A stretch of DNA of 64,000 nt from Scleromatobacter humisilvae (GTDB taxonomy: Bacteria > Pseudomonadota > Gammaproteobacteria > Burkholderiales > Burkholderiaceae_C), in assembly GCF_023231945.1 (NCBI RefSeq), contig NZ_JAJLJH010000001.1, positions 558,001-622,000 on the forward strand. The letters run 5' to 3'. The notes under the pieces are model-generated. The model worked only from the letters and a program-made list of their open reading frames with translations. It had not been told where the DNA came from and searched no databases. Shown here one piece after another: positions 1 through 64,000 of this stretch (positions within the stretch are counted from its first letter, which is position 1; every line of letters starts with the position of its first letter). A program made the translations under genes and the position numbers.

Positions 1-624
1 GCCGGCGTCGATCCAGGCGTTGCTGGAGTTGGTGTTCTTCGTCACGAACACGCCGTTGCCGGTGTTGGCCGACAGCCAGATGTCGCCGCCGTCCAGCGTC
101 AGCGGCAGCGGCTCGTCGGTGGCCACGTTGACCTCGCCGCCGACGCCCTGGAACACGACGCCGCCCGGCTTGTCGATGAACGGCGCGCCGCCCGAGCCCT
201 GGCCGGAGAACACGAAGCCGCCCTGGCCGTCGGGCCGGTTGGCCACCGCCAGCAGCTGCGAGCGGATCGCGGCGATCGCATTGGCCTTGGACGCGCGCTC
301 GGCGTCGCTGTAGCTCGCGTCGCCGGCGCTCACAAGCAGCTCGCGCGCCTGCTGCAGCAGCTCGCCGGCGTCGCCCAGCGCGCTTTCGGTCAGCGTCATC
401 GCGTTGCTGCTCGCGTCGACGGCCTTCTGGCTGGACGTGGTGCGCTCCTCGAGCGCGCGGGCGCGCTCCGCGCGCGCGGCCGCGGTCGGGTCGTCGCTCG
501 CCTTGATGACGCGCTTGCCGCTGGTCATCTGCTCCTGCGTCTCCGTCAGGTGGTCCTGGCGCGACATCAGGTTGCTGAGTGCGCCGTCGTAGGCGTTCGA
601 GGTCGAGATGCGATTTACGGACAT
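1..624 (-). CDS. flgL: Flagellar hook-filament junction protein FlgL (HAP3), C-terminus cut by window edge
   Basis: FlgL joins the hook to the filament outside the cell, stacked on FlgK. The frame opens at an ATG at 624 and stays open to base 1, giving the first 208 residues; the usual length is about 300 to 400, so the C-terminal D0 helix is missing here. The N-terminus starts MSVNRISTSNAYDGALSNL and has the flagellin-like signature ASDDPTAAARAERARALE at about residues 43 to 60. It is the last gene seen in the leftward flg operon, 173 bp after flgK. A stable hairpin lies in that gap, so its expression may be partly separate from flgK. Family assignment is firm from position plus signature. 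Confidence 0.93.
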   Translation of the reverse strand, partial: MSVNRISTSNAYDGALSNLMSRQDHLTETQEQMTSGKRVIKASDDPTAAARAERARALEERTTSSQKAVDASSNAMTLTESALGDAGELLQQARELLVSAGDASYSDAERASKANAIAAIRSQLLAVANRPDGQGGFVFSGQGSGGAPFIDKPGGVVFQGVGGEVNVATDEPLPLTLDGGDIWLSANTGNGVFVTKNTNSSNAWIDAG

Positions 625-696
625 CGTGGTGGCCTCAGAACCTGTGAATGAATCCGGCGTGCCCGAGCCGGTCGTCCAAAGGCGTCCAATCTAGGC

Positions 697-736
697 GCAA
701 ATGCGAGCCGTAGCGGTGCTTACGGCGAGCATTTGC
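697..736. promoter_or_regulatory. 40-nt stem-loop between flgK and flgL
   Basis: GCAAATGC at 697-704 pairs with GCATTTGC at 729-736, and inside it GCCGTA at 707-712 pairs with TACGGC at 721-726. The two stems are separated by a symmetric GA/GA internal loop and closed by an 8-nt loop. On the leftward transcript no run of U follows, so it is not a classical terminator. An mRNA-processing or stability element between flgK and flgL is my inference. Confidence 0.5.
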
Positions 737-797
737 AACGACGAGTGGGCGTCTTTGGGCGGCACGAGCGGGCATGGCGGATTCGTTCGCAGGTTCT

Positions 798-2813
798 TTA
801 GTGGGACGCCATCTGCAGCAGCGTGTCGAAGATGGCCTGCGCCACCTGCAGCACCTTGGCCGCGGCCTGGTAGCCCTGCTGGAACTGGATCAGGCGGCCG
901 GCTTCCTCGTCGAGGTTGACGCCGCTCTTGTCGGCGACCGCGTCGGCGGCCTGGTCGGACGTGGCCTGCGAGATCGTCGACGCCGTCTTCGCGCTCTGCA
1001 CGCGCACGCCCACGTTGGCGAGCACGCTCGCGTAGGCGTCGGTGGCGGTCTCGCCGTCCTGCAGCGAGCCGTCGATCTGCTTGTCGCGGCCGACGAAGGC
1101 CTCGTCGCGCAGGCCTACCATCGCGAGCGCGTTGCCGTTGTTGCTCTCGGGGTGCGCGGTCTTCGTGACGGTGAGCGTGTCGCCGTTGGCCGGCACGCCG
1201 TTGAGGCTCAGCTGGTAGCCGTTCAGCGCGATCGGCTGGCCCGGCGTCCAGGTGCCGGTGCCCGAGGACGTGACGGCGCCGCTGGCGTCGGTCAGCGTGT
1301 ACGAGTAGCCGCCGGCGGCATCGGTGAAGTTGATCGAGGTGGTCAGCGTCGGGTCGCTGCTGGGGTCGACGACCGTCAGGCCGGACACGGTCGCGGTGCC
1401 CTTGTTGGCCACGCCCATCACGGCCGTCTGCGGCGCGGCGGCGGCGAGTCCGGCGGGATCGTCCAGCACGCGCTGCATGCTCACCGCGGCGCGGCCGACG
1501 GGCTCGAGCTCGAAGCTGTCGTTGGCCGCCGGGGTGCCGCTGAACGTGATCTGGAAGCCGTCCATGCTGCTGCCCATCGCGGCGCCGTCGGACTGCCGCG
1601 TGAACCCGAAGCCGCCGGCGCCGTCGGGCGCCATCGAGAACTTCACGCCGTCGGACTGGCGCGTGACGACGAAGTTGCCGGGCGTCGCGGGATCGGCCGC
1701 GAGCGTGTAGTCGCTGGCCTTGAGCTGCGAGCCGTCGGTCACCGTCATCGAGACGCTGGCCGCGAAGCCGCCGGAGGCGTCGCGCGCGTTGTGCACGTTG
1801 GGGATCGCGATCGGGCCGCCGACGGCGAAGACCGGGTTGCCGGAGCCCGCGGGCGAGCTCATGTCGATGCCCGCGGCCTGCACCTGGTTGACGCGCGCCG
1901 ACACCGCCGCCGCCATCTGCCCCAGCTGGTTGCGCGCCGCGACGAGGTCCTCGTTCTGGTACTTCATCAGCCCGCTGATCGAGCCGCCCACGAGCAGGTC
2001 GGTGGACAGCTCGTGCGTGATGCCGCTGTCGCTGATCGAGATCGTCGAACGCCCCGTGTTGGCCGGATCGGGCGTCACGGCGAGCTGCTGCGCCTCGGCG
2101 CCCAGCACGAGGCGCTGGCCGCCGGCGATGAACACGCCCATCGTGCCGTCGTCGGCCTGCACCGTGGACACCTTGACCAGGTTGCCGATCTGCTTGACCA
2201 GCTGGTCGCGCTGGTCGAGCAGGTCGTTCGGCGCCGACGACGTGCCGCGCAGGGCCGCGATGTCGCCATTGAGCTTGGCGACCTGCGCCGCCATCTGGTT
2301 GACCTGCGCGACAGAGTTCTTCAGGTCGGACGTGACGCCGTTCTGGAGCCGATCCAGCTGGCCGCCGGCGGTGGCGAAGCGGTCGGCCACCTCGGCGGCG
2401 TCGGACAGGATCACCTGGCGCGCCGACGAGTCGGCCGGGCTGTTGGCGAGATCGACGAACGCGTTCATGAAGTTGCCGACCGAGGCGCCCATGCCGTTGT
2501 CGCCCGGCGGGAACACGGTCTCGAGCTGCTGCAGGTTGGCCGAGCGCGTGCTGTCCATCGCGGCCATCGAGCTGGCGACCTGCGATTGCGTGGTCAGGAA
2601 CGCGTCGCTCGCGCGCTGCACGGTGACGACGTCGACACCCTTGCCGAAGAAGCCGGCGCCGGTCTGCTGGCCGCCGGAGGTCTGCAGCTCCACGGTCTGG
2701 CGCGAGTAACCCGGCGTCTGCGCGTTGGCGATGTTGTGGCCGGTCGTCTGCATCGACGCGTAGTTCGCGAACATCGCGCGCGTGCCGATCGACATCAATG
2801 CCGACGAGCTCAT
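798..2813 (-). CDS. flgK: Flagellar hook-associated protein 1 FlgK
   Basis: FlgK forms the first hook-filament junction ring after export through the flagellar secretion gate. The product is 671 residues, in the upper part of the family range. The axial-protein N-terminal motif (NIANAQTPGYSRQ, about residues 28 to 40) is present, and the C-terminus has the conserved GVNLDEEAGRLIQFQQGYQA segment that packs as a D0 helix. A strong ribosome site (AAAGGAG) lies 6 nt before the ATG. It is preceded by flgJ with a 70-nt gap and followed by flgL. The variable middle (about residues 300 to 560) holds the surface domains. Nothing in it looks broken. Confidence 0.97.
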   Translation of the reverse strand: MSSSALMSIGTRAMFANYASMQTTGHNIANAQTPGYSRQTVELQTSGGQQTGAGFFGKGVDVVTVQRASDAFLTTQSQVASSMAAMDSTRSANLQQLETVFPPGDNGMGASVGNFMNAFVDLANSPADSSARQVILSDAAEVADRFATAGGQLDRLQNGVTSDLKNSVAQVNQMAAQVAKLNGDIAALRGTSSAPNDLLDQRDQLVKQIGNLVKVSTVQADDGTMGVFIAGGQRLVLGAEAQQLAVTPDPANTGRSTISISDSGITHELSTDLLVGGSISGLMKYQNEDLVAARNQLGQMAAAVSARVNQVQAAGIDMSSPAGSGNPVFAVGGPIAIPNVHNARDASGGFAASVSMTVTDGSQLKASDYTLAADPATPGNFVVTRQSDGVKFSMAPDGAGGFGFTRQSDGAAMGSSMDGFQITFSGTPAANDSFELEPVGRAAVSMQRVLDDPAGLAAAAPQTAVMGVANKGTATVSGLTVVDPSSDPTLTTSINFTDAAGGYSYTLTDASGAVTSSGTGTWTPGQPIALNGYQLSLNGVPANGDTLTVTKTAHPESNNGNALAMVGLRDEAFVGRDKQIDGSLQDGETATDAYASVLANVGVRVQSAKTASTISQATSDQAADAVADKSGVNLDEEAGRLIQFQQGYQAAAKVLQVAQAIFDTLLQMASH

Positions 2814-2883
2814 GAGGCGCTCCTTTCAGTTCGGAAGAATTCGGTCGAAAACACGATAGGCCCAGTGTCAGTCTGTCTCTGGA

Positions 2884-3771
2884 TCAGGCGAGCGTCTGCT
2901 GGACGCGCTCGGTCATGTGGATCATCTTGGCCAGCTTCTGCGCGTACGACGGATCGGTCGCGTAGCCGGCCTTCTGCAGGCCCTTGGCGAAGCCGTTGGC
3001 GTCGGCGCCCGAGGCCACCACCGCGGCGTAGCGCGGGCTGTTCTTCATCGTCGACGCGTAGTCGGCGAAGGACTCGGCGAAGCTCGAATAGGCGCGGAAG
3101 GTCTGCGTGACCTTGCGGGCATGGCCGCCGATGTACTCGGTGGTCGTGATGTCGGTGGTCGCGCCCTTCCAGTTCGGGCCGGCCTTCATCCCGAACAGGT
3201 TGTACGAGTTGGAACCGTCGGCGTTCTTGATCTCCTTGCGGCCCCAGCCCGTCTCGTGCGCGGCCTGCGCGATCATGAATTTCGCCGGGATGCCCGTTTC
3301 CTTCTCGGCGGCGGCGGCGGCATCGGTATGCGCCGTGATGAAGGCCGCGGCGGCCTTCTGCGGCAGCGCGACCGGCGCGTCGGCGTGCAGCGGATCGACC
3401 GGCATCGGGTTGGCCGTCGCGGGCTTGGCGGTGACGCCCTGCGCGATGCCCATCTGGCGCTCGAGCTGGCGCGCGATGACGTCCGACAGCCCGCCCGGCA
3501 GGCCCGACATCTTCGAGGCCCACTGCGAGTCGAGCATCTCGGTGCCCATCTTCGTGCCCTCGTTCTCCATCATGTCGGAGTTCATGGTGGAGTCGCGCAT
3601 CTGCTTGAGCAGCTGCTGCGTGAACATCTGCTCGAACTGCTTGGCCGCCTCGCGGACGGCGCTCTTCGGATCCTTGTCCGCCTTGATGCGCAGGTTCTCG
3701 AGGCCGCCGGCGAGGTTCAGCGACTGCGTCGGCGCGCCCGCGATCGACGAGGAGATGGGCGTGCTGGCCAT
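2884..3771 (-). CDS. flgJ: Flagellar rod assembly protein and peptidoglycan hydrolase FlgJ
   Basis: FlgJ caps the growing rod and opens the peptidoglycan layer for it in the periplasm. The 295-residue product has the N-terminal rod-cap region (AAKQFEQMFTQQLLKQMRDS, about residues 40 to 59). A C-terminal glucosaminidase domain follows from about residue 150, with the catalytic glutamate in AAHETGWGRKEI and the NLFGMKAG segment. It is therefore the two-domain type seen in beta- and gamma-proteobacteria. I chose the ATG at 3771 because upstream residues in the same frame are the shadow of flgI. The gap to flgI is 2 nt, so translation is probably coupled. Confidence 0.96.
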   Translation of the reverse strand: MASTPISSSIAGAPTQSLNLAGGLENLRIKADKDPKSAVREAAKQFEQMFTQQLLKQMRDSTMNSDMMENEGTKMGTEMLDSQWASKMSGLPGGLSDVIARQLERQMGIAQGVTAKPATANPMPVDPLHADAPVALPQKAAAAFITAHTDAAAAAEKETGIPAKFMIAQAAHETGWGRKEIKNADGSNSYNLFGMKAGPNWKGATTDITTTEYIGGHARKVTQTFRAYSSFAESFADYASTMKNSPRYAAVVASGADANGFAKGLQKAGYATDPSYAQKLAKMIHMTERVQQTLA

Positions 3772-3773
3772 GC

Positions 3774-4961
3774 TCAGATCACCTCGATCTCGGCGGTCAG
3801 CGCGCCGGAGGACTTCATCGCCTGCAGGATCGCGAGCAGGTCCTGCGGCGTGGCGCCGAGCGCGTTGAGCGCCTTGACGACGTCCGCCAGCTTGGTGCCC
3901 GCGGGCATGTTGACCAGCGAGCCGGGCTGCGACGAGATCGCGATGTCGGTCTTGTCGGTCACCACCGTCTGGCCACCGGAGTTCGGCGCGGGCTGGCTCA
4001 CCTGCGGGTTGGAGTTGATCGTCACCGACAGGCTGCCGTGGGCCACCGCGCACGGCGCGAGCGTGACCGCCTGGTTCATCACGATGGAGCCGGTTCGCGC
4101 GTTCATCACGATCTTGGCGGCCGGCGCGGCGAGGCTGATGTCGAGGTTCTCGAGGTCGGCCAGGAAGCTGACGCGGGCGTCGGAATCGGTCGGTGCCCGC
4201 ACCTTGATGACGCGGCCGTCGAGCGCGCGCGCGATGCCGGCGCCCTTGTTGGCGTTGATCGCGTTGGCGACCGCGCGGGCGGTGGCGTAGTCGGCCGAGT
4301 TGAGGTCCAGCTCCAGCGAGTCGCCCTGCGACAGCGGCGTGGGCACCGCGCGTTCGACCGACGCCCCTTCGGGGATGCGGCCGGCGCTGAGGTGGTTGAT
4401 CGTGACCTTGGAGCCGCCCGCCGCGGCGCCGGCGCCGCCGACGATCAGGTTGCCCTGCGCGATCGCGTAGACCTGGCCGTCGGCGCCCTTGAGCGGCGTG
4501 GCCACGAGCGTGCCGCCGCGCAGGCTCTTGGCGTTGGCGACGGACGAGACGTCGACGTCGATGTTCTGGCCCGGCTGCGCGAACGCCGGCAGCGAGGCGG
4601 TGACGATCACCGCGGCGACGTTCTTCAGCTGCATCGACGTGCCCGCGGGCAGCGTCACGCCCAGCTGCTGCAGCATCGACTGCAGGCCCTGCGTGGTGAA
4701 CGGCGCCTGCGTGGTCTGGTCGCCCGTGCCGTCCAGGCCGATCACCAGGCCGTAGCCCACCAGTTGGTTGGACCGCACGCCTTGCACGGCGGCGACTTCC
4801 TTGATGCGCGTGGCGTTCGCCGACGTCGTGAACAGCGCCGTGACGATGACGACGATGATCGCGAAGATGCCCACGCGCAGCGCCGTGCGGTCGGAGACCA
4901 CGTGGCGCGGATGCACGCCGCGATGGCGCAGGTGGCGATGGTTGGCGGACGAGTCGAACAT
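3774..4961 (-). CDS. flgI: Flagellar P-ring protein FlgI
   Basis: FlgI makes the periplasmic P ring around the distal rod. The 395-residue product carries the family signature TRIKEVAAVQGVRSNQLVGYG directly after a Sec signal whose hydrophobic core is VGIFAIIVVIVTALF, cleaved near ANA. The signal has an unusually long, His/Arg-rich lead (about 28 residues) if translation starts at the ATG at 4961. A GTG at 4901 would shorten it by 20 residues. The ATG overlaps the flgG stop as TGATG. No flgH lies between flgG and flgI, although the L ring normally partners this ring. The rest of the protein looks intact. Confidence 0.96.
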   Translation of the reverse strand: MFDSSANHRHLRHRGVHPRHVVSDRTALRVGIFAIIVVIVTALFTTSANATRIKEVAAVQGVRSNQLVGYGLVIGLDGTGDQTTQAPFTTQGLQSMLQQLGVTLPAGTSMQLKNVAAVIVTASLPAFAQPGQNIDVDVSSVANAKSLRGGTLVATPLKGADGQVYAIAQGNLIVGGAGAAAGGSKVTINHLSAGRIPEGASVERAVPTPLSQGDSLELDLNSADYATARAVANAINANKGAGIARALDGRVIKVRAPTDSDARVSFLADLENLDISLAAPAAKIVMNARTGSIVMNQAVTLAPCAVAHGSLSVTINSNPQVSQPAPNSGGQTVVTDKTDIAISSQPGSLVNMPAGTKLADVVKALNALGATPQDLLAILQAMKSSGALTAEIEVI

Positions 4962-5743
4962 CACAGCTGGCCCAGGCGTTGCAGCATCTGGTCGGAGGTC
5001 TGGATCGCCTTCGAGTTGAGCTCGTAGGCGCGCTGCGTCGAGATCATCGCGACGAGCTCCTCGACGACGTTGACGTTGCTGGTCTCGACGAAGCCCTGCT
5101 GCAGGCGGCCCAGGCCGTTGGTGCCCGGCGCGGCGGCGCTCGGCGAGCCGGACGCGGCCGTCTCGGCGTAGATGTTGCCGCCCTTGGGATCGAGGCCGCC
5201 CGGGTTGGCGAAGTTGGCGAGCTGCAGCTGGCCCACGGTGCTGGGCGTGGCGGTGCCGGGCACCGTGACGCTGACGGTGCCGTCGGCGCCGATCGAGATG
5301 CTCTGCGCGTTCGGCGGGATCGTGATGCCGGGCTGCACGACGTAGCCCTCGTTGTTGACGACCTGGCCCTGCGCGTCGAGCTTGAGCGAGCCGTCGCGCG
5401 TGTAGCCGGTGGTGCCGTCGGGCATCGTCACCTGCAGGAAGCCGTTGCCGCTGATCGCCACGTCCAGCGTGTTGCCCGTCTGCTGCAGCGAGCCCTGCGT
5501 GAAGTCGCGCGCGGTGGCCACCGGACGCACGCCCAGGCCGACCTGCAGGCCGCTGGGCAGCTGCGTCTGGTCGGACGTCGCCGAGCCGGACTGGCGCAGG
5601 TTCTGGTAGATCAGGTCCTCGAACTGCGCATGGCTCTTCTTGTAGCCGTTGGTGGCCACGTTGGCGAGGTTGTGCGAGATGTTGTCCAGCTGGAGCTGCT
5701 GAGCCTCCATGCCGGTCTTCGAGATCCACAGTGAGCGAAGCAT
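4961..5743 (-). CDS. flgG: Flagellar distal rod protein FlgG
   Basis: FlgG polymerises into the distal rod that crosses the periplasm. The 260-residue length is standard. The N-terminus [20 protein letters not shown] with [12 protein letters not shown], and the C-terminus [21 protein letters not shown], are the two halves of the rod/hook D0 coiled region. Its stop codon overlaps the flgI start, giving tight coupling. Upstream, about 370 bp containing a paired-inverted repeat array separates it from flgF, a spacing far wider than elsewhere in the operon. It may therefore need its own promoter or read-through across the array; no promoter is obvious to me. Confidence 0.97.
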
Positions 5744-5860
5744 GACGTTGAACTTTCGTTCGAGTGATACGCCATCTTCCCGAAAACTTGAGGGTGGGAT
5801 GCGCCGGATAAGGCCCGGTTAGCCCTGGCTTATCCGACCCGGCGGTCGCCATTCCCCGTT

Positions 5861-6067
5861 GGGGTCAGGTCTTGCCTTTTGCCTTTTGGAGGGGGTCAGG
5901 TCTTGCCTTTTGCCTGTTTCGCCGGGTGCAACGGCATCGCATCGAATCCTGCTTACCCATGCCGCGGCCGCTGAATCTCGAATTCGACAGGTGGTTTCGC
6001 TCGTGCGAAAGCAGGCAAAAGGCAAGACCTGACCCCGCCGCCCGGGCAAAAGGCAAGACCTGACCCC
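5861..6067. repeat. Paired-inverted array of a 23-nt repeat (array 1, between flgF and flgG)
   Basis: A 23-nt unit beginning GGGGTCAGGTCTTGCC and ending TTTTGCC occurs at 5861-5883 and 5892-5914 on the plus strand. It recurs in the opposite orientation at 6014-6036 and 6045-6067. All four copies look identical. Direct copies are 8 nt apart on each side, and about 99 bp of unrelated sequence sits in the middle. The transcript could fold into a long stem. The same arrangement recurs at 11749-11978. I recall 'AAGACCTGACCCC'-type repeats near REP-associated tyrosine transposases, but that link is memory only and no transposase gene is present here. Confidence 0.85.
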
Positions 6068-6114
6068 GCCCTGGTCGACCCCGTCCGGGTCGGCCTGGCC
6101 AGCCATCAAAAGGA

Positions 6115-6840
6115 CTAGTTCTCGCTGAGCAGCTTCGACGCCTGCTGATCCTGCTTCTCGGCGTTCTCCAGCATCTTCATCTGGTGCTCGAACTGCCGCG
6201 CGGCCGCGATCATGCCGACCATCGTCGCCACCGGGCTCACGTTGGAGCCCTCGAGCGCGCCGGACTGCAGCTTGGCCTGCGGGTCGGCCGCGAGATCGCC
6301 GGAATCGGCGCGGAACAGGCCGTCGGTGCCGCGCGTCATGGGCACGTCGGGCGTGACCATCTTCAGCTTGCCGATCTGCTGCGGCTTCTGGTTGCCGACC
6401 TTGGCGGTGATCGTGCCGTCGTCGCCGATGTCGATGGACGCGTTCTGCGGCACCGTGATCGGGCCGCCGTCGCCGTTGACCTGCAGGCCGTCGCGCGTGA
6501 CGAGCACGCCCTCGGCGTTGACGTCCAGCGCTCCGGCGCGCGTGTAGGCCTCGGTGCCGTCCAGGCCCTGCACGGCGAGCCAGGACTTGCCGGTCATCGC
6601 CACGTCGAGGTTGCGCCCGGTCGCGTTGATCGCGCCCTGCTCGTCGTTGTAGCCCGGCGTCGTCTCCAGCGAGAACACGCGCGTGGACGCGCCGTCGCCT
6701 CGGATCGGCACCGCGCGGAACGCGGTGAGCTCGGCGCGGAAGCCGTTGGTCGAGACGTTGGCGAGGTTGTTGGCGAGCGAGTCCTGGCGCTGCAGGGCCG
6801 CCTTGGCGCCCGACATCGACAGGTAGATCATCCGATCCAT
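6115..6840 (-). CDS. flgF: Flagellar proximal rod protein FlgF
   Basis: FlgF is a proximal rod subunit in the periplasmic drive shaft. The 241-residue product has the rod N-terminus MDRMIYLSMSGAKAALQRQD with NNLANVSTNGFRAE, and the C-terminal D0 segment LEGSNVSPVATMVGMIAAAR. It follows flgE by 25 nt. Downstream lies a repeat array rather than the usual close junction with flgG. The mid-region TRAGALDVNAEGVLVTRDGL is the rod-protein D1 domain. Length and motifs are normal. Confidence 0.96.
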   Translation of the reverse strand: MDRMIYLSMSGAKAALQRQDSLANNLANVSTNGFRAELTAFRAVPIRGDGASTRVFSLETTPGYNDEQGAINATGRNLDVAMTGKSWLAVQGLDGTEAYTRAGALDVNAEGVLVTRDGLQVNGDGGPITVPQNASIDIGDDGTITAKVGNQKPQQIGKLKMVTPDVPMTRGTDGLFRADSGDLAADPQAKLQSGALEGSNVSPVATMVGMIAAARQFEHQMKMLENAEKQDQQASKLLSEN

Positions 6841-6865
6841 GCTTCGCTCCCTTCAGTTCAGGCTG

Positions 6866-8134
6866 TCAGCGGAGGTTGACCAGGGTCTGCATCGCCTGGT
6901 CCATCGTCTTGATGGTCTGGGCGTTGGCCTGGTAGTCGCGCTGCGCAGTGATCATCGACACCAGCTCCGCGGTCAGGTCGACGTTGGATTCCTCCAGCGA
7001 GCCCGAATTCAGCACGCCGAGGTTGCCGTCGCCGGCGACGCCCACCGTCGGGCCGCCCGAGGCCGCCGTCTGCTTCCAGCCGTTGCCGCCCAGAGGCGTC
7101 AGGCCCTGCGGGTTGCGGAAGTTGGCCAGCTCGAGCTGGCCGGCGGCCTTGGTCTGGCCGTTCGAGTACTGGGCGATCAGCTTGCCGCTGTTGTCCACCG
7201 AGACGCCGGTGAGCTGGCCGGCGGTGTAGCCGTCCTGCGTCATGTTGGTGACGCCGAAGTTGGAGCCGAATTCGGTCGCGCCCGAGACGTCCAGCGCGAT
7301 GCCGCTGATGGGCAGCGTGGCGGCGCCTTCGGCGTTGGTCGACGCGGGGATGTCGATCGTGATCGGCCCGGTGGGCGAGATCAGCGAGCTGCCGTCCGAC
7401 GAGAACTGCAGCGACGCGACCGGCGACGGCGCGCCGGGCGCGCCGTTCACGGTGGTGCCGTTGGCGGTGGCGTAGACGTCGAAGGTGTCGGTGCCGGTCT
7501 TCTGGAAGTAGTAGCTGACCGCGACGTCCTGGCCCTTGGCGTCGAACATCGTCACCGAGGTGGCGTTGTTGTACGTCTTCTGGTTGGTGAAGTCGATCGT
7601 CGGACCCGAGGTGGGCGTCGTCACCGCGGCGCGGGCGTCGAGGTTGAACTCCATCGTGCTCTTGGTCGTCTGCTGCGGGTCGATGCCGCCGGTGGGCAGC
7701 TGCAGCGGCTGGGCCGCGCCCTGCACGATGGCACCCGACGCGTCGGCCGGATAGCCCAGCAGCTTGTTGCCCTGGTCGTTGACGATGTTGCCGGTGTTGC
7801 TGACCTTGAACTGGCCGTTGCGCGTGTACTGGATCTGGTTGGACGGATCCTGCGTCTGGAAGAAGCCGTTGCCGTTGATCGCGAGATCCAGCGGGTTGCC
7901 CGTGGGCGTGATGTTGCCCTGGTTGAACTGCTGCGACACCGTCGCCACCTGCACGCCGATGCCGGCCTGCGTGTTGTTGGCGGCCGAACCCGTCATCGCC
8001 GCGGCGTACATGTCGGCGAACTCGGCGCGCGACGACTTCTCGCCGTAGGTGTTGGAGTTGGCGACGTTGTTGCCGATCACTTCGAGGTTCTTCGAAGCGG
8101 CGCTCAAGCCGGACAGGCCTTGCTGGAATCCCAT
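6866..8134 (-). CDS. flgE: Flagellar hook protein FlgE
   Basis: FlgE builds the universal-joint hook outside the cell. The 422-residue product starts MGFQQGLSGLSAASKNLEVI with NNVANSNTYGEKSSRAEFADM, and ends LTAELVSMITAQRDYQANA, the two conserved D0 pieces. The centre is Thr/Ser/Gly-rich, as in hook D2 domains. A purine-rich site (CAGGAGACACC) precedes the ATG. It follows flgD, whose product caps hook growth, by 33 nt. Length is in the normal range of about 400 to 430. Confidence 0.97.
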   Translation of the reverse strand: MGFQQGLSGLSAASKNLEVIGNNVANSNTYGEKSSRAEFADMYAAAMTGSAANNTQAGIGVQVATVSQQFNQGNITPTGNPLDLAINGNGFFQTQDPSNQIQYTRNGQFKVSNTGNIVNDQGNKLLGYPADASGAIVQGAAQPLQLPTGGIDPQQTTKSTMEFNLDARAAVTTPTSGPTIDFTNQKTYNNATSVTMFDAKGQDVAVSYYFQKTGTDTFDVYATANGTTVNGAPGAPSPVASLQFSSDGSSLISPTGPITIDIPASTNAEGAATLPISGIALDVSGATEFGSNFGVTNMTQDGYTAGQLTGVSVDNSGKLIAQYSNGQTKAAGQLELANFRNPQGLTPLGGNGWKQTAASGGPTVGVAGDGNLGVLNSGSLEESNVDLTAELVSMITAQRDYQANAQTIKTMDQAMQTLVNLR

Positions 8135-8167
8135 GGGGTGTCTCCTGGAAAAATCTGAAGCGGTTGA

Positions 8168-8902
8168 TCAGTAGAAGGCGCGGACGTCGGCGTAGTCGAC
8201 GCGGCGGCCGTCGTCGAGCTCCACGGCGAGCTTGCCGTTGGTGCTGCTGACCGCATTGATGCTATTGAAGGCGAAGGACTTCGAATCGAGCTTGGCGTCG
8301 TTGTTCATCGCGCTGACGCGGAAGGTCAGCGCCTTGCCCTGCGCCGTGGCGGGCACGTCGAAGTCGAACGGGTGGCTGCCCGCCTCCTGCGGACCGAGCT
8401 TGACGGTGCCCACCGTCGCGCCGGCCGGGTCGAGGATGTCGACGTTGACGCTGGTGGCCGGGCTGTCGATCTGGAATCCGCCCTCGCCCTTGTGGGTGTC
8501 GGCGTCGACGCGCAGGCTGTTGCCGTCGGTGGCCACGTCGTGGCCGACGAGCGCGGCGCCCTGCATCGTCTGCAGCTGCGTGAACTGGCTGTCGAGGCCG
8601 CTGACCGTCTTGTTGAGCGTCTGCACGCCCTGCACGGTGGAGATCTGCGCCATCTGGCTGGTGACCTGCGCCGAGTCCATCGGGTTGAGCGGATCCTGGT
8701 TGGACATCTGCGCCACCAGCAGCTTCAGGAAGCGGTCGGACTGCTCCTGCGCCGACTGCGTCGCGCCGAGCTTGGACGCGTCCGCGCCCGCGGCGGCGGC
8801 CTTGGCCGCGCCCTTCGCGCCGGCGGCCGGCGTGGCCGCGGAGTTGCCGAACGCGCTGAGCGTGTTGAGCGCGGGATTGGTGTTGGCAGCCGAGATCGAC
8901 AT
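8168..8902 (-). CDS. flgD: Flagellar hook cap/scaffold protein FlgD
   Basis: FlgD sits on the tip of the growing hook and guides FlgE insertion, then leaves. The 244-residue product has the conserved N-terminal export and cap region DRFLKLLVAQMSNQDPLNPM (about residues 56 to 75), followed by QMAQISTVQGVQTLN. A C-terminal beta-rich region (about 110 to 220) contains the FlgD Ig-like domain. An Ala/Gly/Lys-rich linker precedes the conserved block. It lies 9 nt after flgC in the leftward operon. Confidence 0.96.
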   Translation of the reverse strand: MSISAANTNPALNTLSAFGNSAATPAAGAKGAAKAAAAGADASKLGATQSAQEQSDRFLKLLVAQMSNQDPLNPMDSAQVTSQMAQISTVQGVQTLNKTVSGLDSQFTQLQTMQGAALVGHDVATDGNSLRVDADTHKGEGGFQIDSPATSVNVDILDPAGATVGTVKLGPQEAGSHPFDFDVPATAQGKALTFRVSAMNNDAKLDSKSFAFNSINAVSSTNGKLAVELDDGRRVDYADVRAFY

Positions 8903-8911
8903 GGTGGTCCT

Positions 8912-9328
8912 TTAGCCCTGGCCCATCTGCAGCGTCTTCATCAGCAGCGTCTTGGCGGTGTTCATCACTTCGATGTTGTTCTGGTACGAGCGCGAGGCCG
9001 AGATCATGTTGACCATCTCGTCGACCGCGTTGACGTTGGAGTACGTGACGTAGCCGTCGGCGTCGGCGCTCGGGTTGGCCGGGTCGTGCACCTTGCGGCC
9101 GGGCGCCTGGTTCTCGGTGACGCCCGACACGCGCACGCCCTGCCCGGGCGCGCCGTCGCCGGTGTTCATCAGCACGGTCTGGAACGTGACCTCGCGCGCC
9201 TTGTAGGCCTTGCCGTCCGGGCCGGCGACGGTGTCGACGTTGGCCAGGTTGGACGCGACGGTGTTCAGGCGCTGGCTCTGCGACGAGACCGCGGACCCCG
9301 AAATGTCGAAGATCTTGAACATGCTCAT
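8912..9328 (-). CDS. flgC: Flagellar proximal rod protein FlgC
   Basis: FlgC is a proximal rod subunit. The product is 138 residues, the usual size. It contains SSQSQRLNTVASNLANVDTV near the N-terminus and the C-terminal D0 helix NVNAVDEMVNMISASRSYQN. The conserved lysine-rich loop YKAREVTFQTVL separates them. The gap to flgB is 11 nt. Assignment is by motif and by its operon place directly after flgB. Confidence 0.97.
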   Translation of the reverse strand: MSMFKIFDISGSAVSSQSQRLNTVASNLANVDTVAGPDGKAYKAREVTFQTVLMNTGDGAPGQGVRVSGVTENQAPGRKVHDPANPSADADGYVTYSNVNAVDEMVNMISASRSYQNNIEVMNTAKTLLMKTLQMGQG

Positions 9329-9339
9329 GGCTCAGCTCC

Positions 9340-9765
9340 TTACCCTTGGCTCGGGCTCTTCATCGCGTCCAGCATCGTGCGGACGTCGGTGTTGATGAAG
9401 CGCAGCGTGGCCTCGTACTTCACCGAGTTCTCGACGAAGCTGGCTCGTTCGCGGTCCATGTCGACGGTGTTGCTGTCGAGGCTGGTCTGCGAGGGCGCGG
9501 CGTATTTCAGGCCCAGTTCGGCGGTCGAGCCGGTGCCGATCGGGATCTGGCCGGACGAGGTGCCCATCTGGCCCATGCCAGTCATCGTCGAGCCGGCGGC
9601 CTGCGTGCCGGTGGCCTCGCGCAGCGCGGCGGCGAAGTCCATGTCGCGGGCGACGTAGCCCGGGGTGTCGGCGTTGGCGATGTTGCCCGCGATGATGCGC
9701 TGACGCTCCGCCCGCAGCGTGAGCGCCTGGGCCTGGAAGTCGAGCGAGTTGGTCATGCGGTTCAT
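9340..9765 (-). CDS. flgB: Flagellar proximal rod protein FlgB
   Basis: FlgB begins the proximal rod and heads the leftward hook-basal-body operon. Starting at the ATG at 9765 gives 141 residues; AAGGTGA lies 4 nt before it, which is why I prefer this start over in-frame codons further up. Motifs are LTLRAERQRIIAGNIANADT and PGYVARDMDFAAAL near the N-terminus, with the C-terminal helix SFVENSVKYEATLRFIN. The divergent neighbour is flgA, with about 200 bp between the two starts holding control sequences for both. Confidence 0.96.
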   Translation of the reverse strand: MNRMTNSLDFQAQALTLRAERQRIIAGNIANADTPGYVARDMDFAAALREATGTQAAGSTMTGMGQMGTSSGQIPIGTGSTAELGLKYAAPSQTSLDSNTVDMDRERASFVENSVKYEATLRFINTDVRTMLDAMKSPSQG

Positions 9766-9857
9766 CGGGTCACCTTCGGTGTTCCTGCAGTCGGCCGTCC
9801 GGGGTTGGAGATGGGAAATCCGGACGGATCGACGGCCATGGAGAGCGATTGTGGAAG

Positions 9858-9884
9858 TCAAGACCGGAAACTGAAGGCCGATAA
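9858..9884 (+). promoter_or_regulatory. Candidate sigma-28 (FliA) promoter upstream of flgA
   Basis: TCAAGACC at 9858-9865 and GCCGATAA at 9877-9884 are separated by 11 nt. The -10 element is a full match to the FliA consensus GCCGATAA, while the -35 matches only in part (TAAAGTTT). It points rightward towards flgA, about 88 nt before the GTG chosen as its start. The same 200-bp gap must also hold the leftward flgB promoter, which I cannot locate with confidence. Confidence 0.55.
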
Positions 9885-9971
9885 AGCAGGGGAACGGCCC
9901 TCAATTCGAACCACCGGCGCGTGTCGGGTTCTCTAAAGTGGCCACATCCCCAAATCCCCAGGCTCCGTCCC

Positions 9972-10721
9972 GTGAACGCTTTCCCCGCCACCGCCGCCCT
10001 CGCCGCCCGCCGCCTCGCCGCGCTGGCCGTGCTCGCGGCCGCCGGTGCGCCCGCGTTGGCCCAGGACGAGCCCGGCTACACCCCGGACAACACGCTGCTG
10101 CAACAGGTGGAGACGATGGCGCGCAACGGCGCGTCGGCGGCCACCGCCCAGCAGGGCCAGGGCCTGCGCGTGGAGGTCAAGGTCGGCAAGCTCGACCCGC
10201 GCCTGAAGCTCGCGCCCTGCCAGCACATCGACACCTACCTGCCGCCCGGCCTGCCCGTCTGGGGCGCGACGCGCATCGGGATGCGCTGCACGCAGGGCGC
10301 CAAGCTGTGGAACGTGTCGATCCCGATCCAGGTCAGCGTCTACGCGCAGGCCACCGTCTTGAAGGCCGCGCTGCCCGCCGGCACGGTGCTCGACGCCAGC
10401 CAGCTCGCGCAGGCCGAGGTCGATATCGCCGCCGCCCCCGGCGCCGCCGTGCCCGATCCGCTGCTCGTCGTGGGCCGCACGCTGGGCCGCGGCGTCGCTG
10501 CCGGCGCCACGCTGCGCCAGACCGACCTCAAGGCCCGCCAGTTCTTCGCGGCGGGCGAGACGGTGCGCGTCACCGCGATCGGCAAGGGCTGGTCGGTCGA
10601 GACCGAGGGCCAGGCCATCGGCCCCGGCATCGAGGGGCAGAACGTGAACGTCCGCACGGAAGCGGGGCGCCTGTTGAGCGCCCGGCCGACCGGGCAGGGG
10701 CAAGTCGAGGTGACACTTTGA
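9972..10721 (+). CDS. flgA: Flagellar P-ring assembly chaperone FlgA
   Basis: FlgA is a periplasmic chaperone for P-ring (FlgI) assembly. From the GTG at 9972 the product is 249 residues, with a clean Sec signal (AALAARRLAALAVLAAAGAP, cleavage near ALAQ). An alternative GTG at 9921 in the same frame would add 17 residues in front and bury the signal. The C-terminal SAF-type domain (about residues 110 to 249) has AGTVLDASQLAQAEVD, VVGRTLGRGVAAGATLRQTD and ARQFFAAGETV. It is divergent from flgB and followed by flgM with its own promoter. Confidence 0.93.
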   Translation: MNAFPATAALAARRLAALAVLAAAGAPALAQDEPGYTPDNTLLQQVETMARNGASAATAQQGQGLRVEVKVGKLDPRLKLAPCQHIDTYLPPGLPVWGATRIGMRCTQGAKLWNVSIPIQVSVYAQATVLKAALPAGTVLDASQLAQAEVDIAAAPGAAVPDPLLVVGRTLGRGVAAGATLRQTDLKARQFFAAGETVRVTAIGKGWSVETEGQAIGPGIEGQNVNVRTEAGRLLSARPTGQGQVEVTL

Positions 10722-10761
10722 ACTCGACCGTCGCCGCCGGAAAGTTTTCGAGAAATATCGC

Positions 10762-10788
10762 TAAAGTTCGATTTGGGACTGCCGAAAC
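10762..10788 (+). promoter_or_regulatory. Sigma-28 (FliA) promoter for flgM-flgN
   Basis: TAAAGTTC at 10762-10769, an 11-nt spacer and GCCGAAAC at 10781-10788 match the FliA consensus TAAAGTTT-N11-GCCGATAA at 13 of 16 positions. The promoter sits 54 nt before the flgM ATG. FlgM inhibits FliA, so a FliA-driven flgM promoter is the expected feedback arrangement. The element lies just past the flgA stop. Confidence 0.8.
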
Positions 10789-10842
10789 AGTCTCACAACG
10801 CATGGGCATGAGGGCATTCATCCCCGCCTTCAGGAGAGCATC

Positions 10843-11157
10843 ATGAAAATTGGCACGATTTCCAGCACTGTCGCGACGACCGCCATCGACACCGATCGCC
10901 GCACTGCCACGCAGCAGAGCACGACGTCGTCCGTCAGCATGCCGCTGGACGACGACTCGAGCACGCAGGTCGAACTGTCCCCGGAGGCCACCATGCTTTC
11001 CCACGCCAGCGAAGATCCGTCGTTCGACCAGGCCAAGGTGGAGCGCATCGCCCAGGCCATCCGCGACGGCAGCTTCAGCATCAACCCCGGCGCCATCGCC
11101 GACAAGCTGCTGTCCAACGCCCAGGAAGTGCTCGGCCGCTCGCAGCCGCAACACTGA
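10843..11157 (+). CDS. flgM: Anti-sigma-28 factor FlgM
   Basis: FlgM binds FliA in the cytoplasm and is exported when the hook is complete, releasing late gene expression. The 104-residue product has a disordered, Thr/Ser-rich N-terminal half and the conserved C-terminal FliA-binding helices, VELSPEATMLSHASED and FDQAKVERIAQAIRDGSF followed by INPGAIADKLL. AGGAGA lies 6 nt before the ATG. A sigma-28 promoter lies just upstream, and flgN follows after 34 nt. Confidence 0.95.
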   Translation: MKIGTISSTVATTAIDTDRRTATQQSTTSSVSMPLDDDSSTQVELSPEATMLSHASEDPSFDQAKVERIAQAIRDGSFSINPGAIADKLLSNAQEVLGRSQPQH

Positions 11158-11191
11158 TCGCACCGCAGTCGATTCGTTTCGGGACTGACCG

Positions 11192-11587
11192 GTGACGACT
11201 TCCAACGCCAAGACCGGCGACGCCTCCGCCCTGGAAGCGTCGCTGTCGGCCGTCGAGCAGGCGATCGCCACGCTCGGCCAGACGCTGACCCAGCGCGACA
11301 TCGCGGCCGTCGAAGCCGCGTCGACCTCGCTGCACGACGCGATGCGCGCCGCGATGACCCAGTTCGCCCAGGTGGCGCGCGGCGGCAGGATGCCCGTGGC
11401 GCTGCGCACCCGCTTCGCGCTGGCCAACGCCCAGATCGCCGCCCAGCGCGACGCGCTGATCCGTGCGACGTCGCTGGTCGAACAGAACCTCGAGATCCTG
11501 ATTCCGCGGCCGATGGCCGAAACCTCCGTCTACTCGGCGACGGGCGCATCCCAGCGCGCGCCGGGACGGATGATCGCTGCGAGCTGA
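11192..11587 (+). CDS. flgN: Flagellar export chaperone FlgN
   Basis: FlgN is the cytoplasmic chaperone for the hook-associated proteins FlgK and FlgL. The 131-residue product starts at a GTG and is almost all helix, with SLSAVEQAIATLGQTLTQRD and RTRFALANAQIAAQRDALIR. This fits the small, poorly conserved FlgN fold, so the call leans on position after flgM. The final codons (GRMIAAS then stop) and the terminator behind them are duplicated in diverged form at 11987-12062, on the far side of a repeat array. Confidence 0.87.
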   Translation: MTTSNAKTGDASALEASLSAVEQAIATLGQTLTQRDIAAVEAASTSLHDAMRAAMTQFAQVARGGRMPVALRTRFALANAQIAAQRDALIRATSLVEQNLEILIPRPMAETSVYSATGASQRAPGRMIAAS

Positions 11588-11609
11588 TCGTTCCCCAGCT
11601 TCGTCGAAC

Positions 11610-11636
11610 GGGCCCTGCGGGGCCCTTTTGCTTTTT
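11610..11636 (+). terminator. Rho-independent terminator of the flgA-flgM-flgN unit
   Basis: GGGCCC at 11610-11615 pairs with GGGCCC at 11620-11625 around a TGCG loop, followed by TTTTGCTTTTT to 11636. It lies 23 nt after the flgN stop. Confidence 0.85.
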
Positions 11637-11666
11637 GGAGCACCGGGCGTCGGAGCATGGGGGTCT

Positions 11667-11752
11667 AGGCGCCGGGGGCAAAGCGCCGGGGCCATAAAGC
11701 GCCCGGAAGCGCCGGGGTCAGGTCTAAAGCGCCGGGGTCAGAAGCGCCGGGG
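11667..11752. repeat. Degenerate tandem array of an AGCGCCGGGG-type unit
   Basis: Six copies of a short unit close to AGCGCCGGGG start at about 11668, 11682, 11698, 11708, 11728 and 11743, spaced 10 to 20 bp. Several run on into GGGGTCAG or GGGGTCAGGTCT, the first part of the 23-nt repeat, as if the larger repeat had been copied repeatedly and truncated. No coding capacity is apparent. Confidence 0.65.
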
Positions 11753-11978
11753 TCAGGTCTTGCCTTTTGCCCGAGCTTTGGGGTCAGGTCTTGCCTTTTG
11801 CCTGTCTCCCCCCGGGACGAGCTTGGCTTTTGACGCAGGCGACCAACTCCAGAGCAACACGAGCGTCGGGAGTTTCGTGCCACTCAACTGCACGCGCCCC
11901 TCGTATTGGCGCGTTCCTTTGGGGGCAAAAGGCAAGACCTGACCCCAGCCATTTGGGCAAAAGGCAAGACCTGACCCC
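11749..11978. repeat. Paired-inverted array of the 23-nt repeat (array 2, after flgN)
   Basis: The same 23-nt unit as in array 1 occurs at 11749-11771 and 11780-11802 on the plus strand, and inverted at 11924-11946 and 11956-11978. The central 121 bp differ from the centre of array 1, so the conserved part is the four repeat copies and their geometry. The array occupies most of the 348 bp between the two copies of the flgN tail/terminator. Confidence 0.85.
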
Positions 11979-11986
11979 AGCCATTT

Positions 11987-12062
11987 GGGACGGATGCTCG
12001 CCGCGAGCTGACTGTTCCTCTGCTTCGTCGAAAGGGCCCCGCGGGGCCTTTCTGTTTTTTGG
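11987..12062 (+). repeat. Diverged duplicate of the flgN 3' end and terminator
   Basis: This 76-nt stretch aligns without gaps to 11563-11638, the last codons of flgN, its stop and its terminator. By my count 65 of 76 positions agree. The coding part would read GRMLAAS then stop, against GRMIAAS in flgN. No ORF leads into this copy, so it is a fragment. The two copies bracket array 2 like ends of an insertion, which suggests a duplication event tied to the array. Confidence 0.8.
12031..12060 (+). terminator. Second terminator, in the duplicated flgN tail
   Basis: AAAGGGCCCC pairs with GGGGCCTTT across a GC loop with one bulged G, followed by CTGTTTTTT. It is the diverged copy of the flgN terminator and ends 38 nt before the next ATG at 12098, so it may insulate that gene from flagellar transcription. 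Confidence 0.7.
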
Positions 12063-12097
12063 CGCCGGTGCTTGCCCGCGGCGCGACAATCGACGCC

Positions 12098-12445
12098 ATG
12101 CATCCCGCCCTCGAATCAGCATTGCAGGACGTCGAACCGCTCATCGCCGCCCGCGGATGGCAACGTCCGAAGCCACCGACGATCAACGCCGCGCAACGCC
12201 TGCTGCAACTCGTCGAGAAGCTGCCGCGCCAACCCGCCGTCCAGGTCGAACCCGAAGGCACGATCTCGTTCGAATGGGAGGCCGCCGAACTCGGCTGGCT
12301 CACGCTCACCGTCGACGACCAGGGCCAGCTGACGCACAGCGCGGTCATCGGGGAAGACGAGTTCACGCAGGCCGAGGCCTTCGGCGACGCCCTCCCCGAC
12401 TGGGCCGCCACGCTGCTGCAGCGGCTGCTCGCCGCCGGCCACTGA
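12098..12445 (+). CDS. Conserved-looking hypothetical protein, 115 aa
   Basis: I do not recognise this protein. It is 115 residues, soluble and acidic, with no signal or membrane segment. An N-terminal helix (SALQDVEPLIAARGW) precedes a beta-rich middle (GTISFEWEAAELGWLTLTVD) and a C-terminal helix. I chose the ATG at 12098; an upstream in-frame start would lie inside the duplicated terminator. It is convergent with the diguanylate cyclase gene, 4 nt away. Codon use is typical of the window, so I take it as a real gene. Confidence 0.65.
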   Translation: MHPALESALQDVEPLIAARGWQRPKPPTINAAQRLLQLVEKLPRQPAVQVEPEGTISFEWEAAELGWLTLTVDDQGQLTHSAVIGEDEFTQAEAFGDALPDWAATLLQRLLAAGH

Positions 12446-12449
12446 GCGA

Positions 12450-13607
12450 TCAGGCCGTCGCGGCCTCTTCGGGCACGCGCACCTGGTTGCGGCCGCCGCG
12501 CTTGGCCGCGTAGACGGCCGTGTCGGCCCGCGCCAGCAGTTGCTCGACGGTCTCGCCCGGCAGGTATTGCGCGGCGCCGATGGATACGGTGGTGCGTACC
12601 AGCGGCACGCTCATCAGCGACGCCTCCGCCACGCCCTGGCGCAGCCGCTCGGCGACCTCGAGTGCCGCCACCAGCGTCGTGCCCGGCAGCACCACGACGA
12701 ACTCCTCGCCGCCGTAGCGCGCGCAGGTGTCGCCCTGGCGCAGGTGCTCGCGCACGCGCTGCGCGAAGGCGCACAGCGTGTCGTCGCCCGCGCCGTGGCC
12801 GTGGGTGTCGTTGACGAGCTTGAAGTGGTCGATGTCCAGCAGCAGCACGCTGAACGTGCGCCCGGTCGAGCGCGAGACGCTGACCTGCTGCTTGAGCAAT
12901 TCGTCGAGCGCGCGGCGATTGGGCTGGCCGGTCAGCGAGTCGGTCCCGGCCTCGTGCTGCACCAGTTGCAGCGCCGCGCTCAGCTGGCTGGCGAGCGAGG
13001 CGTTGCTCAGCTGCAGGCCGATGCCGTCCAGCACGCGCTGGGCGATCGAGCGCATGTGGTACGTCAGCAGGCCGCAGAAGATCGTCAGGCCGTACACCAG
13101 CTCCTGCTCCACCGCGTGCGGCGGCCGCGCCAGCGCGGCCAGCATCACGGTGGCCCACAGCGCGCCCATCAGCGCGGCGTAGGCGCGGAAGTAGGTGATG
13201 TAGACGGGCGCGTTGATCGCCGCGACGCCGCACAGCACGGCACCCAGCCACGGGTCGAGCGTCGCGTTGAAGCCCGCGACGAGCCAGACGACCGCGCCCC
13301 AGCAGGTGCCGTCGAGCACCGCGATCGTCATCAGGTGCCGCAGGTGGCGCGCGCGCGACGGGCCCGCGCGCGCCATCGAACGCAGCAGCACGATGGACAC
13401 GAGCCACGCACAGAAGAAGCCGCCCAGCCAGCACAGCATGCGCTCGTGCGGCGCGCGCGACCAGCCGAACCAGGCGACCAGCAGCCAGCCGATGGGCGTG
13501 GCCATCAGCAGGCTCTTGAGTGCCTGCACGCATTGCGCGAAGCCGATATCCCGCGTCACCTCCACCAGGTTGGCGTCGGCGGGCGAGGGAGTGGCGGGCG
13601 CTTGCAC
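12450..13607 (-). CDS. Membrane-bound diguanylate cyclase (GGDEF domain)
   Basis: This enzyme would make cyclic di-GMP from two GTP at the inner membrane. The 385-residue product has about five or six hydrophobic segments in residues 30 to 185 (for example GWLLVAWFGW, WLGGFFCAWLVSIVLL), then a GGDEF domain. The active-site motif is RYGGEEF, a functional variant. An inhibitory-site motif RQGD sits five residues before it, so product inhibition is likely. It lies beside the flg cluster and pilU, so a role in the switch between motility and attachment is a fair inference. Confidence 0.93.
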   Translation of the reverse strand: MQAPATPSPADANLVEVTRDIGFAQCVQALKSLLMATPIGWLLVAWFGWSRAPHERMLCWLGGFFCAWLVSIVLLRSMARAGPSRARHLRHLMTIAVLDGTCWGAVVWLVAGFNATLDPWLGAVLCGVAAINAPVYITYFRAYAALMGALWATVMLAALARPPHAVEQELVYGLTIFCGLLTYHMRSIAQRVLDGIGLQLSNASLASQLSAALQLVQHEAGTDSLTGQPNRRALDELLKQQVSVSRSTGRTFSVLLLDIDHFKLVNDTHGHGAGDDTLCAFAQRVREHLRQGDTCARYGGEEFVVVLPGTTLVAALEVAERLRQGVAEASLMSVPLVRTTVSIGAAQYLPGETVEQLLARADTAVYAAKRGGRNQVRVPEEAATA

Positions 13608-13740
13608 GGAGGTGGCGGAAGGGTCGACGTCAGGCTATCGGACGAAACGCGCGGCCGCAGCAACGCGAGCGCGGGCTCGCGCACCGCTTTCGTGCAAAGC
13701 TTCACGCCGCAGCCGGGCAGGCGGCGTGCCGCCTCGCGGA

Positions 13741-15045
13741 TCAGCGTCCCTGGCCGCCGCCTGCGCTCGCGACCTCGGCGAGGCGCTTCTTCTCGCGCAT
13801 CTGCGCGATCTCGGCGTCCTCGACCTTGTGGCGCGCCTCGTTCTTGCGCCGCAGCTCTTCCACCGGATCGACCTTGGGCGCCTCGGGCTCGTCGTCACCC
13901 ATGTCCAGCGACAGCCCGCCGCCGCCGCCCGAGAAGGCCGACGGCTCGCCGCGCTTGCTGCGCAGCTTGATGTTCAGGCGCAGCTCGTTGGCGGAGTCGG
14001 CGTTGCGGATCGCCTCCTCGAAGCCGATCGCGCGCTGCTCGTAGAGCTCGAACAGCGCCCAGTCGAAGGTGCACATGCCCAGCTCGCGCGAGCGGGCCAT
14101 GATGTCCTTGATCTCGTTGAAGTGGCCGGTGAAGATCTTCTCGGCGATCGTCGGCGTGTTCAGCAGGATCTCGATGGCCGCCGCGCGGCCCTTGCCGTCC
14201 TCGCGCCGCACCAGCCGCTGCGAGACGATGGCGCGCAGGTTGGCCGACAGGTCCATCAGCAGCTGCGCCCGGCGTTCCTCGGGGAAGAAGTTGATGACGC
14301 GCTCGATGGTCTGGCTGGCCGAATTGGCGTGCAGCGTGCCCAGGCACAGGTGGCCGGTCTCGGCGAAGGCGATGGCGTGCTCCATGGTCTCGGCGTCGCG
14401 GATCTCGCCGATCAGGATCACGTCGGGCGCCTGGCGCAGCGTGTTCTTCAGAGCGTGGTGCCAGCTGTGCGTGTCCACGCCCACCTCGCGGTGCGTGACG
14501 AGCGACTTCTGCGACTGGTGCACGTACTCCACCGGGTCTTCGACCGTGATGATGTGGCCCGACGACGTGCGGTTGCGGTGGTCGATCATCGCGGCCAGCG
14601 AGGTCGACTTGCCCGAGCCCGTCGCCCCGACGACCAGCACCAGGCCGCGCTTGGCCATCACGACGTCCTTGAGCACCTCGGGCAGCTTGAGCTTCTCGAA
14701 GTTCGGGATCTCGGCGGCGATCGTGCGGCAGACCAGGCTCACGCTCTGCTGCTGCACCAGGATGTTGATGCGGAAGCGCCCGGTGCCGGGAATCGTCACC
14801 GCGAAGTTGCACTCGAGTTCCTTCGCGAACTCCTCGCGCTGGCGCTCGGTCATCATGGCGTGGGCCAGCGCGCGCGTGACGTCGGCCGTCAGCTTCTGCG
14901 TGGTCATCGGCCGCATGCCGCCGTCCACCTTCATGCTGGGCGGGAAGTCGTTGGCGACGAACAGGTCGGATCCGCCGGCCGCCGCCATCGCGGCGAGCAG
15001 CTTGTGCATGTAGGTGCGGGCTTGGTCTTCGGTCAGGGCAGACAT
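13741..15045 (-). CDS. pilU: Type IV pilus retraction-type ATPase PilU
   Basis: PilU assists PilT in pilus retraction as a cytoplasmic hexameric ATPase. The product is 434 residues. It has Walker A VGATGSGKSTS (about residues 146 to 156), the Asp box HIITVEDPVEYVHQ, Walker B-type ILIGEIRDAETME and the His box HLCLGTLHANSA. FEKLKLPEVLKDVVM and the early GGSDLFVANDFPPSMKVDG favour PilU over PilT. The tail is longer than usual, with an added Gly-rich and charged coil (about residues 370 to 434). No pilT is next to it, although the two are commonly paired. Confidence 0.9.
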   Translation of the reverse strand: MSALTEDQARTYMHKLLAAMAAAGGSDLFVANDFPPSMKVDGGMRPMTTQKLTADVTRALAHAMMTERQREEFAKELECNFAVTIPGTGRFRINILVQQQSVSLVCRTIAAEIPNFEKLKLPEVLKDVVMAKRGLVLVVGATGSGKSTSLAAMIDHRNRTSSGHIITVEDPVEYVHQSQKSLVTHREVGVDTHSWHHALKNTLRQAPDVILIGEIRDAETMEHAIAFAETGHLCLGTLHANSASQTIERVINFFPEERRAQLLMDLSANLRAIVSQRLVRREDGKGRAAAIEILLNTPTIAEKIFTGHFNEIKDIMARSRELGMCTFDWALFELYEQRAIGFEEAIRNADSANELRLNIKLRSKRGEPSAFSGGGGGLSLDMGDDEPEAPKVDPVEELRRKNEARHKVEDAEIAQMREKKRLAEVASAGGGQGR

Positions 15046-15245
15046 GGAACTCCGATGGGCGCGTCGTTTTGCATCACGCCGGCCAGAATGCCAGCGATGG
15101 TGGACGGCGAATCGGCGGAAGAACGGGTCTTTGCCACGGCTTCGCCGCGCGTCCTCGAACTCATCGGCCGGGCGGCCGCGAAGATGACGCTGGAGTCGGC
15201 ACTAATCCTCGCCCGGGAGGACTTCGTCGTGCCCGTTACAAGGCC

Positions 15246-16502
15246 TCAGCCCGGATCCAGCTGGATACGCAGCCGGCCGGCGTCCACGTGCACGCGCAGG
15301 TGCCGATGCCGCGCCAGGTAGTGCAGCAGCACGGCCGCCGCCGCGAAGCCGGAGGCCGCGCCCACGCCCAGCGCCCAGCGCGGGCCCGCGGTGTCGGCCA
15401 CCCAGCCGACGATGGGTGCGCCGATCGGCGTGCCGCCCAGCGCGATCGCCAGCCGCATCGCCATCACGCGGCCGCGCATCGCCGGCTCGGTGCCCAGCTG
15501 CAGCAGGCTGTTGGTGGAATTGGCAAAGGTGAGCGCCGACACGCCGATCACCATCAGTGCCGCGCCGAACAGCCAATACGTGGGCATCAGCGCGGCCAGC
15601 GTGCAGCCGATGCCGAACACGGTCGCCGACGTCAACAGGATCTCGATGCGCGGCTTCTGCCGACGCGCCGCCAGCAGCGAGCCGGAGATGGTGCCGATCG
15701 CCATGATGGACATCAGCAGGCCGTAGCGGCTCGCGCCCTCGTGGAAGACGCTCACCGCCATCGTGGAGATGAAGATCGTGAAGTTCAGGCCGAAGGTGCC
15801 GATCAGGAACAGCATCAGCAGGATGGCCGTGAGGTCGGGCCGGCTCGCGACGTAGCGCAGCCCGTCGACGAAGCCCCGGCCCTGCGCCGCCGCGTGCGCG
15901 CTCGCGTGACGCGCGTGCACGCGCAGCATCCACAACGCGACCAGCACGGCGAGATACGACGCCGCGTTGGTCACGAACGCCCAGCCCGTGCCCAGCGACG
16001 ACAGCAGCACGCCGGCGATCGCCGGCCCGACCATGCGCGCGATGTTGAAGGAGGTCGAGTTCAGGCCGACCGCGTTCGACAGGTCCTGGTCGCCCACGAG
16101 CTCCGAGACGAAGGTCTGGCTCGCGGGTGCGTCGAAGGCGGTGACGCAGCCGAGCAGCAGCGCGAATGCGTAGACATGCCACAGCGCGACCACGCCGGCC
16201 AGCGTCAGCAGGCCCAGCGCGAGCGCCAGCACGAACATCGCCGACTGCGTCGCGATCAGGATGCGCCGGCGGTCGAAGCGATCGGCCGCCGAGCCCGTGA
16301 ACGGCAGCAGCACGATGTGCGGCCCGAACTGCAGCGCCATCACCACGCCCAGCGCGGTGGCGTTGTGGTGGGTCAGCTGCGTGAGCACCAGCCAGTCCTG
16401 CGCGGTGCGCTGCACCCAGGTGCCGATGTTGGACACCAGCGAGCCGGCGAACCACTTGCGGTAGCTCGGGTTGCGCAGCGAACGGAACGTGCCCGCACTC
16501 AT
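15246..16502 (-). CDS. MFS transporter, EntS-like exporter family
   Basis: A major facilitator permease, probably an exporter driven by proton exchange. The 418-residue product has about 12 hydrophobic segments, with the MFS loop motif AADRFDRRRILI between segments 2 and 3. The N-terminal SLRNPSYRKWFAGSLVSNIG and WVQRTAQDWLVL are typical of the EntS/MFS_3 family. The ATG at 16502 overlaps the stop of the upstream small membrane-protein gene by 4 nt, making it the last gene of a MarR-controlled operon. A role in efflux of a MarR ligand is inference; the substrate is unknown. Confidence 0.88.
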   Translation of the reverse strand: MSAGTFRSLRNPSYRKWFAGSLVSNIGTWVQRTAQDWLVLTQLTHHNATALGVVMALQFGPHIVLLPFTGSAADRFDRRRILIATQSAMFVLALALGLLTLAGVVALWHVYAFALLLGCVTAFDAPASQTFVSELVGDQDLSNAVGLNSTSFNIARMVGPAIAGVLLSSLGTGWAFVTNAASYLAVLVALWMLRVHARHASAHAAAQGRGFVDGLRYVASRPDLTAILLMLFLIGTFGLNFTIFISTMAVSVFHEGASRYGLLMSIMAIGTISGSLLAARRQKPRIEILLTSATVFGIGCTLAALMPTYWLFGAALMVIGVSALTFANSTNSLLQLGTEPAMRGRVMAMRLAIALGGTPIGAPIVGWVADTAGPRWALGVGAASGFAAAAVLLHYLARHRHLRVHVDAGRLRIQLDPG

Positions 16503-16822
16503 GTCGGCGTGTTGCCTCCGTGGAAGCGGCCGAAGTGCCGCGCCGCGAACAGCGAGATGACGAAGCCGCCCATGCCGGCGGCGAGGGTGTCGTCCCAGGC
16601 GTGGATCTCGAAGCCGCCCGCGCGCACCAGCAGCAGCCACGCCACGGCGAGGTTGAAGAAGCCCCACAGCACGTTGACGGTGGACGAGGACAGTCCCTCG
16701 CCGCGCGGCGTCGCGAACGGGCTCTGGAAAGGCCGCCCCAGCACGGCGGCGACGACGTGCGGCAGCGCGTTGAACAGGAACACGCCGCCGAAGAAGAGCG
16801 CGATGTAGTGGCCGATGGTCAT
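16499..16822 (-). CDS. Small integral membrane protein, 107 aa
   Basis: The family is not recognised. The product has about three membrane segments: IGHYIALFFGGVFLFNALPH, VNVLWGFFNLAVAWLLLV and GMGGFVISLFAARHF. It sits between the isochorismatase-fold gene, 1 nt away, and the MFS gene, 4-nt overlap, so it is surely co-translated with them. A helper for the exporter or a stand-alone membrane protein are both possible. Confidence 0.75.
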   Translation of the reverse strand: MTIGHYIALFFGGVFLFNALPHVVAAVLGRPFQSPFATPRGEGLSSSTVNVLWGFFNLAVAWLLLVRAGGFEIHAWDDTLAAGMGGFVISLFAARHFGRFHGGNTPT

Positions 16823-16823
16823 C

Positions 16824-17387
16824 TCAGGCTCCGTGCGTGGCGAGCAGCGCGAGCACGTCGGCGGTCGAGCCCGTCTCGGCGATGCGCGGGAAGATACGGG
16901 TGACGGTATGTTCGTGCATCGCCTCGTCGACGTCGGTCATCGCGTCGAGCGGCAGCGTCACGTTGAAGCCGAGGTCGTACGCCTGGCGCGCGGTGGACTC
17001 GACGCCGTTGCTGGTGGCCACGCCCGCGATCACCACCTGCGTCACGCCGCGCGCGCGAAGCTGGGCCGCCAGCGCGCTGTCGCCGAAGGCGCCCGACGCG
17101 TGCTTGGTGATGGCGATGTCGTCGTCACGCTGGCCCAGCCCGGGCACGATGTCCGTCCAGCCGGGTGGCGGCGTCAGCGGCGGGCGTTGCAGGTCGGTGC
17201 GGCCCGGCGGACGCCCCGCCGCGTTGACCAGCACGACCGGCAGCCCGCGGCGCCGGAACGCCGCGGCGAGCTCGCCGGCGCGGTCGATGATGCCGGCGAT
17301 CGGCGCCAGCGTCGGGGTGGCGAGCAGGCCCTTCTGCAGGTCGATGACGACCAGCGCGGACTGCGCGTCGAGCGTGGTGACCGGCAT
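16824..17387 (-). CDS. Isochorismatase-fold hydrolase with Gly in place of the catalytic Cys
   Basis: Members of this superfamily cleave amides or vinyl ethers with an Asp-Lys-Cys triad. The 187-residue product has the Asp (ALVVIDLQKG, about residues 11 to 20) and the Lys (AITKHASGAF). The segment GVATSNGVESTARQAYDLGF has Gly where the nucleophile Cys normally precedes VESTA. From memory, E. coli YecD has a similar IGVEST segment, so this may be a recognised subgroup whose chemistry differs. It lies 5 nt after the marR gene in one operon with a membrane protein and an exporter. The substrate is unknown. Confidence 0.85.
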   Translation of the reverse strand: MPVTTLDAQSALVVIDLQKGLLATPTLAPIAGIIDRAGELAAAFRRRGLPVVLVNAAGRPPGRTDLQRPPLTPPPGWTDIVPGLGQRDDDIAITKHASGAFGDSALAAQLRARGVTQVVIAGVATSNGVESTARQAYDLGFNVTLPLDAMTDVDEAMHEHTVTRIFPRIAETGSTADVLALLATHGA

Positions 17388-17392
17388 GCGGT

Positions 17393-17830
17393 TCAGCTTT
17401 CTCCAAGACGCCGGACGAGGGCGATCGCCTCGACCAGCGTGCGTTGTTCATCGGGATCGAACTGCTCGATCGCGGCGGTGAGCCACGCGAGCTTGGCGGC
17501 CTGGCGCTGGCGCCGCGCCGCGACGCCCGCCGGGGTCAGCGAGAACAGGATCTGGCGGCCGTCGGTGGGATGCGGATCGCGCTGCACCAGGCCCTCCTGC
17601 TCCAGTTCTGCGAGCAAGGTGCCCATCGACTGCGGCTTGACCATCTCGGCGCGCGCGAGCTCGGCCGTCGTCATCGGGCCGCCGCGGTCGAGCCGGCCCA
17701 GCGCGGCCGCCTGCGACCAGCTGAGACCTTCCTTGCCGGCCTCGCCACGCACGCGACGCAACAGCACGCCGACCGCCTGCATCAGCTCGGCGGCATTGGC
17801 TTCGGCGGAGGGCAGGCGTCTCGATGGCAT
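17393..17830 (-). CDS. MarR-family transcriptional regulator
   Basis: A winged-helix repressor of the MarR type, 145 residues. The core is SWSQAAALGRLDRGGPMTTA, ELARAEMVKPQSMGTLLAEL (recognition helix), then LVQRDPHPTDGRQILFSLTP (wing). It leads a four-gene operon running leftward: hydrolase, small membrane protein, MFS exporter. A 12-bp perfect palindrome lies about 27 nt upstream of its ATG and is the likely autoregulatory site. A ligand that is both hydrolysed and exported by the operon would fit but is not shown. Confidence 0.93.
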   Translation of the reverse strand: MPSRRLPSAEANAAELMQAVGVLLRRVRGEAGKEGLSWSQAAALGRLDRGGPMTTAELARAEMVKPQSMGTLLAELEQEGLVQRDPHPTDGRQILFSLTPAGVAARRQRQAAKLAWLTAAIEQFDPDEQRTLVEAIALVRRLGES

Positions 17831-17856
17831 GGCGCCAGTCTATCGATGAACAGTCA

Positions 17857-17868
17857 AACTTGCAAGTT
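17857..17868. promoter_or_regulatory. Probable MarR operator
   Basis: AACTTGCAAGTT is a perfect 12-bp palindrome located 26 nt upstream of the marR-type gene, in the 134-bp gap to the divergent gene at 17965. Its size and symmetry fit the paired half-sites bound by MarR dimers. The surrounding AT-rich stretch is the likely promoter. Confidence 0.6.
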
Positions 17869-17964
17869 AAACTTCTAATCTACAGCCATTGACGACGCTG
17901 CAGCCGAGTCGCCGGAACACCATTTGCCGATTTCGGCGATATCGGAAACCTCCGGAGACCCAAC

Positions 17965-18552
17965 ATGGATTCCCTGAACACACCCACCCTCGCGGCCATC
18001 ATCGTCGTCGCGGTGATCCTCGTCGCGTTCGTCGCGTGGCTGGCGTACAGCGCGGCCGAGTCGAAACGGCTCAAGCAGCGCTTCGGCCCCGAATACGACG
18101 CCGTCCTCAAGCGCCATGGCGGCAGCAAGGCCAAGGCCGAGGCCGAGCTGAAGCAGCGCCAGAAGCGCGTCGACCGCTTCGAGATCGTGCCGCTCGCGCC
18201 GGCCGACGTGACCCGCTTCTCGGAGGCCTGGACACGCCTTCAAGGCTCGTTCGTCGACGACCCCAAGGGCGTGCTGATCGAGGCCGACCGCCTCGTGCGC
18301 GACCTGCTGGCCAAGCGCGGCTACCCGGTGGCCGACTTCGAGCTGCGCGCGGCCGACATCTCGGTCGACCACCCCATCGTGGTCAACAACTACCGCGCGG
18401 CTCAGCGCATCGTCTCGCTCGACCAGCGCGGCGAGGCCAGCACCGAGGACCTGCGCAAGGCCGTGGTGCACTTCCGTGCGCTGTTCGACGAGCTGCTGGG
18501 CAAGACGACGGCGCACGACGAGTCCGCGCCGCCGGCCCGGCTGGCGGCCTGA
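17965..18552 (+). CDS. Membrane-anchored protein of unknown function, 195 aa
   Basis: The N-terminus carries one hydrophobic anchor (TLAAIIVVAVILVAFVAWLA, about residues 8 to 27), followed by a charged, helical cytoplasmic domain. That domain contains RFGPEYDAVLKRHGGSKAKA, RFEIVPLAPADVTRF, GVLIEADRLVRDLLAKRGYP and DHPIVVNNYRAAQRI. I have seen this pattern in conserved 'hypothetical' proteins of actinobacteria and proteobacteria but know no function. It is divergent from the marR operon and ends 3 nt from the convergent secreted-protein gene. Confidence 0.75.
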   Translation: MDSLNTPTLAAIIVVAVILVAFVAWLAYSAAESKRLKQRFGPEYDAVLKRHGGSKAKAEAELKQRQKRVDRFEIVPLAPADVTRFSEAWTRLQGSFVDDPKGVLIEADRLVRDLLAKRGYPVADFELRAADISVDHPIVVNNYRAAQRIVSLDQRGEASTEDLRKAVVHFRALFDELLGKTTAHDESAPPARLAA

Positions 18553-18555
18553 CGC

Positions 18556-19059
18556 CTACTTGCGCGCCCACAGGTAGCAGTAGGTCGTGCTGCCCTCGAG
18601 ATTGGGGCCGGTCGTGCCGTCGGCCGCGATCTCCTTGAGCCAGCCGTCCGGATCCTGCGTCGTGGGCGAGTCGCCGCAGTTGGTGTGCACCCAGTGCATG
18701 CCGCCCTGGTACGGGATGCCGCACAGCGACAACCGGTCGCCCGTCTTGATCGTGTCGAGCGGCGCGGGCACCGCCTCCTGGCGCTTGCGATAGCCGTTTG
18801 CGAAGACGTCGTCGACCGCGATGTCGTACTTGTTGCCGTCGGCGTCGCCGATCAGTTTCACGTGCGTGTGCGACAGCTCGATGCCGTGCAGCCGCGAACC
18901 GTGCCGGAAGGTCGGCGCGGCGAGCACGACGCCCGTCAGGTAGCTGCCCGCGGCCGCCTGGCAGTCCGACGCGTCGTCGGCCCGCGCCGCGTTGCAGGCC
19001 AGCAGCGCGGCGCCGATCAGCAGGAGATTCAGCGGCAGGACAGGTCGGGTGCGGCTCAT
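18556..19059 (-). CDS. Secreted hypothetical protein, 167 aa
   Basis: The family is not recognised. A Sec signal (PLNLLLIGAALLACNAARAD, cleavage near ARA) is followed by a mature domain with four or five cysteines (DCQAA, SLCGIPY, HTNCGD, TYCYLW), suggesting disulfides in the periplasm or outside. The repeated His/Asp content (GIELSHTHVKLIGDADGNKY) does not form a motif I know. It is convergent with the gene ending at 18552. Confidence 0.6.
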   Translation of the reverse strand: MSRTRPVLPLNLLLIGAALLACNAARADDASDCQAAAGSYLTGVVLAAPTFRHGSRLHGIELSHTHVKLIGDADGNKYDIAVDDVFANGYRKRQEAVPAPLDTIKTGDRLSLCGIPYQGGMHWVHTNCGDSPTTQDPDGWLKEIAADGTTGPNLEGSTTYCYLWARK

Positions 19060-19218
19060 GGCGGTCTCGCGATGCGAAGCGGGACGTCCATCTTGCGGCA
19101 TCCCCGGCGAACATGGGAATGCACCGAACGCGGGGGGACTTGTCACGCCGCCGCCATGTTGCGCCCGCAACCTCGGCGGCGCGCTGGATGTCAGCGAGGC
19201 AGCCCCGAGGAGCGACCC

Positions 19219-20946
19219 ATGATGCGACCCCGTCCCGACGACTTCGCCGCCGAAGACGCCCTGGCCGGCAACGGCGACACCCCCGCCGGCGGCGTCTCTC
19301 GCCGCGGCTTCTTCCGCGGCGCCGGCGCCGTCGGGCTGGCGACGGCCGTCTCGGGATTCGCGCTGGCGCGCGACGCCGGCGCCGCCGACGCCGTCGCCGA
19401 CGGCACGCCCGAGCAGATCCACCTGACCTGGGGGGAGGATCCGGCGAGCACGGTGCACGTCTCGTGGGCCTCGGCCGCGCAGGCCGTGCATCCGCGCGTG
19501 CACTTCGGCCATTCAGCCGGCCGCGAGCGCGTGCTGCCCGCTGTGCAGCGCACCTACACCGATGGCCTCAACGGTCAGACCGTCTTCACGTACCACGCGA
19601 AGCTGGAAGGCCTGGAGCCCGACGCCGTCGTGCACTACAGCGTGACCGCGGACAACGACGGCAAGGCCGCCAAGCCCTTCGCCGCGACCTTCCGCACCGC
19701 GCGCCGCGGCCGCCACGCGTTCCGCTTCACCAGCTACGGCGACCTGGCGACCCCGAACACGAGCTGGGTGCTGTCGTCGGTGCAGAGCCGCTACGCCGTG
19801 CAGGCGGTCGAGCGCTTCGAGCCGCTGTTCCACCTGCTCAACGGCGACCTCTGCTACGCCAACCTGAACCCGGCGTCGCAGCCGGCGGTGTGGGCCGACT
19901 TCGGCAACAACATGCAGGCCTCCGCGTCGCAGCGCCCCTGGATGCCGTGCCCCGGCAACCACGAGATCGAGTTCGACAACGGCGCGCAGGGCTTCGATTC
20001 CTACCTGACGCGCTTCGCGCTGCCGCACAACGGCAGCGAGTTCCCGGGCCGCTGGTACAGCTTCCGCGTCGGCAGCGTGTTCTTCGTCTCGCTGTCGGCC
20101 GACGACGTGATCTACCAGGACGGCGGCCCCTTCGTCGGCGGCCCGAACCCGCTCGCGCCAGCCGCCAGCACCGGCAACGTGCCGATCGAGCCGGGCACGT
20201 CGTTCTACGTTCGCGGCTACAGCAAGGGCGCGCAGACGCGCTGGCTCGAGGAGACGCTCGCGCGCGCGCAGCGCGACGACGACATCGACTGGATCGTCGT
20301 GCAGATGCACCAGGATGCGATCACGTCGTCGGCGACCGGCAACGGCGCCGACAAGGGCCTGCGCGAGGCCTGGCTGCCGATCTTCGACCGCTACGGCGTC
20401 GACCTCGTCGTCTGCGGCCACGACCACGACTACGAGCGCAGCTGGCCGATCCGCGGCTGCAACCACGGCGCCGGCCGCGACGCCGTCACCGGCGCGCAGG
20501 TCGAGACGCTGCAGCCCCGGCCGGTCGCGACGGCGCCGTCGCACGACGGCAGCTTCGACACGAGCCACGGCACCGTGCACCTGGTCCTGGGCGGCGGCGG
20601 CACCAGCGCGCCGCTGGACGTCTACGGCACCGACCCCGCCGACGGCCTGCCGCAGGCCAAGGTCTTCACCAAGCCGAACCGGCCGATCCCCGGCGCGACG
20701 GCGGGCGTCTACGTGCGCAACGCCGCCGACGCGCTGGAGGACGCCATCTGGTCGGCCCGGCGCGATACGGGTACCGGCTACGGTATCGCCGTGTTCGACG
20801 TCGACCCGGGCGAGCGCGGCGGCAAGACCTCGATCACGATCCGCTACTACCACGCGCCGGGCGCCGACAAGGTGCCGACGCCCGACTACGAGCTGTTCGA
20901 GACGGTCGTGCTGGCCAAGCAGCGCGCCGACAAGCACGGCTGGTAA
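19219..20946 (+). CDS. Tat-exported purple acid phosphatase-like metallophosphoesterase
   Basis: Likely a periplasmic or secreted phosphomonoesterase with a two-metal centre. The 575-residue product starts at an ATG preceded by GAGGAG. It has a twin-arginine signal (SRRGFFRGAGAVGLATAV, about residues 29 to 46). A fibronectin-like N-terminal domain follows (QIHLTWGEDPASTVHVSWAS). The catalytic motifs come in order: SYGDLA, NGDLCYAN, PGNHEIEFD, VVQMHQDA and VCGHDHDYERSWP. This arrangement matches bacterial purple acid phosphatases. It stands alone, with a lipoprotein gene 74 nt downstream. Confidence 0.9.
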   Translation: MMRPRPDDFAAEDALAGNGDTPAGGVSRRGFFRGAGAVGLATAVSGFALARDAGAADAVADGTPEQIHLTWGEDPASTVHVSWASAAQAVHPRVHFGHSAGRERVLPAVQRTYTDGLNGQTVFTYHAKLEGLEPDAVVHYSVTADNDGKAAKPFAATFRTARRGRHAFRFTSYGDLATPNTSWVLSSVQSRYAVQAVERFEPLFHLLNGDLCYANLNPASQPAVWADFGNNMQASASQRPWMPCPGNHEIEFDNGAQGFDSYLTRFALPHNGSEFPGRWYSFRVGSVFFVSLSADDVIYQDGGPFVGGPNPLAPAASTGNVPIEPGTSFYVRGYSKGAQTRWLEETLARAQRDDDIDWIVVQMHQDAITSSATGNGADKGLREAWLPIFDRYGVDLVVCGHDHDYERSWPIRGCNHGAGRDAVTGAQVETLQPRPVATAPSHDGSFDTSHGTVHLVLGGGGTSAPLDVYGTDPADGLPQAKVFTKPNRPIPGATAGVYVRNAADALEDAIWSARRDTGTGYGIAVFDVDPGERGGKTSITIRYYHAPGADKVPTPDYELFETVVLAKQRADKHGW

Positions 20947-21020
20947 AGCGTCGCGGGCGCCGCAGGGCGGCGTTAGACTCCGCGCACCGGGCGCGCCAGA
21001 CGCCCGGGCCGGGAGTCAGC

Positions 21021-22025
21021 ATGCACAAGACAACGATCGCGGGGCGCGGCACCGTCTCGGCCGCCCTGTTCGCGGCCGTCGCGGCCTGCGGAGGCGGCGG
21101 CGGCAGCGCGCCGCCGCCCGCCCCTCCGCCGGCACAGGCCAGCGCCCTCTTCGTGGCGAACTCCCACACCGGCGACGTCGACGGCTTCCCGACGCTGTCG
21201 CCACCCGCCGGCACCACCACGTCGGGGCACGACCTCGCCAGCGTGGCCAGGATGGACGGCCCCCTGGCCTACGACTCCGTGCACGACCTGCTCTACGTCG
21301 CGACCACGCCGACGCCCACGCCCGACGACAACGCCGCGCGCATCCAGGTCTTCAGCCACGCCAGCCAGCTCGCGGCCGGCGCGACGCCGGCGCGGACGAT
21401 CTCGCTCGACGACTCCATCGGCGTCGAGTCCATGACCGTCGACGGGGCCTCCGACACGCTGTGGGTGTTCTATCGCTACCAGATCTCCACGACCGTGGAC
21501 GACGCCATCATCCGGCGCGTCGCGTCGGCGAGCACCGCGACGACCTCGCTCGACTTCGTGATGACGCTGGGGCACTGGACCGAGTCGGCCACCTACGACC
21601 CGGTGCACGACATCGTCTACGCGACCGACGGATCGGGCGTGGTCGTCCTGTCGCAGGCCTCCGTCAACAAGTATTGGCCCGTCACGCCGACGCGGGAATT
21701 CGGCGCGGGCATCGACGGCGTCGCGCTCGCGAGCGATTCGTCGCGCGACCTCCTCTACATCGCCGACGGCGCCGGCAGCGCCGTCTGGCTGATGCAGGGT
21801 GCGAGCACGGCGTCGCCGACGCTGGTCGGCCCGGTGCCGCTACCGGCGGCGCCGTCCTCGATCGCGGTGGACACGGCCAACGACCGCCTCTATCTCAGCG
21901 CCGGCGGCAACGTCCACGTGGTCGATCACGCCAGCAGCCTGACCGCGGCAACGCCCATCCCGGCGCCCGCGATCGTCGGGGCCAGCGGCGACCACTTCTG
22001 GTTTTCGGGCGCGACCATCCGCTAG
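21021..22025 (+). CDS. Lipoprotein with beta-propeller-like repeats, 334 aa
   Basis: A lipoprotein signal ends in AAVAACGGGGG, so the mature protein would be lipidated at Cys and carried on a Gly/Pro-rich tether. The body has repeated segments of the type AYDSVHDLLYVAT, TYDPVHDIVYATD, ASDSSRDLLYIADG and AVDTANDRLYLSAG at about 45- to 65-residue intervals, typical of an NHL/YVTN-like propeller. Function is unknown; such proteins often bind other proteins or sugars at the cell surface. The start is the ATG at 21021 after a GGGAG site. Confidence 0.75.
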   Translation: MHKTTIAGRGTVSAALFAAVAACGGGGGSAPPPAPPPAQASALFVANSHTGDVDGFPTLSPPAGTTTSGHDLASVARMDGPLAYDSVHDLLYVATTPTPTPDDNAARIQVFSHASQLAAGATPARTISLDDSIGVESMTVDGASDTLWVFYRYQISTTVDDAIIRRVASASTATTSLDFVMTLGHWTESATYDPVHDIVYATDGSGVVVLSQASVNKYWPVTPTREFGAGIDGVALASDSSRDLLYIADGAGSAVWLMQGASTASPTLVGPVPLPAAPSSIAVDTANDRLYLSAGGNVHVVDHASSLTAATPIPAPAIVGASGDHFWFSGATIR

Positions 22026-22062
22026 CGGGCGGGCCGCGCCTTCCGGGCCCTCGCGCCCCGCG

Positions 22063-22671
22063 CTACGGCGTCGACGGCGAAAAGCGGCGCCGCAGCCGCC
22101 CGACGACCCCGCGCAGGAACCGGACCAGCAGCAGCGTTGTCGTGGCCATGAGCAGCACGGCGATGGCGACCACCACCAGCAGCGCGACCGGATGCGCGGT
22201 GGCCAGCCAGAGCACGGCCGGCACCGTGGCATCGCCGATCAGCGACAGCGCGATGTTGGAGAACGGCTCGGGCGAGGTGTTCACCGCCGCGCGCACGCTG
22301 GCCTTGGCCACGTGCGAGTTGGCCGCCAGCGCGGCGCCGAGCACGGCAGCGACCGCGACCCAGGTCGCATCGTCGCCGCCGAACACCCCGGCCGCGAGCG
22401 CGGCGCCGCCGGGAATGCGAACCAGCGTCTGCAGCGCGTCCCAGATCGAATCCAGCGCCGGGATCTTGTCGACCAGGAACTCGACGGCGGCCATGACGCC
22501 GGCGGCCGTCAGCACCAAGGGGTTCTCCAGCACGTGCAGCCCCGGCGGCAGCGTGATCCAGCCCAGCGCGCCGGCCCCGCCGGTGAGCAGCAGCACCGCC
22601 CACAGCCGCAGGCCGCTGGCCCAGCCAAGCGCGGCGGCGAGCGCGATCAGGTGCGTGGTGTCGGAAGGCAT
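22063..22671 (-). CDS. DUF4126-type integral membrane protein
   Basis: The 202-residue product has four to five hydrophobic segments and the features I associate with DUF4126: ALGWASGLRLWAVLLLTGG at the N-terminus, VEFLVDKIPALDSIWDAL in the middle, and NTSPEPFSNIALSLIGD before the last helices. Its role is not known. It is convergent with the lipoprotein gene and divergent from the small membrane gene at 22851. The ATG at 22671 is the first with good homology-like sequence. Confidence 0.8.
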   Translation of the reverse strand: MPSDTTHLIALAAALGWASGLRLWAVLLLTGGAGALGWITLPPGLHVLENPLVLTAAGVMAAVEFLVDKIPALDSIWDALQTLVRIPGGAALAAGVFGGDDATWVAVAAVLGAALAANSHVAKASVRAAVNTSPEPFSNIALSLIGDATVPAVLWLATAHPVALLVVVAIAVLLMATTTLLLVRFLRGVVGRLRRRFSPSTP

Positions 22672-22850
22672 GGTGGCCGGAGGTCGTGGCGGGGTCGCAC
22701 GGATGCCGACGATACGCCCATCGCACGCAGCCGGCGCGCCGGACGCCAAGGCACTCGGGTAGACCCGGCCCAGGCGCCGCCCGCGCCGCGCTAGGCTCTG
22801 CTGATCAGCAGGCAAGCCATGGTGGCTGCCGCTGCAACCGGGAATGCGCC

Positions 22851-23105
22851 ATGTTTCACTTGCTGTGGATGTTCATCGTCGGCATCGTCGTGGGCGCCAT
22901 CGCGCGCTGGATCATGCCCGGCGCCGAGAGCATGGGCCTGGTCATGACCGGCATCGTCGGCATCGCCGGATCGTTCATCGGCGGCTTCATCGCGCGCCTG
23001 TTCAGCAAGCCGGCGGACGGCGCGATCGTGCATCCGGCCGGACTCGTGCTGTCGGTGATCGGCGCACTGATCCTGTTGTTCGTCGTCAAGAAGTTCGGGC
23101 TCTGA
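22851..23105 (+). CDS. GlsB/YeaQ/YmgE-family small membrane protein
   Basis: The 84-residue product has three hydrophobic helices and the family pattern VGAIARWIMPG with GLVMTGIVGIAGSFIGGF. The family is often called stress-associated or transglycosylase-associated, without a defined activity. The start is the ATG at 22851. It stands alone between a divergent DUF4126 gene and the sensor kinase gene. Codon use matches the window. Confidence 0.88.
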   Translation: MFHLLWMFIVGIVVGAIARWIMPGAESMGLVMTGIVGIAGSFIGGFIARLFSKPADGAIVHPAGLVLSVIGALILLFVVKKFGL

Positions 23106-23191
23106 ACGGCGCCGGCGGCTGTCGCCAGGCTGACCCTGTCGCCAGCCATGGCGTCGCCGCCGCTTGGTGATCGCCGGCTTTCTCTGATAGC

Positions 23192-26182
<2,991 letters not shown>

Positions 26183-26360
26183 CCGTTGCAGCCGACGCGA
26201 CCTGAAACATCCTCGGCCTTCGCGTTACCTTGCGCCACCCGAAACTGTCGACACTCTGAGCACGAGGTGTCGGCTTACGTGTCTTCACACCTTTCCGGCC
26301 GGGACGCCGCAAAGTAGCGGCCTCGGCGAGGAACGCTCCTCGTCCCACCTGGAGATGGCC

Positions 26361-28049
26361 ATGAAGATTTCGGCAACGACCTGCGCCCTGTCGTCCGCGC
26401 TCGCACTCGCCCTCGTCGCCTGCGGCGGCGGCGGGGCCTCGGCGCCCGTGGACGGCACCTCGGGCCCCAGCGCGGCCCCGACGACCAGTTCGTCCGGCGC
26501 GATCACGGCCTTCGGCAGCGTGTTCGTCAACGGCCACGAGTACGGCACCGCCGGCGCGCAGGTGGTCGACGACGACACCGGCGCGACCGACAACCGCGTC
26601 TCGGCCCTCGAGGTGGGCCAGGTCGTCGACGTCGATCCCGCCAGCACCAGCACGGCCACGGCGCCCGTGGCGCGGCTGCTGCACGTGCACCCGCTGGTGC
26701 GCGGCGACGTGGACGCCTGGGACGCCACCGGCAACACGCTGACCATCATGGGCCAGCTCGTCAGCCTGGACAGCGCCACGCTGTTCTCCGACCACCGCGC
26801 CTGCGTGAGCGCGGCGACGAACCCCTGCACGCCGATCAGCGACGCCTCCGGCCTGGCGCTGACCACCGCGAGCGGCGGCACGACGACGCCCGGCTCCTGG
26901 GTCAGCGTCGACGGCTACCTGTTCAACAGCGGCAGCGGCGCGGCCAACGTCGTCGCGACGCTGGTCGCCGTGCACGACGCGCCGACGGGCAACGCGGGTG
27001 CGAACTACAAGGTCGAGGGCGTCGTCACCACGACGAGCGCCACGGCCAGCAGCGCGGCGATCACCATCGGCGGCCTGCAGATCGACCTCGGCGCCGCCAC
27101 CTGCCGCGTCAACGGCAAGGCGATCGCCTGCGCCGGCGCGTTCGCCGCGGGCGACGTCGTCTCCGCCTTCGCGCCCACCGCGCCGGCCCTGCCGGCCGCC
27201 TCGTTCAGCCCCACCGTGGTGCTGGAGCGCCACCACCTGCCGGTGCAGACCGTCGGGGCCAGCGTGGAGTTCGACGGCAGCGTGTCGTCGTTCACCGCGG
27301 CCTCGGGCAGCGCGGCCGCCAGCTTCGTCGTGCGCGGCGTCCAGGTCGACACCTCGGCCCTGCCCGCCGGTACTTCGGTGCCCGCGGTCGGCGACCTCGT
27401 CTCCATCGTCGGCACCGTCTCGAGCGACGGACTGTCGGTCGCCGCGACGTCGATCCGCATCCTGCGCGCCGCGCGCAACGTCAGCTACGGCTTCATCGGC
27501 GACGACACCGGCGTCGCCGCGGGCAGCACGTCCGGCACGTTCACGTTGACGGTGCTGGGCCAGTCCATCGTCGTGTCCGCGCAGACGCGGCTGGCGGATC
27601 GCTCGTCGCATCACTGGTTCGACATGGACCCGCAGACCAATCCGTTCAACATCTCGACGTTCCAGACCTACCTGGCCGCGAGCGCGTCGCAGCACCTGGC
27701 CGTCACCGCGGCCAAGGACAGCGCCGGCATCCTGCAGGCCCTGTCGGTGACGATCGTGCCGGCGTCGACGGTCAGCGAGATCGCGGGTCCGGTCGACGCG
27801 AGCCCGGCGCCGGTGGCCGGGACGGGCGGCACGCCCGCGACGTTCTCGATCGACGGCGTGCCGGTCAGCGCCGCGGTCGCCGCGATCGCGTTCCGCCACC
27901 ACGGCGGCTCGGCGATCGCCGCCGGCGACGAGGTGCTGGCCGCCGGAACGTACGCCGGCGGCACGCTCACCGTCGGCGCGACGCGCAGCTTCGGCAACTT
28001 CGTGATCGACTCGGGTGCATCCACCGGCCACGACGTGCCGTTGTTCTGA
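26361..28049 (+). CDS. DUF5666-type repeat lipoprotein, 562 aa
   Basis: The lipoprotein signal (ALALALVACGGGG) gives lipidation at about Cys 21. The rest is built of beta-rich modules of about 65 to 75 residues with phrases such as ITAFGSVFVNGHEY, EVGQVVDVDPAS, VEFDGSVSSF and GDLVSIVGTVSSDGLSVAAT, the pattern of DUF5666 domains. I prefer the ATG at 26361 because GGAG at 26351 is 6 nt away; the in-frame ATG at 26355 abuts it. An outer-membrane or surface location is likely and the function unknown. Two short hairpins lie in the leader. Confidence 0.8.
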   Translation: MKISATTCALSSALALALVACGGGGASAPVDGTSGPSAAPTTSSSGAITAFGSVFVNGHEYGTAGAQVVDDDTGATDNRVSALEVGQVVDVDPASTSTATAPVARLLHVHPLVRGDVDAWDATGNTLTIMGQLVSLDSATLFSDHRACVSAATNPCTPISDASGLALTTASGGTTTPGSWVSVDGYLFNSGSGAANVVATLVAVHDAPTGNAGANYKVEGVVTTTSATASSAAITIGGLQIDLGAATCRVNGKAIACAGAFAAGDVVSAFAPTAPALPAASFSPTVVLERHHLPVQTVGASVEFDGSVSSFTAASGSAAASFVVRGVQVDTSALPAGTSVPAVGDLVSIVGTVSSDGLSVAATSIRILRAARNVSYGFIGDDTGVAAGSTSGTFTLTVLGQSIVVSAQTRLADRSSHHWFDMDPQTNPFNISTFQTYLAASASQHLAVTAAKDSAGILQALSVTIVPASTVSEIAGPVDASPAPVAGTGGTPATFSIDGVPVSAAVAAIAFRHHGGSAIAAGDEVLAAGTYAGGTLTVGATRSFGNFVIDSGASTGHDVPLF

Positions 28050-28080
28050 GGCCGCGCACTGCAACTCGACGCAACATCCG

Positions 28081-29025
28081 TCACCGCGCCTCGCCGCTCG
28101 CCCACGCCGCGCGAATCTGGCGGCCGCACATCAGCGAGGCCGCGCCGGCCTTCGCGCCGTCGAAGGTGAACGCGAAGCGCGCGAGCACCCCCCAGGTCGT
28201 CTCGTCGCGCGAGATCCACGGGTAGAAGCCGAACGCGCCGGCGCTGCTGAAGGCGCCGTCGCCCTGCGGGTCGTCCTCGACCCAGTGGCCGATCGAGTAG
28301 TGCAGGTCGGCCTGCGTGAACGGCGACGCGGCGGCCGTCGCGCAGGTGCGCGGGTTGGTGCAGACGGGATGCGTGCCCAGCAGCGATTTCATCTGCAACT
28401 GGCCGTCGACGATGCGGCGCAGGAACTCGCCGTAGTCGGCGGCGCTGGCCGCGATGCCGCCGGCCAGCTGCGGCTGCAGGTAGCGGAACGACGTGCCCAG
28501 CGTCTCGTTGACGGTGCGCGCGAGGCCTGCGTCGTCCAGCGATCCGAGGCCGTCCAGCACGGCGTGGCGCTCCATGTGGCCGCCGTTGTACGCGAACTGG
28601 CCGTCGGTGGCCGCGTCGTGCTCGCCGTTGCGGCCCATCGCGTCGCACTCGGCGATGGTCTGGCCGCGGTGGCAGCCGCGGAAGTGCGTGTAGCCGCTCG
28701 TGAAGGTCAGGAAGCGCACGTCGTCGTCGGTCAGCCGGCCCTGGCGCTGCTGCGCGACGAACGCGGCGTAGACGAGCTTCGAGGCCGACGCGATCGGCAT
28801 GGGCGTCGTGGCGGCCGGCGCGCGGGCGCCGACGCGGCCGTCGGCGAGCACGCCGTGCGCGTCGCCGATCGACCAGTAGAACGGCTGCACGGCCCGGCAT
28901 CTCTCGTTCGTCTCCGCGGTCGACCGGGCGGCCGCGCCGCGTTGCGCCGCGGTCGGCTGGGCGCCGGCGCCCCGCGCGGCCACGACGGCGGCAAAGGCGA
29001 CGGCCACGACACGGCTGGTGGTCAC
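28081..29025 (-). CDS. Exported SxxK-type serine hydrolase-like protein (paralogue 2)
   Basis: The 314-residue product has a Sec signal (VVAVAFAAVVAARGAGAQ). A domain resembling beta-lactamase/transpeptidase folds follows, with a candidate SxxK motif in PIASASKLVYAAFVA (about residue 80), a mid segment LQPQLAGGIAASAADYGEFL, and a late YSIGHWVEDD...GAFGFYPWISRDE. I see no clear KTG box, so the activity is open. It follows its paralogue at 29036-30040 by 10 nt in the same operon, and the two share long blocks across their whole length. The first copy is a lipoprotein and this one appears soluble. Confidence 0.72.
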   Translation of the reverse strand: MTTSRVVAVAFAAVVAARGAGAQPTAAQRGAAARSTAETNERCRAVQPFYWSIGDAHGVLADGRVGARAPAATTPMPIASASKLVYAAFVAQQRQGRLTDDDVRFLTFTSGYTHFRGCHRGQTIAECDAMGRNGEHDAATDGQFAYNGGHMERHAVLDGLGSLDDAGLARTVNETLGTSFRYLQPQLAGGIAASAADYGEFLRRIVDGQLQMKSLLGTHPVCTNPRTCATAAASPFTQADLHYSIGHWVEDDPQGDGAFSSAGAFGFYPWISRDETTWGVLARFAFTFDGAKAGAASLMCGRQIRAAWASGEAR

Positions 29026-29035
29026 GGCCGGCTCC

Positions 29036-30040
29036 TCATGGGTATTGCCCGGCCACCCACGCCGCGCGGATCTTGCGCCCGCACTTCATCGACGCGACGC
29101 CCTCCTGCTCGTCGCTGCTCTTGGCGCTGCGCGCGAGCACGCCCCACCAGGCCTTGTCGTGGGCGATCCAGGGATAGAAGCCGAACGCGCCGGGGCTGCT
29201 GAACGCGCCGTCGCCGGCGGCGGGGTCGTCCTCGACCCAGTGGCCGATCGAGTAATGGTCGGCCTCCGACGGAATGGGCGTGTAGACCGCCGTGGCGCAC
29301 GTCGACGGCTGCGTGCACACCGGATGCGCGCCCAGCAGCGCCGAGATCTCCAGCTGGCCGGCGACGATGCGTTGCAGGAAGGCGCCGTAGTCGGTGGCCG
29401 ACGTGTAGATGCCGCCGGCCAGCTGCGGCTGCGAGTAGTTGAACGAGGTGCCCAGCGACGCGTTGATCGCCGACGCCAGGTCCGCATTGCCGAATGTCGC
29501 GAGGCCGTTGTCGTTCGCGTGCTTTTCCATGTGCCCGCCACCGTAGAAGAACTTGCCGTCGTTGGCGGCTTCGTAGGTGCCGTTCGTGCCGTCGGACTCG
29601 CAGGTACCAACGGTCTCGCCCGGCTGGCAGCTGGTGAAGTCGGTGTAGCCGCTGACGAAGTTCAGGTCGTGGAGGTCGGTGTCCGTCAGCACGCCGCCAC
29701 GCTGCTGCGCGACATAGGCGCCGTACACGAGCTTGGATGCCGAGGCGATCGCCATGATCGTCGACGCCACCGGCGGCGCCGCGCCCACGTTGCCGTCGCC
29801 CAGCTTGCCGCCGGCGTCGCCGACCGACCAGTAGAACGGCCGCACCGCGACGCAGTCCGCGGCCTGCGACGCCGCGCTCGCGGCGGCCGCGGCGCGCTGG
29901 GCGACCGTCGGCGCGGGCGGGGGCGGTGGTGGCGAGGGAACAGGCACGGGTGCCGGGGCGGGCGATCCGCTCCCACCGCCGCAGGCGGCGACGAGCGCGG
30001 TCAACAGCGTGAGCGTGACGAGTCGAGTGGTGCGGTCCAT
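29036..30040 (-). CDS. Lipoprotein SxxK-type serine hydrolase-like protein (paralogue 1)
   Basis: The 334-residue product has a lipobox (TALVAACGGGSGS) and a Pro-rich tether of about 25 residues before the domain it shares with the downstream gene. Shared pieces are RPFYWSVGDAGG, MAIASASKLVYGAYVAQQR (SxxK), YSQPQLAGGIYTSATDYGAFL, HYSIGHWVEDDP and GAFGFYPWIAHDKAWWGVLA. I infer a cell-wall or ester hydrolase, but a KTG box is not evident. It is separated from fliA by a terminator, so it is probably transcribed from the 88-bp gap at 30041-30128. Confidence 0.72.
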   Translation of the reverse strand: MDRTTRLVTLTLLTALVAACGGGSGSPAPAPVPVPSPPPPPPAPTVAQRAAAAASAASQAADCVAVRPFYWSVGDAGGKLGDGNVGAAPPVASTIMAIASASKLVYGAYVAQQRGGVLTDTDLHDLNFVSGYTDFTSCQPGETVGTCESDGTNGTYEAANDGKFFYGGGHMEKHANDNGLATFGNADLASAINASLGTSFNYSQPQLAGGIYTSATDYGAFLQRIVAGQLEISALLGAHPVCTQPSTCATAVYTPIPSEADHYSIGHWVEDDPAAGDGAFSSPGAFGFYPWIAHDKAWWGVLARSAKSSDEQEGVASMKCGRKIRAAWVAGQYP

Positions 30041-30128
30041 GGACGCACTATGTCCGCTCGCCGCGCGACGGCGCGCGCGGGTCGGCCACAAATCATGACG
30101 CCGTTGTCGCAATCGCCTCGCGCCAATG

Positions 30129-30151
30129 AAAAAGCCGCCCGCAGGCGGCTC
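30129..30151 (-). terminator. Rho-independent terminator after fliA
   Basis: On the leftward transcript GAGCCGCC pairs with GGGCGGCT around a short loop and is followed by TTTTT. It begins 25 nt beyond the fliA stop and closes the flhB-flhA-flhF-flhG-fliA operon. Confidence 0.88.
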
Positions 30152-30175
30152 GTTCATCGCGCCGAGGCGCGGAGA

Positions 30176-30889
30176 TCACCATTCGCGCAGCTTGACGCGC
30201 AGGCGGGCGATCGACTGGCTGTGCAGCTGGCAGACGCGGCTCTCCGTGACCTTGAGCACCGCCGCGATCTCCTTGAGGTTCATGTCGTGCTCGTAGTACA
30301 TCGACATCACGTACTGCTCGCGCTCGGGCAGGTTCTTGATCGCCTCGACCAGCGCCTCGCGCATGCGATGGTCCTGCAGCATCGACAGCGGGTTGGCGTC
30401 CTCGTTGGACACGTGGCGGTCGAGGTAGTCGTCGCCGCCCTCGTCGCCCGACATGTCTTCCAGGTACACCAGCTGCGTGCCGCGCACCTTGCCCAGCACT
30501 TCCTGGTATTGCGTCAGCGACATGCCCATGGCCTCGGCGATCTCGCTTTCCTGCGGCGCGCGGCCCAGCTTCTGCTCGAGCTTGTGCACCGCGGTCTCGA
30601 TCTCGCGCTGCTGGCGGCGGCCGCCGCGGCTCATCCAGTCGCTGCCGCGCAGCTCGTCGAGCATGGCGCCGCGGATGCGTTGCGTCGCGAAGGTCTCGAA
30701 CTGCACACCCTGTTCGCTGTCGAAGCGCGACATCGCGTCGTTCAGGCCGATCATGCCGACCTGGATCAGGTCGTCGATCTCGACGTTGGCCGGCAGCTTG
30801 GCAATCATCTGGTGCGCGAGGCGTCGCACGAGCGGGCTGTATTGCTTGAGCATCGCGTTGGCGTCGAGCTGGCCTTTGGCGGTGTACAT
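30176..30889 (-). CDS. fliA: Flagellar RNA polymerase sigma factor FliA (sigma-28)
   Basis: FliA directs RNA polymerase to late flagellar and chemotaxis promoters and is held back by FlgM. The 237-residue product has region 2 (MIAKLPANVEIDDLIQVGMI, FETFATQRIRGAMLDELR), region 3 (REIETAVHKLEQKLGRAPQE) and region 4 (LPEREQYVMSMYYEHDMNLK, VLKVTESRVCQLHSQ). I chose the ATG at 30889 because GGAG precedes it and MYTAKG is a plausible family start. It is the last gene of the flhBAFG-fliA operon, and candidate targets are visible upstream of flgM and flgA. Confidence 0.97.
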   Translation of the reverse strand: MYTAKGQLDANAMLKQYSPLVRRLAHQMIAKLPANVEIDDLIQVGMIGLNDAMSRFDSEQGVQFETFATQRIRGAMLDELRGSDWMSRGGRRQQREIETAVHKLEQKLGRAPQESEIAEAMGMSLTQYQEVLGKVRGTQLVYLEDMSGDEGGDDYLDRHVSNEDANPLSMLQDHRMREALVEAIKNLPEREQYVMSMYYEHDMNLKEIAAVLKVTESRVCQLHSQSIARLRVKLREW

Positions 30890-30909
30890 GGCGATCTCCA
30901 GATTCTTGT

Positions 30910-31701
30910 TCAAGCGGACAGGGAGGAAGACGAGGCGGCGGGACGCGCGGGCGTCCACGCGGGCGCGTGCGAAGTCGTGATCGGCGCGGGCAGGCGAAGC
31001 TGCGCGGCGGCCAGGCGCATCAGGTCGGGGCCGGAGGCCTCGCCGAAGGCGATGTCGGGGTCGATGGCGGCCGAGTCGTGCAGGGCCGCGCCGAGGAAGC
31101 GGTCGGCGCAGTCGGACAGCCGCTCGGCGATGCGCTTCGGCGTCGGGCCGCGACCCTTGGTCGTGGGCGTCACGAGGTCGAAGCTCATGAGGCCCAGGCG
31201 CTGGACCAGCATCTTGAGCGCGGCGTAGGCGTGCGTGATGCTCTCGCCGGCGCCCGACGCCAGCAGCACCGGACGCAGCTGCTGGTCGCCCAGCATGCGC
31301 GCGAGGATACGGGCCTCGGTATGGATCACGACGACGTCGACGTCGTAGACCACGTTCATCATGCGCGGGATGAAGCTCGCGCAGGAGCCGTGCGTGTCGA
31401 CATGCTGCATCGGCAGGCCGCGCGCGGCCAGGTAGGCGAGTTGCGGCGACAGCGGCTCGACGCAGGCGCCGAGGTCGATGAAGGACAGCTCGCCGGGTTC
31501 GGGCGCCGTGTCGGCCGCGTCGACCACCAGCGTGTTGAGCCCCTGCTCGGAGAACACGCTCGCCAGGCGCGCCAGCACGGCGCCGTGGTGCTCGACGTGC
31601 GGGTTGGCGACGACCGGCACGATCACGCCCTGGCTCGCGGCGAACATGCGCCGCAGGCCGTCGGCCTGGTCGGTCGGTGGAGGGCTGCGATGACGGGTCA
31701 T
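30910..31701 (-). CDS. flhG: FlhG/FleN-like MinD-family protein lacking a P-loop
   Basis: FlhG normally is an ATPase that limits flagellar number by stimulating FlhF GTPase through an N-terminal DQAxxLR helix. This 263-residue product has that helix (TDQADGLRRMF, residues 11 to 21). The next strand reads GVIVPVVANPHVEHHGAVLA, where a deviant Walker A (GKGGxGKT) would be expected, so ATP binding is unlikely. The remaining MinD-like pattern is weak: TLVVDAADTAPEPGELSFID, VVVIHTEAR, and SFDLVTPTTKGRGPTPKRIAERL. Position between flhF and fliA supports the name. It may be a lineage-specific FlhF activator without an ATPase switch. Confidence 0.8.
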   Translation of the reverse strand: MTRHRSPPPTDQADGLRRMFAASQGVIVPVVANPHVEHHGAVLARLASVFSEQGLNTLVVDAADTAPEPGELSFIDLGACVEPLSPQLAYLAARGLPMQHVDTHGSCASFIPRMMNVVYDVDVVVIHTEARILARMLGDQQLRPVLLASGAGESITHAYAALKMLVQRLGLMSFDLVTPTTKGRGPTPKRIAERLSDCADRFLGAALHDSAAIDPDIAFGEASGPDLMRLAAAQLRLPAPITTSHAPAWTPARPAASSSSLSA

Positions 31702-31754
31702 GTAAGGGACTATGTCCGTGCGGGCGTTGAGGCGATCGGGCGAAAAGCGGTCGT

Positions 31755-33458
31755 TCAGACGCGCAATGCCGCGGCCGATTGCTGGCTCACGCCGGCGTGC
31801 GCGAAGACGAGGTGCACGTCCTGCGGATCCATGCGGTAGGCCGCGCTGCCGCCGCCCTTGAGCGCGCGATGCACGAGCGCGTTGGCCGACAGGTGGTGCC
31901 AGTCTTCCGGCACGCGCTGGCCGTTGGCCACGCCGATGTTCTTCAGCTTGTGGCGGATCAGCGCATCGAGCGCCGGGGCCAGCTTCACGGCCTCGTCGAT
32001 CTTCGAGAGGATCACGCCGGTGCAGGCCGAGGCCTTCCAGTTGATGATCACGTCGTCGATGGTCTCGCCCTGCGAGGACGCGTCGACCACCAGCACCTTC
32101 TTGATCGAGCGGTGCGCCAGCATCTCCAGCAGCTCGCGGGTGCGGCCGTCGCGCTGGGCCATGCCCGCGGTGTCGATCAGCACCATCTTCTTGCCGGCCA
32201 GCAGCTCCAGCAGGTCTTCCAGCGACGCGCGGTCGTGCGCGGTGTGCACCGGCACGCCCAGGATGCGGCCGTAGGCGCGCAGCTGTTCGTGGGCGCCGAC
32301 GCGGTAGGCGTCCAGCGTGATCAGGCCGAGGTTGGCGGCGCCGTGGCGCGCGGCGAAGCCGGCGGCGATCTTGGCGGTGGTGGTGGTCTTGCCGACGCCG
32401 GTCGAGCCGATCAGCGCGTACACGCCGCCCTGGTCTTCCATCGACAGCTCGGACTCGTTGGTCAGCAGGTTGCGTTCCAGCACGCCAGCGGCCCACGCGT
32501 TCTCGTCCGGGGCGTCGGCGGGCAGCGCGTCGACCATCTTGCGGATCAGCGCCGGCGAGAAGCCGACGTCCAGCAGCTTCTGCGCGAGCAGCGCCTGGCG
32601 CGGCTGGCGCTGCAGCTTCTCCATGAAGGCCAGGGCGCCGAAGCGCTCCTCGATCAGGCCCTTCATCGAGCGCAGCTCGTTGACCATGTCCATGTGGTTG
32701 TTGCGCGTGACCACGTCGGCCAGGTGCGTCACCGAGGCCGATGGCGGCTGCACCGGCTCTTCCACGTATTCGTCGTGCAGCTCGGGCACGTTGGCGAACG
32801 ACTGCGGCGCCGGACGCGCGGCGCGTTGCGGCGGCAGCGTCGGCTCGACGCGCTGCTGCGGCGCGGCGCGGCGCTGCGGCACCGGCGCCGGGGCGGGTGC
32901 GTCGAAGTACTCGTCGTTGGCGTCGACCGACTGCAGCTGCTGCTGGCGCTCGGCGGCGCGCGACATCGCGGTGCGCGCGGCGCCGGCCTGGGCCAGCGCG
33001 CTGCGGGTCGACTCGACGCGCGGGGCCGGCGTGTCGTCGATCGGCTGGTTGTGCAGCTCGGCGTGGCGGCGCTTGAGCATGCGGTCGCGCACGTAGTCCT
33101 GGAACGACAGCGTGCTCATCGCGAGCTGGTCGGCGTCGGCTTCCACTTCGTTCTTCGGCACGCCCATGCGGTTGGCGAGCTCGCGCTGCGCGCCCGCGAG
33201 GGCGGCGGCCTGCGCGGCGACGGGGCCGGCGGCGCGTTGCGCGGGCGACATCGGCGCGGCGGCGCGGCGCGGCGAGGCGTCTTCCGGCGTCGCGGTGAGG
33301 CGCTCGAGGCCGGCGACGGAATCCGGCGCCATCGCGAGCACTTCGATCCCTTCGGCGCACGGCTTCGTCGAGAGCACCACGGCGTCGACGCCAAAGGCCT
33401 GGCGCACGAGCGCGAGGGCCTCGCGCGAAGTGCGGGCAGCAAAGCGTTTGACGTTCAT
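31755..33458 (-). CDS. flhF: Flagellar polar-placement GTPase FlhF
   Basis: FlhF is an SRP-family GTPase that sets flagellar position at the pole. The 567-residue product has the N-terminal B domain (MNVKRFAARTSREALALVRQ), a long Pro/Ala/Gln-rich linker, an N domain from about residue 230, and the G domain. G1 is GSTGVGKTTTTAKIAAG, then LITLDAYRVGAHEQL, G3 is IDTAGMAQRD, and the G4-type motif is LSKIDEA. The ATG overlaps the flhA stop by 4 nt. The next gene, flhG, follows at a 53-nt gap. Confidence 0.96.
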   Translation of the reverse strand: MNVKRFAARTSREALALVRQAFGVDAVVLSTKPCAEGIEVLAMAPDSVAGLERLTATPEDASPRRAAAPMSPAQRAAGPVAAQAAALAGAQRELANRMGVPKNEVEADADQLAMSTLSFQDYVRDRMLKRRHAELHNQPIDDTPAPRVESTRSALAQAGAARTAMSRAAERQQQLQSVDANDEYFDAPAPAPVPQRRAAPQQRVEPTLPPQRAARPAPQSFANVPELHDEYVEEPVQPPSASVTHLADVVTRNNHMDMVNELRSMKGLIEERFGALAFMEKLQRQPRQALLAQKLLDVGFSPALIRKMVDALPADAPDENAWAAGVLERNLLTNESELSMEDQGGVYALIGSTGVGKTTTTAKIAAGFAARHGAANLGLITLDAYRVGAHEQLRAYGRILGVPVHTAHDRASLEDLLELLAGKKMVLIDTAGMAQRDGRTRELLEMLAHRSIKKVLVVDASSQGETIDDVIINWKASACTGVILSKIDEAVKLAPALDALIRHKLKNIGVANGQRVPEDWHHLSANALVHRALKGGGSAAYRMDPQDVHLVFAHAGVSQQSAAALRV

Positions 33459-35551
33459 GCGGTACCTCCGATGATCGAGCCGATCCGGATCGAGTGGGTT
33501 TCAGGAATTTCGGAATGGGCCAGCACCTTCAGGCGAGGTGCAGAGCGCTTGAGCAGGCGGGCCAGCGGGGCGCGCAGCGCGTCCGGCACCAGCAGGCAGG
33601 CCGGGTGGCCCTTGTCTTCCTGGCGGCGGACCATGTCGGAGGCCTGGCGCGTCAGCGTGTCGGCCACGCCCGGATCCAGCACCGCGCCGTGCGGCGACGT
33701 GAGGGCCTGCGTGACCATGCGTTCGAGGTCGGGTTCCAGCGCGATGACGTCGAGTTCGCGCACCGGGCCGTAGATCTGCTGGACGATCGCCGGCGCGATG
33801 TGCGTGCGGATGCGGCGCGCCAGCTCGGCCGGGTCGGTGACGCTGCCGGCGTGTTCGGCCAGCGATTCCACGATGGACCGGAAATCGCGGATGTGCACGC
33901 CCTCTTCCAGCAGCAGCTGGAGGACTTTTTGCAACGGTGCGATGGCGATCATCTTGGGTATGACGTCTTCGATCAGCTTCGGGGCCAGCTTGGTCACGTG
34001 TTCGACCAGCATCTGGACTTCGTTGCGGCCCAACAGGCGAGCCGCGTTCACTTGCATCAAGTGTGAAAGATGTGTTGCAACGACAGTCGGGCAATCAACA
34101 ACCGTATAGCCGGCCATTTGGGCACTTTCGCGCTGGCGTTCCTCGATCCACACCGCGGGCAGGCCGAACGCCGGATCCACGCACTTGGTGCCGGGGATGG
34201 CGAGCGCCGTGCCGCCCGGGTTGATCGCCAGGTGCATGCCCGGGAAGGCCTCGCCCTCGCCGATGACGGCGCCGCGCAGCGTCACGCGGTACATGCTGGG
34301 CTTGAGCTCCAGGTTGTCGCGGATGTGCACCGACGGCGGCAGGAAGCCGACGTCCTGCGCGAACTTCTTGCGCACGCCCTTGATGCGCGCCAGCAGGTCG
34401 CCCGAGCGCGTCTTGTCGACCAGCGCGATGAGGCGGTAGCCCACTTCGAGCCCGAGGATGTCGACCGGCGTGACGTCGTCCCAGCCGGCTTCCGCGTCGG
34501 CTGGCTTGGGCGGCGCGGGCACGTCGGCCTTGGCCTTGGCCATGGCGGCGTCCTTCTCGGCCTTCTTCGTCTGGAAGCGCGAGAACCAGCCCGCGGCGCC
34601 CGCGATGATCATGAAGACCAGGTGCGGCATGCCCGGGATGATGGACAGCGCGCCGACGATGCCGGCCGTGATGGCCAGCGCCTTCGACGAGCCGAACAGC
34701 TGGTTGCGGATCTGCGCGCCGGAGTCCTCTTCCTTGCCGACGCGGGAGACGACCATCGCGGCCGCCACCGAGATCAGCAGGCCGGGGATCTGCGCGACCA
34801 GCGCGTCGCCGACCGCCAGCAGGATGTACGAATCGGCCGCCTCGCCGGCCGACAGGCCGTGCTGCACGACGCCGATCACGAAGCCGCCGATGATGTTGAT
34901 GAACAGGATCAGGATGCCGGCCATGGCGTCGCCGCGCACGAACTTCGACGCACCGTCCATGGAGCCGAAGAATTCCGCCTCGTCGCCGACTTCGGCGCGG
35001 CGCTTCTTGGCCATCGCCTCGTCGATCAGGCCGGCGTTCAGGTCGGCGTCGATCGCCATCTGCTTGCCGGGCATCGCGTCCAGGGTGAAGCGCGCGCCGA
35101 CTTCGGCGATGCGCTCCGCGCCCTTCGTGACCACGATGAAGTTGATGACGACCAGGATCGCGAACACGATCAGGCCGACCGCGAAGTTGCCGCCGATCAG
35201 GAAGTGGCCGAACGACTCGATCACGTGGCCCGCGGCGCCCGGGCCGGTGTGGCCTTCCATCAGCACGACGCGGGTGGAGGCGACGTTGAGCGACAGGCGC
35301 AGCAGCGTGGTGATCAGCAGCACCGTGGGGAACGCGGCGAAGTCCAGCGGACGCACGAGGTTGGCGGCGACCATCATCACCATCAGCGCCATCGCGATGT
35401 TGAAGGTGAAGAACAGGTCCAGCACGAACGACGGCAGCGGCAGCACCATCATGGACAGCACCATGACGATGAAGACGGGCGCCATCAGCGCCTTGCCGAG
35501 CGCGGCGTTGCCGCCGGTCAGTTTCGAGATGAGCTTCTGGAGGTCGTTCAT
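33455..35551 (-). CDS. flhA: Flagellar export gate protein FlhA
   Basis: FlhA is the nonameric inner-membrane export gate. The 698-residue product has about eight membrane helices in the first 330 residues, the FHIPEP-family region NVASTRVVLMEGHTGPGAAG and MPGKQMAIDADLNAG, and a cytoplasmic C-terminal domain with GYTVVDCPTVVATHLSHLM. It overlaps flhF by 4 nt and lies 20 nt after flhB. About 66 bp inside (34047-34112) use AT-ending codons quite unlike the rest of the gene and drop to roughly 47 percent G+C. The protein itself reads normally there. Confidence 0.97.
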   Translation of the reverse strand: MNDLQKLISKLTGGNAALGKALMAPVFIVMVLSMMVLPLPSFVLDLFFTFNIAMALMVMMVAANLVRPLDFAAFPTVLLITTLLRLSLNVASTRVVLMEGHTGPGAAGHVIESFGHFLIGGNFAVGLIVFAILVVINFIVVTKGAERIAEVGARFTLDAMPGKQMAIDADLNAGLIDEAMAKKRRAEVGDEAEFFGSMDGASKFVRGDAMAGILILFINIIGGFVIGVVQHGLSAGEAADSYILLAVGDALVAQIPGLLISVAAAMVVSRVGKEEDSGAQIRNQLFGSSKALAITAGIVGALSIIPGMPHLVFMIIAGAAGWFSRFQTKKAEKDAAMAKAKADVPAPPKPADAEAGWDDVTPVDILGLEVGYRLIALVDKTRSGDLLARIKGVRKKFAQDVGFLPPSVHIRDNLELKPSMYRVTLRGAVIGEGEAFPGMHLAINPGGTALAIPGTKCVDPAFGLPAVWIEERQRESAQMAGYTVVDCPTVVATHLSHLMQVNAARLLGRNEVQMLVEHVTKLAPKLIEDVIPKMIAIAPLQKVLQLLLEEGVHIRDFRSIVESLAEHAGSVTDPAELARRIRTHIAPAIVQQIYGPVRELDVIALEPDLERMVTQALTSPHGAVLDPGVADTLTRQASDMVRRQEDKGHPACLLVPDALRAPLARLLKRSAPRLKVLAHSEIPETHSIRIGSIIGGTA

Positions 35552-35571
35552 GGACGGGCTCTACGGATGTC

Positions 35572-36744
35572 TTACTCGGCGGTGGCCGACGCGGCGCGCG
35601 GCGGGCGGCGACGCTTGGGCTTGGGGCCGCCGGTGAGCGGATCGAGTTCGGGCGGCACGTTCACGTTGGGAGCGCGCAGGTTCAGGTTCGGCGTGGCGCG
35701 CAGCTGGTAGACCCAGGCGAGCACCTGCGCCACGGCGGCGAACAGCACGGTGGGCACCTCGCCGTCGATCTCGACGTGCGTGTAGAGCGCACGCGCCAGT
35801 GGCGGGGCTTCGAGGACGGGGACGCCGGCGTCGCGCGCGAGGTCGCGGATGCGCATGGCGAGGCGGTCGGTGCCCTTGGCGACGACGCGCGGCGCGCCGG
35901 CGGCTTCCTGGTCGTACTTCAGCGCGACGGCGTAGTGGGTCGGGTTCATCACGACGATGTCCGCGGCCGGCACGGCCTTCATCATCCGGCGCTTGGCCAT
36001 CTCGCGCATCTTCTGCTTCATCTTGGCCTTGACCTCGACGTTGCCCTCGGACTCCTTGTGCTCCTGCTTCTGTTCCTCGCGGCTCATCTTGAGCTTGTCC
36101 ATGTACGTCTTCTTCTGCCAGAAGACGTCGAACCCGGCCCACGCGGCGAGCACCAGCAGCATCGACAGGAAGCCCGCGGCCAGCGTGCGGCCGACCGTGG
36201 CCAGGCCGTCGGGGAGGTCGGCCTGCAGCACGCCGCCGAGCTCGGCGAAGTGCGCCTTGAGATACATCGTGCCGGCGAAGCCGACGGCGATCGCCAGCAG
36301 CGAGGCCTTGAGCACCGTCACCAGCTGGTGGAAATTGAACAGGCGGCCGAAGCCGGCGATCGGGTTGAGCTTGCCGAAGTTCGGCGCGACGGCCTTCATC
36401 GTCAGGTTCCAGCCGCCGAACGCGATGTTGGCGACGACGCCAGCGACCATGAACAGGCCGCCGACGATCAGCACGACCATGAAGCCGCGCGTGAACAGCC
36501 CGACCGCGTGCTCGCCGGCGATCTGCGGGCTGGCGATGACGCTGTGGTCGAAGGTCAGGCCGTCGGCCAGCAGGCGCTGCGAGTAGCTCGCCAGCGACGG
36601 CATCGCCGTGAACAGCAGCGCCGCGGCCAGCCCCATCGCGACGAAATGGCCGAGATCGCGCGAGCGCGGGACATTGCCTTCCTGCCGGGCCTTGCGAATC
36701 TTCTTCGCTGAGGCGGGGAGGTTGCGGTCTGCGTTGTCGGCCAT
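35572..36744 (-). CDS. flhB: Flagellar export substrate-specificity protein FlhB
   Basis: FlhB sits in the export gate and switches substrate class by self-cleavage. The 390-residue product has the N-terminal segment SAKKIRKARQEGNVPRSRDL, four membrane helices (about residues 30 to 210), and the cleavage motif NPTH in AADIVVMNPTHYAVALKYDQ. A C-terminal tail extends about 30 residues past the usual end and is rich in Pro and Arg. It heads the leftward operon and is divergent from bioA, with 201 bp between the starts. Confidence 0.97.
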   Translation of the reverse strand: MADNADRNLPASAKKIRKARQEGNVPRSRDLGHFVAMGLAAALLFTAMPSLASYSQRLLADGLTFDHSVIASPQIAGEHAVGLFTRGFMVVLIVGGLFMVAGVVANIAFGGWNLTMKAVAPNFGKLNPIAGFGRLFNFHQLVTVLKASLLAIAVGFAGTMYLKAHFAELGGVLQADLPDGLATVGRTLAAGFLSMLLVLAAWAGFDVFWQKKTYMDKLKMSREEQKQEHKESEGNVEVKAKMKQKMREMAKRRMMKAVPAADIVVMNPTHYAVALKYDQEAAGAPRVVAKGTDRLAMRIRDLARDAGVPVLEAPPLARALYTHVEIDGEVPTVLFAAVAQVLAWVYQLRATPNLNLRAPNVNVPPELDPLTGGPKPKRRRPPRAASATAE

Positions 36745-36945
36745 GGAGGGGTTGGAAGCGGAATGCGGGCAGGGGAATCGTGTGTCGACATGTTGCCGGG
36801 CAGGGCCGGAAACTTGAGCCGGAAAAGAGGCCGAAATCCGGTCTGCTCTCGATGCGGTCTGCCCGCTGGAAAGGCCCTGCGCGACGGTGCGTCATCGGTC
36901 GAGCAGGAGAAGCGGGGCAAAATCCCGCCTTTTCCCTCGACCCTC

Positions 36946-38340
36946 ATGACCGCCACCCTCACCGGCTCGAACGACGCCTGGCGCGCGCGCAGCCTGCGCG
37001 CCGTCTGGCACCCGTGCACGCAGATGAAGGCGCACGGCGCACCGGACGGCCCGCAAGCCGATTCGACGCCGCTGATCGCGATCGCGTCGGCGGAAGGCCC
37101 GTGGCTGGTCGACGTCGAGGGCAGGCGCTACCTCGACGGCATCAGCTCGTGGTGGACCAACCTCTTCGGCCACGGCCATCCGGCGATCCGCTCGGCGCTG
37201 GTCGACCAGTTGTCCCGGCTCGACCACACGATGCTGGCCGGGCTGACGCATGCGCCCGTGGTCGAGCTGTCGGAGCGGCTGGCCGCCCTCACCGGGCTGG
37301 GACACGCGTTCTATGCGAGCGACGGCGCGTCGGCCACCGAGATCGCGCTGAAGATGAGCGCGCATTACTGGCGCAACGCCGGCAAGCCCGGCAAGAACCG
37401 CTTCGTCGCGCTGCAGGGCGGCTATCACGGCGAGACCGCGGGGGCGCTGGGCGTGACCGACATCGCGATCTTCCGCGAGGCCTATGCGCCGCTGGTGCGG
37501 CTGTCGACCACCGTCGCGTCGCCCGACGCGCGCGGCGCGCGGGGCGGTGAATCCGCCGCCGACGTCGCGCATCGCGCCGCGCGCGATCTCGGGGCGTGGC
37601 TCGCCGAGCATCACGAGGAGACCGCCGCCTTCATCGTCGAGCCGCTGGTGCAATGCGCCACCGGCATGGCGATGCACGACCCGGCCTACCTGCGCGAGGC
37701 GCGTGCGCTGTGCAGCGCGTTCGGCGTGCACCTGGTCGTCGACGAGATCGCGGTGGGCTTCGGCCGCACCGGCACGATGTTCGCGCACCAGCAGGCGGGC
37801 ATCCGGCCGGACTTCATCTGCCTGTCCAAGGGCCTGACCGGCGGCACGCTGCCGCTGGCCGCGGTGCTGACGACCGACGCGGTCTACGACGCGTTCTACG
37901 ACGACGACGCCGCGCGCGGCTTCCTGCACTCGCACTCGTACACCGGCAACCCGCTCGCGTGCCGCGCGGCGCTGGCCACCCTCGACATCTTCGAGCGCGA
38001 GAACGTGCTCGCGGTCAACGTCGAACGCGCCGGCATGGTCGATGGATTCCTCGCGCCGCTGCACGCGCACGAGCGCGTTCGCAACGCGCGCCGCCTCGGC
38101 ATGATCTGGGCCTGGGACATCGTCGGCGCCCCCGCCAACTTCGCCCGCCGCTACGCGCGCCACGCACTCGACAGGGGCCTGCTGCTGCGCCCGATCGGCG
38201 CGACGCTCTACGCGATGCCGCCCTACGTGCTCGAGGACGACACCGCGCGCCATCTCGCCGACGGCGCGCTGGCCGCGCTGGAGGCCACGCTGGCCGAGGC
38301 CGAGCCCTCGCTGTTCGACGACGAGAAGGCCTTGCCATGA
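36946..38340 (+). CDS. bioA: Adenosylmethionine-8-amino-7-oxononanoate aminotransferase BioA
   Basis: BioA converts 8-amino-7-oxononanoate (KAPA) to diaminopelargonate with SAM as amino donor, using PLP. The 464-residue product has HPCTQMKAH near the start, YLDGISSWWTNLFGHGHPAI, the PLP-binding AFYASDGASATEIALKMS, VVDEIAVGFGRTG, and the Schiff-base lysine in CLSKGLTGGTLPLAAVLTT. The ATG at 36946 follows CCCTC with no strong ribosome site; an earlier in-frame start would cover the flhB promoter region. It overlaps bioD by 4 nt. Confidence 0.96.
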   Translation: MTATLTGSNDAWRARSLRAVWHPCTQMKAHGAPDGPQADSTPLIAIASAEGPWLVDVEGRRYLDGISSWWTNLFGHGHPAIRSALVDQLSRLDHTMLAGLTHAPVVELSERLAALTGLGHAFYASDGASATEIALKMSAHYWRNAGKPGKNRFVALQGGYHGETAGALGVTDIAIFREAYAPLVRLSTTVASPDARGARGGESAADVAHRAARDLGAWLAEHHEETAAFIVEPLVQCATGMAMHDPAYLREARALCSAFGVHLVVDEIAVGFGRTGTMFAHQQAGIRPDFICLSKGLTGGTLPLAAVLTTDAVYDAFYDDDAARGFLHSHSYTGNPLACRAALATLDIFERENVLAVNVERAGMVDGFLAPLHAHERVRNARRLGMIWAWDIVGAPANFARRYARHALDRGLLLRPIGATLYAMPPYVLEDDTARHLADGALAALEATLAEAEPSLFDDEKALP

Positions 38341-39014
38341 GCATTGGCTGGTTCGTCGTCGGTACCGATACCGGTATCGGCAAGACCCACGCGACCTGCG
38401 CGCTGCTGCACGCGCTCGCGCGGCGCCACGCGCGCGTGTGCGGCATGAAGCCGATTGCCGCGGGCGGCGTGCAGACGCCGGACGGCCTCTCCAACGAGGA
38501 CTCGATCGCGCACCGCGCGGCATCGACGGTGCGCGTGCGGCCCGAGCTGGACAACCCGATCCTGCTGCCCGAGCCGCTGTCGCCGCACCTCGCCGCCGCG
38601 CGCGCCGGCACCGCGATCTCGTTCGACACCGTGCTGGACGCGGTCACCGAACTGCGCACGCGCACCGACGCGCTGGTCGTCGAAGGCGCCGGCGGCTTCC
38701 TGGTGCCGCTGTCCGAGACGCAGACCGGCGCCGACCTCGCCGCCGCCCTCGGGCTGCCGTTGGTGCTGGTCGTGGGCATGCGGCTGGGCTGCCTCAACCA
38801 CGCGCTGCTGACGGCCGAGGCGATTCGCGCGCGCGGCCTCGCGCTGGCCGGCTGGATCGCCAACCGCGTCGACCCCGACTTCCTCTGTCCCGAGGAGAAC
38901 CTGGCCTACCTGCGCACGCACCTCGGCGCGCCGCTGTGGGCCGACCTGCCGTTCTCCGCACGCCCCGATCCGCGCGCCGACGCGGATCGATTCATGCTTC
39001 CCGATGTCCTCTGA
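38337..39014 (+). CDS. bioD: Dethiobiotin synthetase BioD
   Basis: BioD makes dethiobiotin from diaminopelargonate, CO2 and ATP. The 225-residue product has the P-loop VGTDTGIGKTHATCALLHAL, the KPIAAGG segment, the phosphate-binding VEGAGGFLVPLS, and GWIANRVDP near the nucleotide base site. It overlaps bioA at its start (ATGA) and bioF by 11 nt at its end, so the three genes are translationally linked. Confidence 0.95.
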   Translation: MSIGWFVVGTDTGIGKTHATCALLHALARRHARVCGMKPIAAGGVQTPDGLSNEDSIAHRAASTVRVRPELDNPILLPEPLSPHLAAARAGTAISFDTVLDAVTELRTRTDALVVEGAGGFLVPLSETQTGADLAAALGLPLVLVVGMRLGCLNHALLTAEAIRARGLALAGWIANRVDPDFLCPEENLAYLRTHLGAPLWADLPFSARPDPRADADRFMLPDVL

Positions 39015-40218
39015 CCCTTCCGACGCCGGCCCTTCGTGGATCGACGAGATCCCCGACCGCCTCGCCGCGCTGGACGCCGCGCACCTGACACGCCGCCGCC
39101 GCGAGGTGCGCCCCGCCGAGGGCGCGTCGCTGTGGGTCGACGGCCGCAGGATGCTGGCGTTCTGCAGCAACGATTATCTCGGCCTGTCGCAGCATGAGGC
39201 CTTGCGCGACGCCGCGATCCAGGGTGCGCGCGACTTCGGCGTGGGCAGCGGCGCGTCGCCGATGGTCAGCGGCCACAGCGAGGCCAATGCGGCGCTGGAG
39301 CGCGAGCTCGCCGAGTTCGTCGGCCTCGAGCGCGCGCTCTACTTCTATGCCGGCTATGCGACCAACGCGAGCATCGTCCCCGCGCTGGTCGGGCCGGGCG
39401 ACGCGCTCTTCTCCGACGCGTTGAACCACGCCTGCCTGATCGACGGCGCGCGCCTGTCGAAGGCCGACATCCATCGCTTCGAGCATGCCGACCTCGCGCA
39501 GCTCGAGTCGCTGCTGCAGGCCAGCCCGGCGCGCCGCAAGCTCGTCATCAGCGACGCCGTCTTCAGCATGGACGGCGACGTCGCCGACATCCCCGCGCTG
39601 ATCGCGCTGTGCGAGCGCCACGACGCGCTGCTGCTGCTCGACGACGCGCACGGCTTCGGCGTGTGCGGCCCGCAAGGCCGCGGCTCGCTGGCGGCGGTCG
39701 CTCGCACGGGCGCCGGCGCGAGCCGCCGCGTGATCTACATGGCCACGCTGGGCAAGGCGGCGGGGGTGTCGGGCGCGTTCGTCGCGGGCCCGGCGACGCT
39801 CGTCGAATGGCTGCTGCAGAAGACGCGCAGCTACACGTTTGCGACCGCCGCGCCCGCGCTGCTCGCGCAGAGCGTCCGCGCCGCGCTGCGCGTGATCCGC
39901 GACGAGCCCGCACGCCTCGCGCGCCTGCATCGCAACATCGCGGACTTCCGCGCCGGGCTGCCGGCGGCGATCGCAGGCACCGGGTGGACGCTGCTGCCGT
40001 CGGCGACGGCCGTCCAGGCACTGGTCATCGGCGCCAACGACGAGGCGCTGCGCATCATGAACGCCCTGGCCGACGCCGGGCTGTGGGTGCCGGCGATCCG
40101 GCCGCCGACCGTGCCCGAGGGCACCGCGCGGCTGCGCATCGCGCTGTCGGCGGCGCACGAGCCCGAGGACATCGCCGCGCTGCTGCGCGCGCTCGCGGAC
40201 GCGGCGCAACGACGCTGA
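39004..40218 (+). CDS. bioF: 8-amino-7-oxononanoate synthase BioF
   Basis: BioF condenses pimeloyl thioester with alanine to give KAPA, the first dedicated ring-forming step. The 404-residue product has FCSNDYLGLSQHEAL, FGVGSGASPMVSGHSEANA, the PLP-contacting LLLLDDAHGFGVCGPQGRG, and the lysine in YMATLGKAAGVSGAFVAG. The start overlaps bioD by 11 nt. bioB, commonly the next gene, does not follow; a convergent lipoprotein gene lies 3 nt beyond the stop. Confidence 0.95.
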   Translation: MSSDPSDAGPSWIDEIPDRLAALDAAHLTRRRREVRPAEGASLWVDGRRMLAFCSNDYLGLSQHEALRDAAIQGARDFGVGSGASPMVSGHSEANAALERELAEFVGLERALYFYAGYATNASIVPALVGPGDALFSDALNHACLIDGARLSKADIHRFEHADLAQLESLLQASPARRKLVISDAVFSMDGDVADIPALIALCERHDALLLLDDAHGFGVCGPQGRGSLAAVARTGAGASRRVIYMATLGKAAGVSGAFVAGPATLVEWLLQKTRSYTFATAAPALLAQSVRAALRVIRDEPARLARLHRNIADFRAGLPAAIAGTGWTLLPSATAVQALVIGANDEALRIMNALADAGLWVPAIRPPTVPEGTARLRIALSAAHEPEDIAALLRALADAAQRR

Positions 40219-40221
40219 CCG

Positions 40222-42171
40222 CTACTTGCGGTCGTTGTCGTCGGGCTTGCGCTCCGGCGGCCGGTGCGCGTCAGGCTCGGGCTTGGGCTTGGCCTCGTTG
40301 GCCTTGGCGGCCTGCTCCTGCTGCGCGCGCTGTTGCTGCGCCTGTTGTTGCGCATGCTGGGCCTGCTCCTGCTGCGCCTTCTGTTGCGCCGCCTGCTGCT
40401 GCGCCTGCTGCTGGGCGCGCTGCGCCTGTTCCTGCTGCGCGTGTTGAGCCTGCTCCTGCTGGGCCTTCTGCTGCGCAGCCTGTTGTTGCGCGCGTTGGGC
40501 CTGCTCCTGTTGGGCGCGTTGCTGCTGCGCCTGCTGCTGGGCGCGCTGGGCCTGCTCCTGTTGCGCCTTCTGCTGCGCGGCCTGTTCCTGCGCGCGCCGG
40601 GCCTGCTCCTGTTGCGACTTCTGCTGCGCAGCCTGCTGCTGGGCGCGCTGGGCCTGCTCCTGCTGCGCCTTCTGTTGCGCGGCCTGCTGCTGCGCGCGCT
40701 GGGCCTGCTCCTGCTGCGCCTTCTGCTGCGCGGCCTGCTGCTGCGCGCGCTGCGCCTGCTCCTGCTGCGCCTTCTGCTGTGCCGCCTGCTGCTGCGCGCG
40801 CTGGGCCTGCTCCTGCTGCGCCTTCTGCTGCGCGGCCTGTTCCTGCGCATGCTGAGCCTGCTCCTGCTGCGCCTTCTGCTGCGCAGCCTGTTCCTGCGCA
40901 TGCTGGGCCTGCTCCTGCTGCGCCTTATGCTGCGCGGCCTGCTCCTGCTGGGCCTGCTGCGCCCGTTGCTGCTGGGCCTGCTGCGCTTGTCCAGCCTGCT
41001 GCTGCGCGCGCGCATCGTTGCCGCCCGGCGCGCCGGGATGGCCCGCGCCCTCGCCGCGCGCCGGCAGCCCGCGCACCGGTTGCGCGGCCGGCAGCGTCGG
41101 CGCCGGATGGCCCGGCTGCCAGGCCGCGACCGCCGTCGTCGACTGCGGCAGCGGCGCGGTGGGACGCGCGCCCGGCGCCTGCGGCGGCGGGCGATGCGGA
41201 TCGGCCGCGACCGCCTGCTGGAACCCGCGCCCGTTGGCGGTGGCCGTCGGCGGCGCGACGATCGTCACGTTGCGCACGTTGGTGATGTTGGTGACGTTGT
41301 TCGTCACGTTGTGGCTGTTCCTCTCGACGTTGCCGTCGACGCGCATGCCCACGTTGACCACCGGCGGCGCCCCGACGACGACGCGCGGCGGCGTGCCGAC
41401 CGGCGCCGGCACGATGATGCCGGGACGCGAGCCCGGCGGCGGCGGGATGAACACGCCCTGCGGGCCGTCGGCATGGTGGCCCGCGTGCACGCCCACGGCG
41501 ATCACGGCCGCGACGATGGCGACGCCCACCGCCGGCGCCACGAAGCTGTGATGAGGCGGCGACCAGTAGGCCGGCACGTACACGACCTTGTCGCCGCGAT
41601 GCTCGTAGTACGGCTGCTGCCAGGTGTAGTCCGGATGCGGCGGTCGCGACCAGCGCCCCGCGCTCCACACCCAGCGCCCCTGCCAGGCCCAGTAGCCGCC
41701 CGTCCACACGCCGTCGGGATACGGCGGCGGCGGCACGTCCTCCACCAGCATCGGCGGCGGCGCCCAGTCCACCGCGACCGGCGCGGGCTCTTCTTCCGGC
41801 GGATCGACGTACACGCTGACGACCTGCTGCTGGTCGTCGTTGGCGTACTGGGCATCGTCGGCGTACACCGGCGCATTGGTCGACTCGTTGACGTACGCCG
41901 GCTGGTTGCCCGCCGGCGGGTACACCGCGATCGGCGCGGGCGAGCGCGGCGAGGTCGCCGCCGTCATCGGCGCCTGCGTCGCCACCGCGACGGGAGCGGG
42001 CGCGGGCGGCGCCAGCATCACGTCGGACGCGGCGACATCGGAGGCCGCCGCAACCGGCGCGTTCGCGGTCGGCACCGACTCCTTGGAACACGCGGCCAGC
42101 ACGCCGAGGGCGACCAGCGCGACGACGTGAAGCCTGAACGGGACGAGAGGTGCGGATGAGCGAGCCGGCAT
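40222..42171 (-). CDS. Lipoprotein with YXWQ-rich domain and 17-residue Gln/Ala repeats
   Basis: The 649-residue product has a lipoprotein signal ending VLAACSKES. A Pro-rich acidic segment follows, then a tryptophan/tyrosine-rich domain of a common surface type (GVWTGGYWAWQGRWVWSAGR, PYYEHRGDKVVYVPAYWSPP, about residues 180 to 245). A membrane-like stretch (VGVAIVAAVIAVGVHAG) and an Asn/Val-rich segment (NNVTNITNVRNVTIV) come next. The C-terminal 200 residues are 17-residue repeats such as AQRAQQQAAQQKAQQEQ, which should form long helices. I infer an envelope protein with a rod-like extension; function unknown. The reverse strand gives a long Leu-rich frame that I take as an artefact. Confidence 0.78.
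   Translation of the reverse strand: MPARSSAPLVPFRLHVVALVALGVLAACSKESVPTANAPVAAASDVAASDVMLAPPAPAPVAVATQAPMTAATSPRSPAPIAVYPPAGNQPAYVNESTNAPVYADDAQYANDDQQQVVSVYVDPPEEEPAPVAVDWAPPPMLVEDVPPPPYPDGVWTGGYWAWQGRWVWSAGRWSRPPHPDYTWQQPYYEHRGDKVVYVPAYWSPPHHSFVAPAVGVAIVAAVIAVGVHAGHHADGPQGVFIPPPPGSRPGIIVPAPVGTPPRVVVGAPPVVNVGMRVDGNVERNSHNVTNNVTNITNVRNVTIVAPPTATANGRGFQQAVAADPHRPPPQAPGARPTAPLPQSTTAVAAWQPGHPAPTLPAAQPVRGLPARGEGAGHPGAPGGNDARAQQQAGQAQQAQQQRAQQAQQEQAAQHKAQQEQAQHAQEQAAQQKAQQEQAQHAQEQAAQQKAQQEQAQRAQQQAAQQKAQQEQAQRAQQQAAQQKAQQEQAQRAQQQAAQQKAQQEQAQRAQQQAAQQKSQQEQARRAQEQAAQQKAQQEQAQRAQQQAQQQRAQQEQAQRAQQQAAQQKAQQEQAQHAQQEQAQRAQQQAQQQAAQQKAQQEQAQHAQQQAQQQRAQQEQAAKANEAKPKPEPDAHRPPERKPDDNDRK
40312..40908 (-). 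repeat. Tandem 51-bp repeats coding 17-residue Gln/Ala units
   Basis: Within the lipoprotein gene, nine consecutive 51-bp units encode AQ(R/H)AQ(Q/E)QAAQQKAQQEQ with few changes. They are followed by irregular units of 8, 21 and 17 residues. The in-frame length variation suggests slippage or unequal crossing-over. Confidence 0.85.
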
Positions 42172-42233
42172 GGCGGGGCCTTCAGTCGAGCAGATGAGTT
42201 GGTCTGTCGGCAATCGGCCTGCCCGGCCGTGTC

Positions 42234-45032
42234 TCAGCGTGTTGCAGGCGTGATGGCCTTGAAGTCGCCGCCCGTCGTCACCATGAAGCGGCGATCGCCC
42301 ATCAGGCGGTGCCAGGCGTCGTCGACCTGCGCCAGCGTCACGTGCTCGAGCGCGGCGGCGCGCGCGCCCTCCCAGGCCCAGTCGCGATCCAGGCTGGCGA
42401 ACACGTTCAGCTCGGCCGCCAGCTCGCCGTCCCTGGAACGCGACTGCTGGAGGCCTTCGAGGATGTCGTGCTTGGCACGCGCCAGCTCGGCCTCGGTCGG
42501 GCCGTCCTGGCCGAACAGGGCCAGTTCGCCGTCTATCGCGGCGATCACCTTGTCGCGGTTCTGCGGCGCGAACGTCGCCTCGATGGCGATGCCGCCGTCG
42601 TTGCCGTGAAAGTCGGCCGCGAGCCGCGCGCCCGCGCCGTAGCTCAGGCCCAGCTCGCGCCGCACGCGCGTGTTGAGGCGGCTCTCGAGGCCGCCGCCGC
42701 CGAGGATATGCACCGCGAGCAGCAGCGGCGCGTAGTCGGCGTCGTCGCGGTTGAGCGCCAGGCCGTGCCACATGCGCAGCGAGGCCGAGGTCGTGTCGTC
42801 GACCTGCACGTCGAAGCGCACGCCGCCGAGATCGGCGTAGCGCGGCTCGTAGGGCTCGTACCGCGGCGCGCCGGGCTTCTTCCAGCCGCCCAGGCCCTGC
42901 TCCACGACGTCCGCGAGGCCGTCAGGCACCGCGCCCACCACCGCCACATAGGCCTGGTTGGCCGACCAGTAGCGATCGTAGAACCCGCGCACGTCGTCCA
43001 GCGTCGTGTCGCGGTACTCGGCGAGCGCGTCGTCGACGGAGGGCACGTAGGCCGGCTCGCCAGGCTTCGCGCCGCGCACGGCGTTGACGTGATCGCGCGA
43101 GGCCTGGCCCATCATCGTGCCGAGATCCTTGCGGCCGGCCTCGATCGCGGCCAGGTGCGCGCTGCGGACGCGGCCCACGGAGTCGGCGGGGAAGGCCGGA
43201 TGGCGCAGCACGTCGAACGCGAGCTTCATGACCGCCGCGAGGCTGTCGCGCTCGGCCACGATGTCGACGCGCGCGAACTGGTTGCCCGAATTGATCGTCA
43301 GCCCGGCGTGCAGCTTCACCAGCGCGTCCTGCAGCTGCTGGCGGCCCCGGGTGGTGCTGCCCTCGCCCATCAGCTCGGCCACCATCGTGGTGCCGCGCAA
43401 CGGCACGGTCCCGCGCTGCGACGCCCAGTTCATGACGATCGTGGCCGACACGGCGTCGCCACGCGTCTGCTTGTTCAAGGTCTGCAGCACGATGCCGCTG
43501 GGCAACACCACGCGCCGGGTGCGCTCGGCCAGCGCGGGAATCGTCGGCACGAAGGTCTCGCCGTCGGCGACGCTGGGCGGCGCCTTCAGGCCGGCCAGGC
43601 GCTGGTCGAGCGGCGGCGCGGCGGGGATCTCGACGCGCTCGACGTTCTGCGTCGGCAGGTAGCGGCCCAGCGTGCGATTGGCCGGGCGGAAGTACGCGGC
43701 GCGCACGCGCTCGACATCGGCCAGCGTCACCTTGGGCAGTTCGTCCATCAAAACGAACAGCAGGCGCCAGTCGCCGGCGCCGACGACGTCCGACAGCTGC
43801 TGCATCAGCGCCTGCGTGTCCTTCATCTCCTGCCGGTAGCCGACCACCGCCAGCTCGCGCACGCGCTCGATGTCGGCCTCGGTGAAGACGACGGCGGCGC
43901 GGCCCTCGACCAGGTCCAGCAGCCGTTGCTGCACCCGGTCGACGTCGCCGGCCGGGGGCAGCACGGCCATCGCCCGCACCCCGCCGGGATCGTGGCCGCC
44001 GAGGCCGATCATGCCGGCGCCCAGCGCCTGCTTCGAGGCGACGAGGCCCTGGTACAGATGGCCCGAGGGCTGCAGCGACATCAGCATCTCGTAGACCACG
44101 ATGGCCGCCGAGTCGGGATGCGCCAGCGCCGGCACGTGGTACCAGGCCTCGATCACCGGCTGGCCGCCGACGCGACGCACGACCACGCTGCGCTCGCCGT
44201 CCTGCGCGGGCTCGACGGTGTATGGCGGCGTCATCGCCTCGGGCGGACGCGCGATCGGGCCGAAGTCGCGCGCGACCAGGCGCAGCGCGGCGTCGCGATC
44301 GAACTTGCCGGCGATCAGCAGCGTCGCGTTGTCCGGCCGGTACCAGCGGTGATAGAACGCCTGCAGGTTCTCGATCGGCACGTTCTCGATGTCGCTGCGC
44401 GGCCCGATCGGCACGTGGCCGTAGGCGTGCCACGTGTAGGCGGCCGACGTCACGCGCTTGGTCAGCACCGAGACCGGATCGTTCTCGCCGCGCTCGAACT
44501 CGTTGCGCACGACGCTCATTTCCTTGTCGAGGTCGGCGCGCGCGATGAACGAGTTGCGCATGCGGTCGGCCTCGAGGGCCAGGGTCCATGCGAGGGTGTC
44601 GTCGTTGGCGTTGAAGCCGGCGACGTAGCTGGTGCGGTCGACCGTGGTCGTGCCGTTGTAGCGCACGCCGCGCCGGGCGAATTCGTCGGGGATGTCGCGA
44701 TGCGACGGCGTGCCCTTGAACTGCAGGTGCTCCAGCAGGTGCGCCATGCCGAACTCGCCCTGCCCTTCGAACCGGCTGCCGACGCGGTAGGTGATGTTGA
44801 CGCTGGTGGTGCTCTGGCCGGCGTCGGGAAACAGCAGGATCTGCAGGCCGTTGGCCAGGCGGTACTCCTGGATGCCGCCCAGCTCGCGCACGAAGGCGGC
44901 CGGTGCGGGCGCCGTGGCGGGCGCGGAGGCCGCGCGCGCAGGCTTGCGGGCCGGCGCCGTCTGCGCGAGCACGGGCGCGCCGGCGATGGCGGCAAGCAGG
45001 ACGGCAAGGGCGGCTTCTCGGAGTCGGATCAC
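42234..45032 (-). CDS. Periplasmic M16-family zinc peptidase, fused two-half form
   Basis: A zinc metallopeptidase of the pitrilysin/insulinase type. The 932-residue product has a Sec signal from a GTG start (ALAVLLAAIAGAPVLAQ). The inverted zinc motif HLLEH lies in EFGMAHLLEHLQFKGTP, with the third ligand region DKEMSVVRNEFERGENDP downstream, typical of an active N-terminal domain. The C-terminal half (from about residue 480) repeats the fold without the HxxEH. The GTG at 45032 puts the signal at the very N-terminus, which is why I chose it. It is divergent from the aldolase-type gene, 97 bp apart. Confidence 0.9.
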   Translation of the reverse strand: MIRLREAALAVLLAAIAGAPVLAQTAPARKPARAASAPATAPAPAAFVRELGGIQEYRLANGLQILLFPDAGQSTTSVNITYRVGSRFEGQGEFGMAHLLEHLQFKGTPSHRDIPDEFARRGVRYNGTTTVDRTSYVAGFNANDDTLAWTLALEADRMRNSFIARADLDKEMSVVRNEFERGENDPVSVLTKRVTSAAYTWHAYGHVPIGPRSDIENVPIENLQAFYHRWYRPDNATLLIAGKFDRDAALRLVARDFGPIARPPEAMTPPYTVEPAQDGERSVVVRRVGGQPVIEAWYHVPALAHPDSAAIVVYEMLMSLQPSGHLYQGLVASKQALGAGMIGLGGHDPGGVRAMAVLPPAGDVDRVQQRLLDLVEGRAAVVFTEADIERVRELAVVGYRQEMKDTQALMQQLSDVVGAGDWRLLFVLMDELPKVTLADVERVRAAYFRPANRTLGRYLPTQNVERVEIPAAPPLDQRLAGLKAPPSVADGETFVPTIPALAERTRRVVLPSGIVLQTLNKQTRGDAVSATIVMNWASQRGTVPLRGTTMVAELMGEGSTTRGRQQLQDALVKLHAGLTINSGNQFARVDIVAERDSLAAVMKLAFDVLRHPAFPADSVGRVRSAHLAAIEAGRKDLGTMMGQASRDHVNAVRGAKPGEPAYVPSVDDALAEYRDTTLDDVRGFYDRYWSANQAYVAVVGAVPDGLADVVEQGLGGWKKPGAPRYEPYEPRYADLGGVRFDVQVDDTTSASLRMWHGLALNRDDADYAPLLLAVHILGGGGLESRLNTRVRRELGLSYGAGARLAADFHGNDGGIAIEATFAPQNRDKVIAAIDGELALFGQDGPTEAELARAKHDILEGLQQSRSRDGELAAELNVFASLDRDWAWEGARAAALEHVTLAQVDDAWHRLMGDRRFMVTTGGDFKAITPATR

Positions 45033-45129
45033 TGGCGATTTCCCCGGTCGCGGCAGAAGTGCCGACGCCGCATTGTGCGGGGCGCGCGTTGTAGAGTCGG
45101 ACCTTCGCTTCCAGCGCCGCAGATCCGCC

Positions 45130-45846
45130 ATGCACGAAGACGACTTCCACGCCCCCGCCGTCGCCGCCCTGCGCGCCGACCTCGCGCTCGCGCTGCGGGC
45201 CGCGGCCCACCACGGCCTGGCCGAGGGCATCTGCAACCACTTCAGCGTCGAGCTGCCCGACGGCTCCGACCGCTTCCTGCTGAATCCGCGCGGCCTGCTG
45301 TGGAGCGAGATCCACGCCGACGACATCGTGCTGGTCGCCAACGACGGCCGCAAGCTCGCCGGCCGCCACGAGGTCGAGTCGACCGCGATGTTCATCCACG
45401 CCGCGGTGCACCGCCTCGGCAAGGCCTGCGTGCTGCATACCCACATGCCGTATGCGACCGCGCTGACGCTGACCGCCGGCCGCGGCCTCGACACCGCGTT
45501 GTCGCAGAACGCGATGCGCTTCCACGGCCGCGTCGCGGTCGACGCGCACTACAACGGCCTCGCGCTGGACGACGCCGAGGGCGAGCGCATCGCCCGCGCG
45601 ATGGGCGGCGCCGACGTGGCCTTCCTCGCCAACCACGGCGTGATCGTCTGCGGCGAGAAGCTGTCCCACGCGTACGACGATCTCTACTTCCTCGAACGCG
45701 CCTGCCTGCACCAGGTGCTGGCGCAGTCCACCGGCCAGCCGCTGGCGCCGGTGGCCGAGCCGCTGGCGCGGCACGTGGGCGAGCAGACGCGCGGCGAGCG
45801 GCTGCAGTCGGAGCTGTTCTTCGAGGCGCTGCGGCGCACGCTGTGA
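45130..45846 (+). CDS. Class II aldolase/adducin-family protein
   Basis: The family contains zinc-dependent fuculose-phosphate aldolase-like enzymes. The 238-residue product has ICNHFSVELPDG, FLLNPRGLLWSEIHADDIVL, the metal-ligand pair in LHTHMPYATALTL, and the third histidine in VAFLANHGVIVCGE. All expected metal ligands are there, so it is likely active on a small hydroxy-carbonyl compound; the substrate is not deducible. It stands alone, divergent from the M16 peptidase. Confidence 0.88.
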   Translation: MHEDDFHAPAVAALRADLALALRAAAHHGLAEGICNHFSVELPDGSDRFLLNPRGLLWSEIHADDIVLVANDGRKLAGRHEVESTAMFIHAAVHRLGKACVLHTHMPYATALTLTAGRGLDTALSQNAMRFHGRVAVDAHYNGLALDDAEGERIARAMGGADVAFLANHGVIVCGEKLSHAYDDLYFLERACLHQVLAQSTGQPLAPVAEPLARHVGEQTRGERLQSELFFEALRRTL

Positions 45847-45892
45847 CCTGGCGGTTCCTCGCCCACGCGCCGGCGCGCGCGGGTGACGCGCG

Positions 45893-46246
45893 TCAGTCCC
45901 AGACCTGGCGGATCTCGATGTCCGACGGCGCGGACATCGGATTCGGGCAACGCCTGACCCACGCCACGGCCTCGTCCATCGACGGCAGCTCCCAGAGCCA
46001 GTAGCCGGCGACGAGATCGCCCGTGAACGGGCCCTCGACCACCGTGCGCGAGGCGCCGTCGAAGTGCACGCGCCTGGCCTCGCTCGTCGGCCGCAGGCCG
46101 TCGCAGTCCTTCAACACGCCGGCGTTCCGGAGCTCGTCGTTGAAGGCCTCCATCTCGGCCATCTGCGCCTGCATCTGCGCGTCGCTGGTGGCGGCGATGC
46201 GCGCCTCGAGATCGGGATTGGACTTGACCAGGATCATGAACTTCAC
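45893..46246 (-). CDS. YCII-related (DGPF-type) domain protein
   Basis: The 117-residue product starts at GTG 46246, which gives the standard opening (M)KFMILVKSNPDLEA. The family features are EMEAFNDELRNAGVLKDCDG, VHFDGASRTVVEGPFTGD and GYWLWELPSMDEAVAWVRRC. Such proteins adopt a ferredoxin-like fold related to muconolactone isomerase, with unproven function, and are sometimes found with ECF sigma factors; none is here. The gene lies alone between the aldolase and a small exported peptide gene. Confidence 0.87.
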   Translation of the reverse strand: MKFMILVKSNPDLEARIAATSDAQMQAQMAEMEAFNDELRNAGVLKDCDGLRPTSEARRVHFDGASRTVVEGPFTGDLVAGYWLWELPSMDEAVAWVRRCPNPMSAPSDIEIRQVWD

Positions 46247-46407
46247 GTCGGGCTCCCTGGTGGACGGGACTTCCAGTCTGCCACCAAGGGCCGGGCCGTG
46301 GACGCGACAGGCGGTGTCGGACAACGCCGCGTCGTGTCGCGCGCGGCACATCGCTTGCTGCAGGAGGTGCTCAGCCCGACTCGTCGGGCGCTCCATGAAG
46401 GACCACC

Positions 46408-46698
46408 ATGAACAAGACCCTCATCGCCGCCGTTCTCACCGCCGCCGCGGCCACCCTGTCGTTCGGCGCGCATGCCGACACCGCCTCGGACAAGGCGCAA
46501 GCCAAGGCCGACTACAAGTCCGACAAGGCACAGGCCAAGGCCGACTACAAGTCGAACAAGGCCGACTGCAAGGCGGACACGACCGGGGCGGTCGAACGCG
46601 CGTGCAAGGGCGACGCCAAGGCCGGCGAGAAGCAGGACAAGGCCGACGCCAAACTGCAATACAAGCAGGACAAGGCCGACATCAACGCCGGCAAGTAA
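46408..46698 (+). CDS. Small exported Lys/Asp-rich protein, 96 aa
   Basis: A Sec signal (LIAAVLTAAAATLSFGAHAD) is followed by a mature part made almost wholly of Lys, Asp and Ala, with the repeat DKAQAKADYKS occurring twice and later variants such as DKADAKLQYKQ. It should be a highly charged helix in the periplasm. Two cysteines (ADCKAD, RACKGD) could form a disulfide. A perfect-stem terminator follows. Function is unknown; similar short proteins occur widely in beta-proteobacteria in my memory. Confidence 0.75.
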   Translation: MNKTLIAAVLTAAAATLSFGAHADTASDKAQAKADYKSDKAQAKADYKSNKADCKADTTGAVERACKGDAKAGEKQDKADAKLQYKQDKADINAGK

Positions 46699-46736
46699 GG
46701 CCGGATCGAGGTTCGCCTCGATCGATCAACCTGAGG

Positions 46737-46773
46737 AAGGCCCCGGCACGATTCAAGTCGGCCGGGGCCTTTC
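46737..46773 (+). terminator. Terminator after the Lys/Asp-rich gene
   Basis: AAGGCCCCGGC pairs with GCCGGGGCCTT as an 11-bp perfect stem around a 13-nt loop, followed by TTCAG. The T run is short, so termination may be partial. Confidence 0.6.
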
Positions 46774-46844
46774 AGCCTGGATTTGAGGCATGATGCCGCC
46801 CCGGTCGAGTTCCGGCCGATTCACACCAGAAGAAAGAAGCTTCC

Positions 46845-46970
46845 ATGTCCTTCACCAAGCTCATCGCCGTCGCTGCCGTGCTGTCGATGTTCGCCGTGGC
46901 CGCCGACGCGCGGCCGCGCCACCACCACCATCGCCACCATCATCACCACCATCATCACGTGCATCGTTGA
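46845..46970 (+). CDS. Tiny exported His-rich peptide, 41 aa
   Basis: The frame from ATG 46845 to TGA 46970 encodes a Sec signal (SFTKLIAVAAVLSMFAVAAD). The mature tail is ARPR followed by four His, Arg, eight His, then VHR. A purine-rich stretch (AGAAAGAAG) lies 6 nt before the ATG. The mature peptide, about 20 residues with 13 His, would bind Ni, Zn, Cu or Co in the periplasm if made. It sits 72 nt after the previous terminator and just before a strong hairpin. It is below usual gene-calling sizes. Function is inferred only from composition. Confidence 0.6.
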   Translation: MSFTKLIAVAAVLSMFAVAADARPRHHHHRHHHHHHHHVHR

Positions 46971-46978
46971 TGCGTGAC

Positions 46979-47003
46979 GGCCCCGGCCACGAGGGCCGGG
47001 GCG
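46979..47003. terminator. Hairpin between the His-rich gene and dcp
   Basis: GCCCCGGCC pairs with GGCCGGGGC around ACGAG. No T run follows on either strand, so it may be a transcript-end stabiliser shared by the two convergent genes rather than a true terminator. Confidence 0.4.
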
Positions 47004-47010
47004 TGCCTGC

Positions 47011-49152
47011 TCACTGCGCGCCGTCGAGCCCGCGCTTCTTCAGCAGCGGGCCGATGTCGGGCGCCGAGCCCGTGAGGTCGCGGAACAGCGACAGCGCATC
47101 GGCGCTGCCGCCGCGCGACAGCATCGTGTCGCGGATGTGGTCGCCGTTCTGGCGCGTCAGGCCGCCGTGCGCGAGCACCCAGGCCGTCGAATCGGCCGCG
47201 AGCACTTCGCTCCAGATGTACGAGTAGTAGCCCGCCGAATAGCCGCCCGCGAACGCGTGGGAGAAGTAGGTGCTGCGATAGCGCGGCGGCACCGGCGGGA
47301 AGTCCAGCCCGACGCGGTGCAGCGCCTCGGCCTCGAACTTTGTGACGTCGGCCGCCGGCGGCACCTGGTCGGCGGGCAGCTGGTGCCAGGCCTGGTCGAG
47401 CAGCGTGGCCGACAGGTACTCCGTCGTCGCGAAGCCCTGGTCGAACCTGGCCGCGGCCTGCACCTTGTCCAGCAAGGCCTGGGGAATGGGCTCGCCCGTC
47501 TTGTAGTTCTTCGCGTAGTGCTTCAGCACGTCGGGATACGTCGCCCACATCTCGTTGAACTGCGACGGGTATTCGACGAAATCGCGCGGCACCTGCGTGC
47601 CCGCGAAGCGCGGGTATTTCACGTGCGAGAACATGCCGTGCAGCGCGTGGCCGAACTCGTGGAACGCCGTGGTCACCTCGTCCTGCGTCAGCAGCGTCGG
47701 CTCGCCGGCCGGCGGCTTCGGGATGTTGAGGTGGTTGGCGATGACCGGCTTGTCGCCCGTCAGGCCGTCCTGCGTCACGTAGGCGTTCATCCACGCGCCG
47801 CCGTTCTTGTTCGGGCGCGCGTAGTAGTCGCCGATGAAGATGGCGAGTTGCGTGCCGTCCTTGTCGAACACGTCGAACACGCGCACGCTGGGCTCGTAGA
47901 CCGGCAGGTCGTGGCGCTCCTTGAACGTGATGCCGTACAGCTGGTTGGCCGCGTAGAAGACGCCGTCGAACAGCACGTGATCGAGCTCGTAGTACGGCTT
48001 GAGCTGCGACTCGTCGAACGCGTACTGCGCCTTGCGCACCTTCTCGCTGTAGTACGCCCAGTCGGCGGCATCGAGCCGGAAGCCGCCGTTCTCGGCGTCG
48101 ATCATGGCCTGCAGCTGCGTGGCTTCCTTGTGCGCGTTGAGGACGGCCGGCGTGGCCATCTGCGCGAGCATCTTGTTCATCACGTCCACCGAGCCCACCG
48201 TCTGCTCGGCGAGCTGGAACGCGGCGTGCGTGGGATAGCCCAGCAACGCCGCGCGCTCCGCGCGCTTGCGCGCCGTCGTCGCGACCACCGCACGGTTGTC
48301 GAACTCGCCGCCGCGGCTGCCGCGCGCGAGCGAGGCCGCCATCACCTTCATGCGCGACGCGTGGCTCGTGAGGTTGGTCAGCACCGGCTGGCCGGTGGTG
48401 TTGACGAGCTCGATGACGAACTTGCCCGGCTTGCCGGCCTTGGTCGCCGCGTCGGCCGCGTTCTTGATCTCGGCGTCGCTCAGGCCCGCCAGTTCGGCGC
48501 GGGTGTCGAAGGTGACGGCCGAGGCGCCGCGCTCCTTGAGCGTGTTCTGCGCGAACGTGGTCTGCAGCGTGGCGAGTTCGGCGTTGAGCGCACGCAGCCT
48601 CGCCTTGCTGGCCTCGGGCAGCTGCGCGCCGGCGCGCACGAAGTCCTGGTGGTAGCGCCACAGCAGGCGCGCGGATTCGGCGTCGAGGCCCAGCGCGTCG
48701 CGCTGCTTGTAGAGCGCGTCGATGCGCGCGAACAGGCGCGGGTCGAGCTGGACCTCGTCGCGATGCGCCGAGAGCTTGGGCGCCATCACGCGCTGCACTT
48801 CCTGCAGCTTGGGATCGGTGTTGCAGCTCTCGAGATTGGAGAAGATCTTCTCGACGCGATCGAGCGCGCGGCCCGAGCGCTCCAGCGCGACGATGGTGTT
48901 GTCGAAGGTCGGCTTGTCCGGGTTGGACGCGATGGCCTCGACCTGCTTGCGGTCCTCGGCGATGGCCTGCTCGAACGCGGGCTGGAAGTCGTCGTCGCGG
49001 ATCTGGTCGAAGCGCGGGAAGTGCAGCGGCAGCGCGCTCTCGACGAGCAGCGGATTGGCCGGCGGCGCATCGGCCGCGTGGGCGGCGCCCAAGAGCGCGG
49101 GCAGGGAGGACGCCACGAGCAGGTGGCACAGGGTCTTGATCGAGGTTTGCAT
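47011..49152 (-). CDS. dcp: Peptidyl-dipeptidase Dcp (M3 family), exported
   Basis: Dcp removes C-terminal dipeptides and depends on zinc. The 713-residue product has a Sec signal (LLVASSLPALLGAAHAAD) and the M3 active site HEFGHALHGMFSHVKYP (about residues 500 to 516), with the third ligand in RDFVEYPSQFNEMWATYP. The C-terminal part has FAGGYSAGYYSYIWSEVLA, typical of Dcp and oligopeptidase A. The signal peptide suggests a periplasmic enzyme. The start at ATG 49152 is fixed by the signal. It is divergent from the DUF1800 gene. Confidence 0.93.
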   Translation of the reverse strand: MQTSIKTLCHLLVASSLPALLGAAHAADAPPANPLLVESALPLHFPRFDQIRDDDFQPAFEQAIAEDRKQVEAIASNPDKPTFDNTIVALERSGRALDRVEKIFSNLESCNTDPKLQEVQRVMAPKLSAHRDEVQLDPRLFARIDALYKQRDALGLDAESARLLWRYHQDFVRAGAQLPEASKARLRALNAELATLQTTFAQNTLKERGASAVTFDTRAELAGLSDAEIKNAADAATKAGKPGKFVIELVNTTGQPVLTNLTSHASRMKVMAASLARGSRGGEFDNRAVVATTARKRAERAALLGYPTHAAFQLAEQTVGSVDVMNKMLAQMATPAVLNAHKEATQLQAMIDAENGGFRLDAADWAYYSEKVRKAQYAFDESQLKPYYELDHVLFDGVFYAANQLYGITFKERHDLPVYEPSVRVFDVFDKDGTQLAIFIGDYYARPNKNGGAWMNAYVTQDGLTGDKPVIANHLNIPKPPAGEPTLLTQDEVTTAFHEFGHALHGMFSHVKYPRFAGTQVPRDFVEYPSQFNEMWATYPDVLKHYAKNYKTGEPIPQALLDKVQAAARFDQGFATTEYLSATLLDQAWHQLPADQVPPAADVTKFEAEALHRVGLDFPPVPPRYRSTYFSHAFAGGYSAGYYSYIWSEVLAADSTAWVLAHGGLTRQNGDHIRDTMLSRGGSADALSLFRDLTGSAPDIGPLLKKRGLDGAQ

Positions 49153-49490
49153 GGACAGCCTGGTGCGGCGCGGTGGCGCCGGTTGAACGAAAGTGCGACA
49201 CGCTTCTGGCGTGACCAGCGGCGAGCAGTCTAACGAGTCGACGGCCATCGCGCGCCGCCGGTCGGCGCCGGTGCGACGAATCGCGGAATGAAGGGGGCCA
49301 GCGCCGGTACCAGGGCTTTGTTCGACGGCGGCGTCCGCGACGTTGCTGCTCGTGCGGCCAACGTTTCCCGGTGCAAAGCTTGTTGGCAACTCCGCCATTC
49401 GAGTCGACATTTGCGTCAGCCGGCGGCGGTTTCGACGCACGAGACAACGACGGTCGACACACACACCACGTTCCCGAATCGAGGGCAGCC
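49153..49490. other. 338-bp divergent intergenic region
   Basis: This gap separates the starts of dcp (leftward) and the DUF1800 gene (rightward). It must hold both promoters. I find no clear consensus box, palindrome, repeat or small gene in it. The DUF1800 frame is open upstream to 49371, but that part has no signal or family-like sequence. Confidence 0.5.
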
Positions 49491-51230
49491 ATGACTGTCG
49501 AAGTCCCGGAAGAACTGCGTCCGCTTGCGGTCGGCAGCGAGCCTCCTGCACCCGTCGTTTCCGTGTCCCCGGCGCTGTCCGCGCTGGCCGCCGCGACGCT
49601 GGCCGCATCGCTCGCGGCGTGTGGCGGAGGCGGCGGCGCCAGCCCGTCGCCCGCGCCCGAACCGCCGCCACCTCCACCACCGCCGCCGCCCGCGGCACCC
49701 ACCGAGGCCGAGGCCTCGCGCTTCCTGGCGCAGGCGTCGATGGGCGCGAGCCGGACCGAGATCGCCAACGTCGTCAGCCTGGGCTACGCCGGCTGGCTCG
49801 ACGCGCAGTTCGCGCTGCCGGTGACCGACTCGCGCTGGGACTGGCTGGTCGCCCAAGGCTACACCGCCTTCACGCACAAGAACGACGAGCAGGGCTTCGA
49901 CGCCACCGTCTGGCGCAAGATGCTCAGCGCGCCCGACACGCTGCGCCAGCGCATCGTGTTCGCGCTGTCGGAGATCTTCGTCATCGGCATCGACGGCCTC
50001 GTCGGCGGCGGCTGGAGGCAGTTCAACGCGGCGTCCTGGGCCGACCTGGTCGAGGCCAACGCCTTCGGCAGCCACCGCGCCTGGCTGCAGCAGATGTCGC
50101 TCTCCGGCGCGATGGGCGACTTCCTGACCTTCCGCGGATCCGCGAAGGAAGACCCGGTCAGCGGCGCGTTGCCCGACGAGAACTACGCCCGCGAGCTGAT
50201 GCAGCTGTTCACGATCGGCCTCGTGATGCTGAACGCGGATGGCACGACGCAGCTCACGGGCGGCGCATCGACGCCGACCTACCAGCTCGCCGACATCACC
50301 GGCCTGGCCCGCGTGTTCACCGGCTGGGACTTCGACCTGCAGGGCCAGAACGTGGGCACGGGCACCGCGACGCCGGATTTCGTCAGGCGCCCGATGATCC
50401 AGGTGCCCAGCCGCTACGAGACCGGCGCCAAGACCTTCCTCGGCACGACGATCCCCGCGGGCACCGACGCGGCGACGTGCCTGTCGACGGCGCTCGACAC
50501 GATCTTCCACCACCAGAACGTCGCGCCCTTCTTCTGCCGCCAGCTGATCCAGCGGCTGGTCACCAGCAACCCGAGCCCGGCCTACGTCGCGCGCATCGCC
50601 GCGGTGTTCGCCGACGACGGCACCGGCACGCGCGGCAACCTGAAGGCCGTGATCCGCGCGCTGCTGCTCGACGACGAGGCGCGCCATCCGGCCGACCCGT
50701 CGACCTTCGGCAAGCTGCGCGAGCCCATCCTGCGCTTGACGGGCTGGGCGCGCGCGTATGGCGTGACGTCGCCCAGCGGGCTGTGGGCCGTCGGCGACAC
50801 GTCCGACGCGGCCAAGGGCCTCGCGCAGAGCCCGTTGCGCTCGCCGTCGGTGTTCAACTTCTTCCGGCCCGGCTACGTGCCGCCCAACACCGCGCTGGAC
50901 GCCGGCGAGCTCGAGGCGCCGGAGTTCCAGATCGCCAACGAGTCCTCGGTCGTCGGCTGCGTCAACACCCTGCAGCGCGCGGTGGCGGGTTCGATCGCCG
51001 ACCTCACGCCCGACTACACAGCGCTGCTCGCGATCGCCGACGACGCGACCGCGTTGCTGACGGAGCTGAACCTCGTGCTGGCCGCCAACCAGCTGGGCGC
51101 CGCGACCGTGTCCACGCTAGCGGCCGCCGTCGGCACGATGGCCAGCGGCAGCGACACGACACGTCGCGCCCGCATCAACGCCGCCCTGGTGCTGGTGCTG
51201 GCCGCGCCCGAATACATCGTCCAGAAGTGA
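49491..51230 (+). CDS. DUF1800-family exported protein
   Basis: The 579-residue product starts at ATG 49491. It has an extended N-terminus, then a hydrophobic stretch ending in a lipobox (LAASLAACGGGGG) and a run of ten prolines. The DUF1800 domain follows: ASRFLAQASMGASRTEIANV, WRKMLSAPDTLRQRIVFALS, DENYARELMQLFTIGL, ARVFTGWDFD and RSPSVFNFFRPGYVPP. Its function is unproven. It is paired with a DUF1501 gene 8 nt downstream, the usual partner of this family, so the two probably act on the same envelope substrate. Confidence 0.88.
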   Translation: MTVEVPEELRPLAVGSEPPAPVVSVSPALSALAAATLAASLAACGGGGGASPSPAPEPPPPPPPPPPAAPTEAEASRFLAQASMGASRTEIANVVSLGYAGWLDAQFALPVTDSRWDWLVAQGYTAFTHKNDEQGFDATVWRKMLSAPDTLRQRIVFALSEIFVIGIDGLVGGGWRQFNAASWADLVEANAFGSHRAWLQQMSLSGAMGDFLTFRGSAKEDPVSGALPDENYARELMQLFTIGLVMLNADGTTQLTGGASTPTYQLADITGLARVFTGWDFDLQGQNVGTGTATPDFVRRPMIQVPSRYETGAKTFLGTTIPAGTDAATCLSTALDTIFHHQNVAPFFCRQLIQRLVTSNPSPAYVARIAAVFADDGTGTRGNLKAVIRALLLDDEARHPADPSTFGKLREPILRLTGWARAYGVTSPSGLWAVGDTSDAAKGLAQSPLRSPSVFNFFRPGYVPPNTALDAGELEAPEFQIANESSVVGCVNTLQRAVAGSIADLTPDYTALLAIADDATALLTELNLVLAANQLGAATVSTLAAAVGTMASGSDTTRRARINAALVLVLAAPEYIVQK

Positions 51231-51238
51231 GGCCCGCG

Positions 51239-52618
51239 ATGACCAACCATGCTTCCCGCCGCGCGTTCCTCAAGCGCTCCTCGATGCTCGCGATGGCCGG
51301 CGCGGCCGCGCCGTGGGCGCTCAACCTCGCCGCGATGAGCGAGGCCGCGGCCTCCACCGCCACCGACTACAAGGCGCTCGTCTGCGTGTTCCTCTACGGC
51401 GGCAACGACTACGGCAACACGCTGGTCCCGACCGACAGCGCACGCTACGCTGCCTACGCCGGCATGCGCCCGTCGCTGGCCTACACGCAGGATCAGCTCG
51501 CCGCGACCGTGCTGACTCCCGGCGTCGCGCTCGCCGGCGGCGCGCAGTACGCGATCGCGCCCGAACTCGCGCCGCTGCTGCCCCTCTTCAACGCCGGCAA
51601 GATGGGCGTGATGCTCAACGTCGGCACGCTGGTGCAGCCGACGACCAAGGCGCAGTACACGGCCGGCAGCGTGCTGTTGCCGCCGCGGCTGTTCTCGCAC
51701 AACGACCAGCAGTCGGTGTGGCAGTCGTCGTCGCCCGAGGGCGCGACGTCCGGCTGGGGCGGGCGCATGGGCGACCTGTTCGAATCGGGCAACGGCAACG
51801 CGGTGTTCACGTGCGTCAACGTGTCGGGCAACGCGGTCTATCTCTCGGGCAAGACGGCCACGCAGTACCAGGTGTCGACCAACGGCCCGGTGGCGCTCAA
51901 CGGCGTGGCCAAGCCGCTGTTCGGCTCCGCGGCCTGTTCGACGGCGCTGCAGAACCTCGTCACCGCGAGCAGTTCGAACATCTTCGAGAACGAGTACACG
52001 CGCATCACCGCGCGCTCGCTGAGCGCCGGCGGCACGCTGGCGAACGCGCTCGCCGGCGGCCCGGCAATCGACACGCCCTTCCCCGCGCCCGGCACCAACA
52101 ACCTCGCGGACCAGCTCAAGCTCGTCGCCCGCATGATCAGCACGGCCGACGCCGTCGGCGCGAAGCGGCAGGTCTTCTTCGTCTCGATGGGCGGCTTCGA
52201 CACCCACAGCGGCCTGGCCACCGTGCACCCGGGCCTGCTCGCGGCCGTCGCGCAGGCGCTCAGCGCGTTCTACGCAGCGACGCAGGAGCTCGGCGTGGCC
52301 AACCAGGTGACGACGTTCACGGCGTCCGACTTCGGCCGCACGCTCACGGCCGACGACGGATCCGACCACGGCTGGGGCAGCATGCATTTCATGCTGGGCG
52401 GCGCGGTCAAGGGCGGGCGCTACTACGGCACGCCGCCGGTGGTCGCCAACGGCGGCCCCGACGACGTCGGCCAGGGCCGGCTGCTGCCGTCGACGTCGGT
52501 CGATCAATATGCCGCGACCATGGGCACGTGGCTGGGCATCAGCGACAGCGACCTGCTGACGGTGCTGCCCAACCTCGGCAACTGGGACGCGAGCCAGCGC
52601 AACCTCGGCTTCGTCTAG
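51239..52618 (+). CDS. DUF1501-family Tat-exported protein
   Basis: The 459-residue product carries a twin-arginine signal (SRRAFLKRSSMLAMAGAAAP). DUF1501 features follow: ALVCVFLYGGNDYGNTLVP, VGTLVQPTTKAQY, LPPRLFSHNDQQSVWQSS, FFVSMGGFDTHSGL, FTASDFGRTLTADDGSDHGW and GRYYGTPPVV. The fold resembles alkaline phosphatase/sulfatase enzymes, with a metal-like GGFDTH motif, so a hydrolase role is suspected. It is translated just after the DUF1800 gene. Its stop overlaps the stop of the convergent decayed gene. Confidence 0.9.
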   Translation: MTNHASRRAFLKRSSMLAMAGAAAPWALNLAAMSEAAASTATDYKALVCVFLYGGNDYGNTLVPTDSARYAAYAGMRPSLAYTQDQLAATVLTPGVALAGGAQYAIAPELAPLLPLFNAGKMGVMLNVGTLVQPTTKAQYTAGSVLLPPRLFSHNDQQSVWQSSSPEGATSGWGGRMGDLFESGNGNAVFTCVNVSGNAVYLSGKTATQYQVSTNGPVALNGVAKPLFGSAACSTALQNLVTASSSNIFENEYTRITARSLSAGGTLANALAGGPAIDTPFPAPGTNNLADQLKLVARMISTADAVGAKRQVFFVSMGGFDTHSGLATVHPGLLAAVAQALSAFYAATQELGVANQVTTFTASDFGRTLTADDGSDHGWGSMHFMLGGAVKGGRYYGTPPVVANGGPDDVGQGRLLPSTSVDQYAATMGTWLGISDSDLLTVLPNLGNWDASQRNLGFV

Positions 52619-52892
52619 GCCGGCAGCGCCTGCCGCGCCCGATCCACGTCGGGGCTGCGGTACATCGCTTCGGGAATGCTCGCGAGCGCGGACGGATGCA
52701 ACTGCTCGCGGCCCAGCCCGTGGAACTTCTGGAAGCTCATGATCAGCGGGCGCCAGCGATCGGGGTCGACGCGGTCGGGGTGACCGGCCACCACGATGGA
52801 CTCGTCCACGTCACGCACTGGCGCGTGCGCTGCAGGTTGCGCGCGGTCTGCGAGCCCGCGCCCAGGCCCAGCCGTGATCGGCCGCCGCGCGC
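52615..52892 (-). pseudogene. Decayed flavin reductase-like gene (internal deletion and frameshift)
   Basis: Reading leftward, one frame gives GLGAGSQTARNLQRTRQCV (52792-52855), which resembles the middle of flavin reductase-like proteins. At the end of that piece the frame shifts. A second frame then gives VDESIVVAGHPDRVDPDRW and RPLIMSFQKFHGLG, the usual C-terminal part, to a TAG at 52615. The region between these parts in intact relatives, on the order of 100 codons, is missing, as is the 5' end. I infer deletion plus frameshift. The remnant directly follows the thioesterase gene. The family match is from memory. Confidence 0.55.
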
Positions 52893-53357
52893 TCAGGCCG
52901 TCCCGAAGTCCTCGGGCATCTGCACCGCGACGACCGTGCCCAGGGCCGTCGCCACGCCGTTGGCGAGCACCGTCGTCTCGACCACGACCTTGCGGCCCTT
53001 GATCTCCTGCACCTTGCCGCGCAGCTCGAGTTCCACGCCCAGCGGCGTCGGCTTGAGATAGCTCACGTTGAGCGAGCCGGTGACGAAGCGGAACGCCGGC
53101 AGCGTGTCCATCGCGCGGCCCTCGGCGCGGTACATCGCCGCGGCCGCGGTGCCGGTGCTGTGGCAGTCGATCAGCGACGCGATCAGGCCGCCGTAGACGA
53201 AGCCCGGCACCGCGGTGTGGAACGGCTCGGGGTTGAAGCGGGTGAGCGTCTCGTCGCCGTCCCAGGTCGTCTTGATGCGGTGCCCGTGCTGGTTCAGCGA
53301 GCCGCAGCCGTAGCAGTGCGAGACGCTCTCGCCGTAGTAGTCCTGGAACGCTTTCAT
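52893..53357 (-). CDS. PaaI-type hotdog-fold thioesterase
   Basis: The 154-residue product is likely an acyl-CoA thioesterase of the PaaI/DUF4442 type. Visible features are SHCYGCGSLNQHGHRIKTTW (a conserved Cys-x-x-Cys-Gly opening), HTAVPGFVYGGLIASLIDCH (the HGG-like central helix, here VYGG), and the strand pattern LNVSYLKPTPLGVELELRG. The substrate is unknown. Its stop is immediately followed by the flavin reductase remnant, with which it may once have formed an operon. Confidence 0.87.
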   Translation of the reverse strand: MKAFQDYYGESVSHCYGCGSLNQHGHRIKTTWDGDETLTRFNPEPFHTAVPGFVYGGLIASLIDCHSTGTAAAAMYRAEGRAMDTLPAFRFVTGSLNVSYLKPTPLGVELELRGKVQEIKGRKVVVETTVLANGVATALGTVVAVQMPEDFGTA

Positions 53358-53412
53358 GGGGTCTCCGCTGCGTGCATGGCAGGCACTGTAGCAACCCCGG
53401 CGTCGTTCGACG

Positions 53413-53964
53413 CTATTCGAGCCGACGACCGCCGAAGCCCATGCGCCGCATCACGCCGTCGCGACGCACCAGCCAGTGCCACAGCGCGGCGAGCACATGC
53501 AGCGCGACGAGGATGGCCAGCACCGTCGCGGTGACGCCGTGGGCGCGGAACGTCGGGTAGGCGTCGAACGAGGCCGGCAGCGGCGCGCCGTTGCGGGCGA
53601 AGACGATGTCGTTGAGCCGCGCGATCAGGCCGGTCGCATAGCCGGTGGCGACCATGCCGAAGACCAGCACGTAGAACGCGAGCTGCGCCCAGCCCGCTGC
53701 GCGCGCGGACGCGGACGTGCCCACGCCCGCGGGCGACGGCTTCGCCGTGCGCCAGCGCACGACCAGCCGCACCAGCATCGCCGCGAAGATCGCCATGCCC
53801 AGGCCCATGTGCCACTCCAGCATGTCCAGCTTGCGCGGCTCGGTGTTGGGCACCTTCTGCAGCACGAGGAAGCCGAATGCCAGCGATGCGCCGATGAAGA
53901 AGGCCAGCACCCAGTGCAGCGCCGCGAGCGCCGGGTGGTATTTCGAGGCGCGTCTCGCGTTCAT
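53413..53964 (-). CDS. Cytochrome b561-family protein
   Basis: A four-helix b-type cytochrome of the inner membrane. The 183-residue product has the haem-ligand histidines in KYHPALAALHWVLAF (helix 1), DMLEWHMGLGMAIFA (helix 2) and LAILVALHVLAALWHWLV (helix 4). It would pass electrons between quinols and a periplasmic acceptor. The ATG overlaps the stop of the SRPBCC gene by 4 nt, so it is the third gene of the ArsR operon, an unusual partner for that pair. Confidence 0.9.
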   Translation of the reverse strand: MNARRASKYHPALAALHWVLAFFIGASLAFGFLVLQKVPNTEPRKLDMLEWHMGLGMAIFAAMLVRLVVRWRTAKPSPAGVGTSASARAAGWAQLAFYVLVFGMVATGYATGLIARLNDIVFARNGAPLPASFDAYPTFRAHGVTATVLAILVALHVLAALWHWLVRRDGVMRRMGFGGRRLE

Positions 53965-54401
53965 CGCAGCGCCGCCACCACGCGTTCGAGCTCGCCGAGG
54001 TTGCGCTCCCAGCCGTACTTCGCGCCCATGAAGTTGCGCTGGTCCTGCTCGCGGAAGCCCGACTGCTCCATGCGCACCAGCACCGCGCCGTCGAGCTGCG
54101 ACAGCGTGAACTTGACGACCGTCCTGAGCCCGTTGGCCGCCTCCTCGCCCGAGGCGTTCCATGTGTACGACAGCTCCTCGTGCGGCACGACGGTGAGCAC
54201 CTCGTAGTCGGTGACGCCGTTCCAGCCCGGCATCGGCGGCATGTGGAAGCTGCCGCGGTGGCCGACCCGGGCCTCGAAGTCGTTGGCCATCAGCCAGTCC
54301 TCCAGCAGCGGGCTCTGCGTGAGCGCGCGCCAGACCTTGTCCAGCGAATGCGCCATGCGGCGCTCGACGACGACGGTACGGGTTGGGGTATCGGTGCTCA
54401 T
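53961..54401 (-). CDS. SRPBCC/AHSA1-family protein
   Basis: The 146-residue product has the START/Bet v1-like pattern: VVVERRMAHSLDKVWRALTQ, SPLLEDWLMANDFEARVG, VTDYEVLTVVPHEELSYTW and a C-terminal helix. Such proteins bind hydrophobic ligands and are very often co-transcribed with an ArsR regulator, as here, with a 4-nt overlap to the regulator gene on one side and to the cytochrome on the other. The ligand is unknown. Confidence 0.9.
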   Translation of the reverse strand: MSTDTPTRTVVVERRMAHSLDKVWRALTQSPLLEDWLMANDFEARVGHRGSFHMPPMPGWNGVTDYEVLTVVPHEELSYTWNASGEEAANGLRTVVKFTLSQLDGAVLVRMEQSGFREQDQRNFMGAKYGWERNLGELERVVAALR

Positions 54402-54721
54402 TGGTCCATCCTGTTCAACAAGGTCTCGAGACGGTCCATGCGCTCGTCCCAGAAGACGGCGTAGAAACGCATCCAGTCCATCAGCGGGGCCAGGCCCTTG
54501 GGCTCGGCGCGGTAGTGCACGACCCGGCCCTGCGGCCGCTCCAGCACCAGGCCGGCCTGCTTCAGCACGCCCAGGTGCTTGGAGACCGCCGGCTGCGACA
54601 CCCCCGATTGCTCGGTGAGCGCGCGCACGTTGAGCTCCCCCTCGCGCAGCAGGCGCTCGAGGAGCGCGCGCCGCGTGGGGTCGGCCAGGGCCTTGAAGAG
54701 ATCGTCCGATGCGGAGTGCAT
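54398..54721 (-). CDS. ArsR-family transcriptional repressor
   Basis: The 107-residue product is a winged-helix regulator of the ArsR type. It opens with DLFKALADPTRRALLERLL, the recognition helix is SGVSQPAVSKHLGVLKQAGL, and the wing is LVLERPQGRVVHYRAEP. No metal-binding ELCVC box is present, so it is not a classical arsenic sensor; it belongs to the subgroup paired with SRPBCC proteins. A palindrome just upstream is its likely operator. Confidence 0.93.
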   Translation of the reverse strand: MHSASDDLFKALADPTRRALLERLLREGELNVRALTEQSGVSQPAVSKHLGVLKQAGLVLERPQGRVVHYRAEPKGLAPLMDWMRFYAVFWDERMDRLETLLNRMDQ

Positions 54722-54730
54722 GGCAAAATC

Positions 54731-54746
54731 ATAACCGAGCAGTTAT
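54731..54746. promoter_or_regulatory. Probable ArsR operator
   Basis: ATAAC at 54731-54735 and GTTAT at 54742-54746 form an inverted repeat with a 6-nt centre, 9 nt upstream of the regulator ATG. The site is AT-rich in a GC-rich setting and is placed to block the leftward promoter. It also lies 37 nt before the divergent gene at 54784. Confidence 0.65.
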
Positions 54747-54783
54747 TGATCTGTCAAAGCCCTGTCCGGAGTACCCTCGAGGC

Positions 54784-55182
54784 ATGAAGACCCTGCCGCT
54801 GCGACTGAACCCGGGCGCCGACCTGCGCGCCGCGCTGTCGACCGCGCTGTCGGCCTTCCACGGCGAGGCCGCGTTCGTGGTCTCGGGCATCGGCAGCCTG
54901 TGCGAGGCGCGCATCCGCTTCGCGGGCCGCGAGGACGTGCACTGCGTGGTGGGCGATCTCGAGCTGCTGTCGCTGTCGGGCACGCTGGGCGCCGGCGGCC
55001 CGCACCTGCACGCGAGCCTGGCGGATGCCGACGGTCGCGTCTTCGGCGGCCATGTCGCGCCGGGCTGCATCGTGCGCACGACCGCGGAGATCCTGCTGGC
55101 GGTGCTGGACGAGCTGCGCTTCACGCGGGAGCACGACGCCGCGACGGGGTACGCCGAGCTGGTGGTGCGGCCGCTCTCGTGA
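54784..55182 (+). CDS. PPC/DUF296-domain protein
   Basis: The 132-residue product is a stand-alone PPC domain, as in bacterial relatives of plant AT-hook proteins. The pattern is MKTLPLRLNPGADLRAALST, AAFVVSGIGSLCEARIRF, LELLSLSGTLGAGGPHLHAS and VFGGHVAPGCIVRTTAEILL, with the conserved GPHLHAS and GGHV motifs. These form trimers; a DNA-binding role is often stated but not established for single-domain forms. It is divergent from the ArsR operon and followed by the DUF3297 gene. Confidence 0.88.
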   Translation: MKTLPLRLNPGADLRAALSTALSAFHGEAAFVVSGIGSLCEARIRFAGREDVHCVVGDLELLSLSGTLGAGGPHLHASLADADGRVFGGHVAPGCIVRTTAEILLAVLDELRFTREHDAATGYAELVVRPLS

Positions 55183-55229
55183 GCCAGGCGCGTAAAATCA
55201 CGCGATTCCCGTTTCCAGACCTCGCCACC

Positions 55230-55511
55230 ATGACCGACGCCACCCCGGCCACCACGCTGCCCGCCCTGCCCGACCGCCTCTCCGTCGACCCGCGCAGCCC
55301 GCACCACGTGGCCGCGATCTTCGAGCACGACGTCGGCATCCGCTTCAACGGCAAGGAGCGCTTCGACGTCGAGGAATACTGCATCAGCGAAGGCTGGATC
55401 CGCGTGCCGGTGGGCAAGACGGTCGACCGCAAGGGCCGGCCGCTGACGGTCAAGATCAAGGGCACCGTCGAGGCCTTCCTCAAGCCCGCGCCCGCCGCGC
55501 CGGCGGCCTGA
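55230..55511 (+). CDS. DUF3297-family small protein
   Basis: The 93-residue product matches the DUF3297 pattern as I remember it: LPDRLSVDPRSPHHVAAIFE, HDVGIRFNGKERFDVEEYCI, SEGWIRVPVGKTVDRKGRPL and TVKIKGTVEAFLKP. It has been mis-labelled glutathione peroxidase in some genomes; I see no basis for that. The stop abuts the stop of the convergent GTPase gene with no gap. It is probably co-transcribed with the PPC-domain gene, 47 nt upstream. Confidence 0.85.
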   Translation: MTDATPATTLPALPDRLSVDPRSPHHVAAIFEHDVGIRFNGKERFDVEEYCISEGWIRVPVGKTVDRKGRPLTVKIKGTVEAFLKPAPAAPAA

Positions 55512-56420
55512 TCAGCCCTTCTTGCGCGCGGCCTTCTTCTCGAGCCGCGCCGCCTCGGCGGCCTGTCCCGCTGCCCACCAGGCCGCGAATTCCTCCGGCG
55601 ACTCCAGCGTCACGCGCCCCCAGGCGCCGCTGCGGAAATCGTTCAGCGCGATCTCCGCGGCCTTCTGCATGTTGACGCGGCCGCCGGCCATCAGCCCGCC
55701 GCGCTTGCGGCCGACCTCTTCCAGCAGCTGCTCGTCGGTCATCGCCGAGAAGTCCGCCGTCTTGTAGCGCGCGACGATCCGATCGGTGTAGCGGTGGCGC
55801 ACGCGCGCGAGCAACGCCATCGCCACCTCCTCCTCGTCGTAGGCGTTGCGGCCGATCGCGCCGCTGGCCGCGAGGTTGTAGCCGCCCTCCTCGATGATGA
55901 TGCGCGGCCACAGCATGCCGGGCGTGTCGAACAGGTAGAAGTCGTTGGCCAGCAGGATCTTCTGCTCCAGCTTGGTGATGCCCGGCTCGTCGCCCGTCTT
56001 GGCGGCGCGCTGGCCGTTGAGCGTGTTGACCAGCGTCGACTTGCCGACGTTGGGGATGCCGCAGATCATCACGCGCACCGGCTTGACCATGCCGCCGCGC
56101 GTGGGCGCGAGCGCGCGGCACGCGGCGATGAGCGCGCGCGCCGGCGCGGTGACGCTGGCGTCCAGGCCCAGCGCGTTGGTGCCCGGCTGCGCCTTGTAGT
56201 ACGCGAGCCACTGCTCGGTCAGCCCGGGGTCGGCGAGATCCTGCTTGTTGAGCACCTTCAGCGCCGGCTTGCCGCGCGTCATCTCGGCCAGCAGCGAGTT
56301 CGCGCTGGAGCCGGGCAGGCGCGCATCGAGCAGCTCGATGACCACGTCGATGTCCGGCAGGCGCTCGGCGATCGCCTTGCGGGTCGTGTGCATGTGACCC
56401 GGGAACCACTGGATGGCCAT
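55512..56420 (-). CDS. ylqF: Ribosome biogenesis GTPase YlqF/RbgA
   Basis: A circularly permuted GTPase acting in late large-subunit ribosome assembly. From ATG 56420 the product is 302 residues starting MAIQWFPGHMHTTRKAI. The G4 motif KVLNKQDLAD comes first, followed by G1 GIPNVGKSTLVNTLNG and G3 LFDTPGMLWP, the permuted order. The tail (LEKKAARKKG) is basic. The frame is open further up, but that sequence lacks family character. The GTPase core and start are typical. Confidence 0.94.
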   Translation of the reverse strand: MAIQWFPGHMHTTRKAIAERLPDIDVVIELLDARLPGSSANSLLAEMTRGKPALKVLNKQDLADPGLTEQWLAYYKAQPGTNALGLDASVTAPARALIAACRALAPTRGGMVKPVRVMICGIPNVGKSTLVNTLNGQRAAKTGDEPGITKLEQKILLANDFYLFDTPGMLWPRIIIEEGGYNLAASGAIGRNAYDEEEVAMALLARVRHRYTDRIVARYKTADFSAMTDEQLLEEVGRKRGGLMAGGRVNMQKAAEIALNDFRSGAWGRVTLESPEEFAAWWAAGQAAEAARLEKKAARKKG

Positions 56421-56509
56421 CTGGAAGCTGCTTTCTGCGGCCGCACGCGGCCTCGGGGAGAAGATCGGCGGCAAGCGCCGCCCTCCCCCATTTTCGCAGG
56501 CTCAGGCGA

Positions 56510-56857
56510 TCAGGTCCATTGCGTGAGCTTGCGACCCTCGCTGTCGGTGAAACTGCCGCAGACCAGGATGATCAGGTCGATCAGCGCCCAGATGCCCAGG
56601 CCGCCGAACGTGAACAGCTGCAGCAGGCCCGTGCCGACCTTGCCGACGAAGAAGCGATGCACCCCGAACACGCCGAACCAGAAGCACAGCAGCACGGCGG
56701 GCAGCAACAGCTTGGGCGACGCGTTCGGATCCAGCCGCGGCGCCGCCGCGACGGGCCGTTGCTGCGCGCCGCATTGCGGGCACGCGACCGCCGTCACGTG
56801 CATCTGCTTGCCGCAGGCGCGGCAGAAGACCATGTCGCTGGCCGGCATCTCGGTCAT
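56510..56857 (-). CDS. Zinc-ribbon TM2-domain membrane protein
   Basis: The 115-residue product begins with a zinc ribbon (VFCRACGKQMHVTAVACPQC) and ends in a TM2 domain of two helices (LLLPAVLLCFWFGVFGVHRF and LLQLFTFGGLGIWALIDLII) with the loop FVGKVGTGLLQ. I take the ATG at 56857, preceded by GAGGGAG at 6 nt; an in-frame ATG at 56875 would add six residues. Its function is unknown. It probably sits in the inner membrane with the ribbon in the cytoplasm. Confidence 0.87.
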   Translation of the reverse strand: MTEMPASDMVFCRACGKQMHVTAVACPQCGAQQRPVAAAPRLDPNASPKLLLPAVLLCFWFGVFGVHRFFVGKVGTGLLQLFTFGGLGIWALIDLIILVCGSFTDSEGRKLTQWT

Positions 56858-57273
56858 CGGAACTCCCTCGTTCATGTTGGCGCGCGCCCGCTCGGAATGG
56901 CGGTGTCGCAGCGAGGCCGAGTATCGCCGCGACGCGGCGCGGGGACACCCTCGTTTGGGGGGACAAGTTCACATGTTCGGACTCGATTCGCCGCGCCATC
57001 GGCCGATGACCCTCGGACAGATCACGCACGGACCATGGAAGGCGTCTCCCTCCACAACGTCAACGGATCGCAGCCGGCCCCGCTGGACCACGGGCCGCGC
57101 GAGCCGCTGAAGAAGGCCGTCAGCCAGGACGAGGCGCCCGCGCTGGCGCTGCTGACGGCGATTCCTGCGCCGCAGCTGGCCACCTCCGGCATCCTGGGCA
57201 CCCGGCTCGACGCCTGGGCCTGAATCGGCTGCACGAGGTATCGTCCGGGTTTGCGAAACCCGAGACACCCGCC
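56858..57273. other. 416-bp intergenic region with a doubtful small frame
   Basis: This gap separates the divergent starts of the TM2 gene and the M14 peptidase gene. A 62-codon open frame runs from ATG 57035 to 57223 rightward, but it has no signal, motif or ribosome site, so I do not call it a gene. I see no repeat or strong hairpin here. Confidence 0.45.
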
Positions 57274-58218
57274 GTGAGCAACCTGCCCCCGACCACGCCC
57301 TTTCCCATCGGCACGCCCGGCACGCCCTGGGGCGATGCCGAACGCGCGGCCTGGCTGGCCCGCCAAGCCATCAAGCGCAGCTATGCCGACGAGGTCGTCG
57401 CACCGCTGAAGGCCGCCGTGCCGGCCGACGCCGATCTGTTCGAGTACGGCATCCTCGACTACACGCGCCTGGGCCTGGCCCGCTTTCCGCTGTTCGCGGT
57501 GCGCAGCCGCGCCTGGCGGACGGATCGCCCGACCGTGCTCGTCACCGGCGGCGTCCACGGCTACGAGACCAGCGGCGTGCAGGGCGCGCTGCAGTGGATC
57601 GCGACGCAGTTCTCGCGCCACGCCCAGGCCGTCAACCTGCTCGTGCTGCCCTGCCTCAGCCCCTGGGGCTACGAGACGATCAACCGCTGGAATCCGGACG
57701 CTCTGGACCCCAATCGCCAGTTCCGCACCGACAGCCCCGCCGCCGAGTCCGCGCTCGCGATGGCCTGCGTCGCGGCGCAGTGCCCCAGCGTCGACCTGCA
57801 CGTCGACCTCCACGAGACCACCGACACCGACAACAGCGAGTTCGGCCCGGCCAAGGCCGCGCGCGACGGCAAGGCCTTCGACTGGCACGCCATCCCCGAC
57901 GGCTTCTATCTCGTGGGCGACAGCGAACGCCCCGCGCCGGACTTCCAGCGCGCGCTGATCGCCGCCGTGCGCGAGGTGACGCACATCGCCGAGCCCGACG
58001 AACACGGCGCCATCATCGGCACGACGATGACGCAGTCCGGCGTCATCAACTACGCCAAGCGCTCGCTGGGCCTGTGCGGCGGCATGACGGCCGCGCGCTT
58101 CGTGACGACCACCGAGGTCTACCCGGACAGCCCCACCGCGACGGCCGCCGAGTGCAACGAGGCGCAGGCGGTGACGGTGACGGCGGCCATCGCGTACCTG
58201 CTGCAAGCGAACGCATGA
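57274..58218 (+). CDS. M14-family zinc carboxypeptidase-like metallopeptidase
   Basis: The 314-residue product starts at GTG 57274. Zinc ligands are visible in TGGVHGYETSGVQGALQWI (HxxE) and in DLHVDLHETTDTD, with the family's NRWNPDALDPNRQFR substrate-binding segment between. A late ARFVTTTEVYP may supply the catalytic Glu. No signal peptide is seen, so it is probably cytoplasmic, within the succinylglutamate desuccinylase/carboxypeptidase branch. It overlaps the next gene by 4 nt. Confidence 0.9.
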   Translation: MSNLPPTTPFPIGTPGTPWGDAERAAWLARQAIKRSYADEVVAPLKAAVPADADLFEYGILDYTRLGLARFPLFAVRSRAWRTDRPTVLVTGGVHGYETSGVQGALQWIATQFSRHAQAVNLLVLPCLSPWGYETINRWNPDALDPNRQFRTDSPAAESALAMACVAAQCPSVDLHVDLHETTDTDNSEFGPAKAARDGKAFDWHAIPDGFYLVGDSERPAPDFQRALIAAVREVTHIAEPDEHGAIIGTTMTQSGVINYAKRSLGLCGGMTAARFVTTTEVYPDSPTATAAECNEAQAVTVTAAIAYLLQANA

Positions 58219-58949
58219 ACCGTCTCGACACCGAACTGAATCGCCTCTACCTCGGCGGCCTTGTCTTCGCGCCCGACAGTGCGCAGGCGCTGTCGCTGGT
58301 CGATGTCCGCGGCCGGACCCGGGCGATGGTGCTCGAGGTCGTCCAGCCGACGAACTGGGAGGCCTTGTCGGAAGTCTGGCACGGTGTGCAGATGGAGCTG
58401 GAACTGCCCGCGCCGGGCATCGCGGTCTCCGGCAGCGACGGCCTGCAGCTGTGGTTCTCGCTCGAGACCGCGATCCCCGTGGCCGACGCCCACGCCTTCC
58501 TCGAGGCGCTGCGCATGCGCTTCCTCGAACACGTCCCGGCCGCGCGCGTGCGCCTCTGGCCCACGCCGGACGCGCGCCACGCCGCGCTGATCCCCGCGCT
58601 GCAGGCGGGCAGCGGGAACTGGTCCGCCTTCGTCGCGCCCGATCTCGCGGCCATCTTCTCGGAGACGCCGTGGCTGGACGTCGAGCCCGGCGAGGAAGGC
58701 CAGGCGGCGTTGCTGCGCGGATTGCAGGCCGTCAAGCCGGCGGTGTTCGACGCGGCGCTCGCGGGCATGCGCGCGACCGCGCGTCACGCGGCCGCGCCTG
58801 CGCCCGCGCCCGCGCGCGAGACGGCGATTGCCGCCCACGAGGCGACCGACGACCCGCGTCGGTTCCTGCTGCGCGTGATGAACGACGAGACGGTCGACCT
58901 CGCCCTGCGCATCGAGGCCGCGAAGGCCTTGTTGCCGCCCGCTCGCTAG
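58215..58949 (+). CDS. Hypothetical protein, 244 aa
   Basis: The family is not recognised with certainty. The product is soluble, with TRAMVLEVVQPTNWEALSEV, DGLQLWFSLETAIPVADAHA, GSGNWSAFVAPDLAAIFSE and a Pro/Ala linker before a short C-terminal helix. The tone of the middle part resembles replication-related or primase-like domains, but I cannot show catalytic residues. It is coupled to the M14 gene by an ATGA overlap and convergent with the secreted-protein gene by a 4-nt stop overlap. Confidence 0.68.
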   Translation: MNRLDTELNRLYLGGLVFAPDSAQALSLVDVRGRTRAMVLEVVQPTNWEALSEVWHGVQMELELPAPGIAVSGSDGLQLWFSLETAIPVADAHAFLEALRMRFLEHVPAARVRLWPTPDARHAALIPALQAGSGNWSAFVAPDLAAIFSETPWLDVEPGEEGQAALLRGLQAVKPAVFDAALAGMRATARHAAAPAPAPARETAIAAHEATDDPRRFLLRVMNDETVDLALRIEAAKALLPPAR

Positions 58950-59434
58950 GACGCCGGCACCAGGTAGCCCACGATGGACGCATGCCCGGTGTTGTTGGTG
59001 AGCACCGAACTGCCGGTGATGAAGACGTAGGGCGTCTGGCCAGGCTCGAAGTAATAGGTGATGGGGCTGCTGGCGACGTAGCGCAAGGTGCCGACATAGA
59101 CGGCCGCCGGCAGGTCCATCGTGTCGAACAGGCTGGCGCCGATCGACACGATCTCCTCGGTGCCCGTCTGGGTCACCGAGTAGGTCGCCGAGGCGTGCGT
59201 CACGACCAGCCGCTTGCCGGCGGGCACCGGGGGAAACGCGATCTGGCAGTAGAACGAATTCGGGCAGATGCTGGCCGACGGGTTGTAGAGCTGGTTGCTC
59301 TGGTACGGCGTGATGCCGGGCCCGAAGGCCGGCTGCACGAGCGCCGCCTTCTGGGCGCTGGCGGCGGAACACGCCAGCACGGCGACTGCGGCCAGGACGG
59401 CGCGACGCACGAGGGACGAGGAACGATGCGACAT
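58946..59434 (-). CDS. Secreted hypothetical protein, 162 aa
   Basis: A Sec signal (AVLAAVAVLACSAASAQ) is followed by a beta-rich mature domain with two cysteines (ICPNSFYCQIAF) likely in a disulfide. Segments include VPAGKRLVVTHASATYSVTQ and ITYYFEPGQTPYVFITGSS. The family is not recognised. A solitary gene, it lies between the convergent 244-aa protein gene and the Pat-like gene. A periplasmic or extracellular location is inferred from the signal. Confidence 0.6.
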   Translation of the reverse strand: MSHRSSSLVRRAVLAAVAVLACSAASAQKAALVQPAFGPGITPYQSNQLYNPSASICPNSFYCQIAFPPVPAGKRLVVTHASATYSVTQTGTEEIVSIGASLFDTMDLPAAVYVGTLRYVASSPITYYFEPGQTPYVFITGSSVLTNNTGHASIVGYLVPAS

Positions 59435-59519
59435 GGCGGCCTCCAAGCCAGTGATGGAGCCGGCAGATTGGGCGCGGCCGCCTGCGCCGGCCATCCCTAT
59501 GCCGCGCCGCCCCCCATGC

Positions 59520-62210
59520 TCACAACCCGTGCGTCACCTTCACGAAATCCGGATCCTCGTCGAAGCGCTTGACCTCGAAGCCCATCCCGCGCATCAGCTT
59601 GAGCATCGCTGCGTTGCCGCGCAGGACGAGCCCGACGATCTCGGCGAGGCCGCGTTCGCGCGCCGCTTCCATGATGGCCTCCATCAGCCGCGAGCCGAGG
59701 CCGCGGCCCTTCATGTCCTCGGCAACCACGAGCGAGAACTCGCAGCTCTGCTGGTCGGGCGCGATGACGTAGCGCGAGACGCCGACGATGCGGTCGGTCT
59801 CGACGATGTCGCCGTCGGTGTTCGTCTCGCGCTGCGGCACGACGGCCACCAGCGCCATCTCGCGGTCGTAGTCGATCAGCGTGAAGCGCGACAGCATCGT
59901 CGCGGGCAACTCGTTGAACGACGAGACGAAGCGGAAGTAGCGGCTCTCGGGCGACAGGCCGCGCACGAGGTCCTGCAGCATCTGCGCGTCGTCGGGCCGG
60001 ATCGGACGCAGGTGGCAGGTGCCGCCGCCGCGCAGCGTGAGCGCCTGCTCGAAGCGCGACGGATACGGCAGGATCGCCAGGTGCGCGAACTGCCCCGGCG
60101 AGCCGGTGCCGGCCAGCGGGCCGCCGTCGACGACGATGCGCGCGTCGACCGCGACGGCGCCGTTCTCGTCGACGATGACCGGGTTGATGTCCATCTCGCG
60201 CAGCTGCGGCAGCGCGCACACCATCTCGGAGACGCGCAGCAGCACCTGCTCCAGCGCCGCGATGTCCACCGGGCTTGCGCCGCGCCATTCGAGCAGCGTC
60301 TCGGCGACGCGGGCGCGCTCGATCAGGCGACGCGCAAGGAACTGGTTGAGCGGCGGCAGCTCCATCGCGCGGTCGGCGATCAGCTCGATCATCACGCCGC
60401 CCGCGCCGAACACGATCACCGGTCCGAACGGGTCGTCGGTGACCACGCCCACCGAGATCTCGCGGCCGCGGCGCGCGCGCGCCATCTTCTGCACCGTCAC
60501 GCCGTTGATGCGCGCGTTGGGCGCGAGGCGGGCCACGCGTTCCATCATGTCGACGTAGGCCTCGCGCACGCTGGTGCCGCTCATCAGGTTGAGCGCGACG
60601 CCTTGCACGTCGGACTTGTGCGCGATGTCGGGCGAGTCGATCTTGAGCGCGACCGGGAAGCCCAGCTGCGTCGCGATCATCATCGCCTCGGTCGGCGAGC
60701 GCGCGAGGATGGTCTGCGTGACCGGCACGTGGAACGACGACAGCAGCGTCTTCGACTCCATCTCGGTGAGCACCTTGCGGCGCTCGGCCAGCACGCTCTC
60801 GATCAGCAGGTGCGCGCCCTCGATGTCCGGCTTGGCCAGCGTGGACAGCGGCGGCGGCGTCTGCTGCAGCAGGCGCTGGTTCTGGTAGAAGGTGGAGATG
60901 TTGCCGAACGCGCCGACCGCGGCCTCGGGCGTGCGGAAGCTCGCGATGCCGGCGTCGTTGAGCAGCACGCGCGCCTCGCCCATCGTGGCGTCGCCCATCC
61001 AGCACGAGAGCAGCGGCTTGTACGTGGTGGGCAGCAGCGCGGCCACCGCGCGCGCGACGGCCATCGGGTCGACGCCGGTCTTGGGCGAGTGGATCGCGAG
61101 GATGCCGTCGACGTCCTTGTCGGCGGCCGCGGTGCGGATCGCCGCGACGTAGTGCTCGGGCGCCGCGTCCTCGGAGATGTCGATCAGGTCCGACACCGAG
61201 GCCACGTCCGGCAGCATCGGCTTCAGCGCCGCGGCGGACGGCGCCGACAGCCGGCCCAGCTTCAGCCCGATCTCGTTGACCCAGTCGGCCGCCAGCACGC
61301 CGGGCCCGCCGCCGTTGGTGACCAGCGCGAGCCGCGGGCCCACCGGCCGGTAGCGCGACGCGAGGCACTTGGCCGCCGAGAACAGCTCGACGAACGAGCG
61401 CACGCGCACCGCGCCCGCGCGGCGCAGCGCGGCGTCGAACACCTCGTCCGAGCCGACCGACGCGGCGCTGTGGGTCTGCGCGGCCTCGTTGCCCGCCGAT
61501 CTGCGGCCGGCCTTGAGCACGACGACCGGCTTGGCAATGGCCGCGGATCGCAGCGCGCTCATGAAGCGCCGCGCGCTGCCGATGCCTTCGAGGTAGACGA
61601 TGATGGACTGCGTCTGCGGGTCGTTGGCGAGGTAGTCGAGCACCTGCGCGATGTCGACATCGGTGTGCGGCCCGATCGACGCCACCAGCGAGAAGCCGAC
61701 GCCGTTCGAGCGCGCCCAGTCCAGCATCGCGGCGGTGAGCGCCCCCGACTGGCACACGACGCCCAGCGAGCCCGCGCGCGCCAGCGGCCCGGCGGCGCTC
61801 GCGTTGAGGGCGAGCTTCGGGCGCTGGAAGCCGAGGCTGTTGGGCCCCAGCAGCAGCACGCCCTCGCGATGTGCGATCCGGCGCAGCTCGGCGGCCTGGT
61901 CGGCCGTCACGCCGCTGGAGATGACCAGCGCCGCGCGGCAGGCGATGCGGCCGGCCACCTCCAGCGCGGCGGCGATGTCCTTGGGCGGCAGCGCGATGAT
62001 GGCCAGGTCGGCGCGCGTCTGCGACAGCTCGGCCAGCGTGCCGGTCGTCCCGATCTCGAGGAAGCGGATCGTGCCGGCGAAGCGCTGCGCGCGGATCGCC
62101 TCGGTCAGCGCGCGGCCCTGCGCGGTCTGCTGCGTCGGGTCGCCGCGCCGCGCGGAGAACACGACGATGGCTTCGGGCTCGAGCAGCGGCTGCAGGTAGT
62201 GCTTGTCCAT
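59520..62210 (-). CDS. Pat-like acyl-CoA synthetase (NDP-forming)/GNAT acetyltransferase fusion
   Basis: The 896-residue product joins an NDP-forming acyl-CoA ligase module with a C-terminal GNAT domain, the layout of the protein lysine acetyltransferase Pat that inactivates acetyl-CoA synthetase. CoA-binding features are LGPNSLGFQRPKLALNAS and GVVCQSGALTAAMLDWARS. The ATP-grasp part has FPVALKIDSPDIAHKSDVQG and IVFGAGGVMIELIADRAMEL. The GNAT core is VVAEDMKGRGLGSRLMEAIM. The segment AQTHSAASVGSDEVF keeps a histidine where ligase enzymes carry the phospho-His. I chose ATG 62210 (MDKHYLQPLLEPEAIVVFSA). Confidence 0.9.
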   Translation of the reverse strand: MDKHYLQPLLEPEAIVVFSARRGDPTQQTAQGRALTEAIRAQRFAGTIRFLEIGTTGTLAELSQTRADLAIIALPPKDIAAALEVAGRIACRAALVISSGVTADQAAELRRIAHREGVLLLGPNSLGFQRPKLALNASAAGPLARAGSLGVVCQSGALTAAMLDWARSNGVGFSLVASIGPHTDVDIAQVLDYLANDPQTQSIIVYLEGIGSARRFMSALRSAAIAKPVVVLKAGRRSAGNEAAQTHSAASVGSDEVFDAALRRAGAVRVRSFVELFSAAKCLASRYRPVGPRLALVTNGGGPGVLAADWVNEIGLKLGRLSAPSAAALKPMLPDVASVSDLIDISEDAAPEHYVAAIRTAAADKDVDGILAIHSPKTGVDPMAVARAVAALLPTTYKPLLSCWMGDATMGEARVLLNDAGIASFRTPEAAVGAFGNISTFYQNQRLLQQTPPPLSTLAKPDIEGAHLLIESVLAERRKVLTEMESKTLLSSFHVPVTQTILARSPTEAMMIATQLGFPVALKIDSPDIAHKSDVQGVALNLMSGTSVREAYVDMMERVARLAPNARINGVTVQKMARARRGREISVGVVTDDPFGPVIVFGAGGVMIELIADRAMELPPLNQFLARRLIERARVAETLLEWRGASPVDIAALEQVLLRVSEMVCALPQLREMDINPVIVDENGAVAVDARIVVDGGPLAGTGSPGQFAHLAILPYPSRFEQALTLRGGGTCHLRPIRPDDAQMLQDLVRGLSPESRYFRFVSSFNELPATMLSRFTLIDYDREMALVAVVPQRETNTDGDIVETDRIVGVSRYVIAPDQQSCEFSLVVAEDMKGRGLGSRLMEAIMEAARERGLAEIVGLVLRGNAAMLKLMRGMGFEVKRFDEDPDFVKVTHGL

Positions 62211-62265
62211 CCCGCCAGTCTGCAGCAAAACCGAGGCGCTGGCGACGAGATGCGTCAACGAATCG

Positions 62266-63150
62266 TCAGGTCGCCGCACGCACCGCGGGCCTTCGGAACA
62301 CCAGCACGTTGCCGGCCATCACCAGCACCAGGCCGGCGAGCGCCGGCGCCGTCCAGCGGTAATCCTCCACCACCGACGAGATCGCCAGCGCCACCAGCGG
62401 GAACAGCACCGTGCAGTAGGCCGCGCGCTCGGGGCCGAGGCGGCCGACCAGCAGCAGGTAGGCCGTGAAGCCGATGACCGAGCCGGGGATGGCCAGATAC
62501 AACCACGCGCCGACGTAGGTGGTCGACCAGTCGAAAGCCGGCGCGATGCCGAAGGACGCGCAGCCGGCCACCAGCACCAGGGTGCCGACCGTCATGCCCC
62601 AGGCGTTGGTGAGCGCGGGCGTCTCGCCCAGCGCCTGCATGCGCGCGGACAGCAGGTTGCCGCACGAGAAGCACAGCGTGCCGCCGAGCGCGAACGCGAG
62701 GCCGCGCACGGTGCCGGCCGACGCGCCGTGGCGCGCGAGTTCGGGCCAGAACATCAGGAGCAGGCCGGCCAGGCCCACCGCGCCGCCGCCGATGATCGTC
62801 GACGTCAATGGCCGCTTGAACACGACGCGCGCGCCGAGCGCGTTCCAGAGCGTGGCCGTCGAGAACACCACCGCGACAAGCCCGCTGGCGATGGTTCGGC
62901 TGGCGTTCAGGAAGCAGATGAAGTTGACGCAGAACAGGCACAGCCCCTGCGCCGCGACCAGCCAGCGCACCTCGCGCCGCGGCAGCCGCAGCCTGCCGCG
63001 CGCGGCCAGCCACGCGAACAGCACGACGGCCGCGAGCGCGAAGCGCCAGGCGATCGACCACGGGATGGGCACGCTGCCCAGCTGCAGCTTGAGGGCGATC
63101 CAGGTGGTGCCCCAGATGAGGACGGTGAGGGCGTAGAGGACGAGCGTCAT
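62266..63150 (-). CDS. DMT-family (EamA) transporter
   Basis: The 294-residue product has about ten hydrophobic helices in two EamA halves. It starts LYALTVLIWGTTWIALKLQL with the WGxxW-type motif, and the second half begins near VRGLAFALGGTLCFSCGNLL. It ends in a helix followed by RRPAVRAAT. It would export a small metabolite; the substrate cannot be read from the sequence. It is divergent from the AraC-type gene at 63258, 107 bp apart, which suggests control by that regulator. Confidence 0.9.
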   Translation of the reverse strand: MTLVLYALTVLIWGTTWIALKLQLGSVPIPWSIAWRFALAAVVLFAWLAARGRLRLPRREVRWLVAAQGLCLFCVNFICFLNASRTIASGLVAVVFSTATLWNALGARVVFKRPLTSTIIGGGAVGLAGLLLMFWPELARHGASAGTVRGLAFALGGTLCFSCGNLLSARMQALGETPALTNAWGMTVGTLVLVAGCASFGIAPAFDWSTTYVGAWLYLAIPGSVIGFTAYLLLVGRLGPERAAYCTVLFPLVALAISSVVEDYRWTAPALAGLVLVMAGNVLVFRRPAVRAAT

Positions 63151-63257
63151 GCCGCCGAGTCTGCCCCGCCGCGTGCGGGCGGAATTGCACGTTCCTGCGT
63201 TTGCGTGCGTGTCGCGCGCGCACGCGGGATGCGCTCGCGCTAGAGTCGCTGCACGAC

Positions 63258-64000
63258 ATGTCCACCGCCGCGCCGTCCCCGCCCGCCGACGTCTTCGACG
63301 TCCTCTCGCGCTCGCGCGCCCGCCTGCACCGGCGCGCGACGCTGGGCGACGGGCTGGCCGTGGCGCAGTGGTCGAACAGCTTCGACGCCACGCGCTACCT
63401 GCCGCGCCATCACACGCTGTCGCTGTACCTGCGCGGCGGCCACGGCACCTATCGCGAGGACGCCCCGACGGAACGCGGCGCGCCGGGCAAGCTGTGCCTG
63501 ATGCCGGCCGGACACGAGGTCAACTGGGTCGTCGGCAGCGAGCAGACCTTCGTGCACCTGTACTTCGAGGCGGAGCGCCTCGCGCCGCTGGCACTGCGCC
63601 TGCTCGATCGCGAGCCGCGCGAGCTGCGCCTGCCCGAGCTCAACTTCTGCGACGACCCCGAGCTGGTCGCGAGCCTCGCGCGCCTGGTGTCGCTCGACTG
63701 GACCGACGCCGGCGAACGCCTCGCCGCCAACGCGCTGGGCCACGCGGCCCTCGCGCACGTGCTCGCGCGCCACGCGGGACGCGCGCCGCGCGGGGACATC
63801 CGCGGCGGCCTCGCGCCGGCGCTGCGGCGGCGTCTCGTCGACTGGCTGGATGCGCGCCTCGCGCAGGCGGTGACCGTCGGCGAGATGGCCGCGTTCTGCG
63901 CGCTGTCGGAGACGCACTTCGCGCACGCGTTCCGCGCCTCGATGGGCGTCGCGCCGCACGAATGGATCGTCGCGCGCCGCATCGAACGCGCCGCGGCGCT
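63258..64000 (+). CDS. AraC-family transcriptional regulator, 3' end cut by window edge
   Basis: The frame runs from ATG 63258 to the last base, giving 247 codons. An N-terminal cupin-like sensor part (RYLPRHHTLSLYLRGGHGTY, LCLMPAGHEVNWVVGSEQTF) is followed by the helix-turn-helix region. One HTH is AVTVGEMAAFCALSETHFAH and the second starts at FRASMGVAPHEWIVARRIER, cut by the edge. It is divergent from the EamA transporter gene, its likely target. Confidence 0.88.
   Translation, partial: MSTAAPSPPADVFDVLSRSRARLHRRATLGDGLAVAQWSNSFDATRYLPRHHTLSLYLRGGHGTYREDAPTERGAPGKLCLMPAGHEVNWVVGSEQTFVHLYFEAERLAPLALRLLDREPRELRLPELNFCDDPELVASLARLVSLDWTDAGERLAANALGHAALAHVLARHAGRAPRGDIRGGLAPALRRRLVDWLDARLAQAVTVGEMAAFCALSETHFAHAFRASMGVAPHEWIVARRIERAAA

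Follow-up and report, generated by a model that had tools for sequence, protein, structure and literature searches.

Species of the genus Scleromatobacter have lost the canonical gene for FlgH, the protein of the flagellar L-ring, from the flgG-flgH-flgI series, and a paralogue that we term FlgH2 probably forms the L-ring instead (at a rough probability of 0.7). Gram-negative flagella ordinarily include an L-ring protein. FlgH2 is a clade label coined in this analysis, and FlgH1 denotes the canonical, operonic protein. At the level of sequence, the missing gene is explained by loss of the orthologue and survival of the paralogue. The analysis concerns a stretch of 64,000 nucleotides (the window) from the source genome, Scleromatobacter humisilvae (G000, 28 contigs), together with three congeners, all metagenome bins (G139, G150 and G151), and a sample of 150 genomes from the family.

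The rod-hook genes of the window lie on the minus strand in the order flgB-C-D-E-F-G-I-J-K-L, where flgB, flgC, flgD and flgL were named by order and sequence only (Table 1). The initial annotation had described this operon as complete but for flgH, and the gene order agrees; in E. coli K-12, flgH stands between flgG and flgI. The stop codon of flgG (TGA, 4963-4961) overlaps the flgI start codon, which runs from 4961, so that the resulting TGATG leaves no room for flgH, and bases 4959-4963 confirm what had been noted of this junction. Judged by eye, the signal peptide comes about 20 codons after the ATG of flgI, and translation might begin at a GTG further along, but this later start would still leave no space for flgH. 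A six-frame search of the whole genome with PF02107 gives no match in the window, in line with the earlier statement that no FlgH-like sequence is present there.

Table 1. Rod-hook operon of the window and the solitary flgH2 gene of the source genome (positions are those of the window unless a contig is given).
Feature	Position	Strand	Remarks
flgK	798..2813	-	PF22638
flgJ, rod cap with glucosaminidase domain	2884..3771	-	PF10135, PF01832
flgI, P-ring protein	3774..4961	-	PF02119, E 4.3e-137; sole copy found in genome
flgG-flgI junction TGATG, flgH missing here	4959..4963	-	identical in 4/4 genus genomes
flgG, distal rod protein	4961..5743	-	PF06429, PF22692; stop TGA overlaps flgI ATG
flgF	6115..6840	-	Pfam match
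flgE, hook	6866..8134	-	PF07559
flgD	8168..8902	-	named by order and sequence
flgC	8912..9328	-	named by order and sequence
flgB, open frame	9340..9861	-	named by order and sequence; true start probably further in
flgA, P-ring chaperone	9921..10721	+	PF13144
flgH2	G000:C2 about 316,774-317,493 (L002:8775-9494)	+	PF02107 match; directly after lipoprotein gene

The gap between flgF and flgG also holds one of two clusters of a repeat with the core GGCAAGACCTGACCC, of which there are four copies, two per direction, at each of window positions 5861-6068 and 11749-11978. In G139 and G151 the sequence of this gap differs from that of G000, although about 65 bases before flgG appear alike in all three by eye.

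The TGATG junction is common to G000, G139, G150 and G151, with in-frame differences just behind it. A comparison of the junction with close relatives had been called for in the initial annotation, which also raised a collapsed assembly at 4961 as a possible cause; three of three congeners have the same junction, and its identity in four genomes rules out a local assembly fault. All four genus genomes are drafts, in 28 to about 630 contigs, and an artefact of assembly or binning that collapsed flgH is conceivable in such material, but the agreement of four assemblies, with in-frame divergence around the junction, and the completeness of 100 percent given for G000 make it extremely improbable. 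In each of the four genomes the primary flgI follows directly on flgG without flgH, and a solitary flgH is present. G000 and G151 have one FlgH and one FlgI each, and G139 and G150 possess a second flagellar system as well, in which a further flgH and flgI stand next to each other.

The 150 family genomes yield 144 FlgH matches (in 112 genomes, fragments counted) and 130 FlgI copies (in 113 genomes, the FlgI fragments of G003 and G104 being left out). FlgH is missing within 2.6 kb of FlgI for 7 of the 130 copies, two of which belong to this genus (G000 and G139). At two further loci flgH is kept with the flgE-F-G genes and flgI is located elsewhere (G072, G135), at another flgH lies about 5 kb from flgI with other genes between (G030), and in G009 and G138 the absence of flgH near flgI looks like loss at contig ends. 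The loci of G072, G135 and G030 (L049, L050 and L051) are other ways in which genera separate flgH from flgI.

Searched in six frames with PF02107, the 28 contigs of the source genome contain a single FlgH, at G000:C2:316936-317472. Its product has about 237 residues and the lipobox LGGC. It scores 139.3 bits against PF02107 (curated cut-off 27) and falls below every NCBIfam FlgH equivalog cut-off listed, the best being 140.3 of 280 bits, and was therefore filed as a paralogue of the FlgH family and not as an equivalog. A profile of 17 FlgH2 proteins matches the FlgH of solved L-rings (7bgl, 7clr) at E 4.6e-49. The FlgH tree comprises 70 rows, namely 24 FlgH2, 27 operonic FlgH (E. coli included), 14 from second systems and 5 ungrouped, with row G096_2nd left out. 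In it FlgH2 forms one clade, with support 100/100 and a stem of 1.33, apart from both the operonic and the second-system proteins. The four genus copies fall inside this clade, nearest the FlgH2 of G039 and of G144 (taken as Roseateles koreensis), both of which retain an FlgH adjoining FlgI. A derivation of FlgH2 from the sampled second-system (lateral-type) FlgH was considered and rejected, those rows lying outside the clade. The lipobox cysteine (C26) is invariant in 54 rows. Of the best 80 of 128 confirmed FlgH2 loci, all have a C-terminal Trp, 71 show a simple lipobox motif and 73 a KGPG-type insert; GPG was seen in just 1 of the 42 other FlgH.

The whole-genome search proposed earlier thus yields one intact flgH, on contig C2, where no flagellar operon surrounds it. 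The initial annotation had listed the gene as being elsewhere, replaced or lost, and had regarded an intact copy elsewhere as a simple relocation. The list was right, and the outcome is loss with apparent replacement, in spite of the intact gene on another contig; the equation with relocation fails, because that gene sits in the FlgH2 clade and 12 genomes of other genera in the family sample carry FlgH2 together with an operonic FlgH. If the operon's own flgH had simply moved, a single intact copy elsewhere would be expected, as is found, and flgH has been separated from flgI in G072, G135 and G030. The separated genes of these three genomes, however, group with operonic FlgH in the tree, whereas the solitary gene lies in the FlgH2 clade, with FlgH2 hallmarks and the FlgH2 partner lipoprotein. 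We consider relocation very unlikely.

FlgH2 is present in 15 copies in 14 of the 150 family genomes. Twelve of these have an FlgH beside every FlgI, and the other two are G000 and G139, the sole adjacent FlgH-FlgI pair of the latter being that of its second system. All 14 are FlgI-positive, as against 113 of the whole 150 (hypergeometric P 0.015, without correction for kinship). The best 80 of the 128 loci extend to Roseateles, Rhodoferax, Rubrivivax, Aquabacterium, Curvibacter, Rhizobacter, Sphaerotilus, Uliginosibacterium, Methylotenera and others. From these loci, 50 FlgH2 genomes of genera other than Scleromatobacter were checked genome-wide for FlgI and FlgH: FlgI was found in 49, once as a fragment, and was missing only from L076, a draft bin of Curvibacter; each of the 50 has two or more FlgH matches. 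Since every FlgH2 genome checked from another genus has a further FlgH, dependence on FlgH2 for the primary flagellum appears to be limited to this genus among the genomes examined. Searches of the open-licence literature listed nothing that describes FlgH2, an orphan or second FlgH, or the lipoprotein partner.

Several Mitsuaria, Roseateles, Curvibacter and Rubrivivax genomes apparently have two flgH2 loci each (L100/L116, L104/L127, L110/L117, L071/L121, L113/L130). In Candidatus Dactylopiibacterium carminicum (L090) the flgH beside flgI looks broken, in two pieces with one stop (G547:C68:1835-2363), and this genome also has flgH2 and a second-system flgH; this may be a parallel case or an error of the draft.

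The flgH2 gene is paired with an uncharacterised lipoprotein gene in 78 of the best 80 loci (of 128 confirmed), and in the family sample the two occur in the same 14 genomes in equal copy numbers. The G000 lipoprotein has no Pfam match. The predicted fold, from a model of a congener's copy (pLDDT 86, pTM 0.74), is nearest to PelC, and chain 0 of 8z5n is also among its fold matches. In a sample of 369 genomes of the class, which seems poor in this family, the lipoprotein was found in 6, strongly only in its own genome.

Several features of the neighbourhood may be recorded here. In a Xylophilus bin the lipoprotein gene has an in-frame stop (L115, G016:C65). The gene before it on contig C2 (L002:7404-8201) encodes a Ser/Ala-rich protein with no evident signal peptide and no family match above cut-off in Pfam or NCBIfam. 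Judged by eye, the start of this protein is like that of flagellar export substrates. An upstream ORF of comparable composition is seen in 51 of the 78 loci with the lipoprotein, by thresholds set ad hoc, and many of these share a motif like FGPVAASAIG..FSxESL. A FliA-like sigma factor, additional to that of the window, is encoded about 8 kb from flgH2 (L002:17292-18257), and related frames stand in the G139 and G150 regions. No sigma-28-like core was detected upstream of flgH2 (L002:6901-8800) with a simple pattern that misses 7 of 10 flagellar upstream regions, including those of fliC1 and flgM.

In Salmonella, according to PMC8298488, Ile30 and Phe31 of FlgH are the hydrophobic pair that enters the outer pocket of FlgI. 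By motif search, all 80 FlgH2 have an aliphatic-aromatic pair here. The Leu-Phe-like pair of the inner pocket is found in 59 of 80 by a loose motif, and in strict columns fits only with a shift of one residue: positions 44/45 of FlgH2 are Phe (49/55) and mostly Ser/Thr, instead of Leu/Phe. Position 45 is Phe in 25 of 27 operonic FlgH, but none of the 14 second-system FlgH has Phe there. Lys114 of the inner face is present in 22 of 27 operonic FlgH and in only 11 of 55 FlgH2; the G000 protein keeps it. The charged belts that the L-ring has in Salmonella are, Lys114 excepted, for the most part unconserved even in the operonic FlgH of the family, and so could not decide the role of FlgH2. The FlgI of the genus retains the pocket residues that accept FlgH in the Salmonella structure (PMC8298488), to the extent that they are conserved in the family, and has no surplus of unusual residues. 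Lys63 and Lys95 are present in the FlgI of the window. No signal of co-adaptation was seen in FlgI (4 of 137 conserved columns deviate, within the 0-29 of single control rows) or in FlgG of three genus genomes (2 of 109, control rows 0-8). The AF2 monomer model of FlgH2 is poor (pLDDT 65). Purifying selection on FlgH2 is evident from pairwise dN/dS within the genus, on rough estimates of 0.24-0.40 for FlgH2 and 0.11-0.19 for FlgI. As regards the rest of the flagellum, FliC, D, E, F, G, I, M, N, P and R match their families (C1:642-682 kb), and Pfam confirms FlgE, FlgF, FlgG, FlgI, FlgJ, FlgK, FlgA, FlhA, FlhB and a FliA-like sigma factor in the window.

In favour of FlgH2 as the L-ring protein we count its being the only FlgH in G000 and G151, the profile match to 7bgl and 7clr, the outer-pocket pair, the inner-pocket pair by loose motif, the retained FlgI pockets, the presence of the flagellar proteins scanned, purifying selection and co-occurrence with FlgI. 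Against it stand the second FlgH match in 50 of 50 FlgH2 genomes of other genera, so that FlgH2 may ordinarily have a task other than the L-ring of the main flagellum, and also the inner-pocket residues in strict columns, Lys114, the lack, in a weak test, of a sigma-28-like core, the equivalog shortfall, the KGPG insert, the site apart from flagellar operons and, on rough values, a dN/dS above that of FlgI.

A rival reading is that the genus has no L-ring at all. FlgH2 would then serve outside the flagellum, for example by building a ring in the outer membrane together with the PelC-like lipoprotein, and the flagellum itself would be defective, would stay in the periplasm or would pass through the outer membrane with no L-ring. 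FlgH2 normally accompanies another FlgH, lies beside the lipoprotein gene and in G000 is away from flagellar operons, and in Salmonella the additional deletion of flhE allows filaments to form in the absence of the P and L rings (PMC11247099), so that a flagellum free of the L-ring is not impossible. Yet FlgH2 is restricted to flagellated genomes in the family sample, and nearly so in other genera (49/50), the flagellar proteins scanned look intact, with FlgI and FlgG free of signs of decay, and Salmonella without FlgH halts at the candlestick (P-ring) stage, according to PMC8298488. On balance we regard the absence of an L-ring as unlikely.

We therefore prefer the replacement of FlgH1 by FlgH2. 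On this reading the canonical flgH was cleanly removed from between flgG and flgI in an ancestor of the genus, and FlgH2 is the only FlgH of the source genome. FlgH2 would form the L-ring by polymerising around the FlgG rod, on the FlgI P-ring, and the flagellum would be built with a non-orthologous L-ring protein. The PelC-like lipoprotein might assist FlgH2 or make a ring together with it. A wider and more tentative proposal, which we hold to be somewhat less probable than not, is that in Burkholderiales and related groups FlgH2 and the lipoprotein constitute a second, apparently undescribed outer-membrane ring module of flagella, with another form of L-ring that a ring of the lipoprotein strengthens or encircles. 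The normal L-ring would be kept too in most species that have the module, and this genus would depend on the module alone for its main flagellum. A natural swap to a distant paralogue, if true, would offer a direct test of which features of FlgH are required for ring building. The FlgH2-lipoprotein pair, which many flagellated Burkholderiales carry, suggests an additional ring in the outer membrane, testable in harmless cultured species.

Compared with known FlgH (PF02107; 7clr, 7bgl, 8z5n), FlgH2 shares the family match, the lipobox and the residue pair for the outer pocket of FlgI. It differs in its long stem, the KGPG insert, a WLQRVLT..LSxW tail, its place outside the flg operon and scores below the equivalog cut-offs. 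PelC forms the outer-membrane lipoprotein ring of Pel export (5t0z, 5t10, 9h80). The partner lipoprotein differs from it, since its profile has no sequence match to PelC chains at E up to 1, its neighbour is flgH2, and no pel genes were noticed beside the G000 gene when the list of neighbouring ORFs was read by eye. The proposed module resembles the LPHT ring of 8z5n, in which Vibrio-type H and T rings surround the LP ring, in the notion that the L-ring is accompanied by a further ring component.
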